Origin: Cyclobacteriaceae bacterium
GTDB lineage: Bacteria; Bacteroidota; Bacteroidia; Cytophagales; Cyclobacteriaceae
Assembly: GCA_020436085.1 (NCBI GenBank)
Contig: JAGQYM010000020.1
Location: forward strand, 1 to 64,000
Reading direction: 5' to 3'
DNA length: 64,000 nucleotides
A program made the translations under genes and the position numbers. This document shows positions 1 to 64,000 of the stretch, piece after piece. Numbering within the stretch: the first letter of the stretch is position 1; each line of letters starts with the position of its first letter. The notes under the pieces were generated by a model. The model searched no databases, was not told where the DNA came from, and was given only the letters and a program-made list of their open reading frames with translations.

Positions 1-785
1 ACATCAACTCCAAATTTCAGTTGACCTGGAATATGGACGAGAATGACTCTTTTATCTATTACAAAGAAGATGCAAACGTAAGTGCGGAGATGATAAAGAG
101 AACAATTACTTCAGCACAATATCCCATATCCCTGTCAGGAGCAAAAACTCCTGCCTACTTCGATGGTAAGAAAATGAACTTCAGCATCGGAGATATGTCG
201 TTTGAAATCTCTCAAAATGACACAACGCTGAAGGGGCCGCACAATCTGATCAACACAATGGCGGCTGTGACTGCGGCTGTGCTTGCAGGGGTAGATGTTG
301 AGAATATTCACAAAGGGCTTAAAACATTCAAGAACGCTCCACATCGTCTTGAACCAGTGGGGACCATCAACGGAGTAGAGTTCATCAACGACTCCAAAGC
401 GACAAATGTCGATTCAGTTGTTTACGCATTAGGAAGTTTCGAGAAGCCATTGATCTGGATTGCAGGTGGTGTTGATAAAGGCAACGATTATAACCTGATC
501 AAAGAGCAGGTAAAACAAAAAGTAAAAACGTTGATCTGTTTGGGTACAGACAACACCAAGCTCACTTCATTTTTTCAGGGAGTAGTGCCGACAATATTGG
601 AAACACAAAATGTAAAGGAGTTGGTGAAGCTGGCAATAGACAACGCAAGGAAAGGAGACGTAGTGTTGCTTTCACCAGCGTGCGCAAGTTTTGATTTGTT
701 TAAGAATTATATCGACAGAGGCGATCAATTCAGAGCAGCAGTTCAGGAATTGAAGAGAGAACAAGAAAACACGATTGAGGCATGA
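1..785 (+). CDS. murD: UDP-N-acetylmuramoylalanine--D-glutamate ligase, C-terminal part
   Basis: Adds D-glutamate to UDP-MurNAc-L-Ala in the cytoplasmic stage of peptidoglycan synthesis. The gene enters from the left edge; the first complete codon is at 3 and the frame is open to the edge, so about 260 C-terminal residues are visible and the N-terminal UDP-binding domain is missing. Visible Mur ligase motifs are GPHNLINTMAAV in the central domain, NDSKATNVDS at the start of the C-terminal domain, and SPACASFDLFKNYIDRG near the end, which is typical of MurD. The stop overlaps the ftsW start by 4 bp, so the two are probably translationally coupled. Confidence 0.96.
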   Translation, partial: INSKFQLTWNMDENDSFIYYKEDANVSAEMIKRTITSAQYPISLSGAKTPAYFDGKKMNFSIGDMSFEISQNDTTLKGPHNLINTMAAVTAAVLAGVDVENIHKGLKTFKNAPHRLEPVGTINGVEFINDSKATNVDSVVYALGSFEKPLIWIAGGVDKGNDYNLIKEQVKQKVKTLICLGTDNTKLTSFFQGVVPTILETQNVKELVKLAIDNARKGDVVLLSPACASFDLFKNYIDRGDQFRAAVQELKREQENTIEA

Positions 786-1945
786 ACAAAGTAAAAGAAT
801 GGGCGGACAAACATTTACAGGGTGACCCGGTGATCTGGGCAGTGGTATTTGCATTGTCATTGATCAGTATCCTGGTGGTTTACAGTTCAATAGGTACACT
901 GGCCTACAAGCGTACAGTGAGCCCGGAACTGTATCTCGTGAAACACACCTTCATGGTGTTCCTTGGATTGGCTTCCATGTGGTTGGCCCACAAAGTTGAC
1001 TACAGATACTATTCGAAACTGTCGCGACTGGCGTTATGGATTAGTGTGCCATTGTTGATCTACACATTTACAAATGGTACCACGATCAATGACGCAGCCC
1101 GATGGATTACACTGCCACTGATCAACACATCGTTTCAGCCTTCTGATTTCGCAAGCCTGGCACTGATCATCAATCTCGCCAGCATGCTCTCCAAGAAGCA
1201 ACAGAACATTGATGATATAAAAGAGTCCCTCATTCCGCTATTAATATGGAGTGGAGTGATCTGCGGATTGATCGCATTAACTAACCTGTCAACAGCCGCC
1301 TTATTGTTTGCCACCTGTATGCTGGTCATGTTTATTGGCCGCGTACCGGTAAAATATTTGGCCATGCTGGTCTTGGTAGGCGCTTTGGCAGGTGCTATTG
1401 CTTTCAAGTTTGGAGTACGCGGTGAGACAGCCAAGAACAGGATCATGAGTTTTGTTCAAGGCACAGAGCTACCGTTTCAGGCAAAGCATGCACGAATAGC
1501 AGTAGCAACCGGTGGCATCACAGGCAAAGGACCAGGAAACAGCGATCAACGAAATATTCTTCCGCACCCATACTCAGATTTCATCTATGCGATACTTATT
1601 GAAGAGTACGGTTTGATCGGTGGAGTTGTGGTATTAGTACTTTATCTGACACTCCTACATCGCGGAATGAAAGCAGCATATAATAGTGAACGAGCATTTG
1701 GTGGTCTGCTATCTGCCGGACTCAGTTTTGACCTCGTCTGTCAGGCAATGGTGAATATGGGAGTAGTAGTAGGCCTCGGACCAATCACCGGACAACCATT
1801 GCCACTCATAAGTATGGGAGGGACAGCCATGGTGTTCACCGGGCTGTCTGTTGGAATAATACTGAGTGTGAGTCGAGGTGAACGAGACGAGCAGTGGGAG
1901 CAAGAAGCAAAAATGGAAAATAAAGACGTAGCAAAAGCAGCTTGA
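782..1945 (+). CDS. ftsW: Cell division protein FtsW, SEDS peptidoglycan glycosyltransferase
   Basis: Polytopic inner-membrane SEDS protein that polymerises lipid II into septal glycan strands together with its cognate class B PBP. The 387-residue product has about ten hydrophobic segments and the SEDS signature region around AVATGGITGKGPGNSDQRN, followed by LPHPYSDFIYAILIEEYG. RodA is the main alternative, but the position between murD and murG in a dcw cluster argues for FtsW. The start overlaps murD (ATGA) and the stop overlaps the TTG start of murG. Confidence 0.95.
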   Translation: MNKVKEWADKHLQGDPVIWAVVFALSLISILVVYSSIGTLAYKRTVSPELYLVKHTFMVFLGLASMWLAHKVDYRYYSKLSRLALWISVPLLIYTFTNGTTINDAARWITLPLINTSFQPSDFASLALIINLASMLSKKQQNIDDIKESLIPLLIWSGVICGLIALTNLSTAALLFATCMLVMFIGRVPVKYLAMLVLVGALAGAIAFKFGVRGETAKNRIMSFVQGTELPFQAKHARIAVATGGITGKGPGNSDQRNILPHPYSDFIYAILIEEYGLIGGVVVLVLYLTLLHRGMKAAYNSERAFGGLLSAGLSFDLVCQAMVNMGVVVGLGPITGQPLPLISMGGTAMVFTGLSVGIILSVSRGERDEQWEQEAKMENKDVAKAA

Positions 1946-3057
1946 AAAACGGGCAACCATATCGTTTGATCATTAGTGGTGGAGGAACCGGAGGTCACGT
2001 GTTTCCCGCACTTGCTATCGCATCCACATTCAAAGAGCGTCACCCCGATGCAGAAATACTCTTTGTGGGAGCCAAAGGAAAAATGGAAATGACCAAAGTG
2101 CCAGAGATGGGATTTAAAATCATTGGCCTTTGGATAAGCGGACTGCAGCGCAAGATCACCTTGTCAAATGTATTGTTCCCATTCAAACTACTCTCGAGTT
2201 ACTTAAAGGCAAAACATATTGTCTCCCGGTTCAAGCCACATGTAGTAGTAGGTACCGGAGGCTATGCAAGCGGTCCGGTGATGATGGCCGCAAATAAAAT
2301 GAAGATACCATCACTCATCCAGGAGCAGAACTCTTACGCGGGACTAACCAACAGGAAGCTTGCAGGAAAAGCCAGCGCCATCTGCGTAGCCTATCCAAAC
2401 ATGGAAAAATATTTTGACCAGCAAAAGATGAAGCTCACAGGCAATCCTGTTCGCAAGGACATACTCGACCTGGGTTCAAAAAAGAATAAGGCACTCGATC
2501 ACTTCATGCTCAGCGGAAAAGATAAAACACTATTAGTCATTGGAGGTAGCCTGGGAGCCAGAACAATCAATCAAAGTATTCTGGCCGGTCTTGACAAACT
2601 GATCGATGCAAACGTGCAGGTAGTGTGGCAGACCGGAAAATTTTACTACGAGCAGATCCAGCAACAAACAGCCAATAAAGATTTGCGAAGGATAAGAATC
2701 TTTGATTTCATCCGCGAAATGGACTTAGCGTATGCCGTGTGCGATGCCGTCATCTCTCGTTCGGGCGCATTAGCGATTTCAGAATTATGCGTGGCAGGCA
2801 AGCCCGCCATTCTCATTCCCTCACCAAACGTTGCAGAAGACCATCAAACCAAAAATGCAAAGGCATTGGTCGATGCAGATGCAGCGCTGATGATTTCAGA
2901 CATGGAAGCAGGAAAGAAATTGGTAGACGAAGCATTGAAATTGCTTCATGACCACACACTGAGTGAAAGACTCTCAAAGAATATCAAAACGTTAGGAAAA
3001 CCTAATGCAGCAGAAGACATAGTCAACGAAATAGAAAAACTCGTAGAGTGCAACTGA
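1942..3057 (+). CDS. murG: Lipid II synthase (GlcNAc transferase) MurG
   Basis: Transfers GlcNAc from UDP-GlcNAc to lipid I at the cytoplasmic membrane face, giving lipid II. The 371-residue protein has the N-terminal glycine-rich loop GGGTGGHVFPALAIA (about residues 12-26), the acceptor-side motif QEQNSYAGLTNR, and the C-terminal UDP-GlcNAc site around SRSGALAISELCVAGKP. The start is TTG at 1942, sharing bases with the ftsW stop (TTGA); no ATG lies upstream of the conserved loop, so a rare start is accepted. Confidence 0.95.
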   Translation: MKNGQPYRLIISGGGTGGHVFPALAIASTFKERHPDAEILFVGAKGKMEMTKVPEMGFKIIGLWISGLQRKITLSNVLFPFKLLSSYLKAKHIVSRFKPHVVVGTGGYASGPVMMAANKMKIPSLIQEQNSYAGLTNRKLAGKASAICVAYPNMEKYFDQQKMKLTGNPVRKDILDLGSKKNKALDHFMLSGKDKTLLVIGGSLGARTINQSILAGLDKLIDANVQVVWQTGKFYYEQIQQQTANKDLRRIRIFDFIREMDLAYAVCDAVISRSGALAISELCVAGKPAILIPSPNVAEDHQTKNAKALVDADAALMISDMEAGKKLVDEALKLLHDHTLSERLSKNIKTLGKPNAAEDIVNEIEKLVECN

Positions 3058-4442
3058 GTAAATACGATATCGTCTACTTCCTCGGCATCGGAGGCATAGG
3101 CATGAGCGCACTGGCCCGTTGGTTCAATAAAAAAGGACTAGCTGTGGCCGGCTACGATCGCACGCCAACCCCCCTTACCAAAGAATTAGAAAAAGAAGGC
3201 ATCGCTATTCACTTCGAAGATAATGTTGCCCTGATCCCAGACACCGTAGCGCTCGACAAAGCACTAATCGTCTATACACCAGCCATCCCAAAGGACCACA
3301 AAGAATTCAATCATCTCAAGTCAATGGGATTTGAGCTGAAGAAACGCTCAGAAGTGTTAGGCATGATATCGCAGCAACACAAGACCGTTGCTGTAGCCGG
3401 AACACATGGTAAAACCACCACCTCCTCATTGATCACGCACATTCTCAAAGTGGCAGGAGTAAACATGGTCGCGTTTTTGGGAGGTGTCACCACAAACTAC
3501 GCTTCCAACCTCGTGATGGAAGGAGAAGTAAGTGACGAAACGATCGTAGTCGCAGAAGCAGATGAGTTTGACCGTTCATTCCTGCGATTGTTTCCAAACA
3601 TAGCAGTGATCACCTCCGTGGACCCAGACCATCTCGATATATACGGCAACCATCAGGAAGTGATAAAGTCGTTTACAGACTTCGCAAACCAAATTGAAAA
3701 AGGTGGCCTCTTGATAAAACAAGAATCCATCAGATCAATCGATAATGAAATAGAAGGAATAAGGGTGAAAACCTATGGCATGAGCCGGGGACAATTTTTT
3801 GCCAGTCAGATAACCACCGAAGGTGGATTTTTTCAATTCAATTTATCAGGGCTTGACTCTGAGATTGAAGACATTAAGCTTGGCGTCCCTGGTTTTCATA
3901 ATATGGAGAACGCAATTGCAGCAGCAATTGTGGCGAATGAACTCGGAGTGAGCAACACAAAAATCAAAGAAGCCCTCGAGTCATTCAAAGGAGTGAAGAG
4001 AAGATTTGAGTTCATCATCAACACTCCCGCACTGGTTTACATCGATGACTACGCGCATCATCCCACCGAGATTGAAGCGTTCCTCAAGTCATTGAAGTCA
4101 ATGTACAAAGGCAAGAAAGTGACAGCAGTATTTCAGCCACACCTTTACACACGCACACGCGATTTTGCAGAAGGCTTCTCAAAAAGCCTCAGCCTGGCCG
4201 ATGAAGTACTGCTCATGGATTTGTACCCCGCAAGAGAGCTGCCGATACCAGGAGTTTCGTCAGACATGCTTTTCGATGACATCACCAGCAACGTTAAAGT
4301 GAGATGTACCAGGGCAGACGTAGTCTCCAGGTTAGAAGATATGGATATCGAAGTATTGGCAACCATCGGAGCCGGAGATATAGACACCTGTGTGCAGCCA
4401 ATTAAGCAAATGTTGAACAGCAAGTATTTGCAACTGAAATAG
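3048..4442 (+). CDS. murC: UDP-N-acetylmuramate--L-alanine ligase
   Basis: First amino-acid ligase of peptidoglycan precursor synthesis, adding L-Ala to UDP-MurNAc with ATP. At 464 residues it is of normal family length. Visible features are the N-terminal dinucleotide-like loop GIGGIGMS (residues 14-20 region), the ATP P-loop GTHGKTTT (118-125), DYAHHPTEI in the C-terminal domain and a substrate-site HLYTRTRD. The GTG start at 3048 overlaps the murG end by 10 bp, and the N-terminal loop requires a start close to here. Confidence 0.96.
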   Translation: MQLSKYDIVYFLGIGGIGMSALARWFNKKGLAVAGYDRTPTPLTKELEKEGIAIHFEDNVALIPDTVALDKALIVYTPAIPKDHKEFNHLKSMGFELKKRSEVLGMISQQHKTVAVAGTHGKTTTSSLITHILKVAGVNMVAFLGGVTTNYASNLVMEGEVSDETIVVAEADEFDRSFLRLFPNIAVITSVDPDHLDIYGNHQEVIKSFTDFANQIEKGGLLIKQESIRSIDNEIEGIRVKTYGMSRGQFFASQITTEGGFFQFNLSGLDSEIEDIKLGVPGFHNMENAIAAAIVANELGVSNTKIKEALESFKGVKRRFEFIINTPALVYIDDYAHHPTEIEAFLKSLKSMYKGKKVTAVFQPHLYTRTRDFAEGFSKSLSLADEVLLMDLYPARELPIPGVSSDMLFDDITSNVKVRCTRADVVSRLEDMDIEVLATIGAGDIDTCVQPIKQMLNSKYLQLK

Positions 4443-4446
4443 TGAG

Positions 4447-5220
4447 ATGATGAAAAAGAAATTCAAACTCAACATACGTACAGAAGCCAAGATCGTCACA
4501 GCACTGGTTGGGATCTTTTTCCTGATAGCATTCAGCGAACGCAAACAGTCGGGCGTGGTTTGTAAAAATATTGTAGTTGAATTAGAGAATACACGGGAGA
4601 ATCACTTTATCGATGAAGCAGACATACTTCAGATTATTGAGAGCAGCGGTGAAACGATGATCGGAAAAAGTATAGACCGGATCAACCTTCGATCACTCGA
4701 GAAAAGACTTGAAGGAGATAAGCACATCTCAAAAGCAGAAATATTCGGAGACGTAAAAGGCAACGTAACCGTAAACGTCAAGTTAAGACGGCCCATCGCG
4801 AGACTAATCAGAGACAATGGACCCGATGCCTACATCGCGGAAGATGGAAAAGTGATGAGAACATCAGAAAAATACTCATCAAGAATACTGCTGATCACCG
4901 GAAGAAAAGCAGCTGATTTGATCGAACAAGGAGATATCCTTAAGTCAGACTTCGGTGTGCAGATAATGGACATGATTGAATTTATTCAAGACGATATTTT
5001 TTGGAAAGCACAGGTGGCCCAACTCGACATTAACGAAGGCGGTAAAATATTCATATACCCACAGGTTACAGGTCAGCTGGTTGAGTTTGGTAAACCAGAG
5101 AATATTGAAACGAAGTTTAGGAAGCTGATGATCTTTTATAAAGAGATCCTGCCTCAGCGAGGATGGACCAAATACGAACGCGTGAATGTTGAATACGAAG
5201 GACAGGTAATAGCAGAATAG
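4447..5220 (+). CDS. ftsQ: FtsQ-like cell division protein
   Basis: Single-pass division protein of 257 residues: short basic cytoplasmic tail, one membrane helix (about residues 15-30), then a periplasmic region whose first part (IVVELENTRENHFIDEADI to about residue 115) looks like a POTRA domain. In other bacteria FtsQ/DivIB links FtsB and FtsL to the divisome. Sequence conservation in this family is poor, so the name rests mainly on size, topology and position between murC and ftsA. It starts 4 bp after murC. Confidence 0.85.
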   Translation: MMKKKFKLNIRTEAKIVTALVGIFFLIAFSERKQSGVVCKNIVVELENTRENHFIDEADILQIIESSGETMIGKSIDRINLRSLEKRLEGDKHISKAEIFGDVKGNVTVNVKLRRPIARLIRDNGPDAYIAEDGKVMRTSEKYSSRILLITGRKAADLIEQGDILKSDFGVQIMDMIEFIQDDIFWKAQVAQLDINEGGKIFIYPQVTGQLVEFGKPENIETKFRKLMIFYKEILPQRGWTKYERVNVEYEGQVIAE

Positions 5221-5224
5221 TTAA

Positions 5225-5316
5225 TAGTCTATAGTCCATAGTCGATAGACTTATGGATTGTAGGCTTAAGAATACATGTACTAAAGACTAAAGACTAAGG
5301 ACTAAAAACTAAAAAA
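5225..5316. repeat. Dyad-symmetric heptad repeat array in the ftsQ-ftsA spacer
   Basis: The left arm (5225-5252) is 7-bp units TAGTCTA, TAGTCCA, TAGTCGA, TAGACTT. The right arm (5281-5315) is CTAAAGA, CTAAAGA, CTAAGGA, CTAAAAA, CTAAAAA. Read in register, the right arm is NNGACTA repeated and the left arm is its reverse complement TAGTCNN, so the arms can pair as an imperfect hairpin across a 28-bp centre. The array fills most of the 124-bp gap. No coding potential was seen. Confidence 0.8.
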
Positions 5317-5344
5317 GCACAACCACTAATAACGATTTACAACC

Positions 5345-6643
5345 ATGGAACATGAAAAAATAGTAGTAGGACTAGACATAGGCACCACAAAAATTTGTGC
5401 CATAGTCGGTCGCAAAAATGCCTACGGAAAGCTCGAAGTATTGGGCATGGGCAAGGCGGAGTCCGAAGGCGTAATCAAAGGCATTGTCACCAACATCGAC
5501 AAGACCGTATTCGCCATTGAAAAAGCGATAAAGGAAGCCAGCGATATGTCAGGCATCGACATCGGTATTGTCAATGTAGGAATTGCCGGTCAGCACATAC
5601 GCAGCTCAATTCATCACGGAAGCATTACACGCAACTCCAAAGATGATGAGATCAGCATCGAAGATGTGAACAGACTTACAGAAGATATGTATCGCATCGT
5701 CATTCCCCCCGGAAGCGAGATCATCCATGTGATGCCACAAGATTACATGGTCGACTACGAAGAAGGAATTAAAGATCCCGTAGGGATGTCGGGTGTAAAG
5801 CTCGAAGCAGACTTCCACATCATCACCGCACAAACCAGCGCAATCAATAATATCAATAAGTGTGTGCGCAGAGGAGGACTGGAAATAGAAGATCTCATCC
5901 TTGAGCCACTCGCGTCAAGTCTCGCAGTGTTGAGCGAAGAAGAGAAAGAAGCCGGAGTTTGCCTGATCGATATAGGTGGAGGTACTACCGATGTAGCAAT
6001 CTTCTATGACAACATCATCAGGCATACAGCAGTAATTCCATTCGGAGGAAATATACTCACCACGGACATCCAGCATGGACTCATGGTGATGGCCAAGCAG
6101 GCCGAGCAACTGAAGACACGCTTTGGAAAAGCAATTGCAGAAGAAGCAAGTCCAAACGAAATCGTGTCAATCCCGGGTATTCGCAACAGAACAGCCAAAG
6201 AGATATCCGTTAAAAACCTGTCCAACATCATTCAGGCCCGTATGGAAGAGATCATCGAAATGGCACACACCGAAATACTGGCTTCAGGTTTTGAGAACAG
6301 GTTGGCTGGAGGCATTGTAATCACCGGAGGCGGATCGCAACTCAGTTGCCTGAAACAGCTGGTGGAATACATGACGGGAATGGACGCGCGTATCGGCTAT
6401 CCCAATGAACATCTTGGCAAGAGCAAGATGGAAGTAGTAAAGAGTCCAATGTATGCCACAGCCGTGGGCTTGGTGTTGTCAGGCTTCCGTTCGTTGGACG
6501 AACGCGAGGAACGCTACAAAGAGGCACGTACTGTGAAAGTTGGCAAGACGAAAAAAGTAACGTCATCAGATTTCTTTACCAACATCCTCAATAAAACAAA
6601 AGGATTGTTGATCGATGATCTGGATGGCAAGAATGAATACTAA
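5345..6643 (+). CDS. ftsA: Cell division protein FtsA
   Basis: Actin-like ATPase that tethers FtsZ filaments to the inner membrane. The 432-residue product begins with the phosphate-1 motif GLDIGTTKICAIVG, followed by the SHS2/1C region; phosphate-2 is CLIDIGGGTTDVAIF and the adenosine motif is GGIVITGGGSQL. The tail around FFTNILNKTKGLLIDDL is a candidate membrane-binding amphipathic helix. It is separated from ftsQ by the heptad repeat spacer and lies 29 bp before ftsZ. Confidence 0.97.
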   Translation: MEHEKIVVGLDIGTTKICAIVGRKNAYGKLEVLGMGKAESEGVIKGIVTNIDKTVFAIEKAIKEASDMSGIDIGIVNVGIAGQHIRSSIHHGSITRNSKDDEISIEDVNRLTEDMYRIVIPPGSEIIHVMPQDYMVDYEEGIKDPVGMSGVKLEADFHIITAQTSAINNINKCVRRGGLEIEDLILEPLASSLAVLSEEEKEAGVCLIDIGGGTTDVAIFYDNIIRHTAVIPFGGNILTTDIQHGLMVMAKQAEQLKTRFGKAIAEEASPNEIVSIPGIRNRTAKEISVKNLSNIIQARMEEIIEMAHTEILASGFENRLAGGIVITGGGSQLSCLKQLVEYMTGMDARIGYPNEHLGKSKMEVVKSPMYATAVGLVLSGFRSLDEREERYKEARTVKVGKTKKVTSSDFFTNILNKTKGLLIDDLDGKNEY

Positions 6644-6672
6644 AAAGAATTAACCACTAAACAATTATCATC

Positions 6673-8322
6673 ATGTCTGGAATAGCTTACAAATTCGAGC
6701 TCCCCAAACATCACCAGTCGATCATCAAGGTGATTGGAGTGGGTGGCGGAGGAAGTAATGCGGTCAACCACATGTTCGCACAAGGCATCAAAGATGTCGA
6801 GTTCGTTGTGTGCAACACCGACTTACAGGCGCTCAACAGCAGCCCCATTCCTTATAAACTACAAATCGGGGCCAACCTCACGGAAGGTCTCGGGTGCGGT
6901 GCAAATCCCGAAGTGGGTCGCGCGGCTGCATTGGAAAGCAAAGATCAAATCCGGGAAATGCTCACAGGCACCAAGATGGTGTTCGTGACAGCCGGAATGG
7001 GCGGAGGCACGGGAACGGGTGCAGCTCCTGTGTTGGCAAAAATCGCCAAGGACATGGACATCCTCACAGTAGGTATTGTGACTGTGCCGTTCATGTTCGA
7101 AGGGAAAAAGAAATTAGCCGCAGCACAACTAGGCATTGAAGCTCTTCGTGCAAGTTGCGACACCGTGCTGGTTATCCTCAACGATAAACTCAGAGAAATC
7201 TACGGAAACCTGTCCATCGGACAAGCATTTGCCCAAGCCGACAATGTACTGACCACTGCAGCCAAAGGAATCGCAGAGATCATTACACTCGCAGGTTATG
7301 TGAATGTCGACTTCCAGGACGTGCGCACCGTAATGCACAATGCCGGTGCAGCCGTAATGGGATCGGCAGAAACACGCGGAGAAAACCGCGCATTGCTCGC
7401 AGCACAACAGGCCCTCGCCTCACCGCTGCTTGACAACCGCGACATCATGGGAGCGAAGCGCATACTGCTCTCCATCATTTCAGGTGAAGAAGCAGAATTG
7501 CAGATGGACGAGCTTTCAGAAATCACAGAATACATCCAGCAGCAGGCAGGTGACGAAGCCGAAGTCATCTTCGGTCACGGTGTCGATTCGACCATCGGAG
7601 ATCGTATCAGAGTTACAGTCATCGCCACAGACTTCGATGCAGAAGCACAGTCAGCGATGGAAGAAAAGAAAAAGGTTCATGACCTCGACAGGACACAGCA
7701 CAACCTGTTTATCCAAATCGACAACTCAGTAAACGAAGGCGAAAAAGAGCCCGAACTGAAAGTTGCTGATAAAGACAAGCCAGTGCTCTCGACCCCCAAC
7801 AAGATCGAAGAGCCAAAAGAGCAGCCTGTAAAACAGGTAGAAAAGAAAGAGGCAAAGGAGGACAAGGAAGAAAAAGAGGAGAGGAGTTATACGTTCACCT
7901 TGTTCGAGAAGAAAGAGGAACCTGTGCAAAGCAAGACACTCTTTGATGAAGTGGAAGATGAGGTAGAGGATGAAGGAGAAGAAAGTTTGTTTGCAGAGGC
8001 TGAAGAAGATGAGTTCGACATAGAAAGTGAAGTTTCATCGGATCAGGTACTAAATGAAGAAGGAATGATGGAATATCGCAAGACCAAAGAGAGACTTCAG
8101 CAGCAGGCCAGGGACAGAAGAGAGAAATTGAAAAGCAATAAGAAGCAGGAGATGACCAAAGAAGAGTTCAACGAAAAGTGGTCATTACCGGCTTATTTGA
8201 GGAGAGGCGTAAAAATGAACAATGTGCCTCACTCTTCGGAGCCCTATATCTCCAGGTACAACTTGAACGATGATAACAGTTTACTGGGTAATAATAAGTT
8301 TTTACATGACAATGTAGATTAA
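6673..8322 (+). CDS. ftsZ: Cell division protein FtsZ with extended C-terminus
   Basis: Tubulin-like GTPase forming the Z ring. The GTP signature GGGTGTG is at residues 110-116 and the T7 loop NVDFQDV at 211-217. At 549 residues it is much longer than the usual 350-450: after the globular core (to about 320) comes a highly charged Glu/Lys-rich linker of about 180 residues. The conserved C-terminal peptide appears as LPAYLRR (505-511) but is not terminal; 38 more residues follow, ending in NNKFLHDNVD. Partner-binding peptides are normally at the very end of FtsZ, so the tail is notable. Confidence 0.97.
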   Translation: MSGIAYKFELPKHHQSIIKVIGVGGGGSNAVNHMFAQGIKDVEFVVCNTDLQALNSSPIPYKLQIGANLTEGLGCGANPEVGRAAALESKDQIREMLTGTKMVFVTAGMGGGTGTGAAPVLAKIAKDMDILTVGIVTVPFMFEGKKKLAAAQLGIEALRASCDTVLVILNDKLREIYGNLSIGQAFAQADNVLTTAAKGIAEIITLAGYVNVDFQDVRTVMHNAGAAVMGSAETRGENRALLAAQQALASPLLDNRDIMGAKRILLSIISGEEAELQMDELSEITEYIQQQAGDEAEVIFGHGVDSTIGDRIRVTVIATDFDAEAQSAMEEKKKVHDLDRTQHNLFIQIDNSVNEGEKEPELKVADKDKPVLSTPNKIEEPKEQPVKQVEKKEAKEDKEEKEERSYTFTLFEKKEEPVQSKTLFDEVEDEVEDEGEESLFAEAEEDEFDIESEVSSDQVLNEEGMMEYRKTKERLQQQARDRREKLKSNKKQEMTKEEFNEKWSLPAYLRRGVKMNNVPHSSEPYISRYNLNDDNSLLGNNKFLHDNVD

Positions 8323-8323
8323 A

Positions 8324-8407
8324 CTGGATACATGATACTGGACGCTGGACAGTGGCGACTCGACCAGACACGAGACCAGCATCAAGCGACAAGTATCAAG
8401 GATCCAG
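8324..8407. repeat. Second dyad-symmetric heptad repeat array, downstream of ftsZ
   Basis: Starting two bases after the ftsZ stop, the sequence reads in 7-bp units: CTGGATA, CATGATA, CTGGACG, CTGGACA, GTGGCGA, then after a centre CATCAAG, CGACAAG, TATCAAG, GATCCAG. The second arm is close to the reverse complement of the first, with 21 of 28 positions matching over four paired units by hand. It has the same architecture as the array at 5225-5316 but a different unit sequence. Confidence 0.75.
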
Positions 8408-8416
8408 CAAAGAGAT

Positions 8417-8496
8417 GGCATTCCCGGCACGACAGGTTTTTACTCCATTCGTAGTGGTTGTTGGTTGTAAATATTTTTTGCCGGTGCCGGGATGCC
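8417..8496. repeat. Long-armed inverted repeat downstream of ftsZ
   Basis: GGCATTCCCGGCAC at 8417-8430 is mirrored by GTGCCGGGATGCC at 8484-8496, a 13-bp pairing with one bulged base and a 53-nt loop. TTTTT follows the right arm. It could be a structured 3' end of the ftsZ transcript, or a small RNA. The loop contains no gene-like sequence. Confidence 0.6.
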
Positions 8497-8508
8497 TTTT
8501 TATGTAAA

Positions 8509-8538
8509 GTCTGGTTGGTAGCCAGACGCGATTTTTTT
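8509..8538 (+). terminator. Candidate intrinsic terminator after ftsZ
   Basis: GTCTGG (8509-8514) pairs with CCAGAC (8522-8527) around a 7-nt loop, and a run of seven T follows at 8532-8538. It is oriented to end the dcw transcript. Confidence 0.65.
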
Positions 8539-8540
8539 CG

Positions 8541-8579
8541 AAACCCCGGTCTCTCGAATGGCCGGGGTTTTGTTTTTTT
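8541..8579 (+). terminator. Second intrinsic terminator after ftsZ
   Basis: AAACCCCGG (8541-8549) pairs with CCGGGGTTT (8562-8570), a 9-bp stem with a 12-nt loop, followed by TGTTTTTTT. It is the strongest terminator in this spacer and probably isolates the next gene from the division cluster. Confidence 0.8.
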
Positions 8580-8661
8580 AGGTGTTACCCACAAAATACC
8601 AGCAGTCGCCAACGATCAACGGCCAACCCTCCCTATCTTTATATCTAAGACTCTAAACAAA

Positions 8662-9666
8662 ATGATCTCCAAACGCTTCATCCTCATCACCTTTCCCATC
8701 CTCCTTCTGCTAGGTGTCTACTTCCTGGGACCGGAACCTGCTACACCAAAATTCGCTCCAACGATGCCCCTGGTGCCAAATGAACCAGATAAATTAGAGA
8801 GTTATATCAATGCCAATGAAGCACGGCATAACGTGAAGCCTGATAACGAGGCACGTATCATCTGGTTTGACAGTGCCAGAAGCAAAACTGAATACAGTGT
8901 TATTTATCTTCACGGCTTCTCCGCCAGTCAGGAAGAGGGAGATCCAATCCACACCGATTTTGCCAAACGTTATGGTTGCAACCTTTATCTCGCACGATTG
9001 GCTGATCATGGAATTGACACCACGGAACAACTTCTATATTTCACTCCGGACCGATTGTGGGAGAGTGCAAAGGAGGCACTTGCCATCGGAAAGGCCATCG
9101 GTGATAAGGTCATCGTCATGAGTACCTCTACGGGGGGCACGGTGGCCCTCATGCTGGCAGCCCAATATCCCGATGATGTGTATGCTCTTATTAATATGTC
9201 TCCCAATATCGCCATCAACAATCCAACGGCTTTTCTTCTCAATGATCCCTGGGGATTGCAGATCGCCCGCATGGTGATCGGTAGTGACTATCAGGTGATC
9301 GACTATCCACCTGCGCGCCAACAGTATTGGAATGGCAAATACAGATTGGAGTCGCTCACACAACTTGAGGAGTTGCTGGAGGTGAAAATGAATAAAGAAA
9401 CCTTTCAACAAGTAACGGAACCTTCACTCACACTCTATTATTATCAAGATGAGGAGCATCAAGACCCCACTGTGAAAGTCTCAGCTATGCTCACAATGAA
9501 CGAACAGTTGGGTACCGATCCATCAAAGAAACGTGCCATTGCTATTCCTGGGGCAGGGGCGCATGTTATTGGATCTCATCTCGTGTCTAAAGATTTGGAA
9601 GCAGTCACCAACGCAGCAAACCAATTTGCAGAAGAGGTGTTGGGTCTCACTCCAGTCGATAACTAA
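8662..9666 (+). CDS. Membrane-anchored or exported alpha/beta hydrolase
   Basis: A 334-residue alpha/beta-hydrolase fold protein of unknown substrate. Residues 5-22 form a signal anchor or signal peptide. The oxyanion-side HG motif is at 84-85 and the nucleophile elbow is STSTGG (154-159) with predicted Ser156; the usual first Gly of GxSxG is Ser here. A likely acid lies in QDEEHQDPTV and the catalytic His in GAGAHVIGSH. The frame is open back to 8458, but that extension runs through the ftsZ terminators, so the ATG at 8662, which begins the signal sequence, is chosen. Confidence 0.8.
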   Translation: MISKRFILITFPILLLLGVYFLGPEPATPKFAPTMPLVPNEPDKLESYINANEARHNVKPDNEARIIWFDSARSKTEYSVIYLHGFSASQEEGDPIHTDFAKRYGCNLYLARLADHGIDTTEQLLYFTPDRLWESAKEALAIGKAIGDKVIVMSTSTGGTVALMLAAQYPDDVYALINMSPNIAINNPTAFLLNDPWGLQIARMVIGSDYQVIDYPPARQQYWNGKYRLESLTQLEELLEVKMNKETFQQVTEPSLTLYYYQDEEHQDPTVKVSAMLTMNEQLGTDPSKKRAIAIPGAGAHVIGSHLVSKDLEAVTNAANQFAEEVLGLTPVDN

Positions 9667-9948
9667 GCTCAGTGTAAAACCGATCCCTCCGCTAAACACC
9701 TCTCCTCTTCCTGCTTGCCTGCCGAAGTCAAGAACGTAGGCACGGGATAGGAGAAGAAGGTGAGGCTTCTTTGCCGAAAAGTCCGAAGTTGGAAAACGGA
9801 AATTGATACCTCGATCGGTTCCTTTTGTCCACCCAACTGAAATTGGTAAACCCGATGAAAAACTTAACTATCTACAAAACATCTCTCCTCAGGAGAGGAG
9901 AAGGGGATGAGGCACCTGATCTGAAACCAAGCCCATTGGAAAACAGGA

Positions 9949-9971
9949 GATGCTTCGTTGCACTCAGCATC
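9949..9971 (+). repeat. REP-like hairpin, copy 1
   Basis: GATGCT (9949-9954) and AGCATC (9966-9971) form a 6-bp stem around the loop TCGTTGCACTC. The loop core TCGTT(G/A)C is shared with copy 2 at 9985-10010 on the opposite strand. Confidence 0.65.
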
Positions 9972-9984
9972 GCAGGTGTATATT

Positions 9985-10010
9985 GAGACACTGAGGTAAC
10001 GAAGTGTCTC
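9985..10010 (-). repeat. REP-like hairpin, copy 2, inverted
   Basis: GAGACACT (9985-9992) pairs perfectly with AGTGTCTC (10003-10010) around a 10-nt loop. On the minus strand the loop reads TCGTTACCTC, nearly the same as the copy 1 loop, while the stem sequence differs but still pairs. Together they form a BIME-like inverted pair. Confidence 0.65.
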
Positions 10011-10041
10011 CTCGGTAGTGAACTGTTTGCTCCGAACCGAC

Positions 10042-10791
10042 CTACGGAGTAGTCTTCTTAAGTTGTTCTACCGCTCGCTCCAGATCCTCAGGCGTGTCAA
10101 TTCCCATCGTCTCGATATCCGTCTCTGCCACTTTGATTTTGTAGCCGTTCTCAATCCACCTCAATTGCTCCAGCGACTCAGCTATTTCAAGTGATGATGG
10201 TTTTAGCTTGGTGATCGCATTAAGTACATCAGTCCGGTAGGCGTACAAACCGATGTGTTTGTAAAAGTCTTGCTTATCCAGCCACTGCGCTGGTAGTGTG
10301 TTTCGTACGTGCGGCAATGCATTGCGGCTAAAATAAATCGCTTCATGGTGTAAATTAAAAATAGCTTTCACCAGGTTGGGATTATGCAGAACATCTGGAT
10401 CGGTGATCTTCTTTACCAGTGTCGCCAACTCCACCTTTCCATCAAGTAATGAAGTCAATAAATCTATCTGAGCCGGATCGATAAAGGGTTCATCGCCCTG
10501 AATGTTGATAACGTAATCGTATTCGCCTTCGGCCAAGGCCAGGGCTTCCGCACATCTATCTGTGCCACTTACGTGATCCTCAGAAGTCATCACCACTTTA
10601 CCGCCAACGGCCTTTACATGATCAAATATCTTTTGATTGTCCGTAGCTACAACCACCTGATCAAGGCTGGCAGCTTTTGAGGCCTGAGAGTACACCCACT
10701 CAATCATTGTCTTTCCGGCAATGTCTGCCAACGGCTTGGCAGGAAATCGAGTGGAAGCGTAACGGGCAGGAATTACACCGAGAATTTTCAT
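10042..10791 (-). CDS. kdsB: 3-deoxy-manno-octulosonate cytidylyltransferase
   Basis: Activates Kdo as CMP-Kdo for lipopolysaccharide inner-core synthesis. The 249-residue protein starts with the nucleotide-binding signature VIPARYASTRFPAKPLADI, and carries VVATDN, INIQGDEPFI and the C-terminal ETMGIDTPEDL, all characteristic of KdsB. The ATG overlaps the stop of the upstream NfeD-type gene by 4 bp, suggesting one transcript. Its presence with lpxA, lpxC and lpxD in the window fits a Kdo-containing LPS. Confidence 0.95.
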   Translation of the reverse strand: MKILGVIPARYASTRFPAKPLADIAGKTMIEWVYSQASKAASLDQVVVATDNQKIFDHVKAVGGKVVMTSEDHVSGTDRCAEALALAEGEYDYVINIQGDEPFIDPAQIDLLTSLLDGKVELATLVKKITDPDVLHNPNLVKAIFNLHHEAIYFSRNALPHVRNTLPAQWLDKQDFYKHIGLYAYRTDVLNAITKLKPSSLEIAESLEQLRWIENGYKIKVAETDIETMGIDTPEDLERAVEQLKKTTP

Positions 10792-12131
10792 GAGGTCAGC
10801 TTCCTTACTTTCAAAGTAGAACCCTCAATTTCCGTTACCGTCACCTGATCTCCCTTCTCAATATAGTCCCCTCGCGAGAAGGCATCGTAAAGTTGATCCT
10901 CAATCATAATCTTACCACTTGGCCGAAGTACGGTGTAAGCCGTGCCAGTTTTGCCAATCAGGTCAACGGTATTGAAGTTTGATGTATAACCTTCCGACTG
11001 TGCTTGTGTGTCAGTAAGTGAAATCCTTTTAAACACGCCCGACTGGCTCAGGCGCACTCCTCCCACAAAAAGCAACAGCACTCCTCCGCTAAGCCCTCCA
11101 AAGATGGCCAGCGATGCAATGACGATGTCTCTTAATGGTACCATGCTGAAGTTGAAGTAATCGTTGTTTACCATTATCAATACCATCGACCCAACAGTAA
11201 GACCAATGCCCGTAATACCAGCCACTCCAAAACCAGGGATAACGAATACCTCAAGCAGAATGAGTACAATCCCAACAAACAAGGCAATGATCTCCCAGTT
11301 CTCTGCCAGTCCATTCAGGTAATAGGGGACAAGGTAGAGAATCAAAGCTGTGATAGAGGCAATAATAGGAAATCCCACACCGGGAGTCTGCAGTTCAAAA
11401 TAGAGACCACCGAGGATCACCAGAATCAGAATGCCACTAATAAGAGGATTTAAGAAAAACGCAATTATCTTTTCCGGAGCACTGATTTCGAAATAGACCA
11501 GCTCGTAGTCTTTCACCTTGTTCCGAGAGAAGATTTCTTCAAGTGAGTTTACTTTAGCCTCGCAATAACCATACTTGATTGCCTCATCCGTTGTGAAGGT
11601 GATCACGGTTCCCTCGCGCTTGATGGTGTCTACATCTACACGCTCGTCCACCATACCTTCTGCAATTCTCGGATCACGGCCATTTTGCTCGGCCGTAGAT
11701 CGCATAATCGACCGCATATATGACTGGTATTTGTCAGGAGCCCTTTCACCCCCCATGCCCTCCACTACAGTAGCCGCACCTATATTGCCACCCGGGGCCA
11801 TATAGATGCTGTCGCAGGCGATAGAGATCAACGCACCAGCGGAAGCAGCATCCTTATTGATAAAAACCCAGATGGGAGTTTTGAGGTCAAGAATCCTGTC
11901 CACAATATCCTTCGCATCAGTTAGCACACCCCCGTAGGTATCCATCTCAATGATCACATAGTCGGCATCTATACTTTCAGCATGATCCAAAGCCAAATTC
12001 ACGTACCGCGACATGCGAGGGTCAATTTCCGCCTTGATCTCCATCACCATCACTTTTGGCTTCGTTTGGGCGTGTGACAGATAGCTCGCAAAAAGGAGGC
12101 AGGCGGAAAATACGACCATTAATTTCCTCAT
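10788..12131 (-). CDS. NfeD family membrane serine protease (ClpP-like)
   Basis: A 447-residue protein of the long NfeD type. Residues 1-21 are a signal peptide ending SHAQ. A ClpP/SppA-like protease domain follows, with predicted nucleophile Ser97 in AASAGAL and the upstream strand IIEMDTYGGVLTDA. Next come four or five membrane helices (about 225-370), and a soluble C-terminal NfeD OB-fold domain. Related archaeal and bacterial proteins work with stomatin (SPFH) partners in membrane protein quality control; no stomatin gene is in the window. Substrate is unknown. Confidence 0.88.
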   Translation of the reverse strand: MRKLMVVFSACLLFASYLSHAQTKPKVMVMEIKAEIDPRMSRYVNLALDHAESIDADYVIIEMDTYGGVLTDAKDIVDRILDLKTPIWVFINKDAASAGALISIACDSIYMAPGGNIGAATVVEGMGGERAPDKYQSYMRSIMRSTAEQNGRDPRIAEGMVDERVDVDTIKREGTVITFTTDEAIKYGYCEAKVNSLEEIFSRNKVKDYELVYFEISAPEKIIAFFLNPLISGILILVILGGLYFELQTPGVGFPIIASITALILYLVPYYLNGLAENWEIIALFVGIVLILLEVFVIPGFGVAGITGIGLTVGSMVLIMVNNDYFNFSMVPLRDIVIASLAIFGGLSGGVLLLFVGGVRLSQSGVFKRISLTDTQAQSEGYTSNFNTVDLIGKTGTAYTVLRPSGKIMIEDQLYDAFSRGDYIEKGDQVTVTEIEGSTLKVRKLTS

Positions 12132-12298
12132 CGTTATAGGGCTGATTAACTTGCATAAAGTTAATACAAACCGATGGCTATCCTTTGCGCATTGGTTTGG
12201 TTTATGGTACTTTAAGTAAGATTTTTAAGGAGCCTGGGCGTTATCGGCACGATTTTAAGGGTAGTATCGCAGGCCACATTTTTTCAACTGGAGTTGCT

Positions 12299-13276
12299 AT
12301 GATAAAGTTAGTTTTTCTCGTTTCTCACCTATGGGCCAGCCCCATGGGGCATGTTTCCGACTCCCTTCGTATGGAAACCGTCAATGGAAAATCCTTCATT
12401 ATTCACCAGGTAGATGAACAGGAGACGCTGTACGGTATCTCCAGGAGATATGGTGTTCCGTTGACTCAAATACTGGAGTTTAACAAAGAAGCAGACGCAG
12501 GCCTGGAAGTAGGGCAGATTTTAAGAGTTCCTTATATCCCACGCGTGCCCTCACCACCCCAGCAGGTTAAAGGGGTTCATACGGTCGCTGCAGGTGAAAC
12601 ATTGTTTTCAATATCACGACAATATGGACTGACAGTAGATGAAATCAAGTCCATGAATAACATGGCTGACAACTCGATATCGGTAGGACAGCAACTAAAC
12701 GTTGCAAAGGCGGCAACAACAGTTACGATTAATCAGCCGACCACTGCCAACACAATGGTAGACTATCATACAGTTGCGCCAAAGGAAACATTGTTTTCTA
12801 TTTCGAGGCAATACGGAATCACCGTACAAGAGTTAAAAGAGTGGAATAACATGACCACAACCAATCTTGAGATCGGTCAGCAGGTTCGCATTGTAAAACC
12901 AGAAACTGTGGTGACACAAAATGTAGTGGACACCACCAAAAAGGTAGAAACGGTAGTAACGCCTCGGCAAGAGACAGTAAAGATTTCAGAAAACGTGGCA
13001 GGCACAGATGAAGTAAAAGAATCCGGCCTGGCAGAGCTAATAGAAGGAACAGAAGGCAACAGAAAATATTTGGCATTGCATCGTACCGCTAAGCCAGGCA
13101 CAATTCTCAAAGTGAGAAATGAACTTAACAATCGCGAAGTCTTTGTGAGAGTGGTAGGCCCCATCCCTGCTACCAGTATCAACGACAAGCTGGTGATCAA
13201 GATTTCAAAGTCTGCCTTTGATCGCCTCGGAGCCATAGACCAAAAGTTCAGAGTAGAGGTCACTTATTACAAATAG
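12299..13276 (+). CDS. Secreted LysM protein with C-terminal RlpA-like domain
   Basis: A 325-residue exported protein for peptidoglycan binding. After a signal peptide come three LysM repeats, recognisable by IIHQVDEQETLYGISRRYG, VHTVAAGETLFSISRQYG and YHTVAPKETLFSISRQYG (starting about 34, 91 and 155). The C-terminus from about 250 (HRTAKPGTILKVRNELNN) resembles the double-psi beta-barrel of RlpA-type lytic transglycosylases. The frame is open back to a TTG at 12185, but the ATG at 12299 begins the signal peptide and has GGAG just upstream, so it is preferred. The stop abuts the GTG of the next gene. Confidence 0.85.
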   Translation: MIKLVFLVSHLWASPMGHVSDSLRMETVNGKSFIIHQVDEQETLYGISRRYGVPLTQILEFNKEADAGLEVGQILRVPYIPRVPSPPQQVKGVHTVAAGETLFSISRQYGLTVDEIKSMNNMADNSISVGQQLNVAKAATTVTINQPTTANTMVDYHTVAPKETLFSISRQYGITVQELKEWNNMTTTNLEIGQQVRIVKPETVVTQNVVDTTKKVETVVTPRQETVKISENVAGTDEVKESGLAELIEGTEGNRKYLALHRTAKPGTILKVRNELNNREVFVRVVGPIPATSINDKLVIKISKSAFDRLGAIDQKFRVEVTYYK

Positions 13277-14041
13277 GTGAACAAATTTGAACTCAAGGCG
13301 CTGCTTGATGAGAAAGTAGCGCAATACAATCAGCCCGGCTTTATTGCGGATGATCCTGTGTCAATTCCGCATTCCTATTCCCGTAAGGAAGACATCGAGA
13401 TCACAGGCTTTTTTGCGGCTATGTTGGCCTGGGGGCAACGCAAAACCATCATCAATAAATGCAGAGAGCTGTTCAAACTCATGGACGATGCGCCATATGA
13501 GTTCATTGTTCACCACAAGTTGAATGACCTCAAACGGTTCACCCGATTCAAGCATCGCACATTCAATGACACTGACTGTCTCTACTTTATCAGATTTCTG
13601 AAGAGCCATTATTCAAAAAATAATTCACTTGAGACAGCTTTTCAGCCAACAGAAAACGAAGCTGATATAGAGGGCGCACTTGTTCGCTTTCATAAAAAAT
13701 TCTTCAGCCTGGAAGATTTTCCACCCAGAACTAAAAAACATGTCGCCACTCCCGAACGAAAGTCCGCGTGTAAACGCATCAACATGTATTTGCGATGGAT
13801 GGTGAGAGACGATCAGCGCGGTGTTGACTTTGGTATTTGGAAATCGATCCCAACCTCAAAGTTGATATGTCCCTGTGACCTGCATGTAGAGAGAGTGGCA
13901 AGAAAACTAAAGATGATCAAACGCAAGCCCATGGATTGGCTGACAGCTGTGGAACTTACCGCCCAATTACGGAAGTTTGATCCCAATGATCCAGTCAAAT
14001 ATGACTTTGCTTTATTTGGTCTCGGATTGGAAGGGTTCTAG
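13277..14041 (+). CDS. TIGR02757 family (DUF2400) protein
   Basis: A 254-residue soluble protein of the TIGR02757/DUF2400 family, whose biochemical role is not established. Recognisable parts are DPVSIPHSYSRKEDIEITGF, FFAAMLAWGQRKTII, and the C-terminal KRINMYLRWMVRDD followed by LICPCDLHVERVARKL. The second half recalls helix-hairpin-helix DNA glycosylase folds, which is only an inference. It begins with GTG directly after the LysM gene stop, so the two are probably co-translated. Confidence 0.85.
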   Translation: MNKFELKALLDEKVAQYNQPGFIADDPVSIPHSYSRKEDIEITGFFAAMLAWGQRKTIINKCRELFKLMDDAPYEFIVHHKLNDLKRFTRFKHRTFNDTDCLYFIRFLKSHYSKNNSLETAFQPTENEADIEGALVRFHKKFFSLEDFPPRTKKHVATPERKSACKRINMYLRWMVRDDQRGVDFGIWKSIPTSKLICPCDLHVERVARKLKMIKRKPMDWLTAVELTAQLRKFDPNDPVKYDFALFGLGLEGF

Positions 14042-14051
14042 AGACCACTAA

Positions 14052-14699
14052 CTATTTCCAGTTGGCAGGGTCCAGCCTCCACGACTTCACATGGATCAAT
14101 TCGCTTTCGCTCAGGTAGTTTTTGTTAACTGCAGTTGTTAGGAGATGATTGAAATCGCTAAGACAAACCAATGGAATGCCGGCTTTCTTGAAATTGTTTT
14201 CAGCTACTTCAAACCCATAAGTGAAAATGGCGACCATACCTGCTACTTTAAACCCCTCTTTGACCAATGCATCAGCAGCCTTCAGCGAGCTGCCACCGGT
14301 TGAGATCAGATCTTCCACCAGCACCACCTTCTTACCCTTATCAACCCTACCTTCGATCTGATTACCCATGCCATGTTCCTTGGGTTTTGGACGTACGTAG
14401 ATGTAAGGTAGATCAAGATCATCTGCGACAAGGGCGCCCTGGGCGATACCAGCAGTGGCAACACCCGCTACATATTCGACATCTGCAAAATGAGTGCTTA
14501 CTGCTGCCGAAAGAGCGTCCCTGATTATTCCTCGGATGGCAGGATATGACAGTGACAGCCTGTTATCACAATAGATTGGTGACTTCCAGCCAGAGGCCCA
14601 CGTAAAAGGGTTCTTATAATTTAGTTTAATGGCTTCAATCTCCAGGAGCTTCTCAGCCACTTGGTTGGCGGTGGATTCGTTGATCTTGACAATACTCAT
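14052..14699 (-). CDS. pyrE: Orotate phosphoribosyltransferase
   Basis: Converts orotate and PRPP to orotidine 5'-phosphate in pyrimidine synthesis. The product is 215 residues from the chosen ATG. The type I phosphoribosyltransferase PRPP motif VVLVEDLISTGGS is present, along with NPFTWASGWKSPIYCDNR near the N-terminus and RPKPKEHGMGNQIEG for the flexible catalytic loop. A TTG seven codons upstream (14720) is in frame, but the ATG at 14699 gives the family-typical start. The 3' end lies 10 bp from the convergent TIGR02757 gene. Confidence 0.95.
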   Translation of the reverse strand: MSIVKINESTANQVAEKLLEIEAIKLNYKNPFTWASGWKSPIYCDNRLSLSYPAIRGIIRDALSAAVSTHFADVEYVAGVATAGIAQGALVADDLDLPYIYVRPKPKEHGMGNQIEGRVDKGKKVVLVEDLISTGGSSLKAADALVKEGFKVAGMVAIFTYGFEVAENNFKKAGIPLVCLSDFNHLLTTAVNKNYLSESELIHVKSWRLDPANWK

Positions 14700-14864
14700 G
14701 CTTGGGGCTTTGGTCGGCAATTTATTACGATTTCACAGGGGTGCCAAAAATAAGTCCGTGTGACAGGGGCGCCCTGAAATTTATTCTGATAATAATCGGG
14801 GCAGTATTGACTGATAACTAATTATTTATGTTTTTGCACTCAATGGTGGCCTACATAATCGCTA

Positions 14865-15554
14865 ATGAACCTTTTTGTTAATGACATCCCAGTGAGGATA
14901 CTGAAGCCCGGCCGCAAGCCGGAGGACGGTAGCTATAATCACGTCATCGATGCCAAAAATGAAGTCATCTCCAAAGCCAAACTGATTCACCATGTCTGGT
15001 TGCAAAACGTAGTCACGGAAGACATTCAGGTCATTCTCTTCCTGCTCAATTCCAAAGTACCCACCAATCTCTTATCACTCGAAATCACTACAGAGCACTA
15101 CGAGGAGATCAAGGAATACATCAAGTCGCAGTTCAAAGTGGTGAAAGCTGCCGGAGGCTTGATCAGGAAGAAAGACAAGTTCCTGATGATCTATCGCCTC
15201 AAGAAATGGGACCTGCCTAAAGGCAAGAAGGAAAACGGTGAAAAATACCCTAAAACAGCCGTAAGAGAAGTGGAGGAGGAGTGTAATGTGTCGGTGAAGC
15301 TAGGAAAGAAAATATGCACTACGTGGCACACCTATACCATGAACAAGAGCAATATGATCAAGCATACAAAATGGTATGCTATGGATATAGTGGACGACAG
15401 CAAAATGAAACCTGCCTTGGAAGAGGATATCGAAGAGCTGAGATGGATGACGCAGAAGGAAGTATACCACGCTCTCGAAAACTCTTATCGTTCCATTCGG
15501 TTCGTGTTCGAAGTGTATTACAAGAAAACAGAAGATTTCGGCCTGAACGACTAA
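14865..15554 (+). CDS. Nudix hydrolase with N-terminal extension
   Basis: A 229-residue protein: about 90 N-terminal residues of unknown fold, then a Nudix domain (about 92-215). The Nudix box runs from GKKENGE to REVEEECNV and fits GX5EX7REUXEEXGU except that the last Gly is Asn. The catalytic REVEEE core is intact. The substrate cannot be told from sequence. The stop codon overlaps the convergent coaD stop by 4 bp (CTAA). Confidence 0.85.
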   Translation: MNLFVNDIPVRILKPGRKPEDGSYNHVIDAKNEVISKAKLIHHVWLQNVVTEDIQVILFLLNSKVPTNLLSLEITTEHYEEIKEYIKSQFKVVKAAGGLIRKKDKFLMIYRLKKWDLPKGKKENGEKYPKTAVREVEEECNVSVKLGKKICTTWHTYTMNKSNMIKHTKWYAMDIVDDSKMKPALEEDIEELRWMTQKEVYHALENSYRSIRFVFEVYYKKTEDFGLND

Positions 15555-16006
15555 AGCTCGTAGGGGATATAGGCCGATACATCACCCTTGTAGCGATGGA
15601 CTTCTCGAATAATCGATGAACTTATCGATGCAAATTCAGGCGAGGTAATCAGGAATACTGACTCAAGGTTTGCATTAAGCCCTCGATTCACCTGTGATAT
15701 ACTGTTCTCGTACTCAAAGTCCGTGGTGTTCCTGAGGCCTCTCAATAAGTAGTTAGCATTCTTTTTCTTTGCCAATTCAGCGGTCAGTTCTGCGTAAGTG
15801 ATCACCGAGATGTTGGAATGTTTTTCAAATGTTTCGCTGATCTTCTTCACCATGAAGTCGATATCAAAGTAACGCTGGCTTTTGCCACTATTATAGCCTA
15901 TGGCGATGATGATCTCATCAAAAATCTTCAGTCCACGCAGCACAATGTCCTCATGCCCCTTGGTGAAGGGGTCAAAAGAGCCGGGAAACAACGCTATTTT
16001 TTTCAT
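15551..16006 (-). CDS. coaD: Phosphopantetheine adenylyltransferase
   Basis: Fourth step of coenzyme A synthesis: transfers AMP from ATP to 4'-phosphopantetheine. The 151-residue product has the nucleotidyltransferase motif FPGSFDPFTKGHED at the N-terminus and the ISSSIIREV segment near the C-terminus, both diagnostic of CoaD. It is last in a minus-strand run with the DUF3822 gene 26 bp upstream. Confidence 0.96.
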   Translation of the reverse strand: MKKIALFPGSFDPFTKGHEDIVLRGLKIFDEIIIAIGYNSGKSQRYFDIDFMVKKISETFEKHSNISVITYAELTAELAKKKNANYLLRGLRNTTDFEYENSISQVNRGLNANLESVFLITSPEFASISSSIIREVHRYKGDVSAYIPYEL

Positions 16007-16032
16007 GATTGAATCGAAGTTAGCGAATGGTA

Positions 16033-16920
16033 TCAGTTCGCGAGAAGATGCAAAGCATATAAATCGAGAAAATGATGATCCTGGATTTCGTCAAACAGGT
16101 ATCCAAACTTCAGATAAGAAGGTCGTCCGCCAAAGGTCACGTTTTTAATGTACTTAGAGAACTCAAGGAAATGGGGTGAGTTCTTACCAATGTATCCCCA
16201 CAACACAATCTGGCTGGTTTGCTGGCTCATCTGCATGGCGTTGAGCACCAGCATGATGTATTTTACGTAGTCTGAAAAATGTTTGATCGGAAACTGATTG
16301 TAATACATCAGCTTTCCATTCTTTACTGAAATCACATGAAGCTTAAACCGGTCGACATAAATGAAAAGCGAAGGCTTATCCTCCGACACCGCATAGTCTA
16401 GGACGCCCTCGATCAGGCTTGTTGACTGGTGCATGAACTTAATGGCTGAGTTGGGGTAGAGGACTTTGATCCAATCGTGAATGCCTTTGTGCAGGGCAAA
16501 TACTGTCACAGCATTGCTCTTCACATTTTGGCAAAAAAGTACTACCTCTTTCTCTGCATCAAACCTGGCGTTGAGTTTCAAGTACTCGGGTGCTGCTTCT
16601 TCTATGAATAGGGAGTCGGGTACCTGAACCAGTTTGTTGTTCTTGATAGAGAATTTCACCGTCTTCCAGAAGCCTGCTGTAAGGAGGTGATGAGCTTCGA
16701 AAAGCTCTTGTAGCAGAGACAGTTGGTCTTCGCTGGAATTGAGATTTTGGAAAATATAGTCTTCAAAAAAAAGAAGTCGGTCATCGCTGTCTACGATACC
16801 GACTTGCAAGTCTCTTACGCCAAGATGAATCAGTAAAGTATATTGATGTAAGTTGTCTACATCAAATTTGTCATCTTTGATTTTCTTGATCAGCTTATAG
16901 CTAAGCGGGGCTGATGCCAA
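16033..16920 (-). CDS. DUF3822 family protein
   Basis: A 295-residue soluble protein of the Bacteroidota-restricted DUF3822 family, function unknown. The N-terminal stretch YTLLIHLGVRDLQVGIVD and the later LFIYVDRFKLHVISVKNG resemble the paired strands of ASKHA (actin-like ATPase) folds, an inference from pattern only. The predicted start is TTG at 16920, six bases after the stop of the upstream gene; no ATG is near. It lies next to coaD. Confidence 0.75.
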   Translation of the reverse strand: MASAPLSYKLIKKIKDDKFDVDNLHQYTLLIHLGVRDLQVGIVDSDDRLLFFEDYIFQNLNSSEDQLSLLQELFEAHHLLTAGFWKTVKFSIKNNKLVQVPDSLFIEEAAPEYLKLNARFDAEKEVVLFCQNVKSNAVTVFALHKGIHDWIKVLYPNSAIKFMHQSTSLIEGVLDYAVSEDKPSLFIYVDRFKLHVISVKNGKLMYYNQFPIKHFSDYVKYIMLVLNAMQMSQQTSQIVLWGYIGKNSPHFLEFSKYIKNVTFGGRPSYLKFGYLFDEIQDHHFLDLYALHLLAN

Positions 16921-16926
16921 AGGATT

Positions 16927-17736
16927 TTAAGATTCCCAGTTTCCAGAAGTAGAAACATCTGTCTTAGAACCAAAACGCAACGGCTTACGGTTCTTAGCTT
17001 CGTTGGCCTCACTTCTGAAAGGATTGTCAGGATTAGGGTCTCTTACTTCTATTACATCTACCATCACTCCGTTTCTGTCCACCTTACCTACGAAAATCTC
17101 AAATTTGGTATCTGTACCAGGCTTGTAAGCGATGCGTTTCACGTCCAGTTTAGGATCAAATTTGTAATCCCAGGTTGTCATCAGGATTTGTCCCTTACGT
17201 ACTTCCTGACCAGGCTTAACATCTGCCAGTGAACTAATAAAACCGTCTTCAGTGAATGGAGGCTCAGTTGTCTTGTCACCTACTTTCAACGTATATCCTC
17301 TTTGATTCTTAACTGCTCTGTCGCCTACCTTAACTTTGTAACCCATAAATATTCCGTTGTCAGCACAGTTTACGTTGAACGTCTCTTTGAAAATACGTTC
17401 CTGTGCGGGCACAAACCCAAGTGTATCGATGTGTACAGTAACTTCTTCACCACCGTACTCTTTTTGTTTGATTTCCTCCCTGCGCTCCACGATAGCCACC
17501 CGACCGTTGTTGATAAAATTGATCAACGAATCCCAATTGGAAGTGTAGCGACCATTCACCTCTTGAAATACGATTTCCGCCTCACGAATCATCTTCAGCT
17601 TTTCGATTACCGCGGCTTCTTTTACGTCAACCATCTTACGGTCCTCAATTGTACTTTGTACGCCACTGTACAGGTAGTAGCCTAAAAAGAGGCTGATAGC
17701 GAAAAGAACGTAGGTCAGAATCTTAGTAAGGTTCAT
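16927..17736 (-). CDS. Single-pass membrane protein, unknown function
   Basis: A 269-residue protein with one N-terminal membrane helix (about 5-25) and a soluble, probably periplasmic, remainder. The segment after the helix, MIREAEIVFQEVNGRYTSNW, recalls pseudopilins, but no prepilin peptidase site is seen. The middle contains a repeated motif (YKVKVGDRAVKN and YTLKVGDKTTEP, about residues 130-160). It sits 6 bp before the DUF3822 gene and probably shares its transcript. No named family is recognised. Confidence 0.75.
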   Translation of the reverse strand: MNLTKILTYVLFAISLFLGYYLYSGVQSTIEDRKMVDVKEAAVIEKLKMIREAEIVFQEVNGRYTSNWDSLINFINNGRVAIVERREEIKQKEYGGEEVTVHIDTLGFVPAQERIFKETFNVNCADNGIFMGYKVKVGDRAVKNQRGYTLKVGDKTTEPPFTEDGFISSLADVKPGQEVRKGQILMTTWDYKFDPKLDVKRIAYKPGTDTKFEIFVGKVDRNGVMVDVIEVRDPNPDNPFRSEANEAKNRKPLRFGSKTDVSTSGNWES

Positions 17737-17792
17737 TTTTTATAGGTTTAAGCATGCAATAATAAAGATTTTAAGCCTTTTCACACAACCAA

Positions 17793-18269
17793 TTATAACT
17801 TAAAATATCCCCTTAAATCGAGGATTTCGGATGGTTTGTGCACGAATTTGAAGATCCCATGGAGCTCATTTTTATCCATCGTTTGCAGAGCATCCCAGCT
17901 CCAAAACTGACTCTCCACAATGATTTGATCCGCTGCGCTCGTTTCCGGATCTACCCCAGTTTTTACTTCTCCTGATATATAAGTCGCTTTGAAGAACAAT
18001 TCAACAGCATGCAAAGGGGCATTGATGTATTCCGCGACAAACAATAACTCCTCGGGGTGCACCAGAATGTATGTTTCCTCTTCTATCTCACGCGCCATTG
18101 TCGCCTCTGCAGACTCGCCAAATTCGATACCCCCGCCTGGAGGAGCCCAGAAATTACCGTTTGTCAGGTTTCGGTGATTCACCATCAGCAAATGTCCGTC
18201 TCTCACGCAAAGTCCGCAGGCTCGCACTCTCACCCTATCACCGTAAATTTTTTTGAGATGTGCTGGCAT
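17793..18269 (-). CDS. Nudix hydrolase
   Basis: A compact 158-residue Nudix domain protein. The Nudix box is seen from GGIEFGE to REIEEETYI, with the catalytic REIEEE core intact and the last Gly replaced by Tyr. It is preceded by NGNFWAPPGGGIEFGE, the typical approach strand. It may act on a nucleoside diphosphate derivative, but the substrate is unknown. It lies 56 bp upstream of the single-pass membrane gene on the same strand. Confidence 0.85.
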   Translation of the reverse strand: MPAHLKKIYGDRVRVRACGLCVRDGHLLMVNHRNLTNGNFWAPPGGGIEFGESAEATMAREIEEETYILVHPEELLFVAEYINAPLHAVELFFKATYISGEVKTGVDPETSAADQIIVESQFWSWDALQTMDKNELHGIFKFVHKPSEILDLRGYFKL

Positions 18270-18339
18270 GATTTTGAATTGATTCGCGTTTAACTCGAAG
18301 TGTAGCTACACAATGCGTAAATTTGAAAAAATCACGGTT

Positions 18340-18744
18340 ATGAAGCACTTATATTTCCTAATCGCCTCAATACTACTTCTTTCACCTGCTATTGCCCAGG
18401 ACGGAGTGCCAAAACCAGAAGGACCTCAGATCACCTGGGATAATTCTTCATATGATTTTGGTGACCTGAAGCAGGGAGACAGAGTGGAGCACACATTCAG
18501 ATTTACCAACACGGGGAATACTCCTTTAATAATCACTAATGTGGAGGTAACGTGCGGATGTACGACTCCAAAGGGATGGCCTCGTGATCCGATCGCACCC
18601 GGAGCAAAAAGTGAAATTACTGTCGCCTTCAATAGTGCTGGCAAGTATGGACGTCAGAACAAAGTGGTGAAAGTGATTTCTAACTCTGTCAGTCCACAGA
18701 ATCAGGTCCTCTTCTCTGCCAATGTTTTGAGTACTAAGGAGTAA
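18340..18744 (+). CDS. Secreted DUF1573 protein
   Basis: A 134-residue exported protein: signal peptide (about 1-19, ending PAIAQ), then one DUF1573 Ig-like domain with WDNSSYDFGDLKQGD, HTFRFTNTGNTPLII and the conserved VTCGCTTP. DUF1573 domains are very common in Bacteroidota envelopes; their role is unclear. An ATG nine codons upstream (18313) is in frame, but the sequence there reads TAAATTTG at 18318-18325, which matches the -7 promoter consensus, so 18340 is preferred. Confidence 0.85.
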   Translation: MKHLYFLIASILLLSPAIAQDGVPKPEGPQITWDNSSYDFGDLKQGDRVEHTFRFTNTGNTPLIITNVEVTCGCTTPKGWPRDPIAPGAKSEITVAFNSAGKYGRQNKVVKVISNSVSPQNQVLFSANVLSTKE

Positions 18745-18748
18745 ATCG

Positions 18749-19135
18749 TCAGGATTTATCCCCGCTTGCAGCCGCCCAGCCAAACAAAACCCAACCTGTA
18801 ATCAGCGATACACCACCAATGGGCGTCACCGCTCCCCATATCGTTACGCCAGAGAGGGAGAGGATGTACAAGCTCCCGCTGAAGATAACAACACCAACGA
18901 TGAAGGCGAGTCGTGCCCAACCAGCTTTGCTTGCGTGCAGGTGATCAGAAACCGCAGCCAGCGCTAATAGAGCGAGTGTGTGGTAGAACTGATAACGTAC
19001 AGCCAGTTCGAATGTGTCAGTACGTTGGTTTTCCAGAAGTATATTTTTCAGGGCATGAGCACCGAATGCACCTAATGCTACCGCCAAGCCTCCAAAGATT
19101 GCCCCAATGACTATCGTATTTTTTTTAAACGTCAT
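18749..19135 (-). CDS. DUF423 family small membrane protein
   Basis: A 128-residue protein with four predicted membrane helices. The signature GAFGAHALKN with FELAVRYQFYHTLALL identifies the DUF423 (YgdD-like) family, whose function is unknown. Its ATG overlaps the stop of the upstream YggS-type gene by one base (TAATG), suggesting coupled translation. The 3' end is 4 bp from the convergent DUF1573 gene. Confidence 0.88.
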   Translation of the reverse strand: MTFKKNTIVIGAIFGGLAVALGAFGAHALKNILLENQRTDTFELAVRYQFYHTLALLALAAVSDHLHASKAGWARLAFIVGVVIFSGSLYILSLSGVTIWGAVTPIGGVSLITGWVLFGWAAASGDKS

Positions 19136-19797
19136 TAATTTCTTTCACCAAAGATAGCCGTGCCAACACGTACCATTGTGCTACCGCATTCAAGCGCGAT
19201 GGGATAGTCTGAGGTCATACCCATCGATAGCTCTTTCATTTCGATGTTCTTGCTAAACTTCTTTTCTTTCAGGTCGTCAAAAAGTTGCTTCAGGTAGCTA
19301 AACTCTTTTTTGATTAGTTCCTTGTCATCAGTCAGCGTAGCCATGCCCATGAGTCCCCTTACCTTCACGAATGGGTAATCATTGATCTTTTCCAATAGAC
19401 TTTTGAGTTCCTGTTCGTCTAGCCCAAATTTTGACTCTTCCTTCGCGATATGAACCTGCAGAAGACAAGCGATGACGCGGTTGTTCTTATTTCCCTGCTT
19501 GTTGATTTCTTCAATCAGCTTTTGGCTGTCGACAGAGTGGATAAGCGAAACAAAAGGTGCCAGGTACTTCACCTTATTGGTTTGCAGGTGGCCAATCATG
19601 TGCCATTGAATGTCCTTCGGTAGCGCTTGCCACTTATTCTCCATCTCTTTTACCTTGTTCTCACCAAACAGCCGCTGACCAGCCTGATAGGCTTCCATGA
19701 TCTTGTCGTTGGGTTGGGTTTTGCTCACCGCAATCAGTTCACACTTCTTTCCGCTCAGCACAGAGCGTAGCGTTTCTATGTTGTTTTTAATGGTCAT
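19135..19797 (-). CDS. YggS family pyridoxal phosphate homeostasis protein
   Basis: A 220-residue PLP-binding protein of the YggS/PLPBP family, which influences vitamin B6 and amino acid balance without a known catalytic activity. The predicted PLP lysine is Lys26 in LIAVSKTQPND. Other family marks are FGENKVKEMENKW, WHMIGHLQTNKVK, and LSMGMTSDYPIALECGST near the C-terminus, which forms the phosphate site. Confidence 0.93.
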   Translation of the reverse strand: MTIKNNIETLRSVLSGKKCELIAVSKTQPNDKIMEAYQAGQRLFGENKVKEMENKWQALPKDIQWHMIGHLQTNKVKYLAPFVSLIHSVDSQKLIEEINKQGNKNNRVIACLLQVHIAKEESKFGLDEQELKSLLEKINDYPFVKVRGLMGMATLTDDKELIKKEFSYLKQLFDDLKEKKFSKNIEMKELSMGMTSDYPIALECGSTMVRVGTAIFGERN

Positions 19798-19809
19798 TTT
19801 TTAACTTTG
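19781..19809 (+). promoter_or_regulatory. Bacteroidota-type promoter for the GH3-family gene
   Basis: TTG at 19781 and the -7 element TAACTTTG at 19802-19809 are 18 bp apart, fitting the Bacteroidota sigma-ABfr pattern TTTG/TTG-N17-20-TAnnTTTG. Transcription would start near 19816, about 30 bases before the gene at 19848. Confidence 0.65.
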
Positions 19810-19847
19810 CGGGCTACCCAAGGTAACTTGAGCTCGAATGCAATAAT

Positions 19848-21395
19848 ATGGCGATATTAGGCACCTTACTAAAAAAAGGGATAAAACTTCGTGAAAATCT
19901 GGATCAGGAATACTCCTCTCCGAGCGAGCTACAAAAACAAGAACTTAAGCATTTACTAATCACGGCTAGCCAAACTGAGTTTGGCAGATACTACAACTTC
20001 CAGGATACACTTCAAACATTCCGTAAAGAGGATGCTCAGTTTTATGAAGCATTCAAGTCGAGCGTTCCTATTCATGACTATAACAAGATTTACAAGGACT
20101 GGTGGCACCTTGCGCTGAAAGGCGCCAAGAATGTTTGCTGGCCCGGGAGAGTAAAGTACTTCGCATTGAGCTCGGGAACATCCGAGGCCTCGTCAAAACA
20201 TATTCCCGTGACGAAGGAGATGACGAAGGCAATACAGAGAACAAGCATCAGACAAATTCTTACCCTCTCAAAATATGAGTTGCCTGATGACTTTTTTGGC
20301 GCGGGTATTTTAATGATTGGCGGAAGCACTCACCTCAACCACAAGGGAAGTTACTTTGAAGGAGACTTGAGTGGAATTCAGGCTGCGAGGTTGCCATTCT
20401 GGTTTCAACATTTCTATAAACCCGGAAAAAAAATTGCCAAGACCAGAAGTTGGGATGCCAAGTTGGAAGACATAGTGAAATCGGCAAAGGGTTGGGATAT
20501 AGGTATCATTGTTGGTGTGCCAGCGTGGATTCAAATTCTGCTGGAAAAAATCCTAAAGCACTACAAGGTTTCTGACATCCATCAGATATGGCCCAACCTG
20601 AGCGTGTATGTACACGGAGGTGTTTCTTTCGATCCTTATCGCAAGGGGTTTGAAAAGCTCCTGGGCCGACCGATACATTATATTGAAACGTATCTGGCAT
20701 CTGAAGGATTTGTTGCCTACCAGGCATTCCCTCAGCGTAAGACCATGAGGCTGGTGTTGAACAATGGTATTTTCTATGAGTTCATACCATTCGATGACAA
20801 GAACTTCACATCCACTGGCGAAGTAAAACCTGATGCCACGACCTACTTTATTGATCAGGTAGAGGAAGGCAAAGAATACGCGTTATTGTTGTCAACATGC
20901 GCGGGCTCATGGCGCTATCTGATCGGGGACGTGATCAAGTTTACATCCATTGAGGAATCTGAAATAATAATCACAGGAAGGACCAAACATTTCCTGAGCT
21001 TGTGTGGCGAGCACCTTTCTGTGGATAATATGAACAAAGCCGTAGAGTTGGTGAGTGATGAGATGAATATTGACATCAAAGAATTCACAGTAGCCGGCAT
21101 TCCTCACGGTAGTCTGTTTGCACATCATTGGTTTATTGGCACAGACAGCGAAGTGGATGCAGAGGAGATTCGCGAAAAGATTGACAAGAAGCTGAAAGAA
21201 CTTAATGACGATTATGCCGTTGAAAGAAGTGCAGCGCTGAAAGAGGTAGTGGTGGAAATCGTTCCGGTAGAAGCTTTCTATCAATGGATGCAATCCAAAG
21301 GAAAGGTTGGTGGCCAAAATAAGTTTCCACGTGTTCTCAAGCGCGCGCAGTTGGATGAGTGGGTTGAGTTTTTGGAGGCTAACAAGAATTCATGA
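19848..21395 (+). CDS. GH3 auxin-responsive-promoter family protein
   Basis: A 515-residue cytoplasmic protein of the GH3 family, related to plant acyl-acid amido synthetases of the acyl-adenylating superfamily. Visible parts are the adenylate motif FALSSGTSEASSKHIPVT, VYVHGGVSFDPYRKG, and YRLLIGDVIKFT-like text (RYLIGDVIKFTS) followed by GRTKHFLSLCGEHLS. Bacteroidota carry many such genes with unknown substrates. The stop overlaps the LysE-type gene by 4 bp. Confidence 0.88.
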   Translation: MAILGTLLKKGIKLRENLDQEYSSPSELQKQELKHLLITASQTEFGRYYNFQDTLQTFRKEDAQFYEAFKSSVPIHDYNKIYKDWWHLALKGAKNVCWPGRVKYFALSSGTSEASSKHIPVTKEMTKAIQRTSIRQILTLSKYELPDDFFGAGILMIGGSTHLNHKGSYFEGDLSGIQAARLPFWFQHFYKPGKKIAKTRSWDAKLEDIVKSAKGWDIGIIVGVPAWIQILLEKILKHYKVSDIHQIWPNLSVYVHGGVSFDPYRKGFEKLLGRPIHYIETYLASEGFVAYQAFPQRKTMRLVLNNGIFYEFIPFDDKNFTSTGEVKPDATTYFIDQVEEGKEYALLLSTCAGSWRYLIGDVIKFTSIEESEIIITGRTKHFLSLCGEHLSVDNMNKAVELVSDEMNIDIKEFTVAGIPHGSLFAHHWFIGTDSEVDAEEIREKIDKKLKELNDDYAVERSAALKEVVVEIVPVEAFYQWMQSKGKVGGQNKFPRVLKRAQLDEWVEFLEANKNS

Positions 21396-22027
21396 TTGTT
21401 GTCAATGGCATCAAATTCGGTCTACTGCTCGCACTTCTTGTTGGACCTGTGTTCTTTGCCATCATTCAAACCAGTGTAGAAAAGGGATTTTGGAATGGTG
21501 CCCTCGTGGCGCTTGGCGTTTCCCTTAGCGACATCCTTTACGTCTTTATCTGCTATATGGGCATGGCCCAGGTGCTTGAAAATGGTGAGTTTAGAACGGG
21601 ACTGGGCTACGTAGGTGGGACTGTATTAATTCTGTTCGGACTGTATCATTTGCTGGTAAAGAGCAGGAGGTCAATGAATCGTGCGGTCACCGCAGTAAAC
21701 GAAAACGGGGCATTCCGATGTATCTTCAAAGGATTTGTGATCAATGGACTCAGTCCGATGGTTCCTATTTTTTGGATTGGTGTAATGAGTATCGCGTCAC
21801 TTGATCTGGGATATACCCATGGGATTAACTTCCTGATTTTCTTTGTATCGCTGCTGGCAACGGTACTACTCACAGATGTGGTAAAGGCCTACCTTGCCGA
21901 CAAACTGCGAAGGCTTGTTACCAACAGGCTCATGAAGATCATGAACGTGACACTTGGGATTTTATTGATTGGTTTTGGAGTGCGGCTGATTATGCTGGCC
22001 CAAACGTTTTCCGATTTAGTCCTGTAA
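21392..22027 (+). CDS. LysE family amino acid exporter
   Basis: A 211-residue inner-membrane protein with about six helices and the LysE/RhtB N-terminal pattern KFGLLLALLVGPVFFAIIQT, then GFWNGALVALGVSLSDILYV. These proteins usually export amino acids; the substrate cannot be read here. The ATG overlaps the upstream GH3-family stop. Its 3' end overlaps the convergent BatA-like gene by 12 bp. Confidence 0.88.
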   Translation: MIVVNGIKFGLLLALLVGPVFFAIIQTSVEKGFWNGALVALGVSLSDILYVFICYMGMAQVLENGEFRTGLGYVGGTVLILFGLYHLLVKSRRSMNRAVTAVNENGAFRCIFKGFVINGLSPMVPIFWIGVMSIASLDLGYTHGINFLIFFVSLLATVLLTDVVKAYLADKLRRLVTNRLMKIMNVTLGILLIGFGVRLIMLAQTFSDLVL

Positions 22028-23059
22028 TACGTTGCTCATGAAGGTGGATTTCAGAAGTATCCACAAAACAAACAGAAGGATCGCCCACCGTAGATAAATG
22101 AAATAGAAATCTGCCGTGTCTTTGAATCGCGTTTCCTTGATCTCCGCTTTTTCATATTGGTCAATTCTCTCGAATACACGTTTCAAAGCTTCGTTATCTG
22201 TCACGCGAAAGAATTCTCCCGCACCGATGCTGGCGATTTTTCTCATCGTAGTCTCGTCAACCGTGTTTTCCACCATGTGAGGCCGTCCAAAATAATCCTT
22301 ACCAAAAGGTACGAGTCCTTCTTTTCCAACAACAATGGTGTAGGTCTTAATGTTGTACGCAGCAGCTAGCTCAGCGGCAGTGATAGGATCGATATTTCCC
22401 GCTGTATTGTCACCATCGCTTAGCAGAATGCATACTTTTGATTTCGAGTCCGACTCTCTCATCCGATTGGTCACCACCGCCATCGCACTTCCTATCGCGG
22501 TGCCTCGATTCTCAATCATATCAAAGCTGATCTCATCAAGGTAAGAGTTCAACAAGTCGTAGTCCGTGGTGAGAGGGGCAAGAGAGAATGCATCACCAGA
22601 GAACACCACGATTCCGATCCTGTCTTGTATCCGTCCTTTGATGAAGCCTCGAGCAACGTCTTTAGCAGCCTCAAGCCGATTTGGTGTAAAATCTTCGATC
22701 TGCATCGACTGAGAAATGTCGATGGCAAGAATGATGTCGATCCCCTCTGTCCACTGTTCTACTTTTTCGTTTGTGGTCTGCGGCCTACCGAGTGCTACGA
22801 GTATGAGCATGATGGTAATGGCCAGGAGGAACTCAGGCAGAAGCCGCACAAGTGTCAGTGGTGTACTTTTGAGATCACTGCGAACCAATGCCACTGGTAA
22901 TTTCTGATTGAAGAAAAATCTAAAAAACCATCGCAGTACGAAAATGATTGGAACCAGTACCAGAAGCCACAGGAACAAAGGATGAGCCCAGGTGAACCCG
23001 GAGAATGTGCCAGGGTAAAACCATGACAATGAATACCAAGCAGTTTCAAGCCTATCCAT
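22016..23059 (-). CDS. VWA domain protein, BatA-like
   Basis: A 347-residue inner-membrane protein: N-terminal helices (about 26-48 and 76-92), a von Willebrand A domain with the metal site DISQS at 114-118, VVFSGDAFSLAPLTTDY and a later LLSDGDN, then a C-terminal helix (about 318-342). This is the topology of BatA of the Bacteroidota aerotolerance operon. Its ATG overlaps the stop of the BatD-like gene by 8 bp. BatB, BatC and MoxR genes are not next to it. Confidence 0.88.
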   Translation of the reverse strand: MDRLETAWYSLSWFYPGTFSGFTWAHPLFLWLLVLVPIIFVLRWFFRFFFNQKLPVALVRSDLKSTPLTLVRLLPEFLLAITIMLILVALGRPQTTNEKVEQWTEGIDIILAIDISQSMQIEDFTPNRLEAAKDVARGFIKGRIQDRIGIVVFSGDAFSLAPLTTDYDLLNSYLDEISFDMIENRGTAIGSAMAVVTNRMRESDSKSKVCILLSDGDNTAGNIDPITAAELAAAYNIKTYTIVVGKEGLVPFGKDYFGRPHMVENTVDETTMRKIASIGAGEFFRVTDNEALKRVFERIDQYEKAEIKETRFKDTADFYFIYLRWAILLFVLWILLKSTFMSNVLQD

Positions 23060-23948
23060 TCTTCAGTTCCTCAACTTTTTGCTTGAATTGATCCTGACTA
23101 AACCGCTGTAGCTCCAGCAGAGGCTCCTGTTCAAGTCCGCTACTTTCACGATAGATAGTCTTATCAATTTTTTTGAGAGCATCAGCCAGCGACTCGTCTC
23201 GCACCAATTGAAAGATCTCCTTTGAGGTATATTTTGTGATAGGGCTTGAAGTCAATCGTTCCATATATTGTTTCCAAATCAGCAGAGTAGATTCAGCAAG
23301 TTGGGTGGAGAAACCTTGTTTTAACCGATCAACCGAATGGCCAAACTCCTCATTGAATCGTCTGTGATTTCTATTGAGGCGCCTTAACGCAAAATATTTT
23401 CTGATTCTCTTACCAAATACAACCCAGCCCACAATTACCACCACAATGAGGATGCCGCCTGCAATCAGCAACAAAGGGTAGTTCAATAGCCAACTAACCG
23501 CATGATATGCAGTATTGGTTTTCAGAGGCAGATCCTCAATAGATAGTGAGTCCGGGACTTGGGCGATCAGTTGTTGCAGAAATACGCTGTCTTCATCGGC
23601 AAAAATAGCGGTGCAATCCTGAGGATGGACAACAAAAACCGGAAGTTTAAGTCGCTGGATGCTGTCAATTTCGAAGGAGGAGAGATAATAGACAACGCTA
23701 TCATAGCTTATTTCAGCTGTTGATCGTGTGGGGAAGTAAACTTTGTGATCGATCTCAAATGGAGCAAAGGAATATGTCGAGTCTGGAAATACGATGGTTT
23801 GATTTCTTCCGTAGCTAGCGCTAAGTGTGTAGGGCACCACTATCCCAATCTTGATGCTGTCTGTAAGAAAGCCGCCACGGACCTCTATCTCCTGTGCCTT
23901 ACAGAAAAATACACTAAACACTAAGATTGTACAAAGTAGCTTCTTCAC
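23052..23948 (-). CDS. BatD-like membrane protein
   Basis: A 298-residue protein with a signal peptide (cleavage near CKAQ), a beta-rich periplasmic region, one membrane helix at about 165-187, and a basic cytoplasmic tail of about 110 residues. Primary sequence is weakly conserved; the assignment rests on topology and on its place between DUF58 and BatA-like genes, where Bacteroidota aerotolerance operons carry such a protein. It starts 4 bp after the DUF58 gene. Confidence 0.7.
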   Translation of the reverse strand: MKKLLCTILVFSVFFCKAQEIEVRGGFLTDSIKIGIVVPYTLSASYGRNQTIVFPDSTYSFAPFEIDHKVYFPTRSTAEISYDSVVYYLSSFEIDSIQRLKLPVFVVHPQDCTAIFADEDSVFLQQLIAQVPDSLSIEDLPLKTNTAYHAVSWLLNYPLLLIAGGILIVVVIVGWVVFGKRIRKYFALRRLNRNHRRFNEEFGHSVDRLKQGFSTQLAESTLLIWKQYMERLTSSPITKYTSKEIFQLVRDESLADALKKIDKTIYRESSGLEQEPLLELQRFSQDQFKQKVEELKNG

Positions 23949-23952
23949 CTAA

Positions 23953-24831
23953 TCAAACACTTTTCATCGACTTATTTCTCACTTTGAAGAGCCTCAGCAG
24001 TTTGGGAACATAATCTTCATTCGTGTTGATACTCAGAAAATTGATCTGATGTTTTCGGCTAAAAGTCGAAAGCTGATCCTTACGTTCCTGGTGATGCAAA
24101 TTAATTCTGCTTCGGAAATCACCGAACGAAGTATTTACCCATAGCGTTTTTTTCGTTTCCTTATCCTGAACGGGAATGATACCCAGCTTAGGCAAATTGG
24201 TTTCTCTATTATCGCTAATCTGAACTAACACAAGATCATGCTTCCTTGCCAGAGATCGCAGGTTGGTGTAATAGTCCTCATCGATAAAATCCGAAATCAT
24301 GATGACCACGCTCCTCCTTTTTATCGCATTCAGGGCAAACGCGATGCCTTTGTTCAAATTTGTCTTTAAAGATTTAGGTTTAAGACGAACAAGATTGGAG
24401 ATCACTTCATAAGCCTGCCCCATTCCTTTTTTGGGACGCAGATATTTTTCGCGCTCATCTGAATAGCAAATCAGTCCGACCTGACTTGATTCCTTTACTG
24501 CCGAAAGAGCAAGCACGCCACAAACTTCTGTCGCAATGTCGTGTTTGGTTTTGCCGGGTGTTCCAATTTCTTGCGAAGCGCTTACATCGACTATGAAAAA
24601 GATAGTCTGCTCCTTTTCCTCCCTGAAAGTCTTTACGAACGTTCCGTGTCCCTTGGCAGATACATTCCAGTCGATAGTGCGTATGTCATCACCGTATTGA
24701 TATGGACGAACATCATCAAACTCCAGACCCGATCCCTTAAAGATCGAATGGAAATCGCCCTGCATTTGGCTGTTGATCGCCTTCCGAATTTGGATCTCGT
24801 ATTTCCTAAGTTTCTTGAGAAGCTGTTTCAA
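23953..24831 (-). CDS. DUF58 domain protein
   Basis: A 292-residue cytoplasmic protein of the DUF58 family, normally paired with MoxR AAA+ ATPases. The N-terminal signature is FKGSGLEFDDVRPYQYGDD, then RTIDWNVSAKG. A VWA-like half follows, with FFIVDVSASQE as a metal-site-like motif. It is first in a three-gene minus-strand set with the BatD-like and BatA-like genes. No moxR lies directly upstream; a divergent lipoprotein gene does. Confidence 0.9.
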   Translation of the reverse strand: MKQLLKKLRKYEIQIRKAINSQMQGDFHSIFKGSGLEFDDVRPYQYGDDIRTIDWNVSAKGHGTFVKTFREEKEQTIFFIVDVSASQEIGTPGKTKHDIATEVCGVLALSAVKESSQVGLICYSDEREKYLRPKKGMGQAYEVISNLVRLKPKSLKTNLNKGIAFALNAIKRRSVVIMISDFIDEDYYTNLRSLARKHDLVLVQISDNRETNLPKLGIIPVQDKETKKTLWVNTSFGDFRSRINLHHQERKDQLSTFSRKHQINFLSINTNEDYVPKLLRLFKVRNKSMKSV

Positions 24832-24853
24832 TCCAACACCGATTTTTGTGGCC

Positions 24854-24861
24854 CAAAAATA
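24854..24861 (-). promoter_or_regulatory. Candidate -7 element for the DUF58 gene
   Basis: TATTTTTG on the minus strand matches TAnnTTTG exactly, 23 bases before the ATG. No clear -33 TTTG is seen at the expected distance. Confidence 0.4.
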
Positions 24862-24906
24862 GCTTAATTATGAGTATTTTGGACCCGTTTTCAGTGTATC
24901 CAACGG

Positions 24907-24914
24907 TAATTTTG
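24907..24914 (+). promoter_or_regulatory. Candidate -7 element for the DUF4296 gene
   Basis: TAATTTTG matches TAnnTTTG exactly and lies 12 bases before the ATG at 24926, implying a very short leader. A weak upstream TTTT is near 24889. Confidence 0.4.
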
Positions 24915-24925
24915 ACAAAAGGGAT

Positions 24926-25282
24926 ATGGATTTCAGTGGATGGAAAATAATTGCTTTCATTGTTGTATTCGCGTTGCTAACCCAATGTAAGCAAGAGAAA
25001 AGGCCAGAAGGACTGCTGAATAAAGAGCAGATGGTGAGCCTTATGGTAGATGTATACCTCGCTGAAGCCAAGATCACGAATTCGCAACTACCTCGAGACT
25101 CTGTCCTGAAACTATTTTATCCCTACGAAGATTCTCTTGCGGCTAAACGAGGTCTTAACGATTCTACCCTAAAGGTCAATTATCAATATTATCTCCAACG
25201 CCCTGGTGAGCTGGAGGCCATCCTTGATGCAGTGATTGATACGCTGAATCTGCGAGAGCAACGAATGAAGAATCAGCCTTGA
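24926..25282 (+). CDS. DUF4296 lipoprotein
   Basis: A 118-residue predicted lipoprotein: hydrophobic N-terminus with a lipobox-like ALLTQC (Cys about 21), then a DUF4296 domain with LNKEQMVSLMVDVYLAEAKI and SVLKLFYPYEDSLAAKRG. Members are small Bacteroidota envelope proteins without known function. It lies 6 bp upstream of mutS2, so co-transcription is likely. Confidence 0.85.
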   Translation: MDFSGWKIIAFIVVFALLTQCKQEKRPEGLLNKEQMVSLMVDVYLAEAKITNSQLPRDSVLKLFYPYEDSLAAKRGLNDSTLKVNYQYYLQRPGELEAILDAVIDTLNLREQRMKNQP

Positions 25283-25288
25283 TAGGTT

Positions 25289-27652
25289 ATGGTTTATCCA
25301 TCTGATTTTGAAAGCAAACTTGGATTTGACCTGATCCGTGAAAAGATTACGGGCTATTGCCTCAATGAACCTGGTAGGAAAAAGGTCGAGAAAATCAGAT
25401 ATCAAACCGATTATCAACTGATAAAAAAACTCCTGGGTCAGAATCGTGAGTTCAAAAGTATAAGAGAAAGAGGTGAGTCGTTTCCGCTCCAAAATTATTA
25501 CGACCCGACAGAAAACCTGAAGATTGTTACGCTTGAGGGAAGCTTTATTGAGGGAACGTCTTTTATTGAAATAGCTGACTCCCTTGATACGGTAAATGCC
25601 AGTGTTGATTTTATCACGAAAGGAGCAGATCAAAATCCCTTGCTTTTCCAATTGGCTGATCAAGTCGTTGTTCCCAAAGAGCTGAACAAATCGATTTATA
25701 GTAAGATCGATGACAAAGGGATTATTAAGGATAACGCCAGTCCGGAGTTGCAAAAAGTGCGGAGGCGACTAAGAGAAGAGGAGCACAAGGCTCGGAGACT
25801 GATTGACCAGCTATTTAAAGAAGCTGTTGCCAATAAGATGGTGCCCGAGGGTAGCTCGCCAGTGATTCGTGATGGGCGCGTTGTGATACCTGTGCTTGCC
25901 GAATACAAACGAAGGGTTAAGGGAGTAATAATGGATGAGTCTGCCACCGGGCAGACCGTTTTTATGGAACCCACTGAAGTACTTGAGGCCAACAACGAGA
26001 TCAGAAATTTGGAGCTTGAAGAACGCAGAGAGTGCGTAAAAATCCTTCGCGATCTCACTGACATTCTGCGTCAGCATCTTCCTGAGGTACAGAAAGCTTT
26101 TGATTTTGTGGCCTGGCTGGACCTCATCCAGGCGAAGACAAAACTTGCAATAGAAATAGAGGCAGACCTGCCGCAGGTTTCTGATCGACCTCGACTGAAT
26201 TGGATCAATGCGAGGCACCCGATATTATTCATCAACCATAAGGGAAAGGATCCCGTGGTGCCACTGAATATTGATCTTTCAGCGGAAGAGAGATTTCTTC
26301 TTGTTTCTGGTCCTAATGCAGGTGGAAAGTCGGTTTGCCTCAAATCTGTGGGACTCATTCAATATATGTTGCAGTGCGGACTTCTGGTTCCAATGGATGA
26401 GCGTTCTGAGGTTGGTATTTTCAGTCATCTTTTTCTTGACATTGGAGATCAGCAATCAATCGAGAACGATCTGAGTACTTACAGCTCACATTTGCGGAAC
26501 ATGCGCTATTTCGTTGAGAAATCTGACGCCAACACGCTGGTACTGATGGATGAACTGGGAGCCGGCACCGATCCCAACTTTGGCGGAGGTATTGCAGAGG
26601 CGATACTGAAAACATTGGTTGTGAAGAAGGTCTGGGGAGTGGCTACTACACACTATTACAATCTTAAGCTCTTTGCTGACCAGCAACAGGGAATAAGAAA
26701 TGCCGCCATGTTATTTGATAGTAGAAAACTAGAGCCGCTGTACGCACTGGAAATCGGCAAACCAGGAAGTTCGTTTGCACTGGAGATCGCACGGAAAACA
26801 GGATTATCAAATGAAATTTTAGAAGATGCCAGATCGATTGTCGGAAGTGACCTTGCCGGACTCGAAAGCCTGCTAAAAAAAGTGAATGACGAACGGCAAG
26901 AACTTAATAAGAAAGAGCGTGAGTTGCGACAAAAGGAAATTAAATACAATGAGCTTTTAAATAAATACAATCAACTAACCGCAGAACTGGAGTCAAAACA
27001 AAAGCAGATCATTAATAAAGCCAAAGAAGAGGCTGCGACTCTGTTGAAACAGACGAACAGGGAGATCGAGAAAACGATTCGTCACATCAAGGAGAACAAG
27101 GCCGAGAAGAAGGAGACACGAAAGGTGAGGGAGACGCTGCAGGGATTGGAAAAAACATTGAAACCTCTTACTCAGCAGAAGCCATCTGTCAATGAACCTG
27201 TCAAGGAAGGTGACTATGCCCGAATAGAGGGGCAGGAGGTGATCGGAAAGATAGTCTCGATAAAAGGCAAGTCAGCGGTGGTGCAGTTTGGAGACATGAG
27301 GTCTTCTGTAAAGTTGGACAAGCTGGTGAAAAGTACCGCAGGCGAAGCAAAGGCATCCCGTTCAAGTTTACGCTCAATGGGTATTGATGTATTATCAAAA
27401 CAGTCCAACTTTAATTCAACGCTGGACGTGAGAGGCAGGCGAGCAGAGGAAATGATTCCGGTGTTGGATCAGTTTTTGGATGATGCGGTGCTGCTCGGCC
27501 ATCATGAGCTGCGCATCCTTCATGGAAAAGGTGAGGGTGTACTTCGTCAGATCATTCGAGATCGACTAAAGCAAAACAGATCGGTAGAGACTTTCAATGA
27601 TGAACACGTGGAAAGAGGAGGAGCTGGAATTACGGTGATTGTTCTCAAATAG
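25289..27652 (+). CDS. mutS2: Endonuclease MutS2
   Basis: A 787-residue DNA-repair and ribosome-rescue type ATPase. The MutS ATPase domain carries Walker A GPNAGGKSVCLKS, the Walker B region LVLMDELGAGTDPNFGGG and VATTHYYNLK. A long charged coiled coil follows (about 520-620), then a KOW-like segment and a C-terminal Smr nuclease domain with LDVRGRRAEEM and LRILHGKGEGVLRQ. The mismatch-recognition domain I of MutS1 is absent, as expected. Confidence 0.96.
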   Translation: MVYPSDFESKLGFDLIREKITGYCLNEPGRKKVEKIRYQTDYQLIKKLLGQNREFKSIRERGESFPLQNYYDPTENLKIVTLEGSFIEGTSFIEIADSLDTVNASVDFITKGADQNPLLFQLADQVVVPKELNKSIYSKIDDKGIIKDNASPELQKVRRRLREEEHKARRLIDQLFKEAVANKMVPEGSSPVIRDGRVVIPVLAEYKRRVKGVIMDESATGQTVFMEPTEVLEANNEIRNLELEERRECVKILRDLTDILRQHLPEVQKAFDFVAWLDLIQAKTKLAIEIEADLPQVSDRPRLNWINARHPILFINHKGKDPVVPLNIDLSAEERFLLVSGPNAGGKSVCLKSVGLIQYMLQCGLLVPMDERSEVGIFSHLFLDIGDQQSIENDLSTYSSHLRNMRYFVEKSDANTLVLMDELGAGTDPNFGGGIAEAILKTLVVKKVWGVATTHYYNLKLFADQQQGIRNAAMLFDSRKLEPLYALEIGKPGSSFALEIARKTGLSNEILEDARSIVGSDLAGLESLLKKVNDERQELNKKERELRQKEIKYNELLNKYNQLTAELESKQKQIINKAKEEAATLLKQTNREIEKTIRHIKENKAEKKETRKVRETLQGLEKTLKPLTQQKPSVNEPVKEGDYARIEGQEVIGKIVSIKGKSAVVQFGDMRSSVKLDKLVKSTAGEAKASRSSLRSMGIDVLSKQSNFNSTLDVRGRRAEEMIPVLDQFLDDAVLLGHHELRILHGKGEGVLRQIIRDRLKQNRSVETFNDEHVERGGAGITVIVLK

Positions 27653-27669
27653 AAACGACTCGAAAAAGA

Positions 27670-27697
27670 AAAAGCCCACCTGATCAGGTGGGCTTTT
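27670..27697. terminator. Bidirectional terminator, perfect palindrome
   Basis: AAAAGCCCACCTGA joins its exact reverse complement to make a 28-bp perfect palindrome. It has A-runs on the left and T-runs on the right, so it can end both mutS2 and the convergent lipoprotein gene. Confidence 0.88.
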
Positions 27698-27715
27698 GTT
27701 CTTATCTCGATTTGG

Positions 27716-28180
27716 TTACGGCACCAGATCAAATACCCACTGTCCGTTGACATTCGATGTTCTGCCGGGATATCCTGTTCCAGAAAAATTGAAAGTGATC
27801 TGAAGTTGTGTGTCGCTCACTGAATAAGTGATTGCAAGTTCATCTCCAGTCCCGGGATCTCTGATAATCTGAGTTTCAGGAGTTCCGCCAAAAGACCAAT
27901 TACCACTAGAAGGCCAAGGGCTGGTAGAAGGACGTCCACCTGCAGTATATCCAAAGGAAGTGTTTCCGGCTGTTCCAGAGATTGTTAAGGTGAAATTGTC
28001 GTAACCATCCTGATCGGTTCCATCTAAAGTCACAGAACTAAACCTCCAAGTCTTAGACAACTTACCTAGCTGAGTGTCTTCAACGGATTCTCCCGGACCG
28101 CTGTCCTTTTTACACCCTTGTATCAGGAGGAACCCACCAAGGATCATGGCAACCAGTGTTATTTTTGTAATCTGCTTCAT
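27716..28180 (-). CDS. Small lipoprotein of unknown function
   Basis: A 154-residue predicted lipoprotein: signal MKQITKITLVAMILGGF followed by LLIQGCKK with lipobox Cys about 23. The mature part is beta-rich with WRFSSVTLDGTDQDGYDNFT and a C-terminal NVNGQWVFDLVP, similar in style to lipocalin-like Bacteroidota lipoproteins. An ATG three codons upstream (28189) is also possible. It appears monocistronic. Confidence 0.75.
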   Translation of the reverse strand: MKQITKITLVAMILGGFLLIQGCKKDSGPGESVEDTQLGKLSKTWRFSSVTLDGTDQDGYDNFTLTISGTAGNTSFGYTAGGRPSTSPWPSSGNWSFGGTPETQIIRDPGTGDELAITYSVSDTQLQITFNFSGTGYPGRTSNVNGQWVFDLVP

Positions 28181-28291
28181 TAATGGCATGGTTAAAATCG
28201 TATTAAACTTAGCAAAAGAGCCAATTTATAAAAAGGGCTGACGACAAATGAACTGAAAATAGGCCCAATAATCACTTTTAATGGGTTAACA

Positions 28292-28329
28292 TTCTGAAAT
28301 GTAACCTACTTTCTGAAATGTAACCTACT
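28292..28329. repeat. Exact 19-bp tandem duplication
   Basis: TTCTGAAATGTAACCTACT occurs twice back to back, at 28292-28310 and 28311-28329. The second copy contains the TAG stop of the ABC ATPase gene (28325-28327 on the minus strand). Confidence 0.95.
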
Positions 28330-28945
28330 TATAATCAAGTAAATCAAGCTTTTTTGCCTCATCTGGGTACTCGTAGTCAACATTTGAAGCAATTAATACC
28401 AGCCTTTCCCTAGCCACTGCTCTAAGATTAACCTGATACCATTCAATCGCCTTTTTGTCAAGATTGGAGGTGGGTTCATCAAGGAATAAAGCCGCTGTTT
28501 TTGAAAAGAAAGCAAGTCCAAGCTTTAATCGCTGTTTCATCCCCGAAGAGAAGTTCGAGACTTGCTTTTTTCGGGCGTGATCCAGTGCCATGCGAGTTAT
28601 GATTTCATCCGCAGATTCATTATTCAATGTAGTCTTGAATTTGAAGTGGAAGTTTACCATTTCCTCGAGTGTGAATTCTTCAATCAACTCCATGTAGGGC
28701 GTTGCGATTGATAGATGTTGGTGACATTCGTCAATTGGAATAGCACCGTTTGAAGTACTTGTGTAACTAAGTTGCCCTTGACTTTGAGGAACTTGTCCCC
28801 AGAGCACTTGCATCAGGGTAGATTTGCCGGATCCGTTAGGGCCGGTTATTGCGTAGCAAGTACCCTGCTCAAAGGTGTAGTTGAGTTTTTTGAAAATCCA
28901 CTCACGGTTAAACCGCTTACCTAGATTTTCGGTTACGATGTTCAT
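28325..28945 (-). CDS. ABC transporter ATP-binding protein, orphan
   Basis: A 206-residue ABC ATPase. Walker A is GPNGSGKST, the signature is a relaxed NFSSGMKQRLKLGLAFF, and Walker B ends in ALFLDEPTSNLD. The switch His expected after the D-loop region is not obvious; the segment reads LVLIASNVDYEYPD, with Asn where His is usual. No permease gene adjoins it. The ATG overlaps the lpxA stop by 4 bp, so it is the last gene of the lipid A run; a link to LPS export is only a guess. Confidence 0.85.
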   Translation of the reverse strand: MNIVTENLGKRFNREWIFKKLNYTFEQGTCYAITGPNGSGKSTLMQVLWGQVPQSQGQLSYTSTSNGAIPIDECHQHLSIATPYMELIEEFTLEEMVNFHFKFKTTLNNESADEIITRMALDHARKKQVSNFSSGMKQRLKLGLAFFSKTAALFLDEPTSNLDKKAIEWYQVNLRAVARERLVLIASNVDYEYPDEAKKLDLLDYK

Positions 28946-29742
28946 TCAAAGCTGGCCGAGCTGGTTGAGAAGCCCTTCATCACGCCTCTTTCTGAACTTC
29001 TAATAAAGTCAACGATGTAATCTCTCTCAGGGCTCGGTGAGATTTCTTGGTCTACCAGGTCGAGTGCCTTCGAGTTGTTCAATCCTTTGAGGAATATAAT
29101 CCTATACGTATCCTGAATCTCTGAAATCTTTTCAGAACTGAAGCCTCTTCTTCTAAGGCCGATCGTGTTAACACCGCAATAAGTGAGTGGCTCGCGTGCC
29201 GCTTTGGTAAACGGAGGGACATCCTTGCGAACAAGCGATCCGCCAGAAACCATGACATGTGCACCCACTTTTACAAACTGGTGAACTGCACTGCTGCCTC
29301 CAATGATGGCCCAATCTTCTATCACTACGTGCCCTGCCACTTGGACAGTGTTGGCAAAAATGCAATTGTTGCCGATGATGCAGTCATGGGCAATGTGTAC
29401 GTATGCCATCAAAAGGCAGTTGCTTCCGATTTGTGTCTTATGCTTGTCAGCTGTGCCGCGGCTGATGGTCACGTATTCACGGATCACAGTGTTGTCTCCA
29501 ATGAACGTTTCAGTCTTCTCACCCGCGAACTTCAAGTCTTGAGGAATAGAGGAGATGGATGCACCTGGATAGACCTTCACATTTTTTCCGAGCCTCGCGC
29601 CTTCCCATATTACTGCGTTCGGCCCGATCCAGCAGTCATCACCGATGACTACATCACTCTTGATTGTTGCAAAAGGTTCGATGGTAACGTTGTTACCGAT
29701 TTTTGCATCGGGATGTACGTTTGCTAATGGATGGTGGCTCAT
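28942..29742 (-). CDS. lpxA: UDP-N-acetylglucosamine O-acyltransferase
   Basis: First step of lipid A synthesis: transfers an R-3-hydroxyacyl chain from ACP to UDP-GlcNAc. The 266-residue protein is a left-handed beta-helix of hexapeptide repeats (about 10-190) plus a helical C-terminal domain. The catalytic His lies in AYVHIAHDCIIG, and IREYVTISRGT marks the substrate region. Start overlaps the lpxC/fabZ stop by 4 bp. Confidence 0.96.
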   Translation of the reverse strand: MSHHPLANVHPDAKIGNNVTIEPFATIKSDVVIGDDCWIGPNAVIWEGARLGKNVKVYPGASISSIPQDLKFAGEKTETFIGDNTVIREYVTISRGTADKHKTQIGSNCLLMAYVHIAHDCIIGNNCIFANTVQVAGHVVIEDWAIIGGSSAVHQFVKVGAHVMVSGGSLVRKDVPPFTKAAREPLTYCGVNTIGLRRRGFSSEKISEIQDTYRIIFLKGLNNSKALDLVDQEISPSPERDYIVDFIRSSERGVMKGFSTSSASFE

Positions 29743-31136
29743 GAGTCTTTTCTAACGATGCTGGCAGTCATTGTACCTTCGCACACTAGCGTGCTGCCAA
29801 CGTAGGCTCGTCCGTACATTTTGGCGATTCCTCTCTTGATAGGAACCAATAGGTTACACTGGATGACTAACGTGTCTCCTGGCAAAACCATCTTACGGAA
29901 ACGGAAAGATTCTATGCCAAGAAAGTAAGTCCAATAATTTTCAGGATCTGGTACTGTGTTAAGAACCAGGATTCCTCCGATCTGTGCCATGGCCTCCACT
30001 TGCAACACGCCAGGCATCACAGGATTACCTGGGAAGTGGCCTTGGAAAAATGGCTCATTCATGGTAACGTTCTTCACACCTGCTACACTCTTATTGTCGA
30101 GGTGAATGATTTTGTCAATCAGGAGAAACGGATAACGATGCCTCAGGATAGTTGATATCTGATTGATATCCATCACCGGAGGCAAACTTGGGTTGTATCT
30201 TGGAATTCCCTTTTTGTCTGCCTCAGCCATTGCTTTCTTAAGCTTTTTGGCAAAAGCGACATTGGCAGCATGGCCAGGTCTTGCAGCCAAAATCTGGGCC
30301 TTCAACGGTCGCCCTGCCAAAGCCAGGTCACCGATAATATCCAGCAGTTTATGACGTGCAGGTTCATTGTTGTATCTCAACTCAACGTTGTTGAGTATTC
30401 CTTCTTTCTTAACCTCAACCTTTGGCTTGTTCAGCATCTGCGCGATGTTGTCCAACTCATGCTCCTGAACGACCCTGTCAACAATTACGATTGCGTTGTT
30501 TAGGTCTCCGCCTCTGATCAGGTTGTTTTTATACAGCATCTCAAGCTCATGCAAAAAGCAGAACGTTCGGCACGAAGCGATCTCTTTTTCAAACTGCCTG
30601 ATATTGGTGATAGATGCATGCTGACTTCCCAGTACAGGTGAGTTGTAGTCAATCATCACCGTCACGCGATAATCGTCTAGCGGAAGGGCAGCAATTTCTA
30701 CGTTGCGATCTACTTCACGATAAAAGATACTATCCTGAACTTCGAAGAAGTCTCGAAGGGCATTTTGCTCTTCAGTACCCGCTTCCTTTAGCACATTGAC
30801 GAACTGGATAGAGCTGCCATCCATAATCGGGGCCTCTGGACCGTCCACCTGAATGAGAACGTTGTCTATTTCAAGACCCGTGAGGGCGGCAAGGGTATGC
30901 TCAATAGTGCTTATCCTGGCACCACTTTGCTCGATGGTTGTTCCCCTTGATACATCAACCACATTGTCGCAGTCAGCATCAATTATCGGGGATCCCGGCA
31001 GGTCGATCCTCTGGAACTTAATCCCATGATTTGCCTTTGCAGGCAAAAACGTCATATTAGTGATAATACCCGTATGCAGGCCCACCCCAGAGAGCGTCAC
31101 CGATTTCTTGATGGTCTGCTGCTTGTGATTTAACAT
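29739..31136 (-). CDS. lpxC/fabZ: Bifunctional LpxC deacetylase / FabZ dehydratase
   Basis: A 465-residue fusion. Residues 1-305 are LpxC, the zinc UDP-3-O-acyl-GlcNAc deacetylase, with TIEHTLAALTGLEIDN and ARHKLLDIIGDLAL carrying metal ligands. Residues about 315-465 are FabZ, the 3-hydroxyacyl-ACP dehydratase, with LRHRYPFLLIDKI and GHFPGNPVMPGVLQVEAMAQ. The fusion is normal for Bacteroidota and couples lipid A commitment to fatty acid supply. Confidence 0.97.
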   Translation of the reverse strand: MLNHKQQTIKKSVTLSGVGLHTGIITNMTFLPAKANHGIKFQRIDLPGSPIIDADCDNVVDVSRGTTIEQSGARISTIEHTLAALTGLEIDNVLIQVDGPEAPIMDGSSIQFVNVLKEAGTEEQNALRDFFEVQDSIFYREVDRNVEIAALPLDDYRVTVMIDYNSPVLGSQHASITNIRQFEKEIASCRTFCFLHELEMLYKNNLIRGGDLNNAIVIVDRVVQEHELDNIAQMLNKPKVEVKKEGILNNVELRYNNEPARHKLLDIIGDLALAGRPLKAQILAARPGHAANVAFAKKLKKAMAEADKKGIPRYNPSLPPVMDINQISTILRHRYPFLLIDKIIHLDNKSVAGVKNVTMNEPFFQGHFPGNPVMPGVLQVEAMAQIGGILVLNTVPDPENYWTYFLGIESFRFRKMVLPGDTLVIQCNLLVPIKRGIAKMYGRAYVGSTLVCEGTMTASIVRKDS

Positions 31137-31155
31137 CCTTGGCGAATAAAGGGCA

Positions 31156-31163
31156 CAAATTTA
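31156..31163 (-). promoter_or_regulatory. Candidate -7 element for lpxC/fabZ
   Basis: TAAATTTG on the minus strand matches TAnnTTTG exactly, about 20 bases before the ATG. The -33 element is unclear. Confidence 0.45.
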
Positions 31164-31269
31164 ACTTCAATTACCCTTATAAGCTAAGAAATTAGATATT
31201 CGGTTGCCGTCTGGAATGCTCCTGAAAGCGAAAATCTGATGTTTTTAGCGATCTGAGACAGTAGCAAGC

Positions 31270-32322
31270 CTATTTTGCCTCATGGTTGACCTTTGCCACC
31301 CGATCTTCAAGCTGTTTTAACCTTGCAGAAAGGTCCGGTAGTTGCTTGAAAACAGCATAAGATTTGAAGTATTCCTTCACATCAAGCACTGGATAGCCCA
31401 ATAGGCGCTGGCCCTCTTCCTTTACCGACTTGGATATGCCCGCTTGAGCCCCAACGCTGGTTTTGTTGGCAATCACCAAATGTCCCGCTATTCCCACCTG
31501 GCCAGCCAAAACGCAATTTTCTCCTACTTTAGTGGATCCTGAAATGCCCGTTTGTGCCGCGATGACTGTGTTCTTACCGATCTCCACGTTATGAGCGATC
31601 TGAATAAGGTTGTCAAGTTTGACTCCCGAATGAATTACAGTTGAGTCGCCAGTCAGGGTTGCGCAGTCAATGACAGTATTTGCTCCTATGGTCACGTTGT
31701 CCTCAAGGATCACATTGCCTAGTTGAGGGATTGTCTTATACGTGCCATCATCTTGAGGTGCGAAGCCAAAGCCATCGCTTCCCAGTACCGCACCGGAATG
31801 AATGACACAGTTGTTACCAACTCTCGTTCCGCCATACAGCTTGACATTTGGGTGCAGAATCGTGTTGCTCCCGATTACCACGTTGTCGCCCACGAAAGTA
31901 TGTGGATAAATTTTCACATTGTCGCCAATGGTAACGTTGTTGCCGATATATGAAAATGCTCCTCGATAAATAGCTTTGCCCAAAGTGCAATCTGATCCAA
32001 TAAAGCACGGCTCTTCTACACCGGCTTTCTGAAAGCTGATGAGCTTGTGATATTCTTCAAGAAGTACAGTGAAACTGGAGTAAGGATCGTCAACAAGGAT
32101 GAGACTGGATACTATTTCTTTCTTTGGTGCGAAGCCTCGCTTTACGATTACAGCACTTGCTTTGGTCTCGTAAATGAAGTGCTCATACTTAGGATTGGAA
32201 AGAAAGGCTATTTGTCCCGGCTTGGCATCCTGAATCTTCGCAAGCATGTTGATTTTGGAGCCATCATCCCCCTTCACATCTCCGCCAAGCATGACTGCTA
32301 TTTGCCGTATCGTAAACTCCAT
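31270..32322 (-). CDS. lpxD: UDP-3-O-(3-hydroxyacyl)glucosamine N-acyltransferase
   Basis: Third step of lipid A synthesis: N-acylates UDP-3-O-acyl-glucosamine. The 350-residue protein has an N-terminal uridine-binding domain (to about 105, with GQIAFLSNPKYEHFIYET), a hexapeptide-repeat beta-helix, and a C-terminal helix ending in a short coiled coil (LPDLSARLKQLEDRV). The catalytic His region is IQIAHNVEIGKNT. A 133-bp gap separates it from lpxC/fabZ downstream. Confidence 0.95.
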   Translation of the reverse strand: MEFTIRQIAVMLGGDVKGDDGSKINMLAKIQDAKPGQIAFLSNPKYEHFIYETKASAVIVKRGFAPKKEIVSSLILVDDPYSSFTVLLEEYHKLISFQKAGVEEPCFIGSDCTLGKAIYRGAFSYIGNNVTIGDNVKIYPHTFVGDNVVIGSNTILHPNVKLYGGTRVGNNCVIHSGAVLGSDGFGFAPQDDGTYKTIPQLGNVILEDNVTIGANTVIDCATLTGDSTVIHSGVKLDNLIQIAHNVEIGKNTVIAAQTGISGSTKVGENCVLAGQVGIAGHLVIANKTSVGAQAGISKSVKEEGQRLLGYPVLDVKEYFKSYAVFKQLPDLSARLKQLEDRVAKVNHEAK

Positions 32323-32367
32323 TCTACCGGAAAGAATTGTAATTACTTAATGTGTGAAAAAACTGCG

Positions 32368-33615
32368 TCAGTTCCTACTCAAAGATACATTTTTAGGATA
32401 GCACAGATAGCTTTTTTTGACGATTTTACTAAGTGCCTTGATATTTGGAAGGTCGGAAGCCTGTGCGATGTCCATTAGTTCTCCCTTTCGTGTTAAGATA
32501 CTGATTCCCATGCCTTCGCTCACATACGCTTCGTTGGAAACCACACCATGAGAGAACAGGAATGAAGCATCTTTGCGCAATACTTTGAAGTGATCAGTGA
32601 TTTCCGACCTGACGACTTCTATCGCGTTCTTTTGAATTGGAGAAGAGGAAAGAGTGACTTTGAACAACTTTCGCTGCAACAACATTTGGCAAAGGATAGA
32701 AAGAATTTTGTCGGAGTGGTTTTGCCAGATCTTAATTGCTCCCCAAATGTCATTGTCATCCAGTTGCCCAAAGCTCTGCAATACTTTCTTTTGTTTGAAG
32801 TCGTCCAGTGTGTAGGTGTTTTCGATAAAGAGCAGAAGGGCGGATGAGCATATAAGTCGCTCTCCTGACTGAACTAGATATTGAGCTCGCTTGATCAGGT
32901 TGACAAGCATTCTCTCTGCGCTCACAGCAGTTTTGTGTAAATACACTTGCCAGTACATCAACCTTCTCGCGTTGAGAAAATTTTCAATACTATAAATCCC
33001 TTTTTCATCCACTACCAGTTGGTCATTAACCACGTTAAGCATTGCAATTATTCGATCAACTCCGATCGAGCCTTCATTTACCCCCGTAAAAAAACAATCG
33101 CGTTGGAGGTAATCCAGTCTGTCAATATCCAGTTGGCTGCTCACCAACTGGTGAAAGAATTTGCGCTTGTATGTATTCTGAAAAATCTGAAGAGCGATGT
33201 CCAACTGTTTGTTAAAAACTCCGTTCAACTCCTTCATAAACTGAAATGAGATGCTCTCGTGACTAACATGATGTAGCAGGGTTTCCTCAAGGGCATGTGA
33301 GAAGGGTCCGTGACCCATGTCGTGCAGGAGAATGGCAATTTGTGAAGCCTCGTACTCTTTGTCGCTGATTTCGATACCTTTCGATCGTAAGTTGTCCAAT
33401 GCATTGCCCATCAGGTGCATAGCACCCAGCGCATGATTAAATCTGGTATGTATCGCTCCAGGATAGATTAGCTCTGTTAGCCCAAGCTGTTTGATGTGCC
33501 GCAGACGTTGAAAGTAGGGGTGTTCGATAAGCTCGAATGTCAGTTCTCCAGGAATGGAGACAAACCCATAAATAGGGTCATTTATGATTTTCTTTTTGTT
33601 GACGCTTCGGCTCAA
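32368..33615 (-). CDS. HD domain phosphohydrolase
   Basis: A 415-residue HD-superfamily protein of the dGTPase-like kind common in Bacteroidota. Metal ligands are visible in RFNHALGAMHLM and LLHDMGHGPFSHALEE, with YLQRDCFFTGVNEGSIG further on. The substrate may be a deoxynucleoside triphosphate, but this is inferred from family likeness. The start is TTG at 33615, close to the family's usual beginning (KKKIINDPIYGF); no ATG is available. Divergent from porX with 50 bp between. Confidence 0.88.
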   Translation of the reverse strand: MSRSVNKKKIINDPIYGFVSIPGELTFELIEHPYFQRLRHIKQLGLTELIYPGAIHTRFNHALGAMHLMGNALDNLRSKGIEISDKEYEASQIAILLHDMGHGPFSHALEETLLHHVSHESISFQFMKELNGVFNKQLDIALQIFQNTYKRKFFHQLVSSQLDIDRLDYLQRDCFFTGVNEGSIGVDRIIAMLNVVNDQLVVDEKGIYSIENFLNARRLMYWQVYLHKTAVSAERMLVNLIKRAQYLVQSGERLICSSALLLFIENTYTLDDFKQKKVLQSFGQLDDNDIWGAIKIWQNHSDKILSILCQMLLQRKLFKVTLSSSPIQKNAIEVVRSEITDHFKVLRKDASFLFSHGVVSNEAYVSEGMGISILTRKGELMDIAQASDLPNIKALSKIVKKSYLCYPKNVSLSRN

Positions 33616-33665
33616 GTTTTAGGCGATAACTCGTAACTTGGAATCAATATTTAACAATTGATTTC

Positions 33666-35225
33666 GTGCAAAGGTATAATATTTTGTGGGCAGATGATGA
33701 GATCGATTTACTGAAGCCTCATATCCTGTTTCTTCAACAACGTGGTTACGACATTACTCCTGTGAATAACGGTTCTGATGCTGTCGAGTACAGCGAGTCC
33801 CGTCATTTTGATCTGGTGTTTCTTGATGAACATATGCCTGGAATGTCGGGGTTGGAGGCGTTGACTTTGATAAAGAATGGCAAGCCAAATCTGCCAGTGG
33901 TGATGATTACCAAAAATGAGGAAGAGCAGATCATGGAGGAGGCCATCGGTGCCAAAATTGACGACTACCTCATCAAGCCCTTGAATCCGAGCCAGATATT
34001 ACTTTCTGTAAAGAAGATATTGGACAACAAAAGACTGGTGATTGAGAAAACTAACTTGAACTATCAGCAAGAGTTTCAGAAGATTAGCATGGCCTTTCTT
34101 GATGATCTAAGTCACGACAAGTGGGCAGATGTCTACAAGAAGTTGGTGTTTTGGGAACTTCAATTGGACGAGGCGGATAACAAAGATATGGCAGAGGTGT
34201 TGGAAATGCAGAAGGTGGAGGCTAACACAAACTTTTGCCGCTTCGTGCGGAAAAACTACGAGTCATGGTTAAATGACGCGAATGCTCCAAAACCCTTGCT
34301 GTCACATCAGCTGTTGAAGAAAAAAGTATTCCCTGAAATTGAGAAAGGAGTTCCTTGTTTCCTTTTTGTGATCGACAATCTTCGTTTTGATCAGTGGCGT
34401 GTACTCAAGCCAATTATCGAAGAGTTTTACAATGTCGACAATGAAGAAACGTATTATTCTATTCTACCTACGACTACTGCTTACGCGCGAAATGCGATCT
34501 TCTCCGGAATGATGCCTGCTGAGATGGCAAAGACTCACCCTGACCTTTGGGTGGGCGATGACGAAGATGATGGTAAGAACAATTTCGAAGATGAGTTTCT
34601 CGCTCGACACATTCGAAGAAATAATTTGAATATCAAACACTCCTATCATAAGATTAAAAAGACAGAGGAGGGTAGGGATCTTGCAGATGCTGTCAATAAT
34701 TTGTTCACCAACGACTTCAATGTTATTGTTTACAATTTTGTCGACATGCTCTCTCACGCACGCACGGACATGGCTATGATTCGTGAGCTGGCGCCAGATG
34801 AATCGGCTTATCGATCGCTTACGCGCTCCTGGTTCCTGCATTCGCCTCTGCTCGATATTTTGAAAAAGATTGCTGAAAAGAAAGCGAAGCTCATTATCAC
34901 CACAGACCATGGTACGATTCGCGTGAAGCGTCCATTTAAGATTATTGGCGATCGAAACGTAAACACCAACCTAAGATACAAACAAGGCAAAAACCTGAAC
35001 TATGACGGGGGTAAGGTGATGGAGGCAACGAAACCCGAGCGTTTCTTCTTGCCAAAATCCAATGTTTCGACCTCGTATGTTTTTGCCATTGAGGATCAGT
35101 TTTTCGCATATCCCAACAACTATAACTACTATGTGAACTTCTATAAGGACACGTTTCAGCACGGAGGTGTTAGCCTTGAGGAAATGATCATTCCCTTAAT
35201 TTTCTTAACTTCGAAGAATGCCTGA
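33666..35225 (+). CDS. porX: PorX, response regulator with PglZ phosphatase domain
   Basis: Regulator of type IX secretion genes in Bacteroidota, working with the histidine kinase PorY. The 519-residue protein has a receiver domain (1-120) with the phosphoacceptor Asp54 in VFLDEHMPGMSG and the switch Lys in DDYLIKPLNP, a helical linker, and a C-terminal PglZ alkaline-phosphatase-fold domain (about 205-519) with FLFVIDNLRFDQW, LPTTTAYARNAIFSGMMP and IITTDHGTIRVKRP. Start is GTG. Its end overlaps tsaE by 8 bp. Confidence 0.95.
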   Translation: MQRYNILWADDEIDLLKPHILFLQQRGYDITPVNNGSDAVEYSESRHFDLVFLDEHMPGMSGLEALTLIKNGKPNLPVVMITKNEEEQIMEEAIGAKIDDYLIKPLNPSQILLSVKKILDNKRLVIEKTNLNYQQEFQKISMAFLDDLSHDKWADVYKKLVFWELQLDEADNKDMAEVLEMQKVEANTNFCRFVRKNYESWLNDANAPKPLLSHQLLKKKVFPEIEKGVPCFLFVIDNLRFDQWRVLKPIIEEFYNVDNEETYYSILPTTTAYARNAIFSGMMPAEMAKTHPDLWVGDDEDDGKNNFEDEFLARHIRRNNLNIKHSYHKIKKTEEGRDLADAVNNLFTNDFNVIVYNFVDMLSHARTDMAMIRELAPDESAYRSLTRSWFLHSPLLDILKKIAEKKAKLIITTDHGTIRVKRPFKIIGDRNVNTNLRYKQGKNLNYDGGKVMEATKPERFFLPKSNVSTSYVFAIEDQFFAYPNNYNYYVNFYKDTFQHGGVSLEEMIIPLIFLTSKNA

Positions 35226-35658
35226 GCAGTGGGGTAGGGCCTTGAATGGAAAGGCCATATCGATCAACGACCTTGAAGCCGTTGCGCGTGAACTTATCGC
35301 TGCGTCAGGAAATATAAAGGTGTGGCTTTTTGATGGACCTATGGGTTCGGGTAAGACTACGTTGATAAAGGCAATTTGTAAGGAACTTGGAGTTCGTGAG
35401 GGAACGAGTAGCCCTACATTCTCTATTGTAAACGAATACACCACATCTCATTCTCATATCTATCACTTTGATTTTTACAGATTAGAAAAAGAATCTGAGG
35501 CTTACGACCTTGGAGTGGAAGAATACTTTGAATCTGGCGCTTATTGCTTTGTTGAATGGCCTGAGAAAATACCATCTCTTTTTCCTCTGAACTACATGAA
35601 AATGAAGGTATCTATCGATTCGGATTCAACGAGGAAAATTGAATACTCTGCATTATGA
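35218..35658 (+). CDS. tsaE: tRNA threonylcarbamoyladenosine biosynthesis ATPase TsaE
   Basis: ATPase of the t6A37 tRNA modification machinery, working with TsaB and TsaD. The 146-residue protein carries the P-loop GPMGSGKTTLIKAI, the switch region GTSSPTFSIVNEY and the Walker B-like IYHFDFYRLE with CFVEWPEKIP. It overlaps porX upstream by 8 bp and ald downstream by 4 bp, a gene order often seen in this phylum. Confidence 0.95.
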   Translation: MPEQWGRALNGKAISINDLEAVARELIAASGNIKVWLFDGPMGSGKTTLIKAICKELGVREGTSSPTFSIVNEYTTSHSHIYHFDFYRLEKESEAYDLGVEEYFESGAYCFVEWPEKIPSLFPLNYMKMKVSIDSDSTRKIEYSAL

Positions 35659-36878
35659 CTGAACGGAAGAAGACAGGCTTTGAGGCATTGGCAAAATCCA
35701 GCTTATCCCCGCAGGAACAACTGATGAAAGTGGAGAAGAGTAAACACTCTTTTTGCATTGGATTACCCCGGGAAATTTCATTACAAGAGAATAGGATTAG
35801 CCTAACACCAGATGCGGTGGCAATCCTTGTAAGCAACGGCCACGAGATCTGGGTGGAGCGAAAAGCTGGTGAAGGTTCTAAGTTTACCGACAAACAATAC
35901 AGCGAAGCAGGAGCAAAGATCGTTTATACCCCGGAAGAGCTTTATAAGGCTGATGTAATTCTAAAGATCGAACCTCCCACGTTAGAAGAGATTGAGTTTT
36001 TTAAGCCCGGGCAGATACTAATTTCTGCATTACAGCCGGGTCACCTTCAAAAGGAATATATTCAGGCGTTGCTTAAAAAAAGAATCACAGCGATGGCTTG
36101 GGAATACATTGAAGATAAAGTGGGAGGTATTCCAATCGTAAGAGCGATGAGTGAAATTGCCGGCAGCGCGGTCGTACTTATAGCAGCGGAGTATTTAAGT
36201 TCAGCTAACAAAGGCAAGGGAATTATTCTTGGTGGAATTACTGGAGTTCCGCCTACGCGAATGGTAATTATTGGAGCGGGAACCGTTGCAGAGTATTGTG
36301 GAAGAGCTGCGCTCAGTCTGGGAGCTGAGATTCAAATTTTTGATAACCACCTTTACAAACTCAGAAGGATAAAGCATACACTAGGCCATCAATTCTATAC
36401 TTCAACTATTGATACTGTTACGCTAAGTGAAAGCCTGAAGAATGCTGACGTGGTAGTAGGTGCTTTGAGGGCAGAGAAGGGAAGAGCGCGCCATGTAGTT
36501 TCGGAGGAGATGGTTAGTCAGATGAAGCCAGATTCTTTAATTATTGACCTTAGTATTGATCAGGGTGGATGTGTTGCCACATCTGAGATTACCACGCATG
36601 CAAAACCAGTGTTTAAGAAATACGATGTAATTCATTACTGTGTTCCCAACATCGCATCAAGAGTGGCACATACCGCCACCACAGCCCTGAGTAACATTTT
36701 TACGCCTACAATACTGCGCGCTGCGGAAGAGGGTGGAGTGGAAGAGATGATATTATCTCATCGCTGGTTTTTAAAGGGAGTGTACAGCTACAAAGGCAAC
36801 CTTACCAATGAAAGTATTGGTCGGAAGTTCAAGATGAAATACAAGAATATAGATCTGTTTATGGCTGCTCGCGTTTAG
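35655..36878 (+). CDS. ald: Alanine dehydrogenase
   Basis: NAD-dependent interconversion of L-alanine and pyruvate plus ammonia. The 407-residue protein has the AlaDH/PNT N-domain (IGLPREISLQENRISLTPD, DVILKIEPPT) and the NAD-binding Rossmann domain (GGITGVPPTRMVIIGAGTV). About 30 extra N-terminal residues precede the conserved start. Annotators may call it an alanine dehydrogenase/PNT family member. The stop shares 4 bp (TTAG) with the convergent valS stop. Confidence 0.92.
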   Translation: MTERKKTGFEALAKSSLSPQEQLMKVEKSKHSFCIGLPREISLQENRISLTPDAVAILVSNGHEIWVERKAGEGSKFTDKQYSEAGAKIVYTPEELYKADVILKIEPPTLEEIEFFKPGQILISALQPGHLQKEYIQALLKKRITAMAWEYIEDKVGGIPIVRAMSEIAGSAVVLIAAEYLSSANKGKGIILGGITGVPPTRMVIIGAGTVAEYCGRAALSLGAEIQIFDNHLYKLRRIKHTLGHQFYTSTIDTVTLSESLKNADVVVGALRAEKGRARHVVSEEMVSQMKPDSLIIDLSIDQGGCVATSEITTHAKPVFKKYDVIHYCVPNIASRVAHTATTALSNIFTPTILRAAEEGGVEEMILSHRWFLKGVYSYKGNLTNESIGRKFKMKYKNIDLFMAARV

Positions 36879-39562
36879 GCACAGCCAAGCGACTTCAGAT
36901 TTTCTTCCAGTAGTTTGATCTTTGACTCGGCATCAGTCTTTTTCTTGTTTTCAGACTCCACAACTTGAGCCGGTGCACCAGCAACGAATTTCTCATTACT
37001 AAGTTTTTTCATTACCGATTTTAGAAAGCCACGAGTGTATTCCAATTCCTTTTGCAGCGACTCACACTCTGCTTCTACATCCATTCTCCCCTCAAGCGGC
37101 ATATAGAACTCAGTATTCTGCACTATGAAAGTGGCACCATTACCGGGCTTATCTTCGGAGAAGGCCAGCTCTTTAACATTTGACAGCTTCTGAATCACCG
37201 ATGAAAAAGCACCGACTTTTGATTTTCCGTTGGGATTGACAAAAAGGTTTACTGCTTCTTTTGGTGAGATGCCCTTGCTGTTTCTGATGTTTCTGATTTG
37301 AGTAACGACTTCAAAAGCCAGCGAAGCTTCGGTTACGATCGCTGTGCTAAATTTTTCTACTTTCGGATATTCGGCAACTATAACACAGTTCTTATCATCT
37401 CTGTGGTCAAGTTCGTGCCATAGTTCCTCGCTGATAAACGGCATAAAAGGATGGAGTACCTTTAAGATTGACTCAAAGAAGTTGACTGTCTTGCTGTAGG
37501 TAACTTTGTCAATAGGTTGGCCAAACGGTGGCTTGACGATTTCCAGATACCATGAGCAGAAGTCATCCCAGACCATTTTGTAAGTGGTCATGAGTGCATC
37601 TGAGATTCTAAATTTGCTGTAGTGATCTTCCAGTTCACTTAGCGATTGATTCAAACGCGCTTCAAACCATTCGATAGCCACTGCATTTTCTGCTGGCATT
37701 TTTTGATCACTGGTTTCCCAGCCTTTCACCAGCCGGAAGGCATTCCAGATTTTGTTGGCAAAATTTCGCCCTTGCTCACAAAGCTTTTCGTCAAATAGCA
37801 AATCGTTGCCAGCTGGTGAACTGAAAAGCATACCTGTGCGCACACCATCGGCTCCATATTTTGAAATCAGATCCAAAGGATCGGGTGAATTGCCTAGTGA
37901 CTTGGACATCTTCCGTCCCAGTTTATCACGCACTATGCCCGTGAGATATACGTCTTCAAACGGGCGTTCGTCCATGTATTCATAGCCCGCGATAATCATT
38001 CTCGCTACCCAGAAGAACAAAATCTCGGGAGCGGTAACCAATACCTGAGTTGGATAAAAGTAATTTAGGTCAGCATTGCCTTCACGTTTTACTTTCCCGT
38101 TTGCCTGATCATAATATTTGTCGTTGTACCCATGGAAAACTTCTATCGGCCATAACCATGATGAAGCCCAAGTATCCAAAACGTCTGGGTCCTGATGCAA
38201 GTCCTCTGCCTTTATCGCCCTTCCAGATTTTTGTGTAGCTAGTGTTACGGCTTCATCCAGAGTTTCAGCTACCACAAAATCATCGTCACCCTTGCCATAG
38301 AAATAGGCTGGTATCCGATGGCCCCACCAAAGTTGCCTCGACACACACCAGTCACGAACATTTTCCATCCAGTGGCGATATGTGTTTTTAAATTTTGCTG
38401 GGTGAAGCTTGATCTCATCTTCTTCTACGGCCTTGTATGCACGTCTTGATATCTCCTTCATCTTCACAAACCACTGAAGTGAAAGCTTCGGCTCAACCAC
38501 GGTGTTGGTGCGCTCGGATCGACCAATACGAGTAATGAACTCTTCTTCCTTCACCAGGTGGCCAGCTTCCTTAAGGTCTTTAATGATTTCTTTTCTTACG
38601 GCAAATCGCTCTTTGCCGATAAACTTAGAAATCTCACATTTTTCATTAAGCGTACCATCGTCATTGATGGTGTCGATCACTGGCAGGTTGTGTCGCAATC
38701 CGATTTCATAGTCATTTACATCGTGCGCTGGTGTCACCTTCAAACAACCGGTACCAAATGCCGTGTCTACATAGTCATCTGCGATTACAGAAATCTCGCG
38801 ATTGATAATCGGAACCAATACCTTTTTTCCTACGAGATGAGTGTAGCGTTTATCATTGGGATTCACGGCAATGGCGGTATCACCCATGATAGTCTCAGGT
38901 CGTTGCGTAGCGATTGTTACCCACTCATCAACAGAACCGCTTACTTTGTAACGTACAGAATATAGAATCGACCTTTCACCATCCTCCGCGTAGATGACCT
39001 CTTCATTGGAGAGTGCAGTTTTTGCCTCTACGTCCCAGTTGATCATTCTGAGTCCGCGATAGATGTATCCTTTGTTATACAGATCTACAAATACCCTGAT
39101 AACCGCTTTGTAGTAATCGGGATCCATAGTAAAGGCTGTTCTATCCCAATCGCAAGAGGCTCCCAGCTTCTTCAACTGTTCAAGAATGATACCTCCATAC
39201 TTCTCCTTCCATTCCCATGCGTACTTGAGAAATTCTTCTCTCGACAGATCGGACTTTTTAATTCCTTTTTCGCGAAGCATGGCTACAACCTTGGCCTCGG
39301 TAGCAATTGAAGCATGATCTGTGCCTGGCACCCAACAGGCCGCTTTTCCCTCCATTCTAGCCTTCCTGATGAGCACATCCTGAATGGTATTGTTCAGCAT
39401 GTGCCCCATATGCAAAACTCCCGTTACGTTAGGAGGAGGGATTACTATGCTAAAAGGTTCTTTGTTGGGATCGGGCGTTCCGTGAAAGAAGCCATTTTTG
39501 TTCCACCGTGAATACCATTTATCCTCTACGCTGGCTGGATCATATTTCGTTGACAGGGACAT
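36875..39562 (-). CDS. valS: Valine--tRNA ligase
   Basis: Class I synthetase charging tRNA-Val. The 895-residue protein has the HIGH motif in PPNVTGVLHMGHMLNN, the CP1 editing domain (with WVTIATQRPETIMGDTAIAV), the KMSKS loop GRKMSKSLGNSPDPLDL, an anticodon-binding helical domain and a C-terminal coiled-coil arm (about 835-895), all as expected for ValRS. It is monocistronic. Confidence 0.97.
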   Translation of the reverse strand: MSLSTKYDPASVEDKWYSRWNKNGFFHGTPDPNKEPFSIVIPPPNVTGVLHMGHMLNNTIQDVLIRKARMEGKAACWVPGTDHASIATEAKVVAMLREKGIKKSDLSREEFLKYAWEWKEKYGGIILEQLKKLGASCDWDRTAFTMDPDYYKAVIRVFVDLYNKGYIYRGLRMINWDVEAKTALSNEEVIYAEDGERSILYSVRYKVSGSVDEWVTIATQRPETIMGDTAIAVNPNDKRYTHLVGKKVLVPIINREISVIADDYVDTAFGTGCLKVTPAHDVNDYEIGLRHNLPVIDTINDDGTLNEKCEISKFIGKERFAVRKEIIKDLKEAGHLVKEEEFITRIGRSERTNTVVEPKLSLQWFVKMKEISRRAYKAVEEDEIKLHPAKFKNTYRHWMENVRDWCVSRQLWWGHRIPAYFYGKGDDDFVVAETLDEAVTLATQKSGRAIKAEDLHQDPDVLDTWASSWLWPIEVFHGYNDKYYDQANGKVKREGNADLNYFYPTQVLVTAPEILFFWVARMIIAGYEYMDERPFEDVYLTGIVRDKLGRKMSKSLGNSPDPLDLISKYGADGVRTGMLFSSPAGNDLLFDEKLCEQGRNFANKIWNAFRLVKGWETSDQKMPAENAVAIEWFEARLNQSLSELEDHYSKFRISDALMTTYKMVWDDFCSWYLEIVKPPFGQPIDKVTYSKTVNFFESILKVLHPFMPFISEELWHELDHRDDKNCVIVAEYPKVEKFSTAIVTEASLAFEVVTQIRNIRNSKGISPKEAVNLFVNPNGKSKVGAFSSVIQKLSNVKELAFSEDKPGNGATFIVQNTEFYMPLEGRMDVEAECESLQKELEYTRGFLKSVMKKLSNEKFVAGAPAQVVESENKKKTDAESKIKLLEENLKSLGCA

Positions 39563-39591
39563 TCAGATCAGATTTCTTGGAAATTAAGCTG

Positions 39592-39599
39592 CAAAAATA
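39592..39599 (-). promoter_or_regulatory. Candidate -7 element for valS
   Basis: TATTTTTG on the minus strand matches TAnnTTTG exactly, 30 bases before the valS ATG. No good -33 element is seen. Confidence 0.4.
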
Positions 39600-39689
39600 G
39601 GAAACTTGGCCGATTAGAATAAGCACAGGCCTGAAATCCAAGTTGCTACACAACTGCGTATATTCAACAAAAGAATTAAGATCGCATTT

Positions 39690-40823
39690 ATGGCTTCAAC
39701 TGTCACGGGAACCCAAGCAAACACTGAAAGCATTCAATGGAAGCAATTGTGGAGTCTGGCTTCCCTTTATGGATCGATAATCATTGGGTGGATTGCTTAC
39801 GAAAACTACCAACCTAAGCTACTGGTCCAGTTTAACTTCACTGACTTTGGGTTTCTTCTTTATGTGGTGCAGGGTTTTATCCTCATCGTTACACCAATCT
39901 ATGCTGGGAAATTAGGTGACCGCTTTCGCTTTAAGAATGGCCATAGGTTGCCCATCATCAGTTCAGGGATCAGCTTTGCAGCTATGGTTTTTATGGCAGT
40001 GGCTTTCACACTGTTTAGCCAACCCGGAGAAGTGTTTCGTTGGATGTTGCCTCTCCTTATCGTTTGTTGGCTGGTGGCTATGAGCATTTTTACCAGCCCT
40101 GCGTTGTCTACACTTGAGCTGTTCACTCCAGTGGAAAAGCTTCCAAGGGCAATGGCGGTATTGACAATTGTCGCCAACCTCATTTACTCACTTGAGCCCG
40201 TGATCGTTGACATTATAGACTTTCTTGGAGCACCAATTACGTTCATGATAGGAGGGGTGATCACCTTTGCCAGTGGCTATGCTCTTAAAGAGAATTCCCT
40301 TGGACTTTTTAAACAAAGTGGGGGAAGTGAGGCTAAGCCGAAAACAGAATTCAAGCTCGATACGCAACGTTCGCAGTACTTGAATATTTTCTTTATGGGC
40401 ATCGTGACGGGCCTTGCAACGACTATTCTGTTTAATATCATGCCCGATGTATTGGAAAACAGCCTTGGCAATCTACTGCCGGGTGTTGGGGGTAACATTA
40501 TTCTAGTAGGTGTTCTGGTTATCTCTGCATTAATCTCTCTGCCGATCAGTACTAAAGTAAACGAACTTGGACTTGACAAATCTTTTCAAATGTCTGCCAT
40601 TGTAAGTTTGGTAAGTCTTGCAGTGATATTACTATTTCCGGCAACCTGGCTGGTGGCGATATTAATCCTTGTATTTGCCGTCTCGTTCACGATGCTATCG
40701 GTAAGTTCATTGCCACTGGCAATTCAGAAGTCCAACTATTATGAGAAGGTATTTTGTGTCGGGATATTTTTTAGTGGAGTCGCATTGCCTGACGGCATAA
40801 TCGAAGCGGTGCTGGCTTACTGA
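39690..40823 (+). CDS. MFS transporter
   Basis: A 377-residue inner-membrane protein with ten to twelve hydrophobic helices. The loop after the second helix, YAGKLGDRFRFKNGHRLPII, fits the MFS motif A (GxxxDRxGRR-like) and the SLC45/sugar-transporter style GNRxPfI pattern. The substrate is unknown. Several other helices are slightly short of the usual 12-helix count, which needs a topology prediction. The 3' end overlaps the convergent methyltransferase gene by 7 bp. Confidence 0.82.
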   Translation: MASTVTGTQANTESIQWKQLWSLASLYGSIIIGWIAYENYQPKLLVQFNFTDFGFLLYVVQGFILIVTPIYAGKLGDRFRFKNGHRLPIISSGISFAAMVFMAVAFTLFSQPGEVFRWMLPLLIVCWLVAMSIFTSPALSTLELFTPVEKLPRAMAVLTIVANLIYSLEPVIVDIIDFLGAPITFMIGGVITFASGYALKENSLGLFKQSGGSEAKPKTEFKLDTQRSQYLNIFFMGIVTGLATTILFNIMPDVLENSLGNLLPGVGGNIILVGVLVISALISLPISTKVNELGLDKSFQMSAIVSLVSLAVILLFPATWLVAILILVFAVSFTMLSVSSLPLAIQKSNYYEKVFCVGIFFSGVALPDGIIEAVLAY

Positions 40824-42193
40824 TGCTGATTTGGGTTCATCCTTATTCGCCAGTTTGACGGGTAAAGATTGTTGACGCGGTTGCCCAGCAAGTTTAGCCA
40901 TCCGATGGGTTGATTCTGATATGTGACCAGAGAGAAACCTTTTTGGTTGGTATCAATTTGAAGGTTGTCTCTTCTTAAATACTTTATCGCATCGTCAAAG
41001 CCAAGTTCTGTTTGAATAAAATTATCTCTATTGATGCATTTTGACAATGCAAACGCATGCTCAGGAACCATCTTGTTGTGCTTTACCGTTGCAACGGGAG
41101 TTCCTGCTACCTGAACATTTAATATAGATGACAACAGCTCAACGATCTGGAATGTATTCGTGGGAATCGCGTTGATCTGATCATTAAACTTGAACACTTC
41201 CAGAACACCATCTTTTGCAATCCAACCGTCCAGTAGTGCGACTTCTGATTTAGATAACTTGCCTAGCCTACGGTTCTGTTTAGGTAAGTTTCTTGATGTT
41301 GCTCCGCTCTTCCTTTGAAGTACACTTATGAAGAAACCCTCACCTGTAACACGGTGAGGAAAAAATTTGTAAGCAAACAAGCCTTTATGATCTATCTCTT
41401 TGATGCCCCAATCAGGAGAGATCGGAACACGTAAAGATTCTACGTTATTCTGCTGGGACAGCCACTCGATATTCTTTTCATCTTCTTCAAGATTGTAAGT
41501 GCAGGTGCTATAAATTAAAACACCACCAGGTTTGAGTGAAGGCCAAACGTCACTCAATATTCGCCTCTGACGCGATGAGCATAATTCAACATTAGCCAAA
41601 GACCATTCCTTCATCGCCTCATTGTCTTTACGAAACAGACCTTCGCCTGAACAGGGTGCATCCACCACAATCAAATCGAAAAAGGAGGGTAATCGTTGAA
41701 AACCTGCAGGATCATTGCTGGTAACAATCACATTTGGGTTACCCCACTTTTGGAGGTTCTCAATTAGAATTGGCACTCTTGACCGAATGACTTCATTGCT
41801 TACCAGAAGGGAGTTATCCGATATGAGGCTGAGCAGGTGGGTACTTTTGCCACCAGGTGCCGCGCAAAGATCGAGCGCGATGATTTTTTGATTATCGCCT
41901 ATCGCTGTTTTGACAGCTTGCTCCAGAAACATAGAACTGGCTTCCTGCACGTAATAGCGCCCCGCGTGAAGATGCGGATCTAGCGTGAAGACTGGCCGCT
42001 TGTCCAAATAGACTCCCGAGTCTGCCCATGGAACTCGTTGCAACCCGAGAGGTAAATCGAATTTGTCACGATTGTATCTCACAGAAGTAGGCGAATCACT
42101 TTGCAACGAAGCAAAAAAGGAATCAGATTCGTTTCCAATGAGGTCTTTTATTAACTTTTGGAAATCATTGGGAATTGAAAACGATTCATTCAC
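40817..42193 (-). CDS. RsmF-type rRNA (cytosine-C5) methyltransferase
   Basis: A NOL1/NOP2/Sun family m5C RNA methyltransferase of 458 residues from the chosen start. SAM is bound by LDLCAAPGGKSTHLL; the catalytic and release cysteines are in DAPCSGEGLFRKD and STCTYNLEEDE. A C-terminal region of about 170 residues resembles the RsmF RNA-binding end. The frame is open to 42265, but that would overlap the divergent fah start; GTG at 42193 begins with ESFSIPNDFQKLIKDLIG, the usual family start, so it is chosen. Confidence 0.85.
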   Translation of the reverse strand: MNESFSIPNDFQKLIKDLIGNESDSFFASLQSDSPTSVRYNRDKFDLPLGLQRVPWADSGVYLDKRPVFTLDPHLHAGRYYVQEASSMFLEQAVKTAIGDNQKIIALDLCAAPGGKSTHLLSLISDNSLLVSNEVIRSRVPILIENLQKWGNPNVIVTSNDPAGFQRLPSFFDLIVVDAPCSGEGLFRKDNEAMKEWSLANVELCSSRQRRILSDVWPSLKPGGVLIYSTCTYNLEEDEKNIEWLSQQNNVESLRVPISPDWGIKEIDHKGLFAYKFFPHRVTGEGFFISVLQRKSGATSRNLPKQNRRLGKLSKSEVALLDGWIAKDGVLEVFKFNDQINAIPTNTFQIVELLSSILNVQVAGTPVATVKHNKMVPEHAFALSKCINRDNFIQTELGFDDAIKYLRRDNLQIDTNQKGFSLVTYQNQPIGWLNLLGNRVNNLYPSNWRIRMNPNQHQ

Positions 42194-42252
42194 ATTTTCA
42201 ATGTAGTAATAATCGATGAAGCTCCTCACAGGGCAGTTGAAAAATGTAATTA

Positions 42253-43533
42253 ATGAATAAAGCAAACGATCCTAATTTAAAGAGCTGGGTAGAAGTGCCA
42301 ACTCATTCTGATTTTCCTATACAGAATCTCCCATTTGGAATTTTTCAAACACAATATTTATCGGCAGTAGCCGGTGTAGCTATTGGAAAACACGTTTTGG
42401 ATCTCGTGTATCTTCATGAGAACGGATATTTCGATGGGCTTGGATTACCAACAGGAATTTTTAATCAACCGTATTTGAATTCATTTATTGGGTTGGGCAG
42501 GAAAAAAACTGGAGAGGTGAGAGAACGGATTTCGGAAATACTGAGGCACGACAATGATGAACTGAAGAATAATGTAGCCGCCCGCGAAATCGCTTTGATT
42601 CCTATGGAAGAGGCGCAGATGCGGATGCCAATACTGGTGCCAAACTATACTGATTTCTATAGTAGTATAGAGCATGCTACCAATGTTGGCACTATGTTCC
42701 GTGATCCAAAGAATGCTTTGCTGCCAAATTGGAAACATATCCCGATAGGATACCATGGGCGTGCGTCATCCATTGTGATCTCTGGAACCGAGCTGCACAG
42801 ACCGAAAGGGCAAACCAAGGCACCAGATGCCGAGTTGCCATCTTTTGGTCCGTCAAAAAAACTGGACTTCGAACTTGAGATGGCATTTGTTACTTGCACG
42901 AACTCTGTCTTGGGCCAGCCCATTTCAATTTCAGACGCTGAGGATCATATTTTTGGTATGGTCTTATTCAATGATTGGTCAGCTCGTGATATTCAAACCT
43001 GGGAGTACGTACCGCTAGGACCGTTTCTGGCTAAGAACTTTGGCTCAACTATTTCGCCATGGATTGTGACGATGGATGCATTGGAACCATTTAGAGTAGA
43101 GGGACCAGAGCAAAACCCGAAAGTGATGCCTTATCTTGAAACAAGCGGGCCGAAAAACTTTGACATCAACCTTGAGGTTTCGTTGAACACGGAATCAAGC
43201 GAAACGATTATTTCCACATCGAATTTTAAGTACATGTATTGGAACATGTGTCAGCAGTTAGCGCACCATACAGTGAATGGATGCAGCATTCAGGTGGGAG
43301 ATATGTATGCCTCCGGTACAATTAGCGGACATGAGAAGGATTCCTATGGTTCAATGCTCGAACTATCATGGAATGGAAAGAATCCAATCAAACTTTCGGA
43401 TGGAACGGAAAGAACGTTCATAGAAGATGGCGACACTATTGTGATGCGAGGCTACGCTGAAAAAAATGGAGTCAGGATTGGCTTTGGTGATTGTTCCGGG
43501 AAGATTTTACCACCTGTAAGTGGACCATGCTGA
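42253..43533 (+). CDS. fahA: Fumarylacetoacetase
   Basis: Last step of tyrosine catabolism: hydrolyses fumarylacetoacetate to fumarate and acetoacetate. The 426-residue protein has an N-terminal SH3-like domain (NLPFGIFQTQ) and the metal-dependent catalytic domain with YTDFYSSIEHATNVG, YHGRASSIVISGTE, KLDFELEMAFV and LFNDWSARDIQTWEYVPLGP. Homogentisate dioxygenase and other tyrosine genes are not in the window. It overlaps the flavin reductase gene by 7 bp. Confidence 0.96.
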   Translation: MNKANDPNLKSWVEVPTHSDFPIQNLPFGIFQTQYLSAVAGVAIGKHVLDLVYLHENGYFDGLGLPTGIFNQPYLNSFIGLGRKKTGEVRERISEILRHDNDELKNNVAAREIALIPMEEAQMRMPILVPNYTDFYSSIEHATNVGTMFRDPKNALLPNWKHIPIGYHGRASSIVISGTELHRPKGQTKAPDAELPSFGPSKKLDFELEMAFVTCTNSVLGQPISISDAEDHIFGMVLFNDWSARDIQTWEYVPLGPFLAKNFGSTISPWIVTMDALEPFRVEGPEQNPKVMPYLETSGPKNFDINLEVSLNTESSETIISTSNFKYMYWNMCQQLAHHTVNGCSIQVGDMYASGTISGHEKDSYGSMLELSWNGKNPIKLSDGTERTFIEDGDTIVMRGYAEKNGVRIGFGDCSGKILPPVSGPC

Positions 43534-44387
43534 CGATTGATCCAAAAAATATCCCGCTCCCTAAACTTCATGCCTACCTGCAAGGAGTTGTTGCACCAAG
43601 ACCGATTGCATTAGCAAGCACGGTAGACAGGGAAGGGAATGTCAATCTCAGCCCCTTTAGTTTCTTTAACGTGTTTAGTTCGAATCCTCCGATTCTTGTT
43701 TTCTCACCTTCACGAAGAGGACGTGACAACACCACAAAACATACGTATGAAAATGTGCTGGAGGTATCTGAAGTGGTGATCAACATTGTGAATTACGATA
43801 TTGTCCAACAGGTTTCGCTATCAAGTACTGAATATCCTAAAGGAGTAAATGAATTTGTTAAGTCGGGATTGACCCCGGAGAGCTCCATTATTGTCAAACC
43901 ACCAAGAGTTAAAGAGTCGCCTGCTGCATTCGAGTGCAAAGTGAATGATGTAATTAAACTCGGCAATGAGGGGGGAGCAGGAAATCTTGTTGTTTGCGAG
44001 GTCTTACTGGCACATTTCCGCGAAGATATTTTAGATGCGGAAGGCAGAGTTGATACTGAAAAGGTCGATACTGTTGGCCGAATGGGTGGTGACTACTATT
44101 GTCGAGCGCATGGTGATGCTCTGTTTACCGTGCCTAAGCCCAATGCAAAAATCGGAATAGGCTATGACCAGATTCCGGAAAAGATAAGGAATAGCAAAGT
44201 ACTGACAGGTAATGACCTGGGGCAATTAGGAAACATCGAAAAACTACCTGTGGACTTGGATCAATTGAAGGGTAGGCCAGAAGTTAAAGAGGCCTTGCTG
44301 CGCGGAGAAGAACAAATTCACAGGCTTGCTCAAATGTATTTACAGCAAGGGCATCTTGAAGATGCCTGGAGAGTTTTGCTTCTTTGA
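43527..44387 (+). CDS. Flavin reductase family protein
   Basis: A 286-residue FMN-binding split-barrel protein. Its N-terminal half has VAPRPIALASTVDREGNVNL and LSPFSFFNVFSSNPPILVF, the flavin reductase-like signature; the C-terminal half contains RMGGDYYCRAHGDALFTVPKP. Coupling to fahA (the ATG at 43527 lies within the fahA end) suggests a role in aromatic amino acid breakdown, but the reaction is unknown. An open frame further upstream (43491) lacks family sequence. Confidence 0.87.
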   Translation: MLTIDPKNIPLPKLHAYLQGVVAPRPIALASTVDREGNVNLSPFSFFNVFSSNPPILVFSPSRRGRDNTTKHTYENVLEVSEVVINIVNYDIVQQVSLSSTEYPKGVNEFVKSGLTPESSIIVKPPRVKESPAAFECKVNDVIKLGNEGGAGNLVVCEVLLAHFREDILDAEGRVDTEKVDTVGRMGGDYYCRAHGDALFTVPKPNAKIGIGYDQIPEKIRNSKVLTGNDLGQLGNIEKLPVDLDQLKGRPEVKEALLRGEEQIHRLAQMYLQQGHLEDAWRVLLL

Positions 44388-44429
44388 TGTCAGTCCGACA
44401 TTGTCCTTTTGTAATCATTCTACAACAAC

Positions 44430-45593
44430 ATGAATAGAAGGAAATTTATTACACAAGCTGTTGGAATGCTAGCTCCAGTATCGGCATTTCCCTTTATCAA
44501 TAAGAATAGGTTTAAATTATTTCCTTTTTCAGATACAGAGTATTCAGCACGAGCGATAGATCTTGTCCGCGAGTCGGTGGTTGTTGATATGCTTAATCAA
44601 TTCAATTTTCCTGGTACGGAACTTGATCAGTGGTTAGACCGACCTGATACCTTCCGAGCCAGTGCACAGAAGTACAAAGATTCCGGGATTGATGTCTTCG
44701 CACTTGGACACGCACAGGAAAATCGCGAAAGGTCGCTGGATTATTTTACAAAGTGGAACCGATTCATTTCTGAGAATTCACAAAGTCTGCATCGAATCGA
44801 TACACCAGAAGATTTGCATTATGTGAATGAGACAGGCAAGACTGGCGTAATGCTTACATTCCAGGATTCGCGCCATTTCGAATCACTGGCTGATGTTGAA
44901 CTATTTTATAACATGGGGCAGCGCCTTTCTCAACTCACATACAACTACGGAAACAAAATTGGGTCTGGTGGATTTGACGAGAAGGACAATGGGTTAACAG
45001 AGTATGGAAAGCAGATTGTTGTTGAGATGAACAATTCGGGAATGGCAATAGACCTTTCCCACTGTAGCGATCGTACGACTTCTGAAGGTATTGAACTGTC
45101 ATCTAAACCGGTAATAATAACACATGCTAATTGTCGAGCGCTGAACCCTGGGCATCCACGAGCCAAGACTGATGAAATGATAAAGAGTCTGGCCGCAAAA
45201 GGAGGATTGTTTGGTGTGGCAGAGATTCGATTTATGGTACGCGATCGCGAGCCAGTGACGATTGAGCATTTTCTCGATCACTATGATCATCTCATTAAGT
45301 TAGTCGGCCCAGAGCATGCTGGGATAGGAACAGATTTTGATCTTGATACAGATGATGGAAGAATCCCGTTTGACGAAAGGAGGGAGATGTTTGCTGACTC
45401 AACCGGTGAGCGATACAAGAAATATAGAATGCACTCCAATGACCAATACCTGATTGGGGTTGAAGGAATTAATCATCCTAAGCGTACTTACGACATTGTG
45501 GAAGGTTTTATTCGCAGAGGCTATAGCGATCAAACCATTAAGATGATTTTGGGGGAGAATTTTATAAGGGTTGCTAAGGAGATATGGAAATAA
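44430..45593 (+). CDS. Exported membrane dipeptidase (peptidase M19)
   Basis: A 387-residue zinc dipeptidase of the M19 family. The N-terminus MNRRKFITQAVGMLAPVSAF is a Tat-like signal with twin arginines. Metal-site motifs include VVVDMLNQFNFPG, VMLTFQDSRHFESL, AIDLSHCSDRTTSEG, IITHANCRALNPGHPR and AGIGTDFDLD. It likely cleaves small dipeptides in the periplasm. It follows the flavin reductase by 42 bp and ends at a hairpin terminator. Confidence 0.92.
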   Translation: MNRRKFITQAVGMLAPVSAFPFINKNRFKLFPFSDTEYSARAIDLVRESVVVDMLNQFNFPGTELDQWLDRPDTFRASAQKYKDSGIDVFALGHAQENRERSLDYFTKWNRFISENSQSLHRIDTPEDLHYVNETGKTGVMLTFQDSRHFESLADVELFYNMGQRLSQLTYNYGNKIGSGGFDEKDNGLTEYGKQIVVEMNNSGMAIDLSHCSDRTTSEGIELSSKPVIITHANCRALNPGHPRAKTDEMIKSLAAKGGLFGVAEIRFMVRDREPVTIEHFLDHYDHLIKLVGPEHAGIGTDFDLDTDDGRIPFDERREMFADSTGERYKKYRMHSNDQYLIGVEGINHPKRTYDIVEGFIRRGYSDQTIKMILGENFIRVAKEIWK

Positions 45594-45597
45594 AAAA

Positions 45598-45628
45598 GCC
45601 CGGCAACTACTTACCGGGCCAATTAATA
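45598..45628. terminator. Bidirectional terminator between dipeptidase and pdhB
   Basis: GCCCGG (45598-45603) pairs with CCGGGC (45614-45619) around a 10-nt loop. An A-run precedes and AT-rich sequence follows, so it could serve both convergent genes. Confidence 0.7.
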
Positions 45629-45643
45629 TTTCTTTTGATAAAA

Positions 45644-46624
45644 TTAATCCCTGTACAAGACTGATTTAACCGCCTTCACACTTCTCTCAACATTTGGAAG
45701 AATAGCATCAATCAGTGTTGGAGCGTAAGGCAGCGGCACGTCCAGGCTGTTGATACGGTGAATCGGAGCATCCAGATAGTCGAACGCATGCTTCTGTATG
45801 TGATAGGTAATCTCAGAAGAGATGGCTGCTAAAGGCCAGGCCTCTTCAATAATCACAAGCCTGTTCGTCTTCTTTACTGATTCCACAACGGTGTTGTAAT
45901 CGATCGGGCGAACTGATCTTAAGTCAATTACTTCAGCGGAGATATCTTCTTTTTGAAGTTCCTCGGCCGTTGCTAAAGCAACCTTCATAAACTTGCCGAA
46001 AGAGACTATTGTTACATCGGTACCCTGACGTTTTACATCAGCTGACCCGATAGGAATCAGATATTCATCTTCTGGCACTTCTCCCTTGTCACCATACATC
46101 AGTTCTGACTCCATGAAGATAACGGGATCATCATCGCGGATGGCAGTCTTTAACAAACCTTTGGCGTCATAGGGATTAGAAGGTACAACTACCTTTAGCC
46201 CTGGGCAGTTTGCATACCAGTTTTCAAAGTTCTGTGAGTGCTGTGAGCTCAACATCCCCGCGTTTCCGGTCGGTCCTCTGAAGACCATAGGTATATTGAA
46301 CTGACCACCTGACATTGACATCATCTTGGCAGCAGCATTGATCACCTGATCGATGGCCACCAACGAGAAGTTGAATGTCATAAATTCTATGATAGGTCGC
46401 GTGCCGTTCATTGCTGCTCCTACACCCACGCCCGCAAAACCCAGCTCGGCAATAGGCGTGTCGATCACGCGCTCGGGACCGAACTCATCCAGCATCCCCT
46501 GGCTCACCTTGTAGGCACCGTTATATTCTGCCACCTCTTCGCCCATTAGAAACACGCTTTTGTCTCTGCGCATCTCTTCGCTCATCGCTTCACGAAGGGC
46601 CTCTCTGAACTGGATTTCTCTCAT
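45644..46624 (-). CDS. pdhB: Pyruvate dehydrogenase E1 component, beta subunit
   Basis: Beta subunit of the thiamine-diphosphate-dependent E1 of a 2-oxoacid dehydrogenase complex. The 326-residue protein has REALREAMSEEMRRD, FLMGEEVAEYNGAYKVSQG, MTFNFSLVAIDQVINAAAK and RGPTGNAGMLSSQHSQNFE. The latter matches pyruvate rather than branched-chain E1 more closely, by recall. The alpha subunit and E2 are not adjacent, so E1 subunits are encoded apart here. Confidence 0.92.
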   Translation of the reverse strand: MREIQFREALREAMSEEMRRDKSVFLMGEEVAEYNGAYKVSQGMLDEFGPERVIDTPIAELGFAGVGVGAAMNGTRPIIEFMTFNFSLVAIDQVINAAAKMMSMSGGQFNIPMVFRGPTGNAGMLSSQHSQNFENWYANCPGLKVVVPSNPYDAKGLLKTAIRDDDPVIFMESELMYGDKGEVPEDEYLIPIGSADVKRQGTDVTIVSFGKFMKVALATAEELQKEDISAEVIDLRSVRPIDYNTVVESVKKTNRLVIIEEAWPLAAISSEITYHIQKHAFDYLDAPIHRINSLDVPLPYAPTLIDAILPNVERSVKAVKSVLYRD

Positions 46625-46740
46625 AGGGTCAACTCTTTAGACAAGCTCTCACTTTGGTCGAGCAGGGCGTAAAAATAACGATCGTTAGCAATTGGATGAA
46701 AGGATTGACCAGTTTTCTATGGAAGGTATCGGCAATAAAA

Positions 46741-46765
46741 AAACCCCTCCGGAAGGGAGGGGTTT
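46741..46765 (-). terminator. Terminator for the OmpA/TPR lipoprotein gene
   Basis: AAACCCCTCC (46741-46750) and GGAGGGGTTT (46756-46765) form a perfect 10-bp stem with a 5-nt loop; on the minus strand it is followed by a T-run. Confidence 0.88.
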
Positions 46766-46785
46766 AGCCTGGTAAGGCGTTTTAA

Positions 46786-48558
46786 TTATTTCAATGCGTT
46801 TCTGAATGCGTCAGTTGTGGCAAACGCTGCAAACTCAAGGTCAGTCAAAGCCTTGTCTTTCAGGCTAGGATCGATCTTCACAGCACTGCTTAGGCTGGCA
46901 GCTACTCCATCGGCATTGCCTGAACGAGCAGCAGCGACAGCAGCACCGTAGTAGGCTACAGCCATGTTGCTGTTTTTGCGGCTAGCTTCTGCAAAAGAAG
47001 TTGAAGCATTAGCGTAGTCTTTGTTTAACAGCTGAGCCAAACCTTTGTTGAAGAGATTAACATCAGTGTCCAATGCTGAAGACTCGCTGCGTACTGCATC
47101 AGCATATTTCGCCATGTACACTTCGCAAGCACCTTTTACCCCGTTTACACCGCGAGATACATCTCCGCTTGCACCGTTAAGTGCTTTTGAAGCATGACTT
47201 GCAGCTTTATATGGGTTGCCTTGCATCAATGATACCGAAGCGAGGTTAGCGTGAACTTCAGAGGTTTCTTTCAAGCGAGCAGCGATCTCCAATTGAGCTG
47301 CAGCTTTGCTTGCCATATCATTCATCTTAGAAGGATCAGCAATAGCCATGGCAATGTAAACTGCACCAAGGTTATTGTGAGCATTCCAGTTGGTACCTTT
47401 CTTGGTCGCAGCTGTGTAAATCGCTTCTTTTTCTTCCAAAGATGGAGTAAGTGTTGCAGCATACATCATTTCTTCGAAAGAAAGTGTATCTGCATTCATT
47501 GATCCTTGTGTGATTTGCTTAGCCAGTACAGAGATTTCAGCATCTGTTTTCTTGTCCTTGATGGTAAGAATTTCAGTCTTTGCTGTTCTCAAGCCTGGGT
47601 ATACATCCTTAAATACTTTGCGGTAAGTAGGAAGCTTCTTTAATTGTCTTTCTTGTTCTTCGAAGGTACCTGCACCGTTTACGATGTTCAGGTAAGCTGA
47701 CTTTTCATCAGATGAGATTCCGTCATAGGCGGCCAAAGCAGTTTTGAATTCTGCCCAGTCTCTTACTACAGGCTTCAGGATGAAATTAATTGAATCAGCC
47801 ATGCCCTTGTAATCGTACTTCTTCATTTGTGCGCGGTAGTATTTCTCAATAGCAGCAGCACGATCAGAAGAAAGACGAGTGTTGATTCTTTCAGCACCTT
47901 CAGGAGAGTGGGTACCAGTGATTGTAACGGTACGGGTCACGTTCTTTGAGGCGATGAATGCATCCAGTTGCTTTCCTTTGTCACTTCTGGTCTCTGAAGT
48001 GCGAAGCACTGAACTTCCTTGTTGGAATATGAAGTCAGGGATAACCACCGGAATGATCTCTTCCTGGTTGTTGTATCCGTGATTAGCGAAAGCTGCATAG
48101 TATGAATTCTGCACCAATTTTGAAGTGGTGATCACACCGGTTGCAACCGCTAGCCTTGGCGTAGTCTTGGATGCAGTTCCTTTAGATGCTACACCTTCTA
48201 CTTCCAGTGTGCCTGTTTTGTATGCAGGCTGATAAGGGAATGAGAAAGACTTGGTAACCTTAGGTTGTTCTGTTCCTGAGTTAGGATAATCCTCAGCCTT
48301 AAACGCGATAGGGTCCATGGCAATCTCACTGTCTCCATACTTGTAGTATGAATTCAGGGTATATACGGTTCCTTTCTTAAGCATTTTAACCGGCAGGTTG
48401 GCAGCCATTTCATAGCTTACCGTGTCCTTATGAACTTCAAGTGGGTTAGGTGTTACGGTCAAATTTTGCTCCTTAGACATCTTAATCATACTAGGAAGCG
48501 TACACCCTGAAAAGGTTAACGTTCCGATGATCAGGAATGCGTAGACAAATTTTCTCAT
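46786..48558 (-). CDS. Lipoprotein with central OmpA-like domain and C-terminal TPR region
   Basis: A 590-residue predicted outer-membrane lipoprotein (lipobox FSGC, Cys19). Residues about 30-165 are beta-rich. A peptidoglycan-binding OmpA-like domain follows (about 170-260) with PDFIFQQGSSVL, TITGTHSPEG and NTRLSSDRAAAIEKYY. The C-terminal half (about 360-590) has TPR-like helices such as NAHNNLGAVYIAMA, HANLASVSLMQGNPYKAA and FNKGLAQLLNKDYANASTSF. OmpA domains are usually C-terminal, so this order is unusual. It probably anchors the outer membrane to the cell wall. Confidence 0.82.
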   Translation of the reverse strand: MRKFVYAFLIIGTLTFSGCTLPSMIKMSKEQNLTVTPNPLEVHKDTVSYEMAANLPVKMLKKGTVYTLNSYYKYGDSEIAMDPIAFKAEDYPNSGTEQPKVTKSFSFPYQPAYKTGTLEVEGVASKGTASKTTPRLAVATGVITTSKLVQNSYYAAFANHGYNNQEEIIPVVIPDFIFQQGSSVLRTSETRSDKGKQLDAFIASKNVTRTVTITGTHSPEGAERINTRLSSDRAAAIEKYYRAQMKKYDYKGMADSINFILKPVVRDWAEFKTALAAYDGISSDEKSAYLNIVNGAGTFEEQERQLKKLPTYRKVFKDVYPGLRTAKTEILTIKDKKTDAEISVLAKQITQGSMNADTLSFEEMMYAATLTPSLEEKEAIYTAATKKGTNWNAHNNLGAVYIAMAIADPSKMNDMASKAAAQLEIAARLKETSEVHANLASVSLMQGNPYKAASHASKALNGASGDVSRGVNGVKGACEVYMAKYADAVRSESSALDTDVNLFNKGLAQLLNKDYANASTSFAEASRKNSNMAVAYYGAAVAAARSGNADGVAASLSSAVKIDPSLKDKALTDLEFAAFATTDAFRNALK

Positions 48559-48589
48559 GGATTTTTGTTTAAAGTTGTTTTGCGAGTGG

Positions 48590-48620
48590 CAAAGGTATAT
48601 TTAACGCGATTTTTTTGCAA
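48590..48620 (-). promoter_or_regulatory. Bacteroidota-type promoter of the OmpA/TPR gene
   Basis: On the minus strand TTG (48618-48620), 20 bp of spacer, then TACCTTTG (48590-48597), an exact -7 match. Transcription would start near 48583, giving a leader of about 25 bases. Confidence 0.7.
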
Positions 48621-48755
48621 TTATAGTCAAAAAAATAAGATTTTGGCCATTTAGAGGTGGCTTTTAACCGCTTATATTTGTGGGGTGTTTTTAATGTCGA
48701 TAAATGGACATTTACTCAGGTAAATGGTTTGCACTCTTAAGAAAATGATAACACG

Positions 48756-48983
48756 ATGGGAGAGATTGTAAGGAGAATACAACACTTTTTTGAGAAGCAT
48801 GCCTTCGGTGTTTGTACAAGGTTAGGTGAGAAATTAGGTATCGCCACTTCAAGCATTCGATTGTTCTTCATCTACTTGTCATTTCTGACGTTCGGATCAC
48901 CGGTTATCATCTATCTCGTACTTGCTTTCATTATGAACTTGAGAAGGCATCTCAGGCGAAGAAGTACGATTTGGGATTACTAA
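48756..48983 (+). CDS. Small PspC domain protein
   Basis: A 75-residue protein with a short amphipathic N-terminus, the PspC-like segment FGVCTRLGEKLGIATSSIR, a membrane stretch (about 35-60) and a basic tail. PspC proteins act in envelope stress; this one is short and lacks other Psp neighbours. Its stop shares 4 bp (CTAA) with the convergent glycosyltransferase gene. Confidence 0.8.
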   Translation: MGEIVRRIQHFFEKHAFGVCTRLGEKLGIATSSIRLFFIYLSFLTFGSPVIIYLVLAFIMNLRRHLRRRSTIWDY

Positions 48984-49981
48984 AAATTCAAATCACTGAA
49001 TTTCTTTTTCATTCTCACGTAGTAGTCGAAAACGATTGAGTTTTGATACACGTTGTAAACTTTGTACAACAACGTGGACGAACGTCTGTTAGTAGTGGAT
49101 AGGAAGTTAAAAAGCACATAGAAATGGGCCCTCCACACAGCGATAAAATCTTTCGGGTGGCCTTCCAGCAGAAATTTCATCCCTGCAATCCAGTCCAGGA
49201 GTATGCGTATAGGTAGTCGAACCAGCATTTGTAGCGGAGTCCAGTTTTTGATCACCAGCATTAAGCCATTTCTAAAATTGTAATAGGTCTTTCGTGGATT
49301 GCTTTTGTCGAGCGTGGCACCGCCTACATGGTATACGTGGCTTCTGGGAATGCATTGTACTTTGTGTCCGCTCCGATTCAGCCGCCAGCAAAGATCAATC
49401 TCTTCCATATGAGCGAAGAAGGTTTCATCAAACGCGCCTAACGAATGGAACAGTTGAGACCGAATCATCAGGCAAGCGCCTGTTGCCCAAAAAACACTTT
49501 TGGTTTCATCATATTGGTGGTGGTCTTCTTCTACCTCATTGAAAATCCTGCCCCGGCAGAATGGGTAGCCAAGTATATCGATGAACCCACCAGCAGCGCC
49601 CGCATACTCAAACTTTTGTTTTTCGCGGTACGAGAGAATCTTAGGTTGTACAGCGCCTACTTTTTTGTCATCGAAGGAAGCAAGCAACGGTATGAGCCAT
49701 CCCTCTGTCACTTCAACATCTGAGTTCAACAGTACATAAAACTCAGCCGGTACTTGCTTAAGCGCAAAGTTGTAACCACCGCAAAAACCCAAGTTGTTGG
49801 GAATGGAGATTACTTCTACGTTCTGATGATTTGACTTTACAAACGAAACAGAATCATCGTTTGAATTATTGTCGGCAACTATAATCTTTGCCTCGGATGA
49901 ATGACGAATTACACCCGGTAAAAATTGTTCGAGCAGCTCTTTGCCATTGTAATTAAGAATGACAACGGCAATACGACTCAT
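48980..49981 (-). CDS. Glycosyltransferase family 2
   Basis: A 333-residue GT-A fold glycosyltransferase. Nucleotide-sugar motifs are VVILNYNGKELL, VADNNSNDDS, NNLGFCGGYNFAL and YVLLNSDVEV; the acceptor side includes FWATGACLMIRSQLF and FFAHMEEIDLCWR. Such rhamnosyltransferase-like enzymes decorate LPS or exopolysaccharide; the donor is unknown. It overlaps the ybaB-like stop by 4 bp. Confidence 0.92.
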   Translation of the reverse strand: MSRIAVVILNYNGKELLEQFLPGVIRHSSEAKIIVADNNSNDDSVSFVKSNHQNVEVISIPNNLGFCGGYNFALKQVPAEFYVLLNSDVEVTEGWLIPLLASFDDKKVGAVQPKILSYREKQKFEYAGAAGGFIDILGYPFCRGRIFNEVEEDHHQYDETKSVFWATGACLMIRSQLFHSLGAFDETFFAHMEEIDLCWRLNRSGHKVQCIPRSHVYHVGGATLDKSNPRKTYYNFRNGLMLVIKNWTPLQMLVRLPIRILLDWIAGMKFLLEGHPKDFIAVWRAHFYVLFNFLSTTNRRSSTLLYKVYNVYQNSIVFDYYVRMKKKFSDLNF

Positions 49982-50313
49982 CCCATCAAGTTGCTAAAGT
50001 CCATGCCTGGTATATTAGGCAACAACCCTTCGGTACTTTTCTTCAACTCTTCTTTGGCCATTATCTCGGCTTCTTCCATCGCTTTGTTGATCGCTGCAAT
50101 GGTCAGGTCCTGGATCAGCACTTTGTCATCAGCCTTTAAAATAGTAGGGTCAATGTCCAGTTCAATCAGCTGGCGTTTACCATTTACGGTGGCTTTCACC
50201 ATGCCACCCCCTGACTCACCTGTAGTTTTAATCCTTGCCAAATTCTCCTGGGCTTCTTTCATTCGGGTTTGCACTTCCTTCATCTTGCCCATCATTTTCA
50301 TCATGTCCAGCAT
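49978..50313 (-). CDS. YbaB/EbfC nucleoid-associated protein
   Basis: A 111-residue DNA-binding dimeric protein. The family pattern is clear: MLDMMKMMGKMKEVQTRMKE at the N-terminus, ESGGGMVKATVNGKRQLIEL in the beta-sheet, and a C-terminal helix with DLTIAAINKAMEEAE. YbaB often accompanies dnaX and recR elsewhere, but here it is linked to a glycosyltransferase. Confidence 0.92.
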   Translation of the reverse strand: MLDMMKMMGKMKEVQTRMKEAQENLARIKTTGESGGGMVKATVNGKRQLIELDIDPTILKADDKVLIQDLTIAAINKAMEEAEIMAKEELKKSTEGLLPNIPGMDFSNLMG

Positions 50314-50388
50314 AACGCAAGTTTATTTTTGATTGACTAACAACAAAGTTAGGATATTTTAATTGCCTGTGAGGCTGCTCAGTTCAAC

Positions 50389-52284
50389 TCACTTTTTTTT
50401 GCGGAGCAGTGCCACGGTGCCTGACGCTTTGTACGAGCGCCCAGCCAAATCCGTTACTTGCGCGGACCAAATGTAGGCGTCTTCTGGAGCAGGTTTGCCG
50501 TTGAAGGTGCCATCCCACGGTTCGTTTTTTTTGTCAGTTGCAAACATCAACTCACCCCAGCGATTAAAAATGGTGACCTCCAACTTTACAATGAATTGCC
50601 CGGATACCACAAAAGTGTCGTTGAGCTTGTCGCTATTGGGTGTGAAGGCAGTCGGTGAGAAGAGTTTTGAATCTTTAACAAAGGTGAGTGTGTTTGAACG
50701 AGAAAGAGAGAGGCCGGATTGAGCCGCATTAGCCCGAATGCGATACCGGACTAACTGATGATCAGGATCGGGAATATCATCGACAAATGACTTATCAATA
50801 CCAGCGTCTATTGTTGCAAAAATATTTCCAGATTGATCTAATTTCTCAATAACGTAGTTGTTGATTCCATTTTGCCAACCTTCAAATTCACTCCAGATAA
50901 TTGTGACCACATTGTTATCAATATTGCCTTCCAATCGAACGGGAATGACAACCAGGCCTTCAGGGCTGTTGTTGTCGCACTCATCAGTGTAGTCTACGCG
51001 ATAACTGTACTGGTCGGCTGTCGTGTAATTAACGTCCAGAAATGTGTTTGAGGAAGAAGAGCCAATTGCCGAAAACGGAAGTTCTCCAAAAGATCTAAGA
51101 ACACTATATGATGGCGGAGTGGCGCCAGGTTCAACCCACTCAAGTCTCACGCCCTGATCACTCACCACCGCACTTGTATTAACAATTGCTGACGGATTAT
51201 TGATTTGAAATGAAATATCACAGTATTGAAGCGAACTGCTAGTTACCCCACCACCGTATTGGTTGATGACACGATAACAGTACTCCTTTTTGCATTCGAA
51301 ATTGATATCATCTGCAAAAGTGGAAGGAGATCCTGGGATATTGGTTAGTGCCTGCCCATTTCTCTCTATGGTTGTACTGCTGACGCCAACTCCGGAGGTA
51401 GACCAATTAACATTATTGACTCCACTTTGGAAGTCGAGATTCAGGTCAACACTGCAAATGATAGGAGCATAAGTGCTGTTGTTGTTACACACATCAAAGG
51501 CACCCAATCGAAAGCAGTAGAAGTTTTGTTCCGGAGTGAGATTAGGTACGGTGACTGTGTTTTGTTCGTACAATGTGTTTAGTAATTGAAAATTACTGGA
51601 TTGATTCACTGCTATTTCTTGTCGGTACTGAATGTGTTCTTGTGTATTGAAATCAAGTTCAATCTGTGCTGCGTCCAATACCTCGAGTGAGTTGTAGGAT
51701 GGTGCGGGTAAAGTCGGTAGCGCATTAAACGTCTCCACCTTGGAATCGCAGTTGTCGGCTGAATTGAGATTTCGGCCTCGCACAGTAATGGTTTTGTTGC
51801 CGGGCGTGGCATAGTCGTGAAAGGCAGTGGCATTGTTTCCACTGGGTATAACAATCTCAGGTATTCCATCATTAGTGAAGTCGATGACCAGTTGTTGATA
51901 ACTCTTCTCAAGTACTTTAATAGTGACATCTGAATTTGCACAAGAGTAAATCTCAAACGCAGGCTCGATGTTCTGCACAACCGTGATTGTAATCTCATCA
52001 TCACCTTGCCCCTGATAAAGAACTTTGAGTTTGTAAGTTCCTGGATTGGTGTAGGTATAAGTAAAAACGTTGGTAACCTGTTGACCGTTGTTTTCATAAT
52101 CCATGTTGCACGGATTACCTGCATTACAATTCCCAGCAAGAAGGTTGGTGAGTGTTATCGTGAATGGTGCGCAGCCTTTGATTTCGTCTACCTGAAATCT
52201 CCCTTTTGCGCTCACGTAAGGTTGAGCATAAATTGCACTTACCCACAAGAGTGCTCCGCAGACCAGTGCAATTTTTTTACCCAC
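50389..52284 (-). CDS. Secreted protein with PKD and CHU_C (type IX type B) C-terminal domains
   Basis: A 631-residue surface or secreted protein. Signal peptide 1-20 (ending IYAQ), a PKD-like domain to about 110 (GCAPFTITLTN, YTYTNPGTYKLKVLYQG), several fibronectin-like repeats, and a C-terminal gliding-motility-type sorting domain beginning LFSPTAFTPNSDKLNDTF with FNRWGELMFATDKKN and WDGTFNGKPAPEDAYIW. This is export cargo of the type IX system that PorX regulates. It starts two bases after hutH. Confidence 0.92.
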   Translation of the reverse strand: MGKKIALVCGALLWVSAIYAQPYVSAKGRFQVDEIKGCAPFTITLTNLLAGNCNAGNPCNMDYENNGQQVTNVFTYTYTNPGTYKLKVLYQGQGDDEITITVVQNIEPAFEIYSCANSDVTIKVLEKSYQQLVIDFTNDGIPEIVIPSGNNATAFHDYATPGNKTITVRGRNLNSADNCDSKVETFNALPTLPAPSYNSLEVLDAAQIELDFNTQEHIQYRQEIAVNQSSNFQLLNTLYEQNTVTVPNLTPEQNFYCFRLGAFDVCNNNSTYAPIICSVDLNLDFQSGVNNVNWSTSGVGVSSTTIERNGQALTNIPGSPSTFADDINFECKKEYCYRVINQYGGGVTSSSLQYCDISFQINNPSAIVNTSAVVSDQGVRLEWVEPGATPPSYSVLRSFGELPFSAIGSSSSNTFLDVNYTTADQYSYRVDYTDECDNNSPEGLVVIPVRLEGNIDNNVVTIIWSEFEGWQNGINNYVIEKLDQSGNIFATIDAGIDKSFVDDIPDPDHQLVRYRIRANAAQSGLSLSRSNTLTFVKDSKLFSPTAFTPNSDKLNDTFVVSGQFIVKLEVTIFNRWGELMFATDKKNEPWDGTFNGKPAPEDAYIWSAQVTDLAGRSYKASGTVALLRKKK

Positions 52285-52286
52285 AG

Positions 52287-53777
52287 TTAAATTTTAAATT
52301 CCTTCAGAAATTTTTCCGCCTTCACAATATCATCGTGAAGTAAACGGTCTGTCTCTATAAACGGAACCCTCGACCTGAAAGTATTGACGAATTCCTCCAA
52401 AACGGGCGAGGTTTTCAATGGTCTCCTAAACTCCAGGGCTTGGGCGGCTGTCATCAGTTCGATGGCGAGGATGCTATACAGATTGTTAACCACCTTATAA
52501 AGTTTGGTTGCAGCATTGGCCCCCATGCTCACATGATCTTCCTGACCGTTTGAGGACACGATAGAATCTGCGCTCGCAGGAGTGCAAAGCTGTTTATTCT
52601 GGCTTACCAAGGATGCGGCTGTGTATTGTGGTATCATCAACCCTGAATTTATACCAGGGTTCGCAACCAGGTAATTGGGTAGGTCACGAGCACCAGAAAT
52701 CAATTGATAAGTTCTCCTTTCCGAAATGCTTCCCAATTCAGCCAAGCCAATGGCGAGGAAGTCCATCGCTAGCGCAAGCGGTTGACCGTGAAAGTTTCCT
52801 GCTGAAACAATTTTATCTTCATCCGGGAACACATTGGGGTTGTCTGTCACACTGTTGATTTCAGTAACAAATGTTTGTGACACAAAATCAATAACATCAG
52901 CAGTTGCCCCGTGCACCTGAGGAATACAACGAAATGAATAGGGATCCTGAACGTGCTTTTTTGATTGAGTAATTAGTGCGCTGCCTTCGAGTAACTTTTT
53001 TATTTCAGCTGCGACACTCGATTGACCTTTGTGATGGCGGATCGCATGGACCTGGGGATCGAAAGGTTCAATCCTTCCATCGAAGCTGTCTAGCGAAAGC
53101 GCACCAATGTAATTAGCAAGCTTTAGGAGTCGTTGCGCATGAAGCACAGACCAAACTCCGTACGCACTCATAAACTGTGTGCCATTCAACAAGGCTAATC
53201 CTTCTTTAGCTTTGAATGCGATCGGATTCAGTCCAAGTTTCTTTAGCGTAGCGTCACCGGATATTTTTTTGTCCTCATGATACACCTCACCCATTCCAAT
53301 CAAGGGAAGTGTTAGATGTGCGAGGGGAGCCAAATCGCCTGACGCGCCAAGGGATCCCATTTGATAAACAACGGGAAGAGCCTTGTTGTTGTAAAGTGCA
53401 ATGAGGTGCTGAATTGTTTCTAATTGAACGCCTGAATAACCGTAGGCTAAAGACTGTACTTTTAAAAAAAGCATCAGATGTACAATCTCCTGTGGAACTT
53501 CGTCACCCGTGCCGCATGCATGCGACATCACAAGATTTTGCTGAAGTTTTCCAAGCTCACTGCCATCAATATTTTTACTATAAAGTGATCCAAATCCTGT
53601 ATTTATACCATAAACCGAATTGCTTGATTCCTTTACTTTCTTGTCAAGATAGTCTCTGCACTTGATGACGCGGCTGCGGCTATCATCAGAAAGCTCGATA
53701 GAAAAATCAGAAGCCAGAAGTTGCCCAACCTGTTCGAGAGAAAGCGGTTCAGCAGAAATAGTGTACTTTTTATTCAC
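52287..53777 (-). CDS. hutH: Histidine ammonia-lyase
   Basis: Deaminates L-histidine to urocanate. The 496-residue protein has the MIO-forming Ala-Ser-Gly in GSLGASGDLAPLAHL, NTGFGSLYS near the N-terminus, and LVMSHACGTGDE, in which the Ser-His pair selects histidine over tyrosine or phenylalanine in this family. GNFHGQPLALAMD and TAPASADSI-like CTPASADSIVSSNGQEDHVS complete the active site. Other hut genes are absent from the window. Its ATG directly abuts the hisS stop. Confidence 0.93.
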   Translation of the reverse strand: MNKKYTISAEPLSLEQVGQLLASDFSIELSDDSRSRVIKCRDYLDKKVKESSNSVYGINTGFGSLYSKNIDGSELGKLQQNLVMSHACGTGDEVPQEIVHLMLFLKVQSLAYGYSGVQLETIQHLIALYNNKALPVVYQMGSLGASGDLAPLAHLTLPLIGMGEVYHEDKKISGDATLKKLGLNPIAFKAKEGLALLNGTQFMSAYGVWSVLHAQRLLKLANYIGALSLDSFDGRIEPFDPQVHAIRHHKGQSSVAAEIKKLLEGSALITQSKKHVQDPYSFRCIPQVHGATADVIDFVSQTFVTEINSVTDNPNVFPDEDKIVSAGNFHGQPLALAMDFLAIGLAELGSISERRTYQLISGARDLPNYLVANPGINSGLMIPQYTAASLVSQNKQLCTPASADSIVSSNGQEDHVSMGANAATKLYKVVNNLYSILAIELMTAAQALEFRRPLKTSPVLEEFVNTFRSRVPFIETDRLLHDDIVKAEKFLKEFKI

Positions 53778-55508
53778 TCAAAATTGAATTAATATTTCAT
53801 CCAGGGTCAGCGATTGCTGATCTCCTGTCTTCATGTTTCGGAATGAAAGTTTCCCGGACTTCATTTCATCTTCGCCAATCACCACCACGTAAGGAATTTT
53901 TTTCTTGTTGGCGTAGTCCAGTTGTTTTTTCAACTTAGTTATGTCAGGATAGATTTCAGCTGATATGCCATCTTTTCGCAATTCTTTCAATGCCGTGAAA
54001 CCATAGCTCATGGCTTTTTCATCGAGGTGTGCGATTAATACTTCAGAAGAAACGTCTGTCTCAGGCGGGAATAGATTAAGTTCCTCCATGGCATCGTAGA
54101 TGCGATCAAGGCCAAAAGAAATTCCAACTCCGGAAAGTTTTTCTTTTGAGCCAAACACACCTGTGAGGTTATCGTATCTTCCGCCACCACTCACACTTCC
54201 GATCGCCACGTTATTGATCTTTACTTCAAAGATCCCTCCTGTATAGTAGCTGAGTCCTCGTGCCAACGCGATATCCAAGTCAAATGAGTCTGCATGAAGG
54301 TCAAACTTCGACAGTATCTCAATCAGTGCCATCATGTCCTGAGTTCCCTTACTGCCTTTTTCGGTGTTGCCCAGCTTATTGTTCAAAAAATCAATCTTCT
54401 CAAGATTAGATCCCTTGAAGTTTAAGATTTGAAAAATAGTTTGAATGCTTGTTGGTAAAAAACCTCTAGAGATAAGTTCTTCTTTCACTTTTTCTTCACC
54501 GATTTTATCCAGCTTGTCGATAGCGACAAATAAGGCACTTTCATTTTCTTTTGCTTCCGCCAGTTCTGCGAGTCCTGACAAAATGCCGCGGTGATTCACC
54601 TTTACGGTGAAATCCTCAATTCCGAGGCCTGCCATCACCTCGCGGATCATCAATACAATTTCAGCTTCGCAAATGAGCGAATCTGTTCCAATGACGTCAG
54701 CATCGCATTGATAGAATTCACGATAACGTCCTTTCTGTGGTCTGTCTGCCCGCCACACCGGTTGAATTTGGAAACGCTTAAAAGGAATAGTGACTTCGTG
54801 ACGATTCATCACTACATAGCGTGCGAACGGGACGGTGAGGTCGTATTTGAGACCTTTCTCAGCTACGAATCTTACTGACTCTTGAGCAGAAATATTTTTA
54901 ACATTATTGGCTACTATGTGATTTCTAAGGATATCAGCAACCAATTTGTTTATAAACTCTTTTTCGAATTGCTTGAAATGCCAGTCGAGATCAGGATCAA
55001 CGAGTCCTTTAATCTTAAAAAACTCTCTTTCGATTTCTTGACAAATAAGGTCGGTTATGAAATCTGAATTTAGGAATTCATCAAGAGCTTGTTCCTCGTC
55101 CTGTGAAAGCTCCGTTGCACCACTAAATACAAATAGCCTTTGTGTTCTCCATGTCTTCTTTATTTCTATAAGGTCGTCACTCTTTGAGTGGGATACTTTA
55201 TAAACATTAGCAATTTTTTCCCGGACCAAGTTTAAGTAATCGATTAGCCGATCTTGGTTGCTCTCAAGTAATTTTGACTTGAGCAACTTGGTAAAATCGC
55301 CTGAATCCAATATCCTAAATAACAATTGATCTCCTTCCTCGCCATATTTTCCAGTCAATGTGGAGAGATTCTCCATGGCAGGCGTCTCCAATTGCTGGAA
55401 GCCGTATTTCTCAAAAACCTTCTTGATAACACCAATAATATATTGCCTTCGGGCCATCATGGCTGGTCCAAAATCTCTTGTTCCTTTTGGTAGTGTCGGT
55501 TTTTCCAT
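53778..55508 (-). CDS. hisS: Histidine--tRNA ligase with large internal insertion
   Basis: Class II synthetase for tRNA-His. Motif 2 is QPVWRADRPQKGRYREFYQC, the histidine motifs are LARGLSYYTGGIFEV and SVSGGGRYDNLTG, and motif 3 is GVGISFGLDRIYD. The product is 576 residues against about 420-460 usual. Between RILDSGDF (to residue 72) and LKYDLTVPFARYV (from about 219) there are 146 residues where relatives have about 24, so roughly 120 extra residues are inserted. The ATG at 55508 is preferred to an in-frame TTG at 55514. Confidence 0.93.
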   Translation of the reverse strand: MEKPTLPKGTRDFGPAMMARRQYIIGVIKKVFEKYGFQQLETPAMENLSTLTGKYGEEGDQLLFRILDSGDFTKLLKSKLLESNQDRLIDYLNLVREKIANVYKVSHSKSDDLIEIKKTWRTQRLFVFSGATELSQDEEQALDEFLNSDFITDLICQEIEREFFKIKGLVDPDLDWHFKQFEKEFINKLVADILRNHIVANNVKNISAQESVRFVAEKGLKYDLTVPFARYVVMNRHEVTIPFKRFQIQPVWRADRPQKGRYREFYQCDADVIGTDSLICEAEIVLMIREVMAGLGIEDFTVKVNHRGILSGLAELAEAKENESALFVAIDKLDKIGEEKVKEELISRGFLPTSIQTIFQILNFKGSNLEKIDFLNNKLGNTEKGSKGTQDMMALIEILSKFDLHADSFDLDIALARGLSYYTGGIFEVKINNVAIGSVSGGGRYDNLTGVFGSKEKLSGVGISFGLDRIYDAMEELNLFPPETDVSSEVLIAHLDEKAMSYGFTALKELRKDGISAEIYPDITKLKKQLDYANKKKIPYVVVIGEDEMKSGKLSFRNMKTGDQQSLTLDEILIQF

Positions 55509-55518
55509 GCGCAAAGGC

Positions 55519-55526
55519 CAAAACTA
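55519..55526 (-). promoter_or_regulatory. Candidate -7 element for hisS
   Basis: TAGTTTTG on the minus strand fits TAnnTTTG, 11 bases before the hisS ATG, which would give a very short leader. No -33 element is clear. Confidence 0.35.
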
Positions 55527-55578
55527 ACCCTAATTGGGCTGAATTGCATGATTTAGGCCTTTTATAAACGCGAAATTA

Positions 55579-55610
55579 TTTTTTAAGATTGCGGGATTCT
55601 GCTATTTTTG
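55579..55610 (+). promoter_or_regulatory. Bacteroidota-type promoter of the small basic protein gene
   Basis: A T-run at 55579-55584, an 18-bp spacer and an exact -7 element TATTTTTG at 55603-55610. Transcription would begin near 55617, which excludes the in-frame start at 55608 and supports ATG 55653. Confidence 0.6.
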
Positions 55611-55652
55611 CGGCCTCCTGCGAGACGCGGGGTTAACACAAAACGTAAGGCC

Positions 55653-55808
55653 ATGTCAGTAACCAGATTGAAGCGGAAAGTAAGAAAGGACAGAGCAATT
55701 GCTGCCCGCAGAAGAACCGATTTGAAGAACCAAAACTTCAAGCCTGTAATGAAGTCGGTTGATGTAGAAAAAATCAAGGAAGAATTCAAAGCCAAGAAAG
55801 GCAAGTAA
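55653..55808 (+). CDS. Small basic conserved protein, unknown function
   Basis: A 51-residue, highly basic protein beginning MSVTRLKRKVRKDRAIAARR, ending DVEKIKEEFKAKKGK. It resembles small conserved Bacteroidota proteins of unknown role; the charge suggests RNA or ribosome binding. It is not S21, whose signature is absent. A strong promoter lies upstream and a terminator directly downstream, so it is a monocistronic unit. Confidence 0.75.
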   Translation: MSVTRLKRKVRKDRAIAARRRTDLKNQNFKPVMKSVDVEKIKEEFKAKKGK

Positions 55809-55829
55809 TTTCGTCCTAATGAATAGCTG

Positions 55830-55857
55830 AAAGTCAGCTCATCGGGCTGACTTTTTT
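55830..55857 (+). terminator. Terminator after the small basic protein gene
   Basis: AAAGTCAGC (55830-55838) pairs with GCTGACTTT (55846-55854) around a 7-nt loop, followed by TTT. It touches the stop of the convergent phosphoesterase gene. Confidence 0.82.
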
Positions 55858-56362
55858 ATTTAATCGTCCCTCTCTTTCCTAACTCAATCACCTGCATATT
55901 CTGAATCTTTCCTTCAGCGAGTTCAAACCTCACAATGGTTTTGATGTGATGAAAACCATGATTACCTGCAGCACCTGGATTGAGGTATAACATATTATCA
56001 AACTGTGGATCGCGCTGGGCTTTCATGATGTGCGAGTGTCCACAAATCAACAGATCAGGCGGATGGCTTTTTAATTGCTTCATGATGCGCTCGTTGTATC
56101 GCGGAGGTGAGCCAGCAATATGCGTGATCCACACTTCTACACCTTCGCATGTGAACATCCAGTCTTCAGGAAATCGGTTGTAAAGGGATGAGCTGTCGAT
56201 GTTGCCAAACACGGCTCTCACGGTTTTCTTTTTTTCAAGTGCTTCAATGACAGCGATATCACCGATATCACCTGCATGCCATATTTCATCTACATCCTTG
56301 AAGTATTCCAAAATTTTCGGATCAAGAAATCCGTGCGTATCAGACAATAAACCAATTTTCAT
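55856..56362 (-). CDS. YfcE family metallophosphoesterase
   Basis: A 168-residue calcineurin-like phosphodiesterase of the YfcE/MJ0936 type. Metal ligands are seen in LLSDTHGFLD, EIWHAGDIGD, VFGNIDS, WITHIAGSPP and LLICGHSHIMKA, followed by LNPGAAGNHG. The physiological substrate is unknown. The gene is monocistronic. Confidence 0.92.
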   Translation of the reverse strand: MKIGLLSDTHGFLDPKILEYFKDVDEIWHAGDIGDIAVIEALEKKKTVRAVFGNIDSSSLYNRFPEDWMFTCEGVEVWITHIAGSPPRYNERIMKQLKSHPPDLLICGHSHIMKAQRDPQFDNMLYLNPGAAGNHGFHHIKTIVRFELAEGKIQNMQVIELGKRGTIK

Positions 56363-56424
56363 TTCTAATTCAGTTCCAATCTCAAAGAACTAACTTTATC
56401 CGAACATTTCAACAACAACTTCAT

Positions 56425-56922
56425 ATGACCGACTTCGCTGATTTTCTCGACTATTATGAAAAAGTGCGCGCACGAACGCTACGGGTTGCAGCTTGCATTC
56501 CAGCTGACAAAATAGAGTGGAGGATTAAAGAGGGAACGTTTTCGTTTGGAGACATACTGCGTCATCTTGGTGCAATCGAGAGACACATGTATGCTGAAAA
56601 CGCAAAACTAAAGCCAAGCCGGTATCAGGGTTGCGGAACGGAATTGGCCAGTGGATATGATAACGTCCTTTCATTTTTGAATGCAACCCACGAAGAGTCG
56701 ATGTCAATTTTTCGATCCCTAAGTGAGCAGGATTTTAGTAAAAAATGTGAAACGCCTGGTGGAGCGCAAATCACTATTTGGAAATGGCTTCGGCTAATGC
56801 CGGAGCATGAAATCCATCACAGAGGGCAATTGTATACCTACCTGTCAGTGCTCGGGGTAAAAACGCCTCCGATCTACGGACTTACCTCAGAGCAAGTGAT
56901 AGAACGGAGTTCGCGCGGATAA
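56425..56922 (+). CDS. DinB family protein
   Basis: A 165-residue four-helix-bundle protein of the DinB/YfiT-like superfamily. The metal-binding histidines are suggested by DILRHLGAIERHMY and RLMPEHEIHHRGQLYTYLSV, with the second motif typical of the family. Members include thiol-dependent transferases; the reaction here is unknown. The end is 7 bp from the convergent AraC gene. Confidence 0.87.
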   Translation: MTDFADFLDYYEKVRARTLRVAACIPADKIEWRIKEGTFSFGDILRHLGAIERHMYAENAKLKPSRYQGCGTELASGYDNVLSFLNATHEESMSIFRSLSEQDFSKKCETPGGAQITIWKWLRLMPEHEIHHRGQLYTYLSVLGVKTPPIYGLTSEQVIERSSRG

Positions 56923-56929
56923 TTTTTAT

Positions 56930-57829
56930 TTAGGCAATAATCTTCCTCAGCTCGTTGCGATAAGCTGAGGGGCTTTTGCCAGTAAACTGCTTGAATTCCT
57001 TATTAAAGTGTGAGAAGTTATTGAATCCGCACTCAAGACATACCTGAGAAATGCTCGAAGTTTCTTCTGATAAAAGTTTGGAAGCATGTACCAGCCGATA
57101 CTCGTTAACAAATCGGGTGAAGTTTTTCCCTGACTTCTTTTTGAAGAATCGGCAAAATGAGGGTACCGTCATGTGCGCAAGATCAGCAACTTCCTCAAGA
57201 GAGATAGATCGCTTAAAATTCGTTTGCACAAAATTGAATATCGTGTTCATCCGATCACTGTCTTGCAAGCTGACCTCCAGGATCAATCCTTCGCTGTTAA
57301 GTAATATGTATTCTTCTGAGTCGGCCAAAGTGTGGAGAACATCAAGCAAACGGATCAATCGGTCGTAGGCGTCAAGATCTTCTAATTCCTTCAATTTTAT
57401 TGCGACCTTTTCTTTTGTTTCACCGTGGAATGCAATGCCCATTCGCGCTCTTTCAAAAAGCATTTCAATTGGGTGCATCTCTGGGATAGTAAAAAAATTA
57501 GTACCCAGGAAATCTGGTTTCATCTGAACGATTGTTTCAGAGGCACTACCTGTTAGGCGGTCTGTAAATCCATAGTGTGGTAGATTAGACCCGATTAAAA
57601 GTAAGTCTCCTTCGCTGAAATAGGATAGGTGTTGACCAATATGCCTTCTCCCGCTTCCCTCGCTTACAGATACCAATTCCAACTCCGGATGAAAATGCCA
57701 GGTTGGCGCCTTGTTTTGGGTTTGATGGTTGAATTGCTTCAGGAAGAATGAACTCCCGAAAGTAGGTTGAATGGCTTCAAACTCAGCCTTCGTTTTCTTT
57801 ATGTTTCCGTCCCGCATTGTCATTTGCAC
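56930..57829 (-). CDS. AraC family transcriptional regulator
   Basis: A 299-residue regulator with an N-terminal cupin-like sensor (WHFHPELELVSVSEGSGRR, SEGDLLLIGSNLPHYGF) and a C-terminal double helix-turn-helix (about 200-297) with ISLEEVADLAHMTVPSFCRF and SQVCLECGFNNFSHFNKEFK. In Bacteroidota such proteins often control carbohydrate genes. It is divergent from the small secreted protein gene and near the GH3 glycosidase, possible targets by position only. Confidence 0.9.
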   Translation of the reverse strand: MQMTMRDGNIKKTKAEFEAIQPTFGSSFFLKQFNHQTQNKAPTWHFHPELELVSVSEGSGRRHIGQHLSYFSEGDLLLIGSNLPHYGFTDRLTGSASETIVQMKPDFLGTNFFTIPEMHPIEMLFERARMGIAFHGETKEKVAIKLKELEDLDAYDRLIRLLDVLHTLADSEEYILLNSEGLILEVSLQDSDRMNTIFNFVQTNFKRSISLEEVADLAHMTVPSFCRFFKKKSGKNFTRFVNEYRLVHASKLLSEETSSISQVCLECGFNNFSHFNKEFKQFTGKSPSAYRNELRKIIA

Positions 57830-57961
57830 TATAAAATTGTCAAAAGCCGCATTCTGTTATCTATGGTCTATTTGCCTGTTTATGTGCAAAATTAACCTTT
57901 AACGGCACAATATTTATTCACTTTGGTAATATAACACACAAACCAGCCAAAAAGGTGCAAG

Positions 57962-57989
57962 TTTAGCCTACCTGACCACTATACTTTTG
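57962..57989 (+). promoter_or_regulatory. Bacteroidota-type promoter of the small secreted protein gene
   Basis: TTTA at 57962-57965 and an exact -7 element TACTTTTG at 57982-57989, 16 bp apart. Transcription would start near 57996, giving a leader of about 48 bases to the ATG at 58044. Confidence 0.6.
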
Positions 57990-58043
57990 AGTTGTAATTG
58001 ATGCCGAAATGAGGTGTCAATTCAAAACCAAAAAAGAAACAAA

Positions 58044-58409
58044 ATGAAAAAGATGATTAAGAACGGATTGGTGGCAGCTGCTTTGATGTTTGCAGTTGCA
58101 GTTAGCGCGTCAGGTACGGAACTGCCTGTGAAAGTGGCGGTATCCGGAGAAAGATCAATAGGCTTGTTCATCAACGAGATTTTAGACAAAGTTTGGATTT
58201 CGCTGAGAGATGAAGATGGACAGGTCATCTACTCCAAGACCCTGAAAGGACAAAAGAATTACGCAGTTGAATATGACCTGCGCAATCTGCCTGATGGCTC
58301 TTACATGGTAGAGTTTGAAGATGCCAACCTGAGGAAAAGGGTCCACCTTGTGATCGTGGAGGGGAAAGTCGCGATCAGCAATCCGGTGGCTCAGGTGGTT
58401 AAAAAGTAA
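58044..58409 (+). CDS. Small secreted beta-rich protein
   Basis: A 121-residue exported protein: signal peptide (about 1-22, ending VSASG), then one beta-sandwich domain with SIGLFINEILDKVWISLRDE, YSKTLKGQKNY and DLRNLPDGSYMVEFED. The last motif resembles the sorting-domain strand pattern of type IX cargo, or DUF3244-like proteins, but the assignment is open. An ATG ten codons upstream is less likely, since signal sequences begin MKK. Flanked by its own promoter and terminator. Confidence 0.78.
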   Translation: MKKMIKNGLVAAALMFAVAVSASGTELPVKVAVSGERSIGLFINEILDKVWISLRDEDGQVIYSKTLKGQKNYAVEYDLRNLPDGSYMVEFEDANLRKRVHLVIVEGKVAISNPVAQVVKK

Positions 58410-58447
58410 ACCCAAACCTAGGTTCATTTGGGTTTCATGTTGGAAAG

Positions 58448-58471
58448 ACCGGGCGATAAGCCCGGTTTTTT
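58448..58471 (+). terminator. Terminator after the small secreted protein gene
   Basis: ACCGGGC (58448-58454) pairs with GCCCGGT (58460-58466) around the loop GATAA, followed by six T. Confidence 0.88.
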
Positions 58472-58556
58472 CATGCCCAAATTTTTATCCAGAGAACATC
58501 AAACCTTGATCGTTTAGCAGTAAATTGAAATTGCAGTCATCAAAAAATATTGACAG

Positions 58557-60812
58557 ATGAAATTCACTGTTCCACTTGCCATGGTGTTTGGAGTTCTAAT
58601 AGCCGGATGCTCCAATGATTCAACAAAAAAAGACAACAGAGTAGACCAATTGCTAAGCCAAATGACTCTCGAAGAAAAAGTGGGTCAACTTAATCAGTAC
58701 GCGGTTGGACCAGAGTTGACCGGGCCGGGAGAAAAGACAGGACAGACAAAAATTCGCTACGATCAACTGATGAGTGGACAGGTAGGCTCGGTGTTGAATG
58801 TACTCGGTGCAAAAAATGGACGTGAGATGCAGCAGCAGGTAGTTGAAAATACAAGACTGGGCATTCCTCTCGTCTTCGGCTACGATGTCATTCATGGATA
58901 CAAAACAATATTCCCTATTCCACTTGGTGAAAGTTCCTCGTGGGATTTGGGTCTGATGGAGGCGACCGCCAGAGTAGCGGCAGTTGAAACATCGGCTGCC
59001 GGAGTACAGTGGACGTTTGCGCCTATGATGGATGTAGGTCGCGACCCGAGATGGGGAAGAGTGATGGAAGGAGCGGGTGAAGATACGTACCTCGGTGCAG
59101 AAATTGCAAAAGCAAGAGTCAAAGGATTTCAGGGTGGTGATCTTTCTTCTACAAATACTATTGCAGCCTGTGCAAAGCACTTTGCTGGCTATGGATTTTC
59201 AGAATCCGGAAAAGATTACAACAACGTATACATCGGGCAGCATATGTTACTTAATACGGTGATACCTCCTTTCAAAGCGTCTGCCGAAGTTGGTGTAGCC
59301 ACATTTATGAATTCCTTCAATGATATTGACGGCATTCCGTCAACCGCCAACCCTTATCTGCTTCGCGATCTTTTGAAAGGTGATTGGAAATATGATGGAA
59401 TGGTAGTGTCAGATTGGAACTCAGTTGGAGAATTAATTCCACACGGGGTGGCCAGAAGCAAATATGAAGCTGCAAGAATGGCGATTAATGCTGGCTCCGA
59501 CATGGACATGGAAGGGGCTGCTTTCGTGGAGAACTTAAAACAACTAGTGGAAAAAGGAGAGGTGAGCATGAATGTGCTAGATGACGCTGTGAGACGTGTA
59601 TTGACGCTGAAACAAAGACTTGGTTTGCTGGACGATCCTTACAAATATTTCGATGAAGCCAGAGAGGCGGAGCAAATGATGAAAAAAGAACACCTTGACC
59701 TTGCCAGGGATGCCGCCCGCAAATCAATCGTGTTGTTAAAGAACGAAGGAAACCTTTTGCCGCTCAAAGCGAATCGAATTGCTGTTATCGGACCTCTTGC
59801 TAAAGACAAGGATACACCTATCGGCAACTGGCGTGCGGCTGCAGAACCTAATTCAGCAGTTTCACTATTCGAAGGCCTGACTGAAGGAATGCCGGATGTA
59901 AACTTCAGCTACGCAGAGGGATGCAAACTCTCAATTGGTCCCAACAACTTTGTCAATGAGTTACAAATTGAAAATAGCGATCGGTCAGGATTTGCAGAGG
60001 CCATTAGAGTGGCGCGTGGTGCTGAAGTTGTGATTATGAATTTGGGAGAACCAGCTTACATGTCAGGCGAGGCGCGAAGCAGGTCAGATATTGGACTTCC
60101 TGGATTGCAATTGGAACTACTTAAGGAAATTTACAAAGTAAATAAGAACATCGTGTTGGTGATGATGAACGGACGCCCATTGACGATCGAATGGGAAGCA
60201 GAAAATATTCCAGCGATAGTAGAAGCATGGCACCTTGGAAGTATGGCAGGACACGCGATTGCGGATGTCTTGTCAGGCAGGTACAATCCATCGGGAAAAC
60301 TGACGATGAGTTTCCCCAGATCGGTTGGACAAATTCCAGTTTACTATAATCACAAGATGTCGGGTCGACCCTCTACCGGACCAAATATGGTTTTCTACAC
60401 ACATCATATGGACGTTGACAGAGGTCCACGTTATCCATTTGGTTATGGATTGAGTTATTCAACCTTTTCATATTCACCAGTTGTGTTAAGCGATTCGGTA
60501 AAGGCAAATGGTAAGTCTATTACTGCCAAGGTCACAGTAACGAACAATAGTGCTGTTGATGGCGAAGAAGTTGTACAACTATACATCCGCGATGTGGTAG
60601 GAAGTATTACCCGGCCTGTGATGGAGCTAAAAGGATTTCAGAAAACCATGATTAGTGCAGGTGAGAGTAAAGAATTTACTTTTGAGATCACAGACGAGTT
60701 ACTCTCTTTTTATCGATTGGATTTCAGTTTCGGAACTGAGCCAGGTGACTTTGAAGTCTTTGTTGGCTCAAGCTCAGCGAATCTTCAGTCGGCAAGGTTT
60801 ACTTTGAAATGA
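58557..60812 (+). CDS. bglX: Secreted glycoside hydrolase family 3 beta-glucosidase
   Basis: A 751-residue GH3 enzyme, probably hydrolysing beta-glucosides in the periplasm or at the surface. It starts as a lipoprotein (LIAGC, Cys18). The TIM-barrel domain has MTLEEKVGQLNQYAVG, GYDVIHGYKTIFPIPLG, KHFAGYG and the nucleophile Asp in GMVVSDWNSVGEL; the alpha/beta sandwich domain has KSIVLLKNEGNLLPL and LGEPAYMSGEARSR; a fibronectin-like C-terminus follows. The gene symbol is by best likeness. Confidence 0.92.
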   Translation: MKFTVPLAMVFGVLIAGCSNDSTKKDNRVDQLLSQMTLEEKVGQLNQYAVGPELTGPGEKTGQTKIRYDQLMSGQVGSVLNVLGAKNGREMQQQVVENTRLGIPLVFGYDVIHGYKTIFPIPLGESSSWDLGLMEATARVAAVETSAAGVQWTFAPMMDVGRDPRWGRVMEGAGEDTYLGAEIAKARVKGFQGGDLSSTNTIAACAKHFAGYGFSESGKDYNNVYIGQHMLLNTVIPPFKASAEVGVATFMNSFNDIDGIPSTANPYLLRDLLKGDWKYDGMVVSDWNSVGELIPHGVARSKYEAARMAINAGSDMDMEGAAFVENLKQLVEKGEVSMNVLDDAVRRVLTLKQRLGLLDDPYKYFDEAREAEQMMKKEHLDLARDAARKSIVLLKNEGNLLPLKANRIAVIGPLAKDKDTPIGNWRAAAEPNSAVSLFEGLTEGMPDVNFSYAEGCKLSIGPNNFVNELQIENSDRSGFAEAIRVARGAEVVIMNLGEPAYMSGEARSRSDIGLPGLQLELLKEIYKVNKNIVLVMMNGRPLTIEWEAENIPAIVEAWHLGSMAGHAIADVLSGRYNPSGKLTMSFPRSVGQIPVYYNHKMSGRPSTGPNMVFYTHHMDVDRGPRYPFGYGLSYSTFSYSPVVLSDSVKANGKSITAKVTVTNNSAVDGEEVVQLYIRDVVGSITRPVMELKGFQKTMISAGESKEFTFEITDELLSFYRLDFSFGTEPGDFEVFVGSSSANLQSARFTLK

Positions 60813-60849
60813 TCTCGTCCGTTTTTTTTTGGATCGAGCAAATGCATTT

Positions 60850-61686
60850 ATGAAATGGATCACCCGTGAGAAACCAAAAATTGATCGAATCGCATGTCCA
60901 TGGTTGATCAAGAGATTTATTGATATGGACGCAGAATTTTATTTCGTTCCCTACGATAAGGTCATCTCTCAATCTAAGAAACTTGAGGCGATACCATTTG
61001 ATATTATCGGTGTAGAATACTCACACCATGGTGATGAATGTACGTTTGATTATTTCTTAAAGAAGCACCTGCTTCAAGATCCCGCTTTGAAAATATTGGC
61101 TACTATCGTGCGGGCAGCTGACACTGACCGCCATGATCTGGCGACTCAGGCATCTGGACTGTGGGCTATCTCCGCTGGATTGGCCTACAACATCAAGGAT
61201 GATCATGAGTTACTTCGGCAAGGGATGATCATCTATGACGGGCTCTATAGTTGGTCGCGATATCTTCAAAAGGAAAGGCATACTCAAAATCCAATTGAAG
61301 GAATGTTTCTGGATGTTTATAAAAAGTTTCTTAAAAGGAGAAAAGGTAAGGAGCCCTCCTGGGCAAAGGAACTGCGTGAAATTATACAAGACCAAATCGA
61401 CACCAACCTCACGCTCAGTTTAGCTGAAGTTTCGAAAACGTTAGATGTACACCCTAGTTACCTGTCGCGCGAATTTTCTAAATACTTTGACGACTTGACG
61501 TTTGGTGACTATATTAGGAAACTTCGGATTGAAAAAGCTATCAAGCTAATGTCGAATCCATCTCATTCGTTATCCGAGATCGCTTACCTTACGGGTTTCT
61601 CCGATCAGAGCCACTTCAACAGAATTTTCAAGAAGATAATGGGAAAGAATCCATCTCATTACAGGAAAACGTTGCTGAAAAAGTAA
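60850..61686 (+). CDS. ChrB domain fused to AraC-type DNA-binding domain
   Basis: A 278-residue protein of unusual build. Residues 1-138 are a ChrB C-terminal (chromate resistance) domain: MKWITREKPKIDRIACPWLI, then GVEYSHHGDECTFDYFL, ATIVRAADTDRHDL and GMIIYDGLYSWS. A linker follows, and residues about 172-275 are an AraC family double helix-turn-helix (LTLSLAEVSKTLDVHPSYLS, ...SLSEIAYLTGFSDQSHFNRI). Classic ChrB carries a different, N-terminal winged helix. The likely role is control of the chrA gene 65 bp downstream. The ATG at 60850 is chosen over TTG at 60829. Confidence 0.88.
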   Translation: MKWITREKPKIDRIACPWLIKRFIDMDAEFYFVPYDKVISQSKKLEAIPFDIIGVEYSHHGDECTFDYFLKKHLLQDPALKILATIVRAADTDRHDLATQASGLWAISAGLAYNIKDDHELLRQGMIIYDGLYSWSRYLQKERHTQNPIEGMFLDVYKKFLKRRKGKEPSWAKELREIIQDQIDTNLTLSLAEVSKTLDVHPSYLSREFSKYFDDLTFGDYIRKLRIEKAIKLMSNPSHSLSEIAYLTGFSDQSHFNRIFKKIMGKNPSHYRKTLLKK

Positions 61687-61751
61687 AGCAGGTTCAAATC
61701 GTAAAATCTATTCTATTAATCCGCAAAGTGAGGTGATAGCTTGGTTGCTTC

Positions 61752-62870
61752 ATGTATTCTTTGTGGCAACTAACTTTCTATTTTCTCAAGCTGGGCACAT
61801 TGGGTTTCGGTGGACCTGTCGCGTTGGTTGAGTATATGCATCGCGATCTGGTGGTTGGGAAAAAATGGATTGCCGAAGAGGACTATCGCGAAGGACTAGC
61901 CCTAGCACAGCTTGCGCCTGGTCCGCTTGCAGCACAGTTGGCGATTTACCTTGGCTTTGTCCATCATGGGATTGTGGGAGCAACGCTCACAGGCGTCACT
62001 TTTTGTTTGCCCTCTTTTCTTATGGTTGTCATTCTGGGGGCAGTCTACGTTGCGTTCGATGGATTGCCTTGGATGCAAGCCGTATTTTATGGCGTTGGCG
62101 CTTCCGTCATCGGAATAATCACACTGAGTAGCTACAAGCTTTCAGTGAAGAACAATTCAAAGGACGTTTGGCTCTGGGTCATCTTTTTTGTGCTTGCAAT
62201 CACCACGTTCATACTCGAAAAGGAGAGCATTATCCTTATCCTAGCCGGAGGGGTTTTGATTTGGGTAGTTCGCAATAAGAAAGTTTCCTCATCCTTTACT
62301 ATTTTGTCTCCATTCCTTGCTCAGATACCCGCGATTGAATTTTCCACACTCACTCAAATTGCCATTTTTTTTGGAACAGCAGGGGCTTTTGTTTTTGGAA
62401 GTGGACTTGCAATCGTTCCATTCCTATATGGAGGTGTAGTGACACAGTACGGCTGGCTCAATGAACAGCAGTTCATTGACGCAGTTGCAGTGGCGATGAT
62501 CACCCCTGGGCCAGTGGTAATTACGGTTGGATTTATCGGATATCTCGTGGCGGGATTTCCCGGAGCCTGTGTAGCAGCGTTAGCAACGTTTCTTCCATGT
62601 TATCTTTTTACAATTATCCCTGCGCCCTATTTCAAAAAGTATGGCAAAAATCCAGGCATAAAAACATTCGTGGATGGTATAACAGCCGCTGCTGTAGGTG
62701 CGATAGCGGGTGCGGTGTTAGTGATGGGGAAGCGAACACTCCTGGATGTTCCATCAATGTTGATCGCCATCGCTACACTGCTTATGCTTATTCGATTTAA
62801 AAAAATAAAAGAGCCGTTAGTTATCCTGATTGCGGCTCTGGTGGGTTTGATTATTAAATTTTTCATATGA
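61752..62870 (+). CDS. chrA: Chromate efflux transporter ChrA
   Basis: A 372-residue inner-membrane protein of the CHR family, which expels chromate. It has two homologous halves: the first with LGTLGFGGPVALVEYMHRDL and LAQLAPGPLAAQLAIYLGF, the second with FVFGSGLAIVPFLYGGVV and AVAMITPGPVVITVGFIGYL. Around ten to twelve helices are predicted. The stop overlaps the next gene by 4 bp, and the ChrB-AraC gene precedes it on the same strand. Confidence 0.93.
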   Translation: MYSLWQLTFYFLKLGTLGFGGPVALVEYMHRDLVVGKKWIAEEDYREGLALAQLAPGPLAAQLAIYLGFVHHGIVGATLTGVTFCLPSFLMVVILGAVYVAFDGLPWMQAVFYGVGASVIGIITLSSYKLSVKNNSKDVWLWVIFFVLAITTFILEKESIILILAGGVLIWVVRNKKVSSSFTILSPFLAQIPAIEFSTLTQIAIFFGTAGAFVFGSGLAIVPFLYGGVVTQYGWLNEQQFIDAVAVAMITPGPVVITVGFIGYLVAGFPGACVAALATFLPCYLFTIIPAPYFKKYGKNPGIKTFVDGITAAAVGAIAGAVLVMGKRTLLDVPSMLIAIATLLMLIRFKKIKEPLVILIAALVGLIIKFFI

Positions 62871-63856
62871 GCACTGACACAATAATTCTTACACGATCAC
62901 AAGTCGCCTCCTTGCTTCACCATGAAGAATGCATTGCAGCAGTTGAAGAAATGTTTCGATTGCATGGTGAAGGAAAGACACAAGAGCCGAGCATACTTGG
63001 TGTGCATGCGGTTACCGGAGGTTTCCATATCAAAGCGGGAGTGATGGATTTGAGTAAATCATACTTCGTGGCGAAAATGAACGCCAACTTTCCAGGAAAC
63101 CCAAAGCAATTTAGCCTGCCCACTATCCAGGGAGTTGTGATTGTTTGCGATGCCGCCAATGGCAGATTGTTGGCGCTCACAGACTCAATCGAAATTACTA
63201 TTCAACGAACAGGAGCGGCAACGGCTGTAGCGGCAAAATATCTTGCAAAAAAATCAAGTGAGAAACTGGCGGTGATCGGCTGTGGTAATCAGGGAAGAGT
63301 GTCGATGGAGATGTTATCATCTATTTTTTCTTTTAAAGAGATTCGGTTATTCGATACGGAGCCTATCAATGCACAAAAATTGCAGACCGAAGCGTCATTA
63401 GTTTTAAAGAATGTTGGAGTTTGTGCCACCGTACAGGAGGCGGTGAAAGAGGCAGATATCATTATTACTTGCACACCATCCAGGAAACCCTTTCTTACTC
63501 GTGACATGGTTTCTCCTGGTGCCTTTATTGCAGCAGTGGGAGCTGACAATGAGGAGAAACAGGAGTTAGACGAAGCGCTGGTCTTCGAATCAAAACTCGT
63601 TGCGGATATTACCGCTCAATGTGCCACTATAGGAGAATTGCATCATGCCCTTGAGAGAGGCCTTGTAACACGCGAACATGTTTATGCCCAGTTGGGAGAA
63701 GTTGTGTCAGGGAGAAAAGAGGGCCGAACCTCGGAGGAGGAAATTATCATTTTTGATAGCACTGGAATGGCATTGCAAGATGTGGCATCTGCAGTCATTG
63801 TATATGAGAAAGCGATAACAAGGAATAACTCCCTTTCGCTGGATTTCATGGCGTAG
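62867..63856 (+). CDS. Ornithine cyclodeaminase/mu-crystallin family protein
   Basis: A 329-residue NAD(P)-binding protein of the OCD/mu-crystallin family, whose members act as ornithine cyclodeaminase, alanine dehydrogenase or ketimine reductase. Visible parts are EECIAAVEEMFRLHGEG, RTGAATAVAAKYLAKKSS and the Rossmann loop VIGCGNQGR, with DIIITCTPSRKPFL and SPGAFIAAVGADN. The specific reaction is unknown. The ATG overlaps the chrA stop, so it is translated with chrA. Confidence 0.88.
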   Translation: MSTDTIILTRSQVASLLHHEECIAAVEEMFRLHGEGKTQEPSILGVHAVTGGFHIKAGVMDLSKSYFVAKMNANFPGNPKQFSLPTIQGVVIVCDAANGRLLALTDSIEITIQRTGAATAVAAKYLAKKSSEKLAVIGCGNQGRVSMEMLSSIFSFKEIRLFDTEPINAQKLQTEASLVLKNVGVCATVQEAVKEADIIITCTPSRKPFLTRDMVSPGAFIAAVGADNEEKQELDEALVFESKLVADITAQCATIGELHHALERGLVTREHVYAQLGEVVSGRKEGRTSEEEIIIFDSTGMALQDVASAVIVYEKAITRNNSLSLDFMA

Positions 63857-63930
63857 ATTTTAATACCCTTGATGTAATTTAGATTGCTGGCGTAGCATGT
63901 CTTTTGCAATTTTCATGAAACCTAAACCTC

Positions 63931-64000
63931 ATGAAAAATTTTGCCGTCCTTTTTTTCTTTTGTTGGTCTGCCTTATTCGCCCAGGTAAAACCACCTGCAG
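63931..64000 (+). CDS. Start of an exported protein, truncated by the window edge
   Basis: Only the first 23 residues are present: MKNFAVLFFFCWSALFAQVK, a signal peptide with a likely cleavage after FAQ. The gene runs off the right edge. It starts 74 bp after the OCD-family gene, on the same strand. No family can be assigned. Confidence 0.6.
   Translation, partial: MKNFAVLFFFCWSALFAQVKPPA

Follow-up and report, generated by a model that had tools for sequence, protein, structure and literature searches.

A gene on the forward strand of the 64-kb window (by which we mean the whole 64,000-nt stretch of Cyclobacteriaceae DNA analysed here) encodes a regulator in which a ChrF-type ChrB_C domain is joined to a C-terminal AraC DNA-binding domain (60850..61686, stop codon included; 278 residues). 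The fusion is conserved in Bacteroidota, and a conserved DNA site with a promoter box at a fixed spacing lies before chr genes, both beside the fusion gene and at unlinked loci. We regard it as a new domain arrangement among chromate regulators, not as a system of a new kind. The chromate regulators described to date belong, to our knowledge, to the ChrB type, and our literature search of open-licence papers found no published description of the fusion regulator. The predicted operator and promoter type is the strongest new result, being supported by held-out fusions and by unlinked cases. We see an even chance that these genes represent an undescribed class of Bacteroidota chr regulators, in which a domain of ChrF lineage, known only as a reported Mn-SOD, would have been co-opted to provide an AraC activator with its sensor. 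On this view, the activator would control a scattered chr regulon (chrA, chrF, DUF1259, DUF2490, SOD neighbours and, at some loci, exporters of the RND or MacB-like kind), acting through a single conserved promoter type that depends on it. The fusion family would then be a second solution to chromate regulation, one that uses the promoter architecture of Bacteroidota. It also bears on whether the ChrB_C/ChrF domain acts as sensor, enzyme or both, and on the signal that governs the numerous CHR transporters of this phylum.

An intact fusion protein and its distribution

A Pfam search of the 278-residue protein places ChrB_C (PF09828), the presumed sensor, at residues 3-135 (60856..61254, forward strand; E 8.5e-51, 172.2 bits against a cut-off of 25) and an AraC-type double helix-turn-helix at residues 195-273 (61432..61668, forward strand; HTH_18, PF12833, E 3.9e-21), with HTH_AraC (PF00165) matching in two stretches. 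The sequence-only reading had proposed a ChrB domain within residues 1-138 and an AraC double helix-turn-helix at the C-terminus, and both the significance of the ChrB match and the order of the domains agree with that proposal. The N-terminal DNA-binding half of the classical ChrB type is absent, ChrB_C beginning at residue 3 with no other N-terminal Pfam match. Solved structures of SoxS, MarA, Rob and AraC align with residues 172-278 in a profile search, in which none of the matched structures reaches the N-terminal domain; sequence search found no solved structure for the ChrB_C domain. The fusion therefore has its double helix-turn-helix in common with these AraC/XylS activators, but its effector domain is ChrB_C and not a cupin. 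Structure prediction, also suggested beforehand, was of partial use. The AlphaFold model is confident for residues 1-140 (pLDDT 88-97 as ten-residue block means) and poor for residues 141-220 (block means 49-59), and with an overall pTM of 0.53 it is therefore uninformative on the arrangement of the domains.

The reading frame is uninterrupted from ATG to TAA, and we place the start at ATG 60850 rather than TTG 60829 because the alignment of most relatives begins at residue 1. The same full-length fusion is found in 75 of the 80 genome loci listed (82 stretches matched) and on two plasmids, and these 77 loci form the full-length set; the others are a copy ending at a contig edge (L062, residues 16-271), one in two frames (L076), one truncated (L077), a stand-alone ChrB_C (L078) and a short AraC-like match (L080). 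Residues W171 and P169 in the linker between the two domains are also conserved in relatives. A frameshift between the halves, the weak point foreseen by the sequence-only reading, is thus excluded by the relatives, which share a single open frame, conserved linker included; the fusion is one intact protein, and the probability that it is an artefact of annotation or assembly is close to nil. Across 78 fusions, the segments SREFSK (206-211, within YLSREFSK) and TGFSDQSHF (248-256), likely DNA-contacting stretches, retain at least 95% identity, and this high conservation leads one to expect a shared DNA site.

All 75 full-length genome loci among the matches listed belong to Bacteroidota, mostly to Chitinophagaceae (23) and Sphingobacteriaceae (17), although other phyla are still possible because the genome-contig scan detects close relatives only. 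Of 1267 plasmid records matching by tblastn, only 3 cover at least 80% of the query, two of them from Pedobacter and Spirosoma; 54 phage records match, none with such coverage. The genome that contains the window (4.4 Mb, 98.93% complete) has a single ChrB_C match. In an evenly drawn sample of 395 genomes from the phylum, 18 have ChrB_C and 107 a CHR-family match, and the 18 comprise the window's own genome, 14 others with an intact fusion, one without fusion (G200) and two with broken copies (G387, G300).

Lineage and conserved residues of the N-terminal domain

In a tree of 81 rows, which includes 40 of the 78 fusions and six classical ChrB proteins, the fusions cluster with ChrF and the stand-alone copies, while a branch of 2.93 (support 100/99) sets apart the six ChrB domains together with the odd sequence L107. 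A single set (100/99) unites the stand-alone copies of Bacteroidota with proteobacterial ChrF. The tree is compatible with a single origin of the fusion and also with several. On this phylogeny, the N-terminal domain of the fusion belongs with ChrF, that is, with stand-alone ChrB_C, and not with the C-terminal domain of classical ChrB. The idea of a domain swap, in which ChrB had simply been re-ordered, has to be given up on account of this grouping. Residues 1-148 are about 55-57% identical to proteobacterial stand-alone copies, and K10, C16, E56, R88, D91-T92 and H144 are common to the fusion and ChrF. We know of no sensing function for ChrF. The O. tritici protein has been reported as a dimeric cytoplasmic Mn-SOD, purified with 1.0 Mn per monomer (PMC4779226); it is of the same ChrB_C lineage as the fusion, but ChrF proteins stand alone at about 150 residues and have no DNA-binding domain.

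Comparison with the mutational work on O. tritici ChrB used the operon of a Comamonas plasmid (L085) as numbering reference. This operon agrees with the published TnOtChr at 34/34 positions of the promoter repeat and at 14/14 mutated or discussed ChrB positions with an offset of 0 (both primers were also compared), so that the published numbering can be used. R6 (60865..60867), R13 (60886..60888) and H59 (61024..61026), all encoded on the forward strand, align with ChrB R180, R187 and H229, respectively. Each is identical in 78/78 fusions and, in the same alignment, in 25/25 stand-alone copies of Bacteroidota, 3/3 ChrF and 2/2 ChrB sequences. Alanine mutants at these three positions of O. tritici ChrB are described as having lost chromate induction (PMC3817168). 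A structural or catalytic role may also explain the three residues, however, because they are equally conserved in ChrF. ChrB H258, the loss of which is reported to give high expression without chromate (PMC3817168), corresponds to R88 in 78/78 fusions, and C213 is not kept in the fusions; both differences speak against simply equating the domain with that of ChrB.

As described for O. tritici (PMC3817168), ChrB of TnOtChr is likewise a chromate-operon regulator with ChrB_C beside chrA, and the equivalents of R180, R187 and H229 are retained in the fusion. In classical ChrB, however, the DNA-binding part is N-terminal and ChrB_C is C-terminal, whereas the AraC domain of the fusion is C-terminal, and the two ChrB_C lineages lie far apart in the tree. 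The ChrB-Nterm and ChrB-Cterm genes of Arthrobacter FB24, as presented in PMC2751784, provide another case in which ChrB_C has been freed from the classical architecture within a chromate determinant, but in that case each ChrB half has a gene of its own, and neither is described as joined to an AraC domain.

A conserved candidate operator and its promoter geometry

The candidate operator of the window lies directly after the regulator gene (61693..61722, forward strand; GTAA at 61701-61704, CTAT at 61713-61716) and, at 24.2 bits, is the top match on both strands of the 64-kb window, the runner-up reaching 12.7 bits. Dyads 3' of the regulator gene revealed TTCTATTT in 36 of 71 non-redundant loci versus 0-3 in three shuffles, and GTAA-N8-CTAT in 21 of the 71 versus 0-1 in shuffles. 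A first EM run on downstream regions was discarded because it had moved onto the coding sequence of chrA and chrF. The site model that we used is 30 bp wide, was fitted on 62 regions restricted to the gene end, and has the consensus TaCAAAa.GTaAAtt.cgTtCTATTT. Neither direct nor inverted symmetry is clear in this model, in keeping with an AraC domain, and the site lies over the -33 position. This asymmetric site, predicted after the regulator gene, differs from the operator region of ChrB, described as an imperfect inverted repeat before chrB (PMC3817168). The model exceeds 8 bits in 76 of 78 regions and 12 bits in 73, and the best site of the whole locus on both strands is found directly 3' of the fusion in 71 of 77 loci. 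Elsewhere in the loci there are 19 further matches above 12 bits, nine of which precede chr genes (chrF in L018, L021, L023 and L031; chrA in L025 and L028; DUF1259 in L038; the c2 family in L053 and L054); the remaining ten score 12.1-16.8 bits, and a shuffled window reached 15.0.

A -7-like promoter box, TAGCTTGG (61737..61744, forward strand), is positioned exactly 24 nt after CTAT in the window and has 5/6 consensus bases. This spacing is a property of the family: among 76 sites, 34 have TAnn[AT]TTG starting exactly 24 nt beyond CTAT, no other single distance accounts for more than 1, and column-shuffled tails gave at most 5 boxes in any 3-nt window. When distances of 23-25 were allowed and ties assigned to 24, the best -7 match fell at 24 nt for 67 of the 73 sites, matching at least 5 of the 6 consensus bases in 49. 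With the T at -12, as in the F. johnsoniae numbering scheme that we adopt from PMC6847099, CTATTT occupies -36 to -31, the position of the -33 element, and the whole site extends from about -56 to -31. At -10, the third position of the box, 38 of 67 cases have G, a base described as nearly absent there from F. johnsoniae promoters (PMC6847099). For the window, this places the predicted chrA start near 61749, so that only some 3 nt separate it from the ATG of chrA. The actual start of chrA transcription or translation may differ from this prediction because such a leader is short for the phylum, the same source giving leaders of more than 10 nt in 87% of transcripts (PMC6847099).

Held-out sequences provide independent tests of the model. 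Of 18 further regions, 14 contain intact fusions outside the model fitting, L097 (a repeat of the fitted L055), L107 (a non-fusion of 138 residues, 40% identical) and the broken L109 and L110 having been dropped. The site is found directly after the gene in 12 of these 14, at 21.6-32.9 bits. The two genomes without an adjacent site (G025, G122) have it before unlinked chrA-like genes, or before a c2 gene leading to one (L152, L153, L154; the c2 label in L153 and L155 was assigned by eye). The chrA-like gene behind an exact operator in G025 (L152, 1520-2709) reads as two overlapping frames, so that the gene may be disrupted here or its sequence may contain an error. For the two fitted loci that lack an adjacent site (L052, L057), the site is found elsewhere in the genome, in front of a chrA that is 88% identical to a plasmid chrA and of a c2 gene, or else in front of a DUF2490-like gene. 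A second site precedes a distant chrA in G206, and a site precedes a c2-like gene in G249.

A scan of the 395 genomes for mismatch-free site plus box returned 10 sites in 7 genomes, and the reversed pattern returned none. These seven are exactly the ChrB_C carriers among the 23 genomes of genus g14; one (G021) repeats a fitted locus. The 16 g14 genomes without ChrB_C have no site, although a CHR-family match is present in 8 of them. By hand calculation, the chance of this coincidence is one in C(23,7) = 245,157, a figure that treats as independent g14 relatives that are not fully so. The mismatch-free pattern fits g14 only: outside this genus it gives 0 sites, and it misses the window's own site, which has 1 mismatch. 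When 2 mismatches were allowed, 161 of 395 genomes matched, but the reversed controls gave about as many hits, and we do not use that scan as evidence.

Taken as a prediction from these comparisons, the identification of the conserved site as the DNA site of the regulator is strongly supported. In many loci the site begins within the last regulator codons, as it would if the conserved DNA were simply the 3' coding end of the regulator gene or a signal for transcription or translation such as a terminator or leader structure. We regard this explanation as very improbable, however, given that the site also precedes chr genes far from regulators, in reading frames that bear no relation to the regulator gene (L151-L155, L161, L162, L165), and that its distance to the promoter box is fixed. 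Of the two DNA stretches that the sequence-only reading had named as possible targets, 61687-61751 contains the candidate operator, whereas 60813-60849 gained no support, dyads 5' of the regulator gene being no more frequent than in shuffles among 71 non-redundant relatives. Its broader suggestion, that chr genes are controlled through a different class of promoter recognition, is supported by the AraC part of the protein and by the conserved candidate operator before chr genes.

We do not claim an upstream operator, as the EM sites there are spread out and rich in A, with Chitinophaga relatives supplying the best ones at width 22. The log-likelihood for 70 non-redundant upstream regions did exceed that of four shuffles at all four widths (108.2 versus 79.6-96.4 at width 22, for example), in a comparison where the shuffles had fewer seeds than the real regions. 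A TAnnTTTG box within 60 bp 5' of the regulator gene occurs in 17 of 78 cases versus 2.9 expected, so that part of the family is likely to have its own regulator promoter; the window has only a 5/6 match, located by eye at 60799-60806.

Neighbouring genes, proposed mechanism and alternatives

The gene following the regulator, the presumed target (61752..62870, forward strand), is a CHR-family transporter gene, chrA (PF02417, 2.1e-80; TIGR00937, 1.9e-118), which bears out the position upstream of chrA assigned by the sequence-only reading. Its stop is overlapped by 4 nt by a gene of the ornithine cyclodeaminase (OCD)/mu-crystallin family, presumably on the same transcript (62867..63856, forward strand; PF02423, 2.7e-77). 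Among the 77 full-length loci, chrA lies 3' of the fusion on the same strand in 61 (two being fragments or cut by the contig) and is not found nearby in 16; a stand-alone ChrF gene is 3' of the fusion in 24, and an OCD gene in five (L006, L015, L026, L046, L067). With the window included, the OCD/mu-crystallin family is thus a recurrent member of chr clusters in Bacteroidota; we know of no role for such an enzyme in chromate resistance. Other recurrent neighbours are DUF1259 (c3), DUF2490 (c8), Fe/Mn SOD (c7), the c2 family, and TolC with RND (c4, c5).

We think it probable that the fusion is a one-component regulator whose N-terminal ChrF-type ChrB_C domain would sense chromate or a closely related signal and whose AraC domain would bind the asymmetric site of about 27 bp. 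CTATTT would take the place of the -33 element, with the -7-like box exactly 24 nt downstream, and a weak chr promoter would depend on the bound regulator, as in class-II activation. Weakness and dependence on the regulator are suggested by the frequent G at -10, rare as it is in ordinary F. johnsoniae promoters. Activation would drive chrA and the overlapping OCD-family gene in the window and, in relatives, chrA, stand-alone chrF, DUF1259 or DUF2490 proteins and others, sometimes at unlinked loci. Chromate is the likely ligand, judging from gene context and the three conserved residues, and the ChrF ancestry leaves room for a redox or superoxide signal.

The same protein might instead be a repressor that occupies the -33 region and leaves on signal, as classical ChrB is thought to do. 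Overlap of the site with the core promoter would suit such a role, as would the behaviour of classical ChrB as a repressor and the constitutive phenotype reported for O. tritici ChrB when R18 or R23 is mutated (PMC3817168). The promoters, however, have no clear -33 element beyond the site itself, and the G at -10 in 38 of 67 boxes suggests that they are weak at basal level. One-component regulators of the AraC family, moreover, are mostly activators, and on balance we find repression distinctly unlikely. Rather doubtful, but deserving more weight, is the idea that the signal is superoxide, redox state, Mn or another oxyanion, and that the ChrF domain is a sensor derived from an enzyme. The lineage of the domain points this way, together with the Mn content and SOD activity reported for O. 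tritici ChrF (PMC4779226) and the fact that, at some loci, genes for RND or MacB-like exporters follow in place of chrA. Yet chrA is the downstream gene in most of the full-length loci, the three residues needed for the chromate response of ChrB are invariant, and the SOD claim, as far as the cited account extends, comes from the reports of a single laboratory.

The exporter loci themselves are of two kinds. In L040 and L066 (both 4846-8834) the predicted operator precedes TolC/RND efflux genes with no chrA in the locus, so that the predicted regulon may include other exporters; in L032 (4859-7333) and L033 (4859-7341) it precedes a gene for a MacB/FtsX-type permease instead of chr genes. Both kinds suggest that the regulator may respond to more than chromate.

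The predicted operator is precise enough for immediate testing, and a defined sensor-operator pair that works in Bacteroidota would serve as a chromate reporter part.

In the window's own genome, the consensus pattern is matched exactly once, and once more with 3 mismatches. Contig C114 carries a second CHR-family transporter gene (L158), which is without the operator (9.6 bits), and a further site of 19.9 bits on C44 (L112, near 57615, minus strand) has no -7-like box at the usual distance. The c2 family (for example L053, 5117-5647), with proteins of about 170 residues and no Pfam match, recurs behind the predicted operator and accounts for 24 loci in the clustering.
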